In this document: positions 1 through 37,307 of the stretch, one piece after another
Layout of the letters: every line of letters starts with the position of its first letter
How positions within the stretch are numbered: position 1 is the stretch's first letter
NCBI GenBank assembly: GCA_012798835.1
Contig: JAAZML010000072.1
Coordinates: 1 to 37,307 of the forward strand
Direction of reading: 5' to 3'
Length of the DNA: 37,307 nt
DNA from: Clostridium sp.
GTDB lineage: Bacteria; Bacillota; Clostridia; Acetivibrionales; Acetivibrionaceae
Made by a program: the position numbers and the translations under genes
Notes under the pieces: model-generated
The model's database searches: none
What the model was told of the DNA's origin: nothing
What the model saw: only the letters and a program-made list of their open reading frames with translations

Positions 1-28
1 ACAATCCCGTCGAAACCATTACGCCCCC
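1..28 (-). ncRNA. ssrA: tmRNA 5' end (partial, runs off the window start)
   Basis: Minus strand of 28..1 reads GGGGGCGTAATGGTTTCGACGGGATTGT, the characteristic bacterial tmRNA 5' end (GGGG...TTCGACGGG), immediately downstream of smpB on the same strand. Confidence 0.85.
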
Positions 29-89
29 ATATATAATATTTTGTTTTAATTTATGGTCTTTTTATTTGTAGGTGTCTATAAACCCTAAC

Positions 90-557
90 CTAAGACCTAA
101 AATCCTCTTTTAGCCTTCTATTCATCTCCCTTTGTGCATCCTTTTTTGCAGCGTCCTCTCTTTTATCGTAGAGCTTTTTTCCCTTTCCTAGACCCAAACC
201 AACCTTTACCCTGCCATTTTTGAAATAAACCTCAAGGGGTACTATGGTCATCCCCTTTTGCTGTATACTTCCTATGAGTCTATTTATCTCAAATCTGTTG
301 AGGAGGAGCTTCCTCTCCCTCAAAGGATCCTTGTTAAATATATTCCCCTGCTCATAAGGGCTGATATGCATATTATATATAAATACCTCGCCATTTTTTA
401 TGTTGGCATAGCTGTCACTAATGCTAATCTTGCCCGCCCTTATGGACTTGACTTCGGTACCCGCCAAAACAATTCCGGCTTCAAGGGTCTGGTCGATAAA
501 ATAATTGTGTCTGGCTTTTTTATTTTTTGCTATTGTCTTTTTATTCCCCTTAGCCAT
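90..557 (-). CDS. smpB: SsrA-binding protein SmpB
   Basis: [51 protein letters not shown]... is a typical SmpB sequence. The ORF track start at 641 is probably too long; the start at 557 gives the canonical N-terminus. Confidence 0.97.
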
Positions 558-767
558 TATATTACCGCCCGTCAGTTTAGTATTACCGAATGTTCGGATA
601 AAAATAACCCTTCCTAAGGAAAGGGCATGGATAATTAACATTTATCATGCCTTTTCATTATATCATTTTTATTTCGCATGTCAAGCATTTATAAATCTAC
701 TTTAGAGCTAAAAGGCTGTATACACCTAGCTTTGCAAGCTTTAGTAAAAAAATTTCTTTTATAGTGT

Positions 768-1622
768 TCAATTGTTTAAGGTTTGGGCAAGCCTCCTCAA
801 ATCCCTGAATGCCACATAGGGGACCTGGAGGTTTCCCCTTCCCTCTCCCATTTTTATGTCGGGCTTAAAACTTCCATGAAAATCGCTTCCACCTGTAGCG
901 ATAATATTGTGTTTTTGTGCCAACTTCAAAAAATTAATTGTATCCTCTCTTGAATTGTCCACATAGTACGTTTCAACACCCATAAGGCCTTTTAAAACCA
1001 ATTGGGAGAGTAAAATATCCATGTCTTCCAAATCAAGTTTGAGATGGATTGGGTGAGCCAACACTGGTAATCCGCCCGCCTCTTTTATTGCTCTGATGCC
1101 TTCCTTTGGCGTAAGCGAATCCCTCTTTACATAGGCTGTTTTCCCGTTAGAAATGTACTTATCAAAAGCCTCAGCCACAGTTTTAACATAACCCTTTTTA
1201 ACCATTACACTAGCTATATGCGGTCTCGCCAAAACTCTGCCTTGTGCCTCCGCTATAACCTCTTCATTGCTAATATCAAACCCCATTGTATTGAGTTTTT
1301 CAATGATCCTGGGATTTCTTTGCTCCCTTCCTATTCTAAACCTTTTTAGTAGGGGCTCCAATTTCTTGTAACCATCATTAAAAAAATACCCCAGCATATG
1401 CATTTCCGTATTGTAGTCAAGGCTTATCTCGACCCCGGGTACTACCTCAAGCCCTACCCTTTTGCTTTCCTCCATAGCCTGCTCAATTCCATCAACTGTA
1501 TCGTGATCGGTAAGTGCAATGGCAACTAGGCCGATTTTTTTTGCGTGGCGAACTATCTCGGTGGGTGTCATACTTCCATCTGAAGCCGTAGAATGAATAT
1601 GCAAATCCACAAATTTGTCCAT
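768..1622 (-). CDS. PHP-domain metal-dependent phosphoesterase (TrpH/YciV-like)
   Basis: N-terminal DLHIHSTASDGSMTPTEIV, ALTDHDTVDG, PGVEIS, GGSDFHG metal-binding motifs. AAGGAG precedes the ATG at 1622. Confidence 0.93.
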   Translation of the reverse strand: MDKFVDLHIHSTASDGSMTPTEIVRHAKKIGLVAIALTDHDTVDGIEQAMEESKRVGLEVVPGVEISLDYNTEMHMLGYFFNDGYKKLEPLLKRFRIGREQRNPRIIEKLNTMGFDISNEEVIAEAQGRVLARPHIASVMVKKGYVKTVAEAFDKYISNGKTAYVKRDSLTPKEGIRAIKEAGGLPVLAHPIHLKLDLEDMDILLSQLVLKGLMGVETYYVDNSREDTINFLKLAQKHNIIATGGSDFHGSFKPDIKMGEGRGNLQVPYVAFRDLRRLAQTLNN

Positions 1623-1643
1623 AATCTGCTGCTCCTTAAACAA

Positions 1644-2114
1644 TTAATCGTATTCCGTGCATACCCTTGGCGGAAATTGGCCCCCGTAAGCCATCTTAAG
1701 TATTTTATCCAGTATATAAAGCGATTCACAGGCTTCCTCTGTGGTTATAATACCATTTTTAAGAGCATATGAAAGCTCGTCCGCATCCAGCACCTCAATG
1801 CGTTCATCGGGCAAAACCTTCACGTCTAAAAGTAAATCCGTCAGGGTATATTTGTCCTGTACCTCATCATATAAGACATTTATTATATCGCAATACCAGT
1901 ATATAAATTCTCCAAATGCCCCAAAAAATTTGCTGATCTTATAACCTTCCTTGAGGAATGTAAATGATACCCCCCGGGAAATATCCGTCCTCTTTCTTAT
2001 CGGCTTCCATTTTGTAATTAAAAGATCTTTATCCCTAAAAACCAATGTATCACCTGTTATGTCAATTTCCTCCGAGGGTATGTACCTTTTTCTTAGCACG
2101 GTCGGCTTTTTCAT
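1644..2114 (-). CDS. DUF402 domain-containing protein
   Basis: FGEFIYWYCDIINVLYDEVQDKYTLTDLLLDVKVLPDERIEVLDADEL is typical of the DUF402 family. Confidence 0.85.
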   Translation of the reverse strand: MKKPTVLRKRYIPSEEIDITGDTLVFRDKDLLITKWKPIRKRTDISRGVSFTFLKEGYKISKFFGAFGEFIYWYCDIINVLYDEVQDKYTLTDLLLDVKVLPDERIEVLDADELSYALKNGIITTEEACESLYILDKILKMAYGGQFPPRVCTEYD

Positions 2115-2431
2115 TCATATCCTCCTTCTTTGTTATGATATCAATTTCCTCTTTTTAAAAGCAACAGCAAAAGAAATCTGTTATTATGGGGGACCTTAGT
2201 TTTATTTATTTAAACATATTATAACTTAAAAAATGTATGTTTACAAAACAATCCTCAAATATTATTTCCCACATCCTCCCACAATGAGCCGTACAATGCT
2301 ATAATGTTGTAGAGCTAAAAAACAAATTCTTTAAATATTAATACCTGTTTTGCATCATAAAATAATATGTGGATGTTAATTGGGATATCCCTTTACACCT
2401 GTTATAAAATTTTAGTTGGGAGGATGGAAGC

Positions 2432-2749
2432 TTGCAAAAAAGGAGAACATGTAGCAACTGCCTTAAGGGAACACCGATAAATATAAATGGTGATATATTA
2501 TGTATCGAAAAAGGGGTGGTTTCGGCGGACTATCTATGCTCAAAACATAGATTTATGCCCGCTTTTAAATCTGTCAGAAGAAGGGTTAATACATGTGCCG
2601 ACTGCGAAAACTTTATTATTTTCGATACACTAAATGTTGAGGATAAGGCAATGGGTATATGTCATATGTTTACGGTTAGAAAGTATGATGGCAAGTCCAG
2701 AAGGGTCTGTTCAAAATTCGTTAAAAGACGCAAAAATAAGGTTTCATAA
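2432..2749 (+). CDS. Small Cys-rich protein with two CxxC...C...C modules, unknown function
   Basis: TTG start preceded by GGGAGGATGG; CSNC..ILC..YLC and CADC..GIC..RVC patterns; next gene on the same strand. Confidence 0.7.
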   Translation: MQKRRTCSNCLKGTPININGDILCIEKGVVSADYLCSKHRFMPAFKSVRRRVNTCADCENFIIFDTLNVEDKAMGICHMFTVRKYDGKSRRVCSKFVKRRKNKVS

Positions 2750-2824
2750 ATTTAAGTATTATGTTACACAACTAAAATGCCGATATACCGTTTGCAAGTA
2801 TATAAAAAGGAGAGAAAACACCCA

Positions 2825-3517
2825 ATGAGAGTCCGTGATATCTTTGAACAAAAATTTAGCGAAATTCAAGGCCGAGTTCCTTTGAAGATAAACAGAGCTC
2901 CTGTTTCATTTGGGGATATATTAGATAAAACTGTAAACAGCGGCATTACCACCAATCCAATAGCTCCCAACAGTCTCAACAGCCCTGGAATAGGAAACCT
3001 GACACAAAAAAACACAAATATAAAAGCAGTGGATAAGGAAGGTAACGATAGAAGTCACGATTACAATAGAGCCCAGATTTCAAGAACTCAAAGCACATCC
3101 TATGTACCCGATGATAAGGATCAATTGACAAGGCTTATAGATCTTAATATTAAGCAAGCCTCAGAAAAATACGGCGTAAACGCAAATCTCATCAAAGCTA
3201 TTATAAGGCAGGAATCGGGCTTTAATCCAAAAGCATTATCCCATTCAGGAGCCCAGGGCCTCATGCAGCTTATGCCTGGGACGGCGGATGCACTAAATGT
3301 AAAAGATCCCTGGGATATTTCACAAAATATAGACGGGGGTACAAGATACATAAAGGATCAGCTTATAAGATTTAACGGTGATACCGTCCTTGCTCTTGCA
3401 GCGTATAATGCGGGTCCATACAACGTAATCAAATATGACGGTATACCCCCCTTTGAGGAGACGCAGAATTATGTAAAAAAAGTAATGCAGTATTACACAT
3501 TATATTCTAAAGAATAG
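2825..3517 (+). CDS. Lytic murein transglycosylase (SLT domain)
   Basis: C-terminal [35 protein letters not shown]...[12 protein letters not shown] is the SLT/goose-lysozyme-like signature. AAAGGAGAG SD precedes the ATG at 2825. Confidence 0.93.
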
Positions 3518-3970
3518 GATTCATTTGGTACTATGAATATAATCAAAAACACATAACAATCAATTTGCAACCTTGCACACGACCATTATATGGTTACATG
3601 GAAGGAAATCTAAAACATACAATAACCAAATTACAACCCTAAAAATGGCATGTACAAATATTAATCCACACTATCCACAGAATTGTCCACAGGTCAAACC
3701 TTTTGACTTATCTATGTTTAAGGGATATTTCCACAATATTCACACGACATGTTTCAACAACATTCGCCAAAAACAGCGTTCTTTGTTTTTGTTAATTTAT
3801 TGATCTAAACATATAAAAAAATTGCTGAATTTATGTAAAACCGCATGTGTAACGTCTTCCAATTTGCTGTATATCGGGTTAAACGCCTTAATATGCCCCC
3901 AATTAAGCTAAAAAGCTTTACTCGTGGGCTAACGCAGTCAAATTTGGAGTAAGTCTTTGCAAATAGACAT

Positions 3971-3997
3971 AAGGACAGGTTATAATCCCTGTCCCTT
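3971..3997. terminator. Possible bidirectional terminator hairpin between convergent genes
   Basis: AAGGACAGG-TTATAATC-CCTGTCCCTT hairpin between the plus-strand transglycosylase and minus-strand tsaD; U-tracts are weak. Confidence 0.35.
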
Positions 3998-4114
3998 ATA
4001 TTTGTCGCAACACCCTACATTTTACAATATTAACATTTTTCTTGATGGATCCGGAGTAAAGGGAATATTGAAAAGTTCATGCTTCTATAAAATCTAAAAG
4101 TTATCCACAGTGTT

Positions 4115-5134
4115 TCATCTTTCTCCTAATTTTAGGCTTGGTATAGCATTTAGATATAAATCGGATGTGTTTTCCTTCCCGTATTCGTAGTAAGCGGCCG
4201 AAGCCACCATGGCTGCATTATCTGTACAAAGAATGGGTCTAGGATAGTAAAGCTTTAACCCCCGATTCCGTGCCTTTGTCGAAAGTTCCTTTCTCAACAT
4301 AGAATTGGATGCAACTCCCCCGGCTAGAACAATCTTTTCTACGCCCCTTGTGTCTGCCGCTAAAATAAGATTGTCGGTTAAAACATCCACAACAGCAGCC
4401 TGAAAGCTCGCACAAACATCCTCGATCTTGTAGTTCTCTCCTTTTTGCTCCATCATGTTTAGATAATTTAAAACTGAGGTTTTAAGCCCGCTAAAGCTAA
4501 AATCAAGGCTTCCATCCTTAAAAATAACCCTAGGAAATTTAATTGCTTCCCTGTCCCCATCTTGAGAAAACTTGTCCACCAAAGGACCTCCGGGGTAGCC
4601 TAACCCCAATGCCCTTGCCACTTTATCAAAAGCTTCCCCTGCTGCGTCATCCCGTGTCTTCCCCATAATTTCAAACATGTTATAATCCTCAACGAATATA
4701 ACGTGGCTATGGCCACCCGAGACAACAAGGCAAACAAAGGGGGGCTCTAGATCTTTATGTTCGATATAGTTGGCCGCAATATGTCCTTCAATATGGTGTA
4801 CCCCTATGAGGGGCTTGCTAAGTGCAAAGGATATGGCCTTCGCCGCCGATAAACCCACTAGAAGTGCTCCTACCAGTCCTGGCCCATATGTAACCCCTAT
4901 TGCATCTACCTGTTCAAGGGTTGTATTCGCCTCCTCCAATGCTTGGTGGATAACTGGTATTATTAGCTCAACATGCTTTCTTGAAGCTATCTCCGGCACC
5001 ACCCCGCCATATTTTTTATGGAGTTCGATCTGGGATGATATAATATTAGAAAGCATCCAGCGCCCGTTTTTAACCACGGATGCGGATGTTTCATCACAAC
5101 TTGATTCAATCCCCAATATAATAGTATCTTTCAT
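4115..5134 (-). CDS. tsaD: tRNA N6-adenosine threonylcarbamoyltransferase TsaD (Gcp/YgjD)
   Basis: [58 protein letters not shown] signatures. Confidence 0.98.
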
Positions 5135-5324
5135 ACAAACACCTACTTTTAATAATTCATAAGTATATATTATTATTTAAATGCTGTTTTGTAAACATAT
5201 CAAAGTAAAGTTGTCCGTATCTTATACAATATTAGATTGAATATTTTATAAACTTGTAAATACTTTACCTTATCAGCATGCCCTTTTAAAAGGATCAAAT
5301 CTTGGGTGTTTGTATCTTCAGAAT

Positions 5325-7001
5325 CTATGCACCTGATGCACTCAGTACATTAACCGCATTTTTTTGCACGGAAACACCCTCTGTTTTGCTTCCATGCTCC
5401 CCAAACACAAGACGCATAACATCGTAAATATCCCTTGCAACTAATACCTCAATGCCTGCATCCCTAAACATGTCCTGCCAATTTTCTTCCGCTATAATTA
5501 CTTTTTTGATACCCGCATTTTTTGCCGCCTCGATCTTGGCCGGCACCCCCCCCACTGGCTTGACCTTGCCCCTTATGGATATTTCCCCAGTCATTGCAAT
5601 CTCACTGCTTATGGGGAGATTACTAATAGCAGAATAAAGTGCCACAGCTATCGCAATTCCCGCCGAGGGTCCATCAATAGGTATTCCTCCAGGAAAGTTA
5701 ATATGGATATCATAATCTTTAAAATCTATGTTGAGTGCCTTTTTAAAAACTGTGAAAACATTATCCACCGAAGCCCTGGCTGAACTAGTCCTTTTTAATC
5801 TCTGACCCCTTGTATCGGTTTCTTCCTCCTCCACTATCCCCGTAATTTTTATATTGGAATTACCTTTGGATTCCTTCATCACACTAACCTCAATCTCAAT
5901 TACGGTACCTATACAATCACCAAACACTGCAAGGCCATTTATGCAACCTATCTGCTCACCTCGGGCAACCTTTTTTTCTAACCTAGGGCTATAATGTCCA
6001 AACCCAATTACCCATTCTATATCATTCCTTTTTATCTCCTTTCTACCTTCTACCGTTGCTACGCCACCGGATATCTGTACAATATTTACAGCTTCCCTTC
6101 CGTTTTGGGCATATTTTGCGACCAGCTCCGCACACCCCTCTTCCATAGTAAAACCACCCTTTAATATGGCATTAACAGTGATTCTAATTATTTCGGACTG
6201 GGTAAGGGGTCTGAAAAACACTTCTACACACCGCGATCTAATTGCAGCGGGGATCTCATCCGAAGCCCTTGTCGTTGCACCCACAAGCCTAAAATCCGCC
6301 GGCAACCCCCTTTGAAAAATCTCGTGAATATGGGATGGGATATTTTTATCCCCGGAGCTATAATATGCGCTTTCAAAAAAAACTTTTCTGTCCTCTAATA
6401 CCTTTAAAAGCTTGTTCATCTGTATGGGATGGAGTTCACCAATCTCATCTATAAAAAGTATGCCGCCATGAGCTCTGGTCACAGCCCCCTGCTTTGGTTG
6501 GGGTACACCTGCAACCCCGTATGCTCCGGCTCCTTGATATATGGGATCATGCACTGAACCAATTAACGGATCGGCAATTCCCCTTTCATCAAACCTGATG
6601 GTCGTTGCATCCATTTCAATAAATTTAGCTTCCCTTTTAAAGGGAGATGTACTGCACCTTTTTGCCTCCTCTAATATCGCCCTAGCCGCCGCCGTTTTGC
6701 CCACACCCGGTGGCCCATAAATTATTACATGCTGGGGGTTTGGACCGCAAAGAGCCGCCTTTAAGGCTTTTATACCTTGGGTCTGTCCCACAATTTCCTT
6801 TAGCATACCGGGTCTGGTTTTTTCAGATAAGGGTTCGGTTAATTTTATCTCCTTCAGCCTTCTTAGCTTCTCCATTTCCTTTTTGGATTCCTTTTCGATT
6901 GCATTCTTGTTTCCCTGCTGCATTCTAAATAGATTTAGGAAATAAAGACCTATTATGACTGAGAAAAAAAACTGCACTATAAATAGAGTATTTGTAACCA
7001 T
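5325..7001 (-). CDS. lonB: ATP-dependent protease LonB (membrane-anchored, AAA+ and Lon S16 protease domain)
   Basis: N-terminal TM segment, Walker A GPPGVGKT, FIDEIGELHPIQMNKLLKVLED, C-terminal PGGIPIDGPSAGIAIAVALYSA (catalytic Ser) and MTGEISIRGKVKPVGGVPAKIEAA. Confidence 0.95.
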   Translation of the reverse strand: MVTNTLFIVQFFFSVIIGLYFLNLFRMQQGNKNAIEKESKKEMEKLRRLKEIKLTEPLSEKTRPGMLKEIVGQTQGIKALKAALCGPNPQHVIIYGPPGVGKTAAARAILEEAKRCSTSPFKREAKFIEMDATTIRFDERGIADPLIGSVHDPIYQGAGAYGVAGVPQPKQGAVTRAHGGILFIDEIGELHPIQMNKLLKVLEDRKVFFESAYYSSGDKNIPSHIHEIFQRGLPADFRLVGATTRASDEIPAAIRSRCVEVFFRPLTQSEIIRITVNAILKGGFTMEEGCAELVAKYAQNGREAVNIVQISGGVATVEGRKEIKRNDIEWVIGFGHYSPRLEKKVARGEQIGCINGLAVFGDCIGTVIEIEVSVMKESKGNSNIKITGIVEEEETDTRGQRLKRTSSARASVDNVFTVFKKALNIDFKDYDIHINFPGGIPIDGPSAGIAIAVALYSAISNLPISSEIAMTGEISIRGKVKPVGGVPAKIEAAKNAGIKKVIIAEENWQDMFRDAGIEVLVARDIYDVMRLVFGEHGSKTEGVSVQKNAVNVLSASGA

Positions 7002-7232
7002 TAATTATCCTCCCTAAAATTTTGCTTTGAATCGCTCATAATACCCCATCAAGGTATTATTCAATGCAATCAAACATACCGTATTTATAGTATTTACAGC
7101 GCTACATATTTTATCCTAGAATTTAAAATAATTTGAGGATTTATTCCTTTTGAAAAACCATTCAGAACATCAAAAAGCGGGATTTAGATTCTGTTTATTT
7201 GCCAATTTATATGGATAAAAAGAGATGCGAAA

Positions 7233-7258
7233 AGGACCGGCGCAATTTGACCGATCCT
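7233..7258 (-). terminator. Candidate terminator downstream of clpX
   Basis: Minus strand AGGATCGG-tcaaattgcg-CCGGTCCT followed by TTTTCG, just after the clpX stop; short U-tract. Confidence 0.45.
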
Positions 7259-7268
7259 TTTTAGATTT

Positions 7269-8564
7269 TTAAGAAGCTGATTCTTTTTTAACCCTTGATT
7301 TCTTGTTTAATGGTTTTTTCAAGGGCTTTTTGTTTTCGTTAATTATTATGTCGGGCCTGCTTTTTCCTGCAACAGAGTCTTTGGTGATTATGCACTTTTC
7401 TACATTATCCTGTGAAGGAATATCAAACATTACATCCAGCATAGTCTCTTCTAATATCGCTCTTAAGCCCCTTGCTCCGGTATCCCTTTCAATTGCTTTA
7501 TCTGCTATAGCCTCTAGAGCCTCTTTTTCAAATTCTAAAATTACATCGTCCATTTCAAAAAGTCTTCGGTATTGTTTGACCAAAGCATTTTTGGGTTCGC
7601 TTAGTATTTGCATAAGGGCGGACCTATCGAGAGAATGCAGAGAAACAATTACCGGAAGCCTTCCCACAAATTCCGGGATTAGGCCATACTTTAGCAAGTC
7701 CTGAGGCAAAATATCCTTTAAAACTTCTCCTATATCTCCCTTTTTGCGACTCTCTATCTTGGCACCAAAACCCATTGCCTTTTTACCTATTCTATTTTCA
7801 ATAATTTTATCAATTCCATCAAAAGCACCGCCACAAATAAAGAGTATATTTGTGGTATCAACCTGTATAAACTCCTGATGCGGGTGCTTCCTTCCGCCTT
7901 GCGGAGGTACCGAGGCAACTGTCCCTTCTAATATCTTAAGTAATGCCTGCTGAACCCCCTCACCGCTTACATCCCTCGTTATTGACGGGTTTTCCGATTT
8001 TCTTGCGACCTTGTCTACCTCATCTATATATATTATACCCTTCTCTGCTCTTTCAATATCGTAATCAGCAGATTGAATAAGCTTTAAAAGGATGTTCTCA
8101 ACATCTTCACCTACATATCCCGCTTCAGTTAGGGATGTCGCATCTGCTATTGCAAACGGAACATTTAATATTCTTGCTAATGTCTGTGCCAAAAGTGTCT
8201 TTCCCGAACCCGTAGGCCCTAGCATAACTATATTACTTTTTTGAAGTTCAACATCGGAGCCCTTGACATCTGAATTAATCCTTTTGTAATGATTGTATAC
8301 TGCAACGGATAAGGACTTTTTTGCGGATTCCTGCCCTATTACATATTGATCCAGTATGCCCTTTATTTCATTTGGCTTTGGTATATTACTAAGACCGGAA
8401 TCAGCCCTTGCTTCCTCAAATTCTTCCTCAATTATTTCGGAGCAAAGTTCGATACACTCATCGCATATATATACACCAGGTCCAGCCACTAATCTCTTGA
8501 CCTGTTCTTGTGTTTTTCCGCAGAAGGAACATTTTAGTTGTTTTTTTTCATCATACCTGGACAT
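7269..8564 (-). CDS. clpX: ATP-dependent Clp protease ATP-binding subunit ClpX
   Basis: N-terminal zinc finger [72 protein letters not shown]. Confidence 0.98.
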
Positions 8565-8580
8565 CCTATGACCACCTCAT

Positions 8581-9165
8581 TTATTTTCTTCTTTGCATAA
8601 CTTCGTCTACGATTCCATATTCTTTGGCTTCCTCTGCAGACATGAAAAAATCCCTCTCTGTATCCCTTTCAATTTTTTCTAAAGGCTGGCCTGTTTTTTC
8701 ACTTAAAATCTTATTTATCTTGTTTTTGATCTTAATTATTTGCTCGGCATGGATTTTTATATCCGTAGCCTGCCCCCGCGCACCGCCTAATGGCTGATGT
8801 ATCATGACTTCACTATTTGGAAGTGCAAATCTTTTTCCCTTTGCACCAGCGGCTAAAAGAAATGCACCCATGCTTGCCGCCATCCCCACACAGATTGTGG
8901 AAACGTCGGGCTTAACATATTGCATTGTATCAAATATGGCAAACCCCGATGTCACCGAGCCACCCGGGCTGTTTATATAGAGCTGTATATCCTTGTCAGG
9001 ATCTTCTGCTTCTAAAAATAGCATTTGTGCAACCACAAGGCTTGCAGTCACATCATTTACCTCGTCACTTAAAACTATTATTCTATCTTTTAAAAGTCTT
9101 GAATAAATATCATACGAACGCTCCCCGCGGTTTGTTTGTTCTACTACTATCGGCACCAGACTCAT
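8581..9165 (-). CDS. clpP: ATP-dependent Clp protease proteolytic subunit ClpP
   Basis: [64 protein letters not shown]. Confidence 0.98.
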
Positions 9166-9234
9166 AACTATCCCCTTCCCATCATATTTGATTTCTATTT
9201 ATTTTTTCCCACATTATCGATAAATTAAACCCAT

Positions 9235-10521
9235 TTAGGATATTTTTGCGTTCTCGACAAGGAAATTTATAATCTTTTTATTTTCAATTTCCACCCTAAT
9301 ATATTCTATATCGGCATTTGCAAAATGTTTCTTAAAATCTTCAATTTCCATCCCAGAACGTTCGGATTCCTCCTTAATTCTATTATCTATATCCTCCTGA
9401 GTTGCTTTAAGATCTTCATTTTTCATGATTTTATCCAAAACAAGACCCGTTTTAATATCCCTTTGAGCATCCTCCCTTAGCCTTTCTTTAAATGCGTCTG
9501 TACTCATTCCGCTAGAAGAAAGATACCCCTCCATATCAACGCCCTGAGCTTTTAGGGCTGTGCTATATCTTCCGAACATGCTGTTTATCTGATTTTCTAT
9601 CATGATTTCCGGTATTTCCACTTTAGCACCGGCAACAATCTTCTCAACCAGTTTATCCTCTAACATACGTTTTTCCTTCTTTTTTGCTTCCTCAGCCAAT
9701 TTCCCTTTAATATCAGCTTTATATTCTTCCAAAGTATCAAATTCGCTTACATCCTTTGCAAATTCATCGTCTATAATGGGTAATTCCTTGATCTTTACAT
9801 CATTGATAATTACCTTAAACAGTGCATCCTTGCCCGCTAGTTCCTCGCTTGCATAATCTTCTGGGAAAGTGACATTAACATCCACATCATCCCCGGGTCT
9901 TGTCCCTATAAGCTGTTCCTCAAATCCTCCGATAAAGCTTTTGGATCCAATTTCGAGAATATAATCATCTGCCTTTCCCCCCTCAAAGGGTTCTCCATCA
10001 ACAAAACCTTCGAAATCTATTTGTGCTAGATCACCATTTTGTATGCCCCTGTCATCTACCGACATCAGCCTAGCACTTTTTTCGGCGGCAGCCTTCAATT
10101 CCTTTTCTACTTCCTCGTCGGTAATATCAATTTTGGGCTTTTCAATTTCAATTCCCTTATATTCGCCTAGTTCCACATCGGGTTCAACAACTACACTGGC
10201 AGTAAATACAAGGCTTTTATCTTCCCCTATATCCTTGATATCCAGACTTGGGTAATCTACGGGGGAGATACCGTTTTCCTTAACCGCCTGCTGATAAGCC
10301 TCGGTGCAGACAATGTTAATGGCATCCTCATATAATACCTCTTCACCATAATGCCTTTCTACAATATTCCTTGGTGCCCTCCCTTTTCTAAATCCGGGCA
10401 CACTGAATTTTTTCATATTCTTTTGAAAGGATCTTTTAAGTCCTTCTTCAAATTTCTCTGGTTCAAGCTTAATTTCAAATTCCACAACACTTTTATCTTT
10501 TCTTTCCATCTTTACATCCAT
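9235..10521 (-). CDS. tig: Trigger factor (peptidyl-prolyl isomerase chaperone)
   Basis: VPGFRKGRAPRNIVERHYGEEVLYEDAIN ribosome-binding signature; FKBP-like middle domain; clpP/clpX synteny. The ATG at 10521 has better SD spacing than the upstream GTG. Confidence 0.97.
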   Translation of the reverse strand: MDVKMERKDKSVVEFEIKLEPEKFEEGLKRSFQKNMKKFSVPGFRKGRAPRNIVERHYGEEVLYEDAINIVCTEAYQQAVKENGISPVDYPSLDIKDIGEDKSLVFTASVVVEPDVELGEYKGIEIEKPKIDITDEEVEKELKAAAEKSARLMSVDDRGIQNGDLAQIDFEGFVDGEPFEGGKADDYILEIGSKSFIGGFEEQLIGTRPGDDVDVNVTFPEDYASEELAGKDALFKVIINDVKIKELPIIDDEFAKDVSEFDTLEEYKADIKGKLAEEAKKKEKRMLEDKLVEKIVAGAKVEIPEIMIENQINSMFGRYSTALKAQGVDMEGYLSSSGMSTDAFKERLREDAQRDIKTGLVLDKIMKNEDLKATQEDIDNRIKEESERSGMEIEDFKKHFANADIEYIRVEIENKKIINFLVENAKIS

Positions 10522-10754
10522 CCGAAACACGTCCTCCCATTGTATAAGTTCTAAAATATTGTTTATCTATATATATTTGTATCTTTGCCGAAAACCGCAT
10601 TATATAGTGGTAAATACCGCATAATGCCCATATTAAATTAGCCTTTACATTATAACATAATATATTTTGAAAATCCAATAGAAACGTTCAAATATTCCCT
10701 GGTATTTCCCACTCATTCAGGGGTAGATTTTTCCCTCCCAATATCCCTGCAAAA

Positions 10755-12056
10755 TTATACCTTCCGCCTATTGTTGTTTCGCCCGATGAGTCTTTCCATA
10801 ACAAGAAGCGAAATAACACCCACCACAAAGCCATTGCCTAAGATGGGCCTTAGGATTAAGGGAAATGTATTTAATGTATCCTGGGGTAAAAATGACACGA
10901 TTATGCTAAGCATAAGGCTCAGACCTATAACCAAACCATGCTCAAAGGCAAACTCCTCCGAAGAATTTAGGGCAATAGTCAAACCTGCGGCTATTTGGGA
11001 ACACATAATATAAATTAAAATAGCACCTATTACGGCGGGGGGTATTGCCCCCATAAAAGCTATAATTCCGGGAAAAAAGGATATTGCCAACAAACCTAGG
11101 CCCATGGGTACTAGGGTATACCTAGACGCACACCTCGTTGATACTATTACACCGGGGCTTAAGGAAAAATTAACGGGGCCAATAACCCCAAAAAAACCAG
11201 AAAGTATATTCCCAAGTCCAGTGACGGTTATTCCCCGTGTCACTCGCTTTTTGCCTTTGCCTGGATCGATTAGCTGATTTACCGATTGAATCGAACCCAA
11301 ATCATTGACTGCAAGAGCCAAAAAACAAATCAAAAACGATATAATAGTACCCGTCTCAAAGGTTGGTTTTAAAGTGAAACCCGAAAATAGAGCCGGTGCA
11401 AAACCATAATTTCCTCTGCCGGATATATCGACGGAAAAAAGAAAATTATATATCAGCGTACCCAAAAGAATTGCCCAAATATTCAGGGTCGATTTCCATA
11501 TGCCGGACAAAAACCTATTGGCAGCAAACATCGCAAAGATGATGGCCAATGAAAAAATTAGATTTAAAAACCCGGTCCCCTTCCCCATGGTGGTCGTCAC
11601 CAAATCCGTAATCATCGGTGTAAGGGTAAAAGCTATCAATATAAGAGTCCCCGCTACTACCCGCGGAGTAAATAGTTTTTTTAAGTAATCGAACAACCCT
11701 GTTATACTAAGTACCGCCAGTACCAGACCGCATACCATTATAGAAAAGTATACAGAATCAATGCTGCCGGCTTGGCTCGATGTTATACCCACTAAAAGCA
11801 CCGTAGCCGGACCCACAATTAGCGGTAAACCATGTCCCCAGTAAACCTGCATTAAAACAGTAACGGCCGTCACAAAAAACAGTTTTTGCAAATAGATAAC
11901 TTGCTCTGAAAAGGTATCAAAATGAATCCCCGCTACTACCCCCCCAATAATAATAACAATTGGTATGGTAATAACTAGCCATTGTAAGCCAAGAAGGATC
12001 AGATCCTTTGGGGATGGGACTTCGTTTAAACTGTATTTAAAATCTATTTTATTCAA
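10755..12056 (-). CDS. Nucleobase:cation symporter-2 family (xanthine/uracil) permease
   Basis: 12-TM-like hydrophobic pattern; QVYWGHGLPLIVGPATVLLVGI; NDLGSIQSVNQLI; GLGNILSGFFGVIGPVNFSLSPGVI. Confidence 0.9.
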   Translation of the reverse strand: MNKIDFKYSLNEVPSPKDLILLGLQWLVITIPIVIIIGGVVAGIHFDTFSEQVIYLQKLFFVTAVTVLMQVYWGHGLPLIVGPATVLLVGITSSQAGSIDSVYFSIMVCGLVLAVLSITGLFDYLKKLFTPRVVAGTLILIAFTLTPMITDLVTTTMGKGTGFLNLIFSLAIIFAMFAANRFLSGIWKSTLNIWAILLGTLIYNFLFSVDISGRGNYGFAPALFSGFTLKPTFETGTIISFLICFLALAVNDLGSIQSVNQLIDPGKGKKRVTRGITVTGLGNILSGFFGVIGPVNFSLSPGVIVSTRCASRYTLVPMGLGLLAISFFPGIIAFMGAIPPAVIGAILIYIMCSQIAAGLTIALNSSEEFAFEHGLVIGLSLMLSIIVSFLPQDTLNTFPLILRPILGNGFVVGVISLLVMERLIGRNNNRRKV

Positions 12057-12182
12057 AAAACCTCTCCTTTTATGTATGTTTAATTTTTAGATATAATGGA
12101 TAAAAGCTAAGATGCTTACTTTAGTATAAAACACAGCACACAAAAAAAGCAAGCCAATTGCAACTTTTACCACATAATAAAA

Positions 12183-12205
12183 CCTGCCCCAATAAAAGGA
12201 GCAGG
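12183..12205 (-). terminator. Rho-independent terminator downstream of the M23 (spoIIQ-like) gene
   Basis: Minus strand CCTGCTCC-ttttatt-GGGGCAGG followed by TTTTATTATG. Confidence 0.75.
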
Positions 12206-12226
12206 CCAATGATTCATTTTATATTT

Positions 12227-13156
12227 TTAATATAAGGAAAGATATCCCCCCGGATCTACTGGTTTGCCATCCTTTATAACCTCAAAATGCAAATGTGGAG
12301 GTTCCGCCGATTCGATTAATGCAGTATTTCCTACGCTTCCCACAGCATCCCCCCTTTTAACCTTCTGGTTGGGGACAACCATATCGCCATCTGCAAGGTT
12401 TGCATATAAAGTCTTAAGACCGCTGCCGTGTTCAACCACCACCGTCACCCCGAACCTGGGATCATTTTTGATTTCCGCAACTATACCGTCCGCAACAACC
12501 TTGACGGGTGTGCCCCAATCAGCTCTTAAATCTATTCCGCTATGTGCCCTCCATTCTTCGAGGGTTTTTGAGTAAACTAATTGTTCCATCGCATATTCGA
12601 GGGTCACCTCACCAAAAACCGGCATAGCAAATGTTTCTATTGCTTCTTCACTGTTTTCCACTGCATTTAGTACAGCTGTGCTGCTATTTTCTAAGTCTAC
12701 GGTTTCTTGTGCTTTTGCCTCCGATGTCTTTTCCTCAGTTTCCTCCTTAACCGGCTCTGAATTTTCGGTTGTTTCAGGTTTTTGTACCGCTTCGGCGGAA
12801 TCATCGTGTTCTATATTCCCACTGGTATCGATAATCCCGTCTATTTCCTCCAAAGTGCTGGATATAGCCCCGGTTTCACCAGTTTTGTAATACCCCGAAT
12901 ATTCCCCCAGTGCTAAGTAGTTGCTACTTTCGTTTTCGTCCGTTTCCCCATCCGCTATATTAAAAGGTGGACTGCCATAATCCCCGGATGAGCTTATGTT
13001 ATGGGCCGTGACAAGTGCTGCAGTAATTCCAATGGCTGCTATACATAATACCAAAACAATATAGAAACCCTTCTTGTCGAAAAAATCTAACAACTTCTTT
13101 TGTGTTACCTTCTTATTCGGAAACATTTTTTTAAAATCCACTTTTTTCACCTCCAT
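12227..13156 (-). CDS. M23 family metallopeptidase, SpoIIQ-like
   Basis: Single TM near the N-terminus; C-terminal M23 domain EEWRAHSGIDLRADWGTPVKVVADGIV...EHGSGLKTLYANL...PPHLHFEV; sits directly downstream of spoIID as in Bacillus/Clostridia. Confidence 0.88.
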   Translation of the reverse strand: MEVKKVDFKKMFPNKKVTQKKLLDFFDKKGFYIVLVLCIAAIGITAALVTAHNISSSGDYGSPPFNIADGETDENESSNYLALGEYSGYYKTGETGAISSTLEEIDGIIDTSGNIEHDDSAEAVQKPETTENSEPVKEETEEKTSEAKAQETVDLENSSTAVLNAVENSEEAIETFAMPVFGEVTLEYAMEQLVYSKTLEEWRAHSGIDLRADWGTPVKVVADGIVAEIKNDPRFGVTVVVEHGSGLKTLYANLADGDMVVPNQKVKRGDAVGSVGNTALIESAEPPHLHFEVIKDGKPVDPGGYLSLY

Positions 13157-13205
13157 TTATTATTGTTTCCGCCTATGGCAACAATATACATAGAGGTGAA
13201 AAACT

Positions 13206-14261
13206 TTATTGGGTATCTATGGGTAATGCAGTCTCCATCTCCTCGATAAGACCGATACATACGCCCTGGTAATAATATTTGAGGATTTCCTCATATTCTT
13301 CCCCATCTGAAGCCCGATAATTTGCTCCCCACTGGCTCATGCCAACACCGTGGCCGTATCCTATGGTTGTTATCTTAAGCTGCGAATCACCTATATCCTC
13401 GATAGAGAAATTGGTGGATCGTAGGTCTAAAAGATTTCTAAATTCGGTACCTTTAAAAATCGTATCACCCACGCTAATATTTTTTACTCTGCCGGCCTCC
13501 GTACGTTCTAGGATCTCAATTTCATCGTAGAGCTCCGAAATTTCCACCTTCATTTCCGGACACTGGACCTTTAGCTTTTCCACCATATCTTTCTTTTTAA
13601 ATATTCTTTCGACCTCGTATCCCGCAGATACATCCTCGCCTTTGCTTACAACACTTTTTAGGTATGGAACCTTAGTACCCTCCCATACATCCTCGGAATT
13701 TTCGGTCATACCACCGCTATTTGAATGGAACACCGGATTTACTACGCTATTTTCATATAAAAGAATCTGTCCCTCTGTATCCATAACCGCCTTTTCAATT
13801 TTTCCCCAGTTTTCATCCCGGGATTTTTGATTATCCCACTTTCTTAGAGCATCTTGCTTGCTAATCCATGCCTGACAGTGGGCAAAATCCGTACAAACAT
13901 CAGCTCCCGCATGAATATCATCGTCACTGGTATAGATCTTCTTCATACGCCCATAGGCATATGTACGTGCTGCCACGGCCTGCGCCTTCAATGCCTCAAT
14001 TTCAAAATCAACAGGCATTTCAGCGGCAACAACACCCTTTATGTATTCCTCCAAAGGCATTTCTTTGGTTTCGTCTTGAGCTTTTATATATACCCCTATT
14101 ATTACTTCCCCAGTCTTTGCCTGTTCCGGCTCTTGCTCTAGTTTATCGCTCTTTGCAGGTACAATATCGTTTATAACGGTACTGCAACCCTTTACAATGA
14201 GCAGGGGGATTATCACTATTATAATTGTCATAAATAGGATGTAGCCAAAAATATTTTTCAT
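13206..14261 (-). CDS. spoIID: Stage II sporulation protein D
   Basis: MPLEEYIKGVVAAEMPVDFEIEALKAQAVAARTYA; HSNSGGMTENSEDVW; GYGHGVGMSQWGANYRA. Confidence 0.97.
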   Translation of the reverse strand: MKNIFGYILFMTIIIVIIPLLIVKGCSTVINDIVPAKSDKLEQEPEQAKTGEVIIGVYIKAQDETKEMPLEEYIKGVVAAEMPVDFEIEALKAQAVAARTYAYGRMKKIYTSDDDIHAGADVCTDFAHCQAWISKQDALRKWDNQKSRDENWGKIEKAVMDTEGQILLYENSVVNPVFHSNSGGMTENSEDVWEGTKVPYLKSVVSKGEDVSAGYEVERIFKKKDMVEKLKVQCPEMKVEISELYDEIEILERTEAGRVKNISVGDTIFKGTEFRNLLDLRSTNFSIEDIGDSQLKITTIGYGHGVGMSQWGANYRASDGEEYEEILKYYYQGVCIGLIEEMETALPIDTQ

Positions 14262-14348
14262 TATTCATACCTTTTTATAGCGTAATGGTTTTTGTCCAAG
14301 TTACATTGCTACTAAAATAGATATGATAATATGCTTTCGGTTATTCTA

Positions 14349-15617
14349 TTAATCTTCCTCTTCGACCCTTTTAATGTTTGCCCCCAGTGCATTTAGCTTT
14401 TTATCAATTCTTACATATCCTCTTTCTATATGTTCTATTTCCGTGACCTCGGTAGGCCCTTCCGCTGTAAGCCCCGCTAGTATAAGTGCAGCACCAGCCC
14501 TGAGATCCGTAGCCCTCACTACAGCACCCGTGAGTTTGGATCCTCCCTCTATTATGGCGCTTCTTCCTTCTATTTTAGCACTGGCACCCATTCTTTTAAG
14601 TTCAGCTAAATGCATAAACCTATTTTCGAAAATAGTTTCTATAACCATGCTAGTACCCCCGGCCTTGGTCATCAAAGATGTCATTTGCGCCTGCATATCC
14701 GTGGGGAATCCGGGGTATGGATGGGTTTTTATATCTATTGGCTTTATCTCATCCCCCGCTTTTACATGTATACTTGAAAGTTCTTCCGAAACCTCGACTC
14801 CCGCTTCCCTTAACTTTGCGGTTATAGGTTTTACATGATCCGGCACAATATTTTCAATCAATACATCTCCGCCGGTAACCGCCGCTGCCACCATAAAAGT
14901 ACCCGCCTCAATCCTATCGGGAATAACCGCATGGTTTATACCCCTAAGGCTTGAGACCCCATTTATCTTTATTGTATCCGTGCCCGCCCCTTTGATGTCC
15001 GCACCCATGGTTGTCAGGTATGTTGCAAGATCAACAATTTCAGGTTCGGTCGCAGCATTTTCAATTATGGACTGCCCCTCTGCCAAAACCGCCGCCATCA
15101 TTATATTTTCAGTTGCACCCACGCTGGGGAAATCTAGATATATTTTACTGCCCCTAAGTTTCCCATCCACCCGTGCCTCTATATACCCATGTCCCTGGTT
15201 GATCTGTGCACCCATTGCAGCAAATCCCTTAAGATGCAAATCCACAGGTCTTGTCCCTATCGCACACCCACCCGGAAGGGAAATCTTCGCTACCCCTGTC
15301 CTAGCCAGCAAAGGCCCCATAACAAGTATAGATGCCCGCATTTTATTAACCAGCTCATAGGGAGCTGTTGTGTTTATAATATCTTTTAAAATAATGTGGA
15401 GTTTTGATTCTTCTTCAGTAAACTTAACATTTACACCAAAGGACTCTAATAAGTCACACATAATTTTCACATCTGTAAGATTTGGAATTTCGTCTAATAT
15501 GCTTTCTCCGTCACCCAAAATTGATGCAGCCATGATGGGCAGAACCGAATTTTTTGCACCGCTTATTCTTACTTTTCCATTCAAAGGGTTACCTTTGTTT
15601 ATTATTAATTTTGGCAC
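14349..15617 (-). CDS. murA: UDP-N-acetylglucosamine 1-carboxyvinyltransferase
   Basis: [81 protein letters not shown]-type C-terminus. Confidence 0.98.
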
Positions 15618-15680
15618 ATCGATTCTTCCTTTCGTTTTTTTAAAATTTTGTCTTTTGTATACCGATCTACGGATATTTTT

Positions 15681-16430
15681 CTAATATTCAATCATTATTA
15701 CTGGAATTGCAACCCATATGTAGGTTTTGTTCTCATACGAATTATACCTCGTTGCCAAATTCATATTAATCTTTTTTCCATCTAGCAATAGGGTATTATC
15801 TATTGCGGGTGAATAGGCACAAATGCTTGTCAGACCTGAATCCCAAATGCTGCTGATTCCCTTAGCATCCATGCTGCATAATACTTTTTTTATGACTTTA
15901 TTTAGTTCTCTCTCCCCCCGCTCCCCCTCGTAGTACCCAGTAATGCACATGTTTATCCCCGATCTTATTCCATATTTGTCGAGAACATAAAACAGTTTAT
16001 CGTAAATATCTCCAAGTTTCAAATAATCCGTAATTATACTTATAGATATATGAAACCTTTCTTCCGTACTTTTTTTTGGGGCTTTGGCATAAATACTGAG
16101 CCTTCTACCCGCCCCGATAGAACCTTTTAGTTCTATTTTAGAATCATCATCGGCAAACTTTCTAGGACATACCTCATCCTCATTTAAGCCCAAATCCTGG
16201 GCAATGTTATTAATTGTCTTTGAAAGTTCATCAATACTTCTATATTGTTCCCCCAAATCAGCATTAACATAGAATTCTCCGTTTGCAAAATTTGCACCCG
16301 AAATTTCAAATGCTTTTTCAAGGGCAAAAGAAGTTGATCCCTTACTATAATAAAGCTTTGTATACCCAATTGTAAATAGCATTATCAATATTAATACAAA
16401 ATAAAAGTAATACCTCGTATTTTTTTGCAT
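15681..16430 (-). CDS. ywmB: YwmB-family protein
   Basis: Signal/TM N-terminus, pattern and size consistent with YwmB, located immediately upstream of murA-spoIID as in B. subtilis. GGGGGAT SD precedes the ATG at 16430. Confidence 0.75.
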   Translation of the reverse strand: MQKNTRYYFYFVLILIMLFTIGYTKLYYSKGSTSFALEKAFEISGANFANGEFYVNADLGEQYRSIDELSKTINNIAQDLGLNEDEVCPRKFADDDSKIELKGSIGAGRRLSIYAKAPKKSTEERFHISISIITDYLKLGDIYDKLFYVLDKYGIRSGINMCITGYYEGERGERELNKVIKKVLCSMDAKGISSIWDSGLTSICAYSPAIDNTLLLDGKKINMNLATRYNSYENKTYIWVAIPVIMIEY

Positions 16431-16625
16431 ATATATCCCCCTATACCACACCATGCCAATCATGAGAAACAGGCATAATCATAGTAAAATTATAACCCTT
16501 AATATAAAAGGATATACATGTATTATTTTTTAAAAAATTTAATTCGGCCACTGATGGGTATAAAAAAATGCATCCAAAACGTTATCCCCTTAAAAATGTT
16601 TCGTTGTAATTTTAAAATCCCCCTA

Positions 16626-17480
16626 TTAATATGTTGAAAGCGCCCGACTTATCATCATCGAACAATCTGCCCGATTTATCGGGTTGTCTTCTGCAAATGT
16701 ATTATAAAGGCTGTCTTCAGCCGATAAAACTCCTACATCAAACATCCTTTTAACCGAATCACTGTACCACATATCTTTTTTAAGCTTTGAGTAAATTCCG
16801 TTTCTTGTGGTTTTAAAAGAAAAAGCTCTGGATATAATTGAACTGACCTCCGCAAAGCTTATCGGGTTATCGGGCCTTATCGTCCCGTCTTCATAACCAG
16901 AAATCAGCCCATGCCCCGACGCAAGCATAATTATATTCCTTGCCCAATGTCCTTCCAAATCTTCAAATTGACTCGTATTTTCTACTCTCCCCTCAATATT
17001 TAGCGCCTTTACGATAAGAACCATAAACTCAGCCCGTGTGATTTTGTTGTAGGGTCTAAAGGAGCCATCGGGCATACCCTTTATAATTCCTGCATTGCGA
17101 AGATGTATAATGTATTCTTTAGCATCTATTTCTTTTATATCATTAAAAGGCACCCAATCCTGATCATTAATGTCTATGAGATTTATGCGTATGGGGGGTA
17201 TAGCCCCCGCCAGATCATAATCAAGACTTACTTTCTTTGGAGCACCCTTTTTGATCTCATAACCAATGTGCAAAACCCTGCCATTTTCCAGATGATAATA
17301 GGCAATCGCCACACCGTTTTCATCCAGGCTTTCAGGAGGTATGCTTATGGTAATTCTCGCCTTTTGGGAAGTCAAATCCGAAAGCCGGTATATAGCCCCT
17401 CCCGCATCGACTTTTTGGACACTAAAGGCAACGGTTAGTACCATGGTTATTATGTATACCTTTATACTGTTTATATTCAC
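16626..17480 (-). CDS. S-layer homology (SLH) domain protein
   Basis: Signal peptide; about three SLH repeats: HLRNAGIIKGMPDGSFRPYNKITRAEFMVLIVKAL, FEDLEGHWARNIIMLASGHGLISGYEDGTIRPDNPISFAEVSSIISRAF, and a third SVKRMFDVGVLSA...NPINRADCSMMISRAL. GTG start at 17480 has a GGGGTG SD. Confidence 0.92.
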   Translation of the reverse strand: MNINSIKVYIITMVLTVAFSVQKVDAGGAIYRLSDLTSQKARITISIPPESLDENGVAIAYYHLENGRVLHIGYEIKKGAPKKVSLDYDLAGAIPPIRINLIDINDQDWVPFNDIKEIDAKEYIIHLRNAGIIKGMPDGSFRPYNKITRAEFMVLIVKALNIEGRVENTSQFEDLEGHWARNIIMLASGHGLISGYEDGTIRPDNPISFAEVSSIISRAFSFKTTRNGIYSKLKKDMWYSDSVKRMFDVGVLSAEDSLYNTFAEDNPINRADCSMMISRALSTY

Positions 17481-17538
17481 TATTATGCACCCCAAATCCT
17501 TTTTTAAAAGGCTATTTTTTAAAAAAATATCCAGATAT

Positions 17539-20500
17539 TTATTCCAACTCCCCAGTATATACTAAAATCTTTTCGATAAGCGCCAACATCTCGCCCCTTT
17601 TTATATATTTATCGTTAGCTATAGGTCTTTTATCATCGTCCATAATATATAGCCCATTTTTTTCGATAAACTCATGCTTTTCCTGCAGTTCTAAAACTTT
17701 GCCTGTCTTTAGCTCAAATAACCTTACAATCATTGTATAGGCTTCCTCTGCCGTACAATTTTTATTAGGGTCTTCCTTACCTGTCGTGGAGATAAATCCG
17801 GCTCTGGAAGCCCCTTTCATGAAATTGCTATCATATTCGAAACCCAAAACGTCCATCAAAAATTTTAACGCCTGACCCAGTGTTACATAATTATCGGGCT
17901 CAAAGAGTCTCCCAGATACGCTATTTAAATGATATAAGGAGGCAACATTGTTTATAGAGTCTTCGTATTTGTGATAATATACATCGTCAAAATAAGAATA
18001 ACCCGGCTCGCCTATAATGGTATCACCCATTTTGATCATTCCATACATGAGGCTACCTTTATTCCTATCGTGATCAATAATGTATTTTGTATTCAATTCT
18101 TCCCATGTTTTTGTTCTATTATTTAACCAAAGCCCTGTAGTTTTTCCCATTTTGTATTCATCTTTAAATTCTCTTAAAACCAAAAGAGGTCTTAGAAGTG
18201 ATGATACCGGTACAACGTTCCCACCATCTATCAAGTCAATTCCGATGCTGAATACCTCCCCCTTGAATACCATGTTTTTTGCTGAGGTATCTATATCCTT
18301 GGGGTGGGATATATTTATGATATAATCCGTCTCATATTCTTTATTTGCCGGGAAAACATAAGCATTACCAGGGAATGTGCCCGGTCTTATCGTAAAAGAA
18401 AATTTCTCCGTCTTTATTGTCAGATTCTCGGAAAGTTTGGTCAAACCCTCAAAAACCCTATTACTGATGCACAGTCTCAATTGTTCATAAGTCCCAGGTG
18501 CATCCGTAAGATCGATTGTTACATCTAATTTATTATCTTTTATGACCCTTTCGATAAAACGATCCGCATTTATACCCGTTATTTTTATATTCCATACCCC
18601 ATTTTCTACGGTATCAGCTTTATCAATAAAATCACCGGTTATTACTTCTTCAATATCAACATTCGAATCGTAATCATCACTACTGCTTTTAGTTCTGACC
18701 GATATGGTATGTGTTGCGGCAGATCGCATAGCCTTTACAGGATCATAGGCGTAGAGCCTTGCATAATAGCGGTGGTTTGATATAAGGCCTTCAATTGTAT
18801 ATTCGGAACTCTCACCCGTTTCATATTCGATGGAATCCTCAAAATCCGCATCATGTGAAATCTCTAGTATGTAACCAAAACCCTCATCTTGCATCCACTC
18901 AAAGGTAATGGTGTTTTTTGTTACAGCATCGGCGCTGTTTTTTATTCCAAACCCCTTTGGGCTTTCGGGTGCCACAATATCCAATGTACTCACCAAATAA
19001 GAATCGCTCCATTGGGAAGCAATAGCTCCGCCTGCCGGGTGTGCCTCGGCCTGCAGCCAAAAATAATAAAGCGTTCCGGGATTCAGCCCCCCAACCCTAT
19101 AGTACATAGAGTCATTAAATTCTTCTTGTGTGATCTCAAAGGTTCCGATGGACGAATTTATATTATCCTCGATTCCATACTTGATATAATAGCTATATCC
19201 AGGATTAAATTCCCACCCTAGATCTATATATACATCCCCCGGCATGCTATAGTTAAAAAACGGTACAATGGGTTTTTCATCCGGCGGTATTATAATAGGA
19301 TCCGTGGTCACTACTATAGGTACTGATGCCTCTGATACAAGTCCCATATCCGGCCGCACTGCCCTTACCCACACAACATATGCCGTATTTGCTTCCAATC
19401 CGGTTAATTTGATATCAATATTATGTTTATTGCCATCGGCGCTAAGCAGGGGATTTTCCAACGGATCGTTGGGATTAACAGAAAAATTGGTTACCCAGTC
19501 AGCCGGAATATTTTCGATACCATCGTATGACATACCCTCAACAAATTCGATACATCCTACATCTATTTTAATCTCGGGATCATAAATTACTTTTCTATAA
19601 TGCACGCCATCGATCACAATTTTTTCGGGTCCATCGTCCCCTATGGGATCGTCCCCATCCCCCTCATTTGATCCCGACTCATCTGTAGGTATGAAGGGAG
19701 GGATATCATTTTCGTCTAATTTTTCCGTTCTTATATATTCCCATTGTTTCTTTTCCGTATTAAATTTTTCATACCACATATTTTGAAGCTGGATGGTGAT
19801 AGAATCCTCGGTAATAGCATGCCTACCATCGGCATATTTTTTGACCTTTAAAGGAGGTCTTGCCGGTACTAATGGCTGGTCGATAGGCCCTTTTGGCGGT
19901 GTAACAATGACCTTGAAAGCCGAATCGGATTGATACATTATCCCCTGTAAAACATCGTCGACGTACTCTAAAAACTGCCTTTTGGCAACTATTTTAAAAT
20001 AATAAGTGGAATTGGGGGTTAGTTCTAAAACCGTATAGCTATGCCCTATAACTTTGCTGTCATAGGATATATACGCCCCCTTCTCTATGCTTAGGTTCTG
20101 GGCCCTGAGTGCCTCGGGCGGCGGGTTATCGATTAAATCCGGATCCTCTATAACCCATATATCATATACAATGTTTTCATCCATCTCCCCGTTTCCATCT
20201 AGGGGTGCTCTCCAGATTATTGTGGCCTCTTGAGGGGTAAGATTTTGATCATAACTTGCAATAACATCCCCGTTTTCACTAAGAAATTTATCCACCACTT
20301 CAGGCATCGCAGGGTAAAAAGCAATCTCCTGCTCCTTTAATGTAATTTCCTGGGATTCTATCTTTATTCCTTCATAAACATCATGGCCACCCCTCGTAAC
20401 CAATGCCTTTATAATAAAATAATTTTCTACCCCATCGGGGGGCACGGTAACAAAAAAGCTGACATCGCTTACTTCTGCCACATATTTAGGCAACTCCGAC

Positions 20501-21456
20501 GAACCCACTACCCCCTCATAAATATGATAAACTATTTTTATATCGCTGTCACCAAGCCCGGTAACAACTGGGGTCCAGTCAAGTCTCCACACCGCACCGA
20601 AACTGTCATTTGAAATTTTTGTAGTCTTTACAAGTATGAATGTACTTACTGAAACAATATTACTGTATTGGTTCTTCTCCAGCTCGTTATCGTTTACATC
20701 CGGCTCTATTCTTATATGATAAACTCGCCCCGGATCCCGTGCTGTATAAATATACTCAAGCTTCCCCGTCTCCTGATTAACCTGAATCGGGCCATCTCCC
20801 CCTATCTGCCCTTTTCTTACGTATAATGGGGGGGTATTAGAAAAACTCTTGTCCTCGGATACATACAGCTTATAGTCTATCCTCCCATCGGTATTCCAAA
20901 CATCATCCCAAATGATTTTAATCTTATTATCCTCAATTGAATAGGCGTCTACATTGATATCTGTCATAACCTTGATTCTGTTTGAAGCTGTTGATTCGGG
21001 GCCCGTACCTTTGGTTATATTCGAGCCCTGATCATAATTGTAATCACAGTAGGCGGTTGTATCTATATAGTAAATAGTACCGGATTTAAGGTTTTTTAGT
21101 CTATGCTGTTCATTTTTAAATTCACCATCAGTGTTTGTCACAACTATCTGTTCCTTAAAAGAACGGGCACCCCCGCCTTTATAGGGTTTTGGTATTTCAC
21201 GGGTATAAAACTTGGTGTATCCTGTATTGAAATAATATGGAGAACTAAGGGGGAGATACAAAGCATCCCACTTAACATCCGCATAATAACCATCAAAACG
21301 GTTATATCCTATAGCTGGTTCATCAGGATTTAGTGTATGAAGCACCAGATTTTTTGTTTGTGCATCGCCGGCATATACATTAAAACTCCCCATTTGACAT
21401 ATCAGTACAAATATTGCAAATAAGACTATGTTTTTACCCCTTCGAAATATCGTCAT
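17539..21456 (-). CDS. Large secreted fibronectin type III repeat protein with divergent SLH-like C-terminus (1305 aa)
   Basis: Signal peptide; repeated Fn3-like strands (LTPNSTYYFKIVAKR, LEANTAYVVWVRAVR, LNPGTLYYFWLQAEA, LISNHRYYARLYAYD); C-terminal SLH-like segments. Confidence 0.88.
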   Translation of the reverse strand: MTIFRRGKNIVLFAIFVLICQMGSFNVYAGDAQTKNLVLHTLNPDEPAIGYNRFDGYYADVKWDALYLPLSSPYYFNTGYTKFYTREIPKPYKGGGARSFKEQIVVTNTDGEFKNEQHRLKNLKSGTIYYIDTTAYCDYNYDQGSNITKGTGPESTASNRIKVMTDINVDAYSIEDNKIKIIWDDVWNTDGRIDYKLYVSEDKSFSNTPPLYVRKGQIGGDGPIQVNQETGKLEYIYTARDPGRVYHIRIEPDVNDNELEKNQYSNIVSVSTFILVKTTKISNDSFGAVWRLDWTPVVTGLGDSDIKIVYHIYEGVVGSSELPKYVAEVSDVSFFVTVPPDGVENYFIIKALVTRGGHDVYEGIKIESQEITLKEQEIAFYPAMPEVVDKFLSENGDVIASYDQNLTPQEATIIWRAPLDGNGEMDENIVYDIWVIEDPDLIDNPPPEALRAQNLSIEKGAYISYDSKVIGHSYTVLELTPNSTYYFKIVAKRQFLEYVDDVLQGIMYQSDSAFKVIVTPPKGPIDQPLVPARPPLKVKKYADGRHAITEDSITIQLQNMWYEKFNTEKKQWEYIRTEKLDENDIPPFIPTDESGSNEGDGDDPIGDDGPEKIVIDGVHYRKVIYDPEIKIDVGCIEFVEGMSYDGIENIPADWVTNFSVNPNDPLENPLLSADGNKHNIDIKLTGLEANTAYVVWVRAVRPDMGLVSEASVPIVVTTDPIIIPPDEKPIVPFFNYSMPGDVYIDLGWEFNPGYSYYIKYGIEDNINSSIGTFEITQEEFNDSMYYRVGGLNPGTLYYFWLQAEAHPAGGAIASQWSDSYLVSTLDIVAPESPKGFGIKNSADAVTKNTITFEWMQDEGFGYILEISHDADFEDSIEYETGESSEYTIEGLISNHRYYARLYAYDPVKAMRSAATHTISVRTKSSSDDYDSNVDIEEVITGDFIDKADTVENGVWNIKITGINADRFIERVIKDNKLDVTIDLTDAPGTYEQLRLCISNRVFEGLTKLSENLTIKTEKFSFTIRPGTFPGNAYVFPANKEYETDYIINISHPKDIDTSAKNMVFKGEVFSIGIDLIDGGNVVPVSSLLRPLLVLREFKDEYKMGKTTGLWLNNRTKTWEELNTKYIIDHDRNKGSLMYGMIKMGDTIIGEPGYSYFDDVYYHKYEDSINNVASLYHLNSVSGRLFEPDNYVTLGQALKFLMDVLGFEYDSNFMKGASRAGFISTTGKEDPNKNCTAEEAYTMIVRLFELKTGKVLELQEKHEFIEKNGLYIMDDDKRPIANDKYIKRGEMLALIEKILVYTGELE

Positions 21457-21458
21457 AT

Positions 21459-24400
21459 TTACCCTCCAATAAGTTCTAGAAGTTTTATAAAGATGCTGGC
21501 CAGCTCTGCACGGTTTACATTTTTCTCGGGTATAAATGCATTGTTGTTATCAAGCTTCATTACGTCCAAATCCAACACCATCGTTACATGTTTAAAATAT
21601 TCATCGTCAATTTTGTTTTCATCACTAATGAAAATATATCCCTTAGGTATTAGGTTTCTGGTATCAACCCCGGTTTTTTCAGAATATATCTCCATTACAA
21701 CAAAGGCTGTTTCTTGCCGGTTAGCGTCTCTTAAAATACCGCCAACCCCCAAAAGATCTTTTAGCCCGTATTTATTTGCCTTCTGGCTTATGGTAAGACC
21801 AAAACTTTGGGCCCCTTTGCCCAGCACTTCTTCATACAATAAAATAATTTCTTTTATTGTAACGGCATCCTCCGGATAAAAAGTTTCCATAGAACCAAAT
21901 ATCTCTCTCATGTCGTATTTTTCTATAAATGTCTTTATATCATCTCCCGCAGGGTAATTGCTCGGTACATCCAAGGGGGAAAGATTTAGTGAGAAAATGG
22001 CATATTCACCGGTGCCGACTACATTGAAAACCATGCTATTGCCCAAAAAAGCGGTATTGTGAACCAGCTTTCTCCAGTCCCTTTCATCGTCGTATAAAAC
22101 ATAGGGTAGTTTAATCCCCCCTGTATCATCGTTTATGTACATTTTTATCATCATGGGCCTATCAAATGTTTGGATTGCCTTGGTTAGGGAAATTACAGGA
22201 TGCATGTCTGTACCTCCCTCGATTCTTTTTTTTATGTATTGTGACAATTCCAACTCAATATCCTCGATAAATTCATTGGCCATCTCTCCAAATTTTGCGG
22301 ACCGATGAATATTATCATAAGCCCTTTTTAGCTTTTCTTGTAAAAGTCCCGTGTCCTCGTTATATATTTTGTTTTTTATTTCATGCTCAAGCCTTGGTAC
22401 ACTTATGCTTATGCCTATAATGTCTACATCCAGGCGATTTTGTATTGCTGCAGGTATGCAATCTTTTGGCAGAGGCCTTACCGATTTTGCCATACGATTT
22501 ATTACAAGCCTATAATAAACGCCATTTATATTTGCTTTATCCTTTATCTTTATAAGTTCTGGATTATTACCTGTAAAAGTTTGGGGTCTTATGCTGTATT
22601 CAGAATCCATCGTCTTTATAACAAGGCTTTTATTTTCCCTATTCAAAGCTTCAATAACATTTTCGGGAATATATATAATATCACTGTCTAGGCCTTGGGC
22701 AATATTCGATATATCCAGTATAAAGGGGTTGGCACCGCTATTTTCAATTGCATTTACCATTCTTTCACCCTTTATTAAAAGCTTATTGGAAAATCCATTT
22801 CCTATATCCACCCTCCAGTACAGCCACCTTCCAAATTGCTGCATAGCATCGTGAAGTGCCTCCTCTTTTCGCCTTTCCTCATCTTCTTTATCATATTCTT
22901 CTTGATCAAACTCTGTCCTGCCAATTATAGGCCCAGCGTATTTTGAATATGATACCTTGTCTGTTTCCACAGGATCTTCCTTTATCGCCCTTACTTTTAT
23001 GTAATATTTGGTATTGGGGTTAAGGGATATGTTTTGGACATCCCCATCGCCCACTCTTACGGGAATAGATTTTATCCTTGCGAAACAATATTCGTGGTTG
23101 TTTTCAAAAGTTTTGTTATTTTCTTCGGTATAATAGGGGAGTACTCTTCCGTCACTTACGGCATATTCTTGCAGATTATCGTCTGTCAAGGTAATATAGT
23201 CGTCATCAAAGTATGATTTTAAAGCAACCTCGTACTTATAGCCATAAATACCATCCCATACTATTTCGATTTGATGGCGATCATCCCTTGTTTTCATGTT
23301 TTCACCACTAAATTTGGGAATTGTATTATTTCCCTTATGGACATCCACATCATAATAGGTATTTGGCTCAAGGCCCAATATTCTTACATAGCAGATCTCA
23401 TTCATTTTAAAAATTGTGTATTTGTTTTGGGATAGATATCTTCCGGTAAGCTCTCCCCTTGATTTTAAATACACCTTATAATCATCTGCCTTTGCGTTTA
23501 CATCGGCATCAGTAAAGAAGAACCCAAGCCCCACATCACTTACCAGTTCCAAATATTCCGGCTGTTCAATAAGGGATGTGGTGACGGGGATACTAACCCA
23601 GGGGCTGTATTTTGTGCTGTCTTCTTTATCCACCGCCCTAATACTAAAATAATACAGCCTATTTGGAAACAACCATCTATCTATTGTCAGTTGACATTCA
23701 CCGCTGATTGCTTCATACTCAAACCCTTCTTCCGGATTTGGCAACAGGGGATCGAGTATGATATCCCCAAATTCCTCAGAAAAACTTTTTGACACCGGAT
23801 CCGAAGATATATTAAATTGTTCGTTGGGTTCAACCCTTTTGGAGCTGCAAATAATTTCATAGACAACCCCGTCTTCCTTTTTGCTCCACATAAATTTTGC
23901 CTTAGTACTTTCCACCATGGGGTTGTTGTCTCCATCCATTGCTATTGCAAAATCCGTTGGCGCCAAGGGCCTTTTGTTAGACTCGTCCGGCTGCTCATAA
24001 ATACCCTTTATTGTGGTAACAGATACTGCTGCAGTGGGCAGGGATTCTCTTTCGGCATCACCAATTTTAAGTCTTGTTTTTATATAAAAATAATATGTGC
24101 TGTTGGGTCTTAGAGCATCCCCAAAAGCTGTGTATGCATCGGTATCGTGTGAAAAATGTCTTACTGTCGCCCTTATGCTTTTATTTTTTGCATCCTCTAC
24201 ACCTGAAAACACCAGGTCTCCCTCCAAATCTTCCGTGGTTCCTATCATTCTAAAAGTATTTGCGTTCGGATTAGACCCCATATATATATCGTAAAATACC
24301 TCTTTTTCTACATCCGTGTCTTCTGCATAGTTATCCCAATTTATATTTGTCTTTTCAAACTGAAGTTCTACATAGTTAGATATTTCAACCGTCTCATCAA

Positions 24401-26294
24401 TATTAACATCAGCATCATTTTTTGAGATCCTCAGATTTTGGGCCAGAGGCACCTCTACCTCGCCTACTGATAATGTGGTAAAGCTTACTATCACAGATTT
24501 GTCCGGCAATTCATCTTCAACGGCATTCCTTGATTCTGCTATTGTTGCACACATTTGCATATAATATACCGTGTTAGGAAGCAAAAACTCCGGATACCCC
24601 TCGGTGTCCCCAATATCATCCAGGACAATTTCGGGTTCATCGCCAGCCATACTTCTAAAATATTCGCCCTTGAAAAGTTCGAGCCCCTTTATGGTATATT
24701 CAAGCCTGTCTCCATTCTCCTGCACGCATTTTGATGAAAAATACAGCACCTTTCTGTACTTTATAGGAAATGATCCGTGATTTACACCCTCAGCTATAAG
24801 TTCGGATTTTTCTGTGGTATCGGTATTTATTGGCCTTGTGCTTAACAACACATGAAATACAATATCCTTTTCAGGAACGGTATTTGATTTGATTTGCTCC
24901 CAGTTAGCAGGCTTTTTCCACGATATGGTGATATCTGTAGATTTTTTATAGCTCTCTCCATCCTCTTTTGATACGGCATTTCTCCCGATTATACTGATAT
25001 CGCTTGGCGCTTGTGGCTTGCCTGTATCTTCTGCCAATTTATAGGGCAGGGGCTGGGATTCAAGCCAATCGGAAGGGGAATCGGTTTTTGCCACAACCCG
25101 GTAATATATTTCATTATCCGCCGCCACACCCGTTATAACCGTTATGGCGCTGTCGGAACCATAGGGAAATGAACTATCATCCATTTTCTTTTTGTTTTCC
25201 CAATCATCGGCACTGTTGGGATCATTTTTTGCCTGAATTTCATAAAACATATTCGGCATATTAAGGCTTCCCTGGTTCACTCTATAAACCTTAGCGTAAA
25301 TGTTGTTTTCTGTATCCTTGGATAATTGAAATCGTGTATAGGTGTACGTATAGGGCTTGTCCCCCAAAATCGGACTGCTTTTATAATATATAAAAGAGCT
25401 TAAACCCGGTACTTCCTTATCAAATTTAAATATGGGGGTTATATTCATATAATACACTGTGCCAGGAAGTATTCCATCATGCAAAAGAACATCTTGCTCC
25501 GACACATCGGGCATAGATGCATACTCATCCTTTCTGCCCAAAAGATTAAAACTCATATTCCCAGATTCATTGGCGACCACAGCGCTTCTGTCTGTATTGC
25601 CAGATACATAAGCTCCAAATCCCTGCACCCCGTCCTCAATTATAACCGAACTTACATCAGGGCCGCTGTTTAGCAAGGAATAGTCGGTAGAAATATTGAA
25701 TCTAAATCCCAGATCCTCTATCGAAAAATCTAATCCATATATGTCCTTTAGCTTTTGGCATATATAAGTTTTGGCTTCTTGTTCATTCGCCGCAATAACT
25801 GCCTTATTATTGTCGACCCATACCCTGGGCATAGACCATTTTAGCTTTAATTGCGGTTTATCCCCGATTTCAAAACCCCCACCCGCAAGCTCCGTCCTTT
25901 CCTGTCCTACCCTTTCAACACGGAAACTAATACCCGGTAAAAAGTATAAAAGCCCTTTCCCTATCGGGTTTCCTTCACAATTTTCTTCGTCATAAATCTC
26001 TATGAAAATATCGTAAATATAATCGTTTTTTATACCCGATAATACATGCGTACTTTGTACCTGTGTACCGGTAGCCTCTACGGTTTTTAGGTCTCCATTG
26101 GGTTCATGATAGACTAATTTATAAGATTTTGCTCCCGATGGATTGTTCCATTTAAGCTCCAAATTCCCATCTTCTGCGAAGGAAACAACGGAGATTTGTA
26201 TAGGATTTTGAGCCGCAAAAACAGTGTTCTTGAGGGGCAAAACCAAAAGACAAATAAGCACAGCAATGGTTAAAACACTCGTATATTTTTTCAC
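21459..26294 (-). CDS. Giant secreted fibronectin type III repeat protein with divergent SLH-like C-terminus (1611 aa)
   Basis: GTG start; signal peptide; repeated motifs (ILPGTVYYMNITPIF, LLPNTVYYMQMCATI, LRPNSTYYFYIKTRL, LFPNRLYYFSIRAVD, LNPNTKYYIKVRAIK); C-terminal KNVNRAELASIFIKLLEL. Confidence 0.88.
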   Translation of the reverse strand: MKKYTSVLTIAVLICLLVLPLKNTVFAAQNPIQISVVSFAEDGNLELKWNNPSGAKSYKLVYHEPNGDLKTVEATGTQVQSTHVLSGIKNDYIYDIFIEIYDEENCEGNPIGKGLLYFLPGISFRVERVGQERTELAGGGFEIGDKPQLKLKWSMPRVWVDNNKAVIAANEQEAKTYICQKLKDIYGLDFSIEDLGFRFNISTDYSLLNSGPDVSSVIIEDGVQGFGAYVSGNTDRSAVVANESGNMSFNLLGRKDEYASMPDVSEQDVLLHDGILPGTVYYMNITPIFKFDKEVPGLSSFIYYKSSPILGDKPYTYTYTRFQLSKDTENNIYAKVYRVNQGSLNMPNMFYEIQAKNDPNSADDWENKKKMDDSSFPYGSDSAITVITGVAADNEIYYRVVAKTDSPSDWLESQPLPYKLAEDTGKPQAPSDISIIGRNAVSKEDGESYKKSTDITISWKKPANWEQIKSNTVPEKDIVFHVLLSTRPINTDTTEKSELIAEGVNHGSFPIKYRKVLYFSSKCVQENGDRLEYTIKGLELFKGEYFRSMAGDEPEIVLDDIGDTEGYPEFLLPNTVYYMQMCATIAESRNAVEDELPDKSVIVSFTTLSVGEVEVPLAQNLRISKNDADVNIDETVEISNYVELQFEKTNINWDNYAEDTDVEKEVFYDIYMGSNPNANTFRMIGTTEDLEGDLVFSGVEDAKNKSIRATVRHFSHDTDAYTAFGDALRPNSTYYFYIKTRLKIGDAERESLPTAAVSVTTIKGIYEQPDESNKRPLAPTDFAIAMDGDNNPMVESTKAKFMWSKKEDGVVYEIICSSKRVEPNEQFNISSDPVSKSFSEEFGDIILDPLLPNPEEGFEYEAISGECQLTIDRWLFPNRLYYFSIRAVDKEDSTKYSPWVSIPVTTSLIEQPEYLELVSDVGLGFFFTDADVNAKADDYKVYLKSRGELTGRYLSQNKYTIFKMNEICYVRILGLEPNTYYDVDVHKGNNTIPKFSGENMKTRDDRHQIEIVWDGIYGYKYEVALKSYFDDDYITLTDDNLQEYAVSDGRVLPYYTEENNKTFENNHEYCFARIKSIPVRVGDGDVQNISLNPNTKYYIKVRAIKEDPVETDKVSYSKYAGPIIGRTEFDQEEYDKEDEERRKEEALHDAMQQFGRWLYWRVDIGNGFSNKLLIKGERMVNAIENSGANPFILDISNIAQGLDSDIIYIPENVIEALNRENKSLVIKTMDSEYSIRPQTFTGNNPELIKIKDKANINGVYYRLVINRMAKSVRPLPKDCIPAAIQNRLDVDIIGISISVPRLEHEIKNKIYNEDTGLLQEKLKRAYDNIHRSAKFGEMANEFIEDIELELSQYIKKRIEGGTDMHPVISLTKAIQTFDRPMMIKMYINDDTGGIKLPYVLYDDERDWRKLVHNTAFLGNSMVFNVVGTGEYAIFSLNLSPLDVPSNYPAGDDIKTFIEKYDMREIFGSMETFYPEDAVTIKEIILLYEEVLGKGAQSFGLTISQKANKYGLKDLLGVGGILRDANRQETAFVVMEIYSEKTGVDTRNLIPKGYIFISDENKIDDEYFKHVTMVLDLDVMKLDNNNAFIPEKNVNRAELASIFIKLLELIGG

Positions 26295-26301
26295 AGAATG
26301 A

Positions 26302-26465
26302 CCCCCGGGTAAAATGATATTTCACTTTAATTTGTCAGTGAAATGATGTTTCACTTTAATTTGTCAGTGAAATGGTATTTCACTTTAATTTGTCAGTGAA
26401 ATGGTATTTCACTTTAATTTATCGGTAAAATAAAGTAAAAACTTTAACATTCATGTTCCCGGGGG
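26302..26465 (-). promoter_or_regulatory. Candidate structured mRNA leader: complementary arms enclosing the palindrome array, 3' arm overlapping the SD
   Basis: CCCCCGGG at 26302-26309 and CCCGGGGG at 26458-26465 are exact reverse complements. In mRNA sense the 3' arm CCCGGGGG ends 7 nt before the GTG start (26294-26292). Confidence 0.45.
26308..26431. repeat. 29-bp-period tandem array; units form 19-bp near-palindromes
   Basis: GGTAAAATGATATTTCACT (26308-26326), AGTGAAATGATGTTTCACT (26337-26355), AGTGAAATGGTATTTCACT (26366-26384), AGTGAAATGGTATTTCACT (26395-26413), degenerate half-site GGTAAAAT (26424-26431); the 10-nt linker is TTAATTTGTC in the first three intervals and TTAATTTATC in the last. 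Confidence 0.95.
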
Positions 26466-26473
26466 AATAGAGA

Positions 26474-28222
26474 TTAGGACGCCGAGTTATCCCCATCTTG
26501 TCCCTGCTCTATTGCAAGAACCTGCTCTAATATTCTGTTGGCTCCATCAAATTCTGAGTAAATGACAGGTATATCCTCTATCTCTTTTTTAGCTCTCCAC
26601 ATATTATCATGGGATACATGGGAAGTGACAACAACAACGATATCGGTTTCTTTAAGTTCGGTGCTAATTTTTGCCCAAGGCTCAAATCCTTCCAAAACCT
26701 CCGCCCTGTAACCAAACTTTAGAAGGCAAAGTTTGTATGAATTTTCGTAGGCCTTATTTCCTAAAACCAAAATTTGCTTTGTAACTTCTATTCTCTCTTT
26801 TTTATCCTGTCTTTTAAAGGTTTGGATATTGGTAATATTCCTTTTGACCGCATCGTCCCCTAGTTCTAGTCCATCATCTTCTACGCCACAAAAATTATTA
26901 TATTCGTCCACATAGGCCACTTGCCCTACTCTTAAGTAGGGAGGTGCATCATTTATTATTACTTTTTCTCCGGAAAGCTTCTTTAGGAAGGTTAGACCCT
27001 CTTTTATTTCCACCACACCGTATTCAAACCTGTCATAAAAGCTCGAAAGTGTGTAAAATCTTCCCGAAGCTATTGAGTGCACAATACTTCCATTTTTAAG
27101 ACATAATATCTGTTGTTCCTTAAAATTTATTTTATCCGTATCCATAGATTTAAAAAATTCCTTCCCCGTCTCTATCTCCCTTAGTAAAACACCTCCGGGC
27201 AGAACCTTTAAAACAAATACAAAAATATGTTCTTTGATCTTGGCTGAAAACATAAAACTATCCGCATTATGCTTTGCCTGCCTGTAAAATCTAATAAAAT
27301 TGTTATCGTTATCTATAGATACAATGTTTTTATCCCTCAGTTTAATATTGGATGGGATATTGTTAAGGGGCAGATACTCATTATCACCTTTATTTATAAA
27401 AATACCTGAATCATTTATTGTTACTACTGCAAAACTGCTTATGTTGGAAGTTATTATTTCGTTATCGCCCACCCAATACGGGAAAACATATTTAAAACAA
27501 CTATATTCGTCAACAAGGACAAACTGACTTTGGGCAATATAAATTGGTGTAGGTATTTCGTAGATCTCATTTCTTTGTTTGTTGGGGAAAACCACATAAT
27601 GGCGATTGTTCTCAATCTCACAGTAGCCAATCCTCGGGGTGTCAAAGACCTTGATAAATCTTTTAAGTTTATTGTGTTCATCCTCTTCGCCCATAGCTAA
27701 TACCAAATTTTCTTTTTTGGACCTTCGGCCCTCCGGTTCATAAACGGTTATAAACGTAAGCAGTTCGGATCCGTATTTACAGCAATTAATAAGCTCTATA
27801 TTCTGATCAATATGGGCTGCCACACATTTATCGTATTTCGAAAAATCATGGCCAACGCATAGAATCCCCACATTACCCCAATTGATGTTTGCTGCACTTA
27901 TGCTAAGACCGCTTTTTGCCAAATTCTCGCTAAAAACATATTTATGTCTAACAAGCCATTCTAAATAATAAATACCCTGGCCTATGATGTTATCTCTTTC
28001 TTCTTCTTGAAACAATAAAATTATGGGATTGTTATTACTGTCCACAGCAATTCCATCAATTATATCACCTCCATCAATAATATAGTCTTCTGCAATAAGC
28101 TTTAAATTTAGAAACAAATCTGCATATTTTTTTATTTTATCTTTTGTCAATCGATCAATAAATGGGCTGCAGCCTCTCAATTCTTTCAAATTTTTAATGT
28201 CAAATATTTTTACTTGGCTCAT
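26474..28222 (-). CDS. Uncharacterised protein: NucS/DUF91-like (PD-(D/E)XK fold) N-terminus, unassigned middle, DUF2325-like C-terminus
   Basis: N-term DGIAVDSNNNPIILLFQEEERDNIIGQGIYYLEWL...NWGNVGILCVGHDFSKYDKCVAAHIDQNIELI; C-term QILVLGNKAYENSYKLCLLKFGYRAEVLEGF...TDIVVVVTSHVSHDNMWRAKKEIEDIPVIYSEFDGANRILEQVL. Confidence 0.65.
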   Translation of the reverse strand: MSQVKIFDIKNLKELRGCSPFIDRLTKDKIKKYADLFLNLKLIAEDYIIDGGDIIDGIAVDSNNNPIILLFQEEERDNIIGQGIYYLEWLVRHKYVFSENLAKSGLSISAANINWGNVGILCVGHDFSKYDKCVAAHIDQNIELINCCKYGSELLTFITVYEPEGRRSKKENLVLAMGEEDEHNKLKRFIKVFDTPRIGYCEIENNRHYVVFPNKQRNEIYEIPTPIYIAQSQFVLVDEYSCFKYVFPYWVGDNEIITSNISSFAVVTINDSGIFINKGDNEYLPLNNIPSNIKLRDKNIVSIDNDNNFIRFYRQAKHNADSFMFSAKIKEHIFVFVLKVLPGGVLLREIETGKEFFKSMDTDKINFKEQQILCLKNGSIVHSIASGRFYTLSSFYDRFEYGVVEIKEGLTFLKKLSGEKVIINDAPPYLRVGQVAYVDEYNNFCGVEDDGLELGDDAVKRNITNIQTFKRQDKKERIEVTKQILVLGNKAYENSYKLCLLKFGYRAEVLEGFEPWAKISTELKETDIVVVVTSHVSHDNMWRAKKEIEDIPVIYSEFDGANRILEQVLAIEQGQDGDNSAS

Positions 28223-28586
28223 AAAATCGCCTCCACTTTATCTATCTTATTTTCTAAAAATGGGCATAATAATTTCTAATCGAATATAATATTCATCCCT
28301 GGGCTTCTGCGTTTTTTGTAAATCATCTAGGATATTTGGATTTTGGAGCAACGTTATTTCTTCCCATAATATATGATACCTTATATACAAATATTATATG
28401 TATCATAAGCTTTATTTCCCAAAAAGAAGTTGAATATCCTGGAACCTTTGACTCTGACTCTGAAAAGAATTTGATTCAAAACTATAAATGTTTGTTGGAA
28501 AATGCATAGATAACTTCAAAGCATAATTTACTATGAAAATTGCTTTTTATGGTTTTTGTTTGATTTGAAATATTATTTTAATATAA

Positions 28587-29741
28587 TTAATTTCTCTTAC
28601 CATGTATATCTAATTTACCGTGTCCCTGCTTGCCGATCACTGGATTTACTGTCTCTGTTTCTTTTTTATCTTCTTCTATGAATTCTATTTCATCGTTCTC
28701 CAACATATATTTTGCGCCGCCAATAACAAAAATGGCAACGGTAATTACCAAAATTATCGCACTAACAAAACCCCTGTCCGCCAAGACGATGGCACTAAGC
28801 CCTAATGTTGCACTCAGTGTATACATAACAAGGACCGCCTGTTTATGGCTATAGCCCATATCCATGAGCCTGTGATGCAGATGTCCTCTATCTCCCTGCA
28901 TGATGGGCTTTCTTTTTAAAAGCCTTCTAACTACTGTAGATAAGATGTCAAACAACGGCAAACCCAACACCAGCAGCGGTATCGCAATTGATAGGGCTGC
29001 ATAAAATTTCAGCATCCCCTGAATCGAAACAATTGACAGGGTAAAACCTAAAAATGTTGAGCCCGTATCCCCCATAAATATCTTTGCCGGATTGAAATTG
29101 TATGGCAAAAAACCCAGTGTGGAACCGGCCAGAATTATGGTAATTAGTGCACTTTCCGGATCCCCTGTTATGAGAGCAACAAAAAATAGGGAAAGGTATG
29201 ATATTGATGAAACTCCCGCCGCAAGACCGTCAAGTCCATCTATTAAATTGATTGCGTTGGTAACACCTACTATCCAAAGCACGGTCAAAGGATAAGATAT
29301 ATAATTGCTAAGCTGGGTTGTTCCTCCTTCGATAAAGGGGTTGGTTAAGTTTACAATCCGGGTACCGGAAATTATTATTACGATTACGGTAGCAATAATT
29401 TGGAAAAACAGTTTGATTTTTGGTCCCAACTGTTTGACATCGTCAATAATACCAACAGTAACTATAATAACAGCCCCCATAAGAAGCCCAATAAGCTGTT
29501 TGCTTGGGATAATACCCGTCTTATTAATGTATGTACATGCAATCCCAAATGTAAGCGAAACCATAAATCCGATAAATATAGATAATCCCCCAAGCCTTGC
29601 GGTAGGTTTTTTGTGTATTCTCCTTGGGTCATCAGGCACATCAATAGCCCCCAACTTGAAAGAAATCTTTTTCGCTACCGGCGTAAAAGAAAATGCCACA
29701 ATAAATGCTAGGGCAAAGGAAATAACATATTCATAAATCAT
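28587..29741 (-). CDS. MraY/WecA/TagO-family undecaprenyl-phosphate sugar-1-phosphate transferase
   Basis: DVPDDPRRIHKKPTARLGGLSIFIGF; NAINLIDGLDGLAAGVSSIS; NFNPAKIFMGDTGSTFLGF; GDRGHLHHRLMDMGYSHKQAVL. SD AGAAGGGTG before the ATG at 29741. Confidence 0.95.
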   Translation of the reverse strand: MIYEYVISFALAFIVAFSFTPVAKKISFKLGAIDVPDDPRRIHKKPTARLGGLSIFIGFMVSLTFGIACTYINKTGIIPSKQLIGLLMGAVIIVTVGIIDDVKQLGPKIKLFFQIIATVIVIIISGTRIVNLTNPFIEGGTTQLSNYISYPLTVLWIVGVTNAINLIDGLDGLAAGVSSISYLSLFFVALITGDPESALITIILAGSTLGFLPYNFNPAKIFMGDTGSTFLGFTLSIVSIQGMLKFYAALSIAIPLLVLGLPLFDILSTVVRRLLKRKPIMQGDRGHLHHRLMDMGYSHKQAVLVMYTLSATLGLSAIVLADRGFVSAIILVITVAIFVIGGAKYMLENDEIEFIEEDKKETETVNPVIGKQGHGKLDIHGKRN

Positions 29742-29846
29742 TGTCAACACCCTTCTCCTATCAGAGTCATTTAATCATTTGTATCTTGCACTCAGTGCTA
29801 TTTAGATTATAACACTACTTAGTATTAAACTGAAACTAAATTTATA

Positions 29847-30302
29847 TTAAATTTTATCATCCGGTTCAAATTTTATAACCCTAATACCGCCTTCCTCTAA
29901 CATATCCATAGCAAGCTTATCCGGATAATCTCCCCTAAATACAATCCTCCTAATTCCAGCATTTATGGACATTTTAGCACACAGCACACAGGGTTGATGG
30001 GTAACATATAAAGTTGCTCCATTAATGCTGGTGCCCGAATATGCCGCCTGTACTATTGCGTTTTGTTCTGCGTGCATGGCTCTGCAAATTTCATGCCTTT
30101 GCCCGGATGGTATCTTTAGTGCATCCCGCATACAACCCACCTCGACACAGTGTTTACAACCCATCGGGGCACCATTGTAGCCTGTTGAGAGAATTCTTTT
30201 ATCCTTTACTATAATAGCACCAACCTGACGCCTAAGGCAGGTCGATCTAGTTTTTATAAGCTCAACTATTTCCATGAAATATTCATCCCACGATGGCCTC
30301 AT
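29847..30302 (-). CDS. comEB: dCMP deaminase (ComEB-like cytidine/deoxycytidylate deaminase)
   Basis: [64 protein letters not shown] zinc-binding motifs. Confidence 0.95.
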
Positions 30303-30322
30303 AAACTTTCACCCCCCGCACT

Positions 30323-30952
30323 TTATTTAGTACCAAACAGCCTATCCCCCGCATCACCCAATCCCGGAAGAATATACCCATGACTGTCTAACTTTTTGTC
30401 TATGGAAGCACAAAATATCATCACATCCGGGTGCTCCTTTCTAAGTCTATCTATTCCATCCTCCGATGCAACAAGGCACATTAGTTTGATGCCGGTTATG
30501 CCATTTTCTTTAAGATAGCCTATTGCAGCCGATGCCGTACCGCCGGTCGCAAGCATGGGCTCTAGCACAACTATTTCCCTTTCATGGGCATCAGAGGGGA
30601 GCTTGCAGTAATATTTCACCGGTTTGAGCGTGTCGGGTTCTCTGTACAAACCCATATGCCCAACCTTTGCCATTGGCAATAGTCTTAACATTCCATCGAC
30701 CATGCCCAATCCCGCCCTTAGTATGGGTAAAATACCCATCTTTTTGCCGGATATAACCTTTGTCTTGGCCACACCAACGGGAGTCTCGATTTCTACCTCC
30801 TTGAGGGGCATGTTCCGCGTAACTTCGTACCCCATCAACATAGATATTTCCGAAACTAACTCACGAAACTCCTTTGTTTGGGTATTCTTGTCCCTTAAAA
30901 GCGATATCTTATGCTGTATTAGTGGATGATCCATAATAAAAACATTATCCAT
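30323..30952 (-). CDS. upp: Uracil phosphoribosyltransferase
   Basis: [74 protein letters not shown]. Confidence 0.97.
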
Positions 30953-30967
30953 AGGTCTTCACATCTC

Positions 30968-31417
30968 CTATTTGTTGTATTCTTTCTCTATTTTATTAAT
31001 TTTATCTATCCTATTTGTATGTCTTTCCCCAAGAAATTCAGACCTTAGCCATACCTTAACTATATCTATTGCAATATCAAAACCCAAGATCCGTTCCCCA
31101 AGAGCTAGCACATTCGCATCATTATGTCTTCTGCTCATCCTTGCCATATAGGTATTGGTACACACAGCAGCCCTGATTCCTGGTATCTTGTTTGCTGCAA
31201 TAGACATCCCAAGGCCCGTTCCACATACCAAAATACCCCTATCACATTCTCCGCTCTTTACTGCTTCCGCTACCTCACGGGCAAATTCTGGATAATCCAC
31301 AGATTCTATATTATGCGTCCCAAAATCCCGAATGTTGTAGCCATTTTCCTTTAGGTGGTTTATTATCTTACCCTTTAGGTTGAAACCCCCATGATCACTT
31401 CCAATCCCGATTCTCAT
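30968..31417 (-). CDS. rpiB: Ribose 5-phosphate isomerase B
   Basis: MRIGIGSDHGGFNLKGKII; DYPEFAREVAEAVKSGECDRGILVCGTGLGMSIAANKIPGIRAAVC; RRHNDANVLALGERI. Confidence 0.97.
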   Translation of the reverse strand: MRIGIGSDHGGFNLKGKIINHLKENGYNIRDFGTHNIESVDYPEFAREVAEAVKSGECDRGILVCGTGLGMSIAANKIPGIRAAVCTNTYMARMSRRHNDANVLALGERILGFDIAIDIVKVWLRSEFLGERHTNRIDKINKIEKEYNK

Positions 31418-31567
31418 ACTAAGCCTCCTCGATATTTACAAGTAACCCTGTACTTATGGGCTATTTTATTTTGGCCTTTTATCATCAGATATAAAGGTAT
31501 TCTAGTAGTATATTTTATAACATTAGAATCCTTGTGTCAAAAAATTTTGCAGGGGTTTTAGACACCG

Positions 31568-32062
31568 CTAAATGCAAGTAATAATCCAATCGGCTATGGC
31601 AACAATTAGCATGAGCAAAAAAGAGATTTTTGCCGCATAATCGGTTGACTTGATAATGTTATGATGACCTTCTAACCTGCCTCTCACGCTCCTGCGTATT
31701 ACCTCTGATAAACAAAATACGTATACCAAAATTCCCGCCTTGTTAAACGCAAAAGCACTGGCAAAATCGCCGCAACCCAAAGAAGCAAAACACCTTGTCA
31801 TGCCGCAGAAGGGACAATTATGACCGGTAATAAGCCTGAAGGGACATATAAACACGCTCCTAAAATAAAGCCCGGGTATCTTTACGTAGGCATATCCATC
31901 ATTGAGCACCAGCATAAAAGGGGAAATTAAAATGAGAATCAGGAATATAATTATTCCCCATTCACTTCTTTTGCATAGGTTATTAGTTCTTACATTCCTA
32001 ATGCTAGCCGCCCCCGCCCGTTTGCTATGCGAGGGGTCTAGAACCTTTTTATTTCCGTTTAT
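31568..32062 (-). CDS. DUF2752-like small membrane protein; proposed AUA start (ORF-track start is ATG at 31915)
   Basis: CPFRLITGHNCPFCGMTRCFASLGCGDFASAFAFN is DUF2752-like. The frame is open to 32062, where AAAGAGGTG lies 8 nt upstream of ATA; the extension encodes a TM segment (WGIIIFLILILISPFMLVL). Confidence 0.55.
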   Translation of the reverse strand: MNGNKKVLDPSHSKRAGAASIRNVRTNNLCKRSEWGIIIFLILILISPFMLVLNDGYAYVKIPGLYFRSVFICPFRLITGHNCPFCGMTRCFASLGCGDFASAFAFNKAGILVYVFCLSEVIRRSVRGRLEGHHNIIKSTDYAAKISFLLMLIVAIADWIITCI

Positions 32063-32303
32063 TTTATAAACACCTCTTTACATTCCGCCTCAATACAAAC
32101 CGCATGCTATAACTTAAGCATAACCACCACGAATGCCCATATAACGGATAACGCATGCAAACCTAAATCACGAATTTACGATATGCGAAAAAAATCCCAA
32201 GGGTATCCATTCACTTAATAATTATGATATAATATAACATATGATTTGTCATCTGTTTTAGGAGTAATTTGTATAAATGTTTGAAAAATCCACTTCTTTT
32301 ATG

Positions 32304-32789
32304 CTATAAAGGTTCAAGCTTCGACATCAACTCATCAATAGCCTGCTTTAGAATTCCTGCACAGTATCTATAGGTTTCTGCCGACATACCATAGGGGTCG
32401 GGGATATTCATACATGTAGAGCTTTCGCCCCTTTTGCCTCCAAAAACAAATTCTTTTAATACCCAAACCTTTTCCAGCGCCTCAGGAAACATTTTTATAA
32501 TTGCATTTTTGTGATCATAAGTCATTGTCAGTATCAAAAACGCCTCAGCGATATCACCCTTTGTAAGCCGACGGGATTTATGCGTTTTAATGTCAATCCC
32601 GTAACCCTCTTTTAGCACTTCTATCGCTTTAGGGTTTGCCCCATACCCTTCAAAAGCGGATACACCAGCCGAAATACCCTTGTAGCCCTCCAACCCCTTT
32701 TCGCTGTTTTTTATGGCAAAATTAAAAAGTCCCTCCGCCATACTGCTTCTGCATGTGTTCCCCGTGCATACAAAAAGAATCTTTTTCAT
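32304..32789 (-). CDS. ywlE: Low-molecular-weight protein tyrosine/arginine phosphatase
   Basis: MKKILFVCTGNTCRSSMAEGLFN P-loop; DIPDPYGMSAETYRYC; neighbourhood with ywlC and rpiB. Confidence 0.93.
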   Translation of the reverse strand: MKKILFVCTGNTCRSSMAEGLFNFAIKNSEKGLEGYKGISAGVSAFEGYGANPKAIEVLKEGYGIDIKTHKSRRLTKGDIAEAFLILTMTYDHKNAIIKMFPEALEKVWVLKEFVFGGKRGESSTCMNIPDPYGMSAETYRYCAGILKQAIDELMSKLEPL

Positions 32790-32873
32790 CTTTAGAGCTC
32801 CTCTCCCCAATCGTATGTATCATATTTGGGCAATTTCCCCGCTGATACGACCCTAGGTTTTGCTATTTTAGTT

Positions 32874-33926
32874 TCAAACTCTGATAATGTTATAACCAGA
32901 GGCCTTCTCCAAGCGATTCATTATTGCAAGACCTATTCCCTGATCACTTATTGCTTCGGCAAGTATAAGTTTTACGCCAATATTGTCAAAATCCCTTAAC
33001 GCCTTAAAAAGGTTTGATGCAATGGTTCTGGGATTCTGTCGATCCCCTACAGAAATTGTTGGCGTGCCGTTGTAAAATGCACTTGTCTGCTCGGTGGAAA
33101 GTATACCAACAGCAATATTATCTGCCTTACATCCTTTTGCTAATGCCTTTATTTTTTCAACAACTTTTAAAATCTCACCCTCAACAACAATAATATCGGC
33201 CTTGGGGGAATAATGCGTATATTTCATCCCCGGTGCCCTAGGCGCAAGCCCCTCCAGATTTTTATTCCTCAGTGACTTATCCATCGCCACATCCCCAATA
33301 ACAGCAGTCAGCTCCTCAAAGGATATCCCGCCCGGTCTTAATATCATCGGGGGATCAATAGTCATATCAAGGACTGTAGACTCAACTCCAACCCTTGCAC
33401 AACCCCCATCTATTATTATGTCCACCTTGCCGTATAAATCATCCATAACATGGCTTACAGCCGTGGGACTAGGTCTACCGGATGTATTCGCACTAGGAGC
33501 GGCTATGGGTATTCCCGCTTCCTGAATTAGGGCAAGGGCAATAGGGTGGGAGGGTACTCTCAAGCCAACCGTTTGGAGTCCTGCGGTAATTATGTCGGGT
33601 ATTAGCTTAGATTTTTCAAACAAAATAGTCAAAGGACCGGGCCAAAATTTGTCCATTAAAGTTTTTGCTTTAGAAGGGATCGATAGAACTAATTTGTCAA
33701 TAGATCCCTGATCAGTTATATGTAGAATTAGGGGGTTGTCCGTTGGTCTGCCTTTTGCCCTAAAAACTTTTTCAACGGCTTTTACATCCAAGGCGTTGGC
33801 CCCCAGCCCGTAAACTGTTTCGGTTGGGAAGGCCACAACTCCCCCCATTTGCAAAACCTTAGCTGCATATTCTATCTTTTTTATATCTATGTTTTCAATT
33901 TCTATCTTGAGTATTTCAGTTTTCAT
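32874..33926 (-). CDS. ywlC: L-threonylcarbamoyladenylate synthase (Sua5/YwlC type)
   Basis: GGVVAFPTETVYGLGANALDVKAVEKVFRAKGRPTDNPLILHI; PSANTSGRPSPT; STVLDMT; C-terminal Sua5 domain APGMKYTHYSPKA. Confidence 0.97.
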   Translation of the reverse strand: MKTEILKIEIENIDIKKIEYAAKVLQMGGVVAFPTETVYGLGANALDVKAVEKVFRAKGRPTDNPLILHITDQGSIDKLVLSIPSKAKTLMDKFWPGPLTILFEKSKLIPDIITAGLQTVGLRVPSHPIALALIQEAGIPIAAPSANTSGRPSPTAVSHVMDDLYGKVDIIIDGGCARVGVESTVLDMTIDPPMILRPGGISFEELTAVIGDVAMDKSLRNKNLEGLAPRAPGMKYTHYSPKADIIVVEGEILKVVEKIKALAKGCKADNIAVGILSTEQTSAFYNGTPTISVGDRQNPRTIASNLFKALRDFDNIGVKLILAEAISDQGIGLAIMNRLEKASGYNIIRV

Positions 33927-34001
33927 ATCTTTACACCCCAAATTTTACTGCTTCCCTTTATCCTAAGTAACGCATATACCAAACCTTTTGCACTTTAAAA
34001 A

Positions 34002-34742
34002 TTAATTTAATAATGTAACTACCACACCGCAAACAAAGCCCATTAAATTTCCTATAGGAGACAACCTACCTGTATGCAGTCTTCTAGACTCTGCTATCAG
34101 CTCCCCATATATTACATAAAGCATAGCACCTGCAGCAAATCCCAGGCATGTGCCGATAAAACCTTTGGATATTCCCCCCAGAACGGCACCCGCTAAAGCA
34201 CCAATACCCATAGGGACACCCGATAGAACGGTAATTAAAAAAGCCTTGCTTTTGCTAAATCCCCCCGCCCTTAAGGGAATGGCCATGGCAATTCCCTCTG
34301 GAATATCATGGATCATAATAACAGTGGTTAGCATAATACCAAGAGTTGTTGAAGCCCCAAAACCCGCCCCAACTGCAAATCCTTCCGGGAAATTGTGAAG
34401 GGATATACCCACCGCCATTAATATACCCGCTCTTAAAAGACCGGTTTTCTTGTTTTTTTGTTTCCTGTCCCCAGCCCTTGTAATAAATTCTTCGACTATC
34501 ATTATTGTTAGTACACCAATTAGTATACCAATAAAAGCAGAAGCCGTCCCCCCATAAGAAAAAGCCTCCGGGATTAGTTCAAAACAAACAACAGCGGTCA
34601 TTAAACCTGCAGCAAATTCTAGAATAAAGCTCAAAAATCGCGGATTCATATCCTTTATAAAAAAAACTGCAAGCCCCCCGGTGCCTGTTCCCGTAATGCC
34701 GGTGACAAGACCTATAAGTGTTATTTTAATTATGTTATCCAT
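34002..34742 (-). CDS. ZIP family metal transporter
   Basis: GISLHNFPEGFAVGAGFGAS and MIHDIPEGIAMAIPLRAGG: the H-N-x-P-E-G / H-D-I-P-E-G metal-site motifs of ZIP TM4/TM5. Confidence 0.94.
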   Translation of the reverse strand: MDNIIKITLIGLVTGITGTGTGGLAVFFIKDMNPRFLSFILEFAAGLMTAVVCFELIPEAFSYGGTASAFIGILIGVLTIMIVEEFITRAGDRKQKNKKTGLLRAGILMAVGISLHNFPEGFAVGAGFGASTTLGIMLTTVIMIHDIPEGIAMAIPLRAGGFSKSKAFLITVLSGVPMGIGALAGAVLGGISKGFIGTCLGFAAGAMLYVIYGELIAESRRLHTGRLSPIGNLMGFVCGVVVTLLN

Positions 34743-34857
34743 ATCTGCCCCCCGAATACACTTTTCTGGTTTATCTTCTATTTGTATTCGCATTCGGGGT
34801 ACATTATTATAAGGTACTCTTTTTGATGTAGTGCTTTTTTAAGTATAGGTCAATATC

Positions 34858-35925
34858 CTAATCGCCGTGCCCTAATTTTTCTGCCTGCTCTGTAGTAATA
34901 AGTTCATCCACTATTTCATCTATTTCCCCATCCAATACATTTTCTATTTTGTAGAGGGTAAGCCCAATCCGGTGGTCAGTTATCCTTCCCTGGGGATAAT
35001 TGTATGTCCTTATTCTCTCGCTTCTATCCCCCGTTCCCACCTGGCTCTTTCTTTCTTGGGCTATCTCACTGCTTTGCTCAATTTGCGCTGTCTCATAAAG
35101 TTTGGATCTTAAAATTGCCATTGCCCTATCCTTATTTTTGTACTGCGATCTTTGATCCTGACAGGTAACAACCAAGCCCGTAGGTAAATGGGTTATACGT
35201 ATTGCAGAATCCGTCTTATTGACATGCTGCCCACCAGCACCCGATGCCCTATAAGTATCTATCCTCAAGTCGTTGGGGTTTATATCTACATCGACCTCTT
35301 CAACTTCGGGTAATACCGCCACAGTCACGGTAGATGTATGTATTCTTCCGCCCGATTCGGTGGTAGGTATCCTTTGAACCCTATGAACACCGCTTTCGAA
35401 TTTTAATTTGCTATATGCGCCGGTACCCTCTATGGAAAAAACCACTTCCTTAAATCCCCCTATCTCCGTAGGGTTGGAATCTAACATCTCTGTTTTCCAT
35501 CCCCTTCTTTCCGCATAACGTGTATACATTCTGAAAAGATCGCCTGCAAACAATGCGGCCTCATCCCCTCCTGCACCTCCCCGTATTTCAACGATAACAT
35601 TCTTATCATCGTTTGGATCTTTGGGAATGAGGAGTATTTTCATTTCGTTTTTAATAACCTCGAATCGCTCTTGGGCTCCCTTTAGCTCTTCCTCGACCAT
35701 CTCGTGGAATTCCTTGTCCAGCTTTTCATTGAGCATCTCTTTGGCATCGGTAATCTCCTGCTGAACTTTTTTATACTCAGTATATTTTCCTACGAATTCC
35801 TCCAATTCGGTGTGTTCTTTCATAAGCTTTCTATATTCATCTTGGTTTGCTATCACGGAAGGATCGCTAATCTTGTGGTTAATCTCATCGTATCTGTTTT
35901 CCGCTGACTGAAATTTTTCTAACAT
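34858..35925 (-). CDS. prfA: Peptide chain release factor 1
   Basis: [68 protein letters not shown] (GGQ). In place of the RF2 SPF tripeptide there is a [25 protein letters not shown] context typical of RF1. Confidence 0.97.
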
Positions 35926-36138
35926 ATTGCACCTCTTAACATATCCAAAATTGGTTTTACAACCATTTATTATACCACTTTTCTTCAGTTTGTTCTATGT
36001 AAATAGTTCCCTTGAATTTCTTTACAACAGTTGTTCTACATAAATCATCCCAAGGATAATGTCAATGGTGCTGGAGTTTTTAATTTGAAAGCACGATAAT
36101 TGAAAACTCAACTTTATAAAGATAAAATCTTTGGATCA

Positions 36139-37307
36139 TCACTTTGTCAAACTATTGGGGAACGTAACCACTTCGTTTGTTTTTACTGAAACCTTTATAT
36201 CTCCCAGTAAACTCGCAAAAGATACACTCTTTTCACCATACTTTTCCCGTATTTTATAAATGGTTTCATCTATAGTTTCCTTCTTTTTCTGCTCCGCATA
36301 ATCGTGGAAAATATCCAACTGTACGGGGGTACCCTTTTGTACCAAGTTTATAGCCCTTATTGTCAAGGCGCGGACTGGGTGTGACCAATCATATCTTTTC
36401 TCAAATAAGGTAGAGGCCGCCTGTGTCAATATTATTGAGCTGGAAGTTGTACATGGTAGAGGGCATTGGAATTGCCTTGAATGCAGCCTGTTGTCTTTAA
36501 CAGTTATTTGGACACCCTCGGCTTCAATCTCATTTTCTTGAAGCCTTTTTGATACACCCAACGAAAGTTCTTGGAAAACCCAACGTACCTCTTCATTCTT
36601 TACTAAATCCGATGTGCAGGTTGTCCCATGGCCTATGCTCTTTACGGGTGCTTTATCCTTGGCATCCATAACAGGGCTATCATCTATGCCATTTGCAAAT
36701 TGCCACAGACTCATACCGTTTATGCCTAATTGGGCCTTGAGAAACCCTGGATCTGAACATGCCAAATCCCCTAACGTTCTAATCCCGAAGGTATTTAATT
36801 TGCGTTTGGTGGCCTTTCCTATCCCGAGCATTTTATCAATTTCCTGCGGCCACACAATTTCTTTGAATCTTTCTTTGGGGATCACTGTTACCGCATCGGG
36901 CTTTTTAAGATCGCTGCCCATCTTTGCAAATATTTTATTATAGCTGACACCTACACTGATGGTTAAACCCAATTCCCTCTTCATTCTTTCTTTTAATTCG
37001 TTTGCTATACTCTCGCCATCCCCAAAAAGATGGACAGAACCACTAACATCAAGCCAGCATTCGTCAAGTCCAAAGGGCTCAACTTGGTTGGTATAAGAAT
37101 AATATATTTTTCTTGCCAGGCGAGAATGCTTTAAATATTCATCATAATGGGGCGGAACCACTAGAAGCTTTGGGCACTTTTGTTTTGCCTTCCAAATGAC
37201 TTCCCCAGTTTTGACTCCTAGCACTCTTGCTTCCTGTGATCTTGCCAACACAACACCATGCCTATCCTCAGATGAGCCGCAAACAGCTAGTGGCAGGCCT
37301 TTCCCCT
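36139..37307 (-). CDS. dinB: Y-family DNA polymerase (DNA polymerase IV, DinB-like), N-terminus truncated by the window edge
   Basis: The minus-strand frame stays open to the window end (GKGLPLAVCGSSEDRHGVVLARSQEARVLGVKTGEVIWKAKQKCP...), then FGLDECWLDVSGSVHLFG and SVGVSYNKIFAKMGSDLKKPDAVTVI. Confidence 0.95.
   Translation of the reverse strand, partial: GKGLPLAVCGSSEDRHGVVLARSQEARVLGVKTGEVIWKAKQKCPKLLVVPPHYDEYLKHSRLARKIYYSYTNQVEPFGLDECWLDVSGSVHLFGDGESIANELKERMKRELGLTISVGVSYNKIFAKMGSDLKKPDAVTVIPKERFKEIVWPQEIDKMLGIGKATKRKLNTFGIRTLGDLACSDPGFLKAQLGINGMSLWQFANGIDDSPVMDAKDKAPVKSIGHGTTCTSDLVKNEEVRWVFQELSLGVSKRLQENEIEAEGVQITVKDNRLHSRQFQCPLPCTTSSSIILTQAASTLFEKRYDWSHPVRALTIRAINLVQKGTPVQLDIFHDYAEQKKKETIDETIYKIREKYGEKSVSFASLLGDIKVSVKTNEVVTFPNSLTK

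Follow-up and report, generated by a model that had tools for sequence, protein, structure and literature searches.

The 29-bp tandem array in the leader of a giant Fn3/SLH surface-protein operon from a Clostridium sp. looks like a lineage-specific tandem duplication, and the conserved regulatory element of that leader appears to be the sigma28/SigD-type (motility) promoter inside whose -10 element the array begins. As a whole, this reading, a duplicated 29-bp leader segment behind a sigma28-type promoter with a modest effect or none at the RNA level, has in our estimate a probability of about 0.7. Its account of origin and promoter is highly probable, while the proposition that the resulting hairpins matter for expression is tentative and somewhat doubtful. 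What seemed to be an operator array would become a readable case of leader growth by slippage at an 8-bp repeat, in which the duplicated -10 was silenced.

The window, that is, the whole stretch of 37,307 nt that was analysed, encodes on its minus strand a secreted Fn3 and SLH protein of 1611 aa with a GTG start (21459..26294; domains from Pfam), which has orthologues across the order; of 100 related genomes, 59 contain a relative of it. Its downstream neighbours on the same strand are a 1305-aa Fn3 protein (17539..21456), which follows after 2 nt and presumably shares an operon with it, and a 289-aa SLH protein (16626..17495), the probable third gene of that operon. Locus L005 carries similar-sized ORFs in the same order as the 1611-aa/1305-aa pair. 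The array is contained in the 179-bp gap upstream of the 1611-aa gene (26295-26473), where the sequence-only reading had reported palindromes at 29-bp spacing, and all details of that description were confirmed. On the plus strand, a degenerate palindrome GGTAAAATGATATTTCACT (26308-26326) is followed by AGTGAAATGATGTTTCACT (26337-26355), by two occurrences of AGTGAAATGGTATTTCACT (26366-26384 and 26395-26413) and by a half-site GGTAAAAT (26424-26431). The palindromes are 19 bp long, three of them near-perfect and one degenerate, and together with the half-site they keep an exact 29-bp register. The half-site was correctly placed; its identity has to be revised, since GGTAAAAT is the complement of ATTTTACC, which on the minus strand overlaps the -10 element of the conserved sigma28-type promoter.

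Tandem Repeats Finder (TRF) assigned the leader array a period of 29 bp, 4.1 copies, 93% matches and a score of 198. The array is beyond chance, because the highest TRF score reached by any of 60 dinucleotide shuffles of the window was only 63. A lone palindrome is unremarkable and by itself weak evidence: perfect 8-bp-arm palindromes with loops of 2-5 nt numbered three in the window against a shuffle mean of 3.9, and the palindromes of the array are not independent observations because its units are copies of each other. The source genome is a draft (91% complete, 171 contigs); mis-assembly of the array is unlikely, given that it is about 120 bp long and composed of variant units.

Read on the minus strand, which is the coding strand, the array consists of copy 0 TTTTACCGATAAATTAAAGTGAAATACCA (26402..26430), copy 1 TTTCACTGACAAATTAAAGTGAAATACCA (26373..26401), copy 2 TTTCACTGACAAATTAAAGTGAAACATCA (26344..26372) and copy 3 TTTCACTGACAAATTAAAGTGAAATATCA (26315..26343). 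Copy 0 contains the true -10, and transcription would start near its AAAG. The 8-bp direct repeat ATTTTACC occurs on this strand at the promoter side (26424..26431, the former half-site) and again at the gene side, where it bounds the array (26308..26315). Copy 3 is followed by TTTTACC and then by GGGGG (26302..26306, minus strand), the putative Shine-Dalgarno sequence 7 nt ahead of the GTG start, so the last degenerate copy continues directly into the ribosome-binding site. An inverted repeat, CCCGGGGG (26302-26309) and CCCCCGGG (26458-26467), brackets the promoter-array region; its gene-side copy is the Shine-Dalgarno sequence, and the other copy lies upstream of the promoter, probably outside that transcript.

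A pattern match at 26419-26446 of the minus strand gave TAAA-N17-CCGATAA, the form of a sigma28/SigD promoter, in which TAAA and CCGATAA/T are separated by 15-18 bases. The -35 element TAAA lies at 26443..26446 in the context GTTAAAGTTT, and the -10 element CCGATAA lies at 26419..26425 with a score of 14.3 (orthologues 10.2-19.7). The SigD consensus of Clostridia, as described in C. difficile, comprises TAAA and CG with 15-18 bases between them, and the C. difficile fliC promoter is TAAA-N17-CCGATAA (PMC3865298). Because the coding-strand leader reads ...GTTAAAGTTTTTACTTTATTTTACCGATAAATTAAAGTGAAATACCA..., the array starts inside the -10 CCGATAA. The window genome encodes two flagellins and a FliA/WhiG sigma factor scoring above the curated cut-off (L067; G000:C86), and of the 58 genomes of the order that were compared, 54 have flagellin. 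A scan for sigma-70 promoters placed one candidate within the array, matching 9 of 12 positions on the minus strand (26342-26314); the region contained three matches in all, where shuffles gave 0.9.

We read the leaders of 28 orthologues for the pattern TWAW-N15-18-NCGATAW at most 400 nt from the start codon. With a pattern refined after the leaders had been seen, and in leaders that are phylogenetically related, the box pair was present in 26 of 28, compared with a mean of 1.0 and a maximum of 5 in 500 shuffles and with none in 28 in-gene control stretches. The strict version with CCGATAW was found in 20 of the 28 leaders (0.2 in shuffles), and the two leaders that had no box pair, L017 and L034, carry GCCGATATAT with a poorer -35. 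Genome-wide, the strict pattern occurred 28 times against 14 for the reversed control; the excess is only about twofold, and therefore the case for the promoter rests on position and orthology and not on the pattern alone. The same motif stands upstream of three flagellin genes in the genus (L086, L089 and L091), as TTAAAG-N-CCGATAAAT, and the window genome's own flagellin (L083) has TTAA-N-ACGATAAATTAA. Further intergenic sigma28-type sites in the same genome lie upstream of genes for FapA, two HD-domain (HD-GYP-like) proteins, PilZ and a HAMP/Cache receptor (loci L056, L076, L059, L044 and L055), and another precedes an L,D-transpeptidase gene. That almost every orthologue across the order (L005-L035) has a sigma28-type promoter suggests that the Fn3/SLH operon belongs to the motility regulon, so that surface-layer remodelling and motility may switch together.

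Leaders of the A. thermocellus-like clade (L009, L010 and L018) have repeated TTAAAGGTAT/TTAAATGTAT segments, and in L009 and L018 a second CGATATTAAA, adjoining these segments, lies 27 bp upstream of the GCCGATAA element. This pattern is possibly an independent, partial promoter duplication.

The promoter is conserved and the array is not. All 28 orthologous leaders lack the array, which was the observation that the sequence-only reading had itself named as refuting a regulatory array, and none of the 57 other genomes of the order contains it (1 of 58 overall). In its own genome the array is present once, with no further copy even at 2 mismatches; an exact search of viral contigs for the unit junction was negative, and most orthologous leaders showed no comparable palindrome. 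Among orthologues, anything from 30 to 371 nt separates CGATA from the start codon, and some of their leaders have tandem repeats of unrelated sequence (12 bp x about 10 in L031, 25 bp x 1.9 in L032, 17 bp in L013), which together identify the stretch as a loosely constrained spacer. In the distant orthologous leaders L031 and L032, the repeats lie between promoter and gene.

This distribution bears directly on the proposal that the array is a cooperative operator, at which a dedicated dimeric repressor would block RNA polymerase just past the promoter. Near-perfect 19-bp inverted repeats at exact spacing next to a promoter are what such a model calls for. However, with 10.5 bp to the turn a 29-bp period spans 2.76 turns, which places neighbouring sites off one helical face, and the site recurs neither elsewhere in the genome (at up to 2 mismatches) nor in the order nor in the closest leaders. 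The array also lies downstream of the promoter, and the linker shows the same degree of conservation as the palindrome, a pattern accounted for by duplication. We consider the operator decidedly improbable. A CRP-like operator was rejected on the spacing of its half-sites: the CRP consensus has a half-site spacing that differs from the GTGA-N9-TCAC found here.

Duplication of an ancestral leader appears to account for the array more economically. Removing three 29-mers brings the start codon to 44 nt from CCGATAA; this length is 44 nt in L007 too and 45 nt in L008, and 29 of 44 bases are identical in each comparison. The collapsed leader reads ATTTTACC...ATTTTACC with the two copies 29 bp apart, and no other stretch of it matches at this spacing over 4 or more consecutive positions. 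A direct repeat at the boundary, one unit apart, is the hallmark of slipped-strand duplication, and ATTTTACC is the expected substrate for such an event, yielding a unit of exactly 29 bp. The most likely route would be slipped-strand mispairing between the two ATTTTACC copies of a 44-nt ancestral leader, by which the 29 bp from the -10 through the transcription start into the first ~20 transcribed bases would have increased from one copy to four. Relative to copy 0, the three internal copies all carry the same three changes, TTTTACCGAT to TTTCACTGAC, by which the -10 CCGATAA becomes CTGACAA and its score falls from 14.3 to 2.8. Random 14-mers reach 2.8 at P = 0.003, and the internal copies are therefore recognisable but probably dead -10 elements. 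The simplest history would be a single duplication, then divergence, with loss of the internal -10 and improvement of the palindrome, and amplification afterwards; L007, the closest full-length orthologue compared, is 57% identical, too distant to date the duplications or to set them in sequence.

Two of the three changes in the internal copies complete the palindrome with AGTGAAA. Either selection for a hairpin or quasi-palindrome template switching, a process described as making imperfect inverted repeats perfect (PMC7202029, PMC3820800), accounts for this, and the two are inseparable here. The array could be a pure mutational by-product, left by slippage and quasi-palindrome correction where the leader is only weakly constrained, a reading to which we assign a likelihood only a little short of even. 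The spread of CGATA-to-start distances and the separate repeats of L031 and L032 fit such a history, as does template switching itself. As the sole explanation it leaves the retention of four copies in a small genome unexplained, and on these data it is indistinguishable from weak selection.

The duplicated leader would be transcribed. If transcription begins a few bases past CCGATAA, at the first palindrome or close to it, the mRNA would carry in its 5'-UTR four weak AU-rich hairpins, the first at the 5' end or only a few bases from it and the last adjoining the ribosome-binding site. Serial RNA hairpins with two alternative stem sets had been suggested beforehand and are formally possible. 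Folding of the minus-strand leader RNA, which the sequence-only reading had put forward as a check, gave a predicted 5'-UTR with z-scores of -3.23 and -3.85 against its shuffles, none of which was equally stable. Predicted energies were -2.5 to -5.3 kcal/mol for stems within a unit and -6.2 kcal/mol for the stem between units; in the model the two sets do compete, and no structure dominates the ensemble, of which the minimum-free-energy structure makes up 3-6%.

These hairpins may have been selected, such that a structured 5' end with exchanging stems guards a long mRNA from decay or tunes translation. The predicted stability, the -5.3 and -6.2 kcal/mol stems and a transcript start that would fall a few bases ahead of the first hairpin are consistent with this, and the two stem-perfecting changes could signal selection beyond mutation, for a hairpin or an operator. 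Yet any tandem palindrome beats shuffles, the copies show no compensatory changes, the minimum-free-energy structure is a minor part of the ensemble, and comparable palindromes are missing from most orthologous leaders. The predicted accessibility of the Shine-Dalgarno sequence, moreover, stays flat at 0.38-0.40 over 0 to 6 extra units. Selection for the hairpins is on balance unlikely. Literature searches on mRNA-stabilising repeats in S-layer leaders and on the Fn3/SLH operon of A. thermocellus gave nothing that addressed either directly, and no Rfam family reached its gathering threshold anywhere in the window. Under the duplication reading, the likeliest outcome would be no effect or a modest one, for example a more stable 5' end on a very long mRNA. 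A stronger version, in which the duplicated -10 and initial transcribed segment formed a new RNA element whose serial hairpins adopt two exclusive pairings and whose copy number sets mRNA lifetime or operon level within populations, is very improbable.

Copy number could also matter through slippage itself, if gain and loss of units altered surface-protein expression as at a contingency locus. The array boundaries are a slippage substrate, and leader repeats of surface genes can be phase-variable, as with the GCAGA tandem repeats before S. gallolyticus pil1 (PMC3894217). Against a copy-number switch, the mechanism is lacking: the units lie between the -10 and the start codon, downstream of both promoter boxes, so their number changes neither the -35/-10 spacing nor a reading frame, and a leader scan found no intrinsic terminator whose formation it could alter. 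Copies 0, 2 and 3 have each diverged, and the array is thus not freshly homogenised. We regard this switch as quite improbable. Occlusion of the ribosome site by increasing copy number was modelled and rejected on the flat accessibility profile, and a leader peptide was rejected because, as read from the sequence, no Shine-Dalgarno sequence precedes the short GTG-started frames (about 10 codons) that the units contain.

The favoured reading, duplication of a leader segment behind a conserved promoter, can be set beside three known systems. Stem-loops close to the 5' end serve as mRNA stabilisers, as in the ompA leader. The present leader resembles such stabilisers in having a hairpin at or near its putative 5' end on a surface-protein mRNA, but differs in that its AU-rich stems occur in series and have little strength (-2.5 to -6.2 kcal/mol). 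With S. gallolyticus pil1 (PMC3894217) it has in common a tandem repeat between promoter and surface gene, a slippage substrate and leader stem-loops; here, however, the unit is 29 bp long, and there is neither a leader peptide with a ribosome site nor a terminator. There is also a likeness to the SigD promoters of Clostridia and Bacillus, such as those of the C. difficile SigD regulon (PMC3865298), with TAAA and CCGATAA boxes 17 bases apart as at fliC, and with the sigma factor, flagellins and motility-type targets also found in the window genome. Unlike those promoters, this one is predicted to drive a giant Fn3/SLH surface-protein operon, and a 29-bp tandem duplication begins inside its -10.
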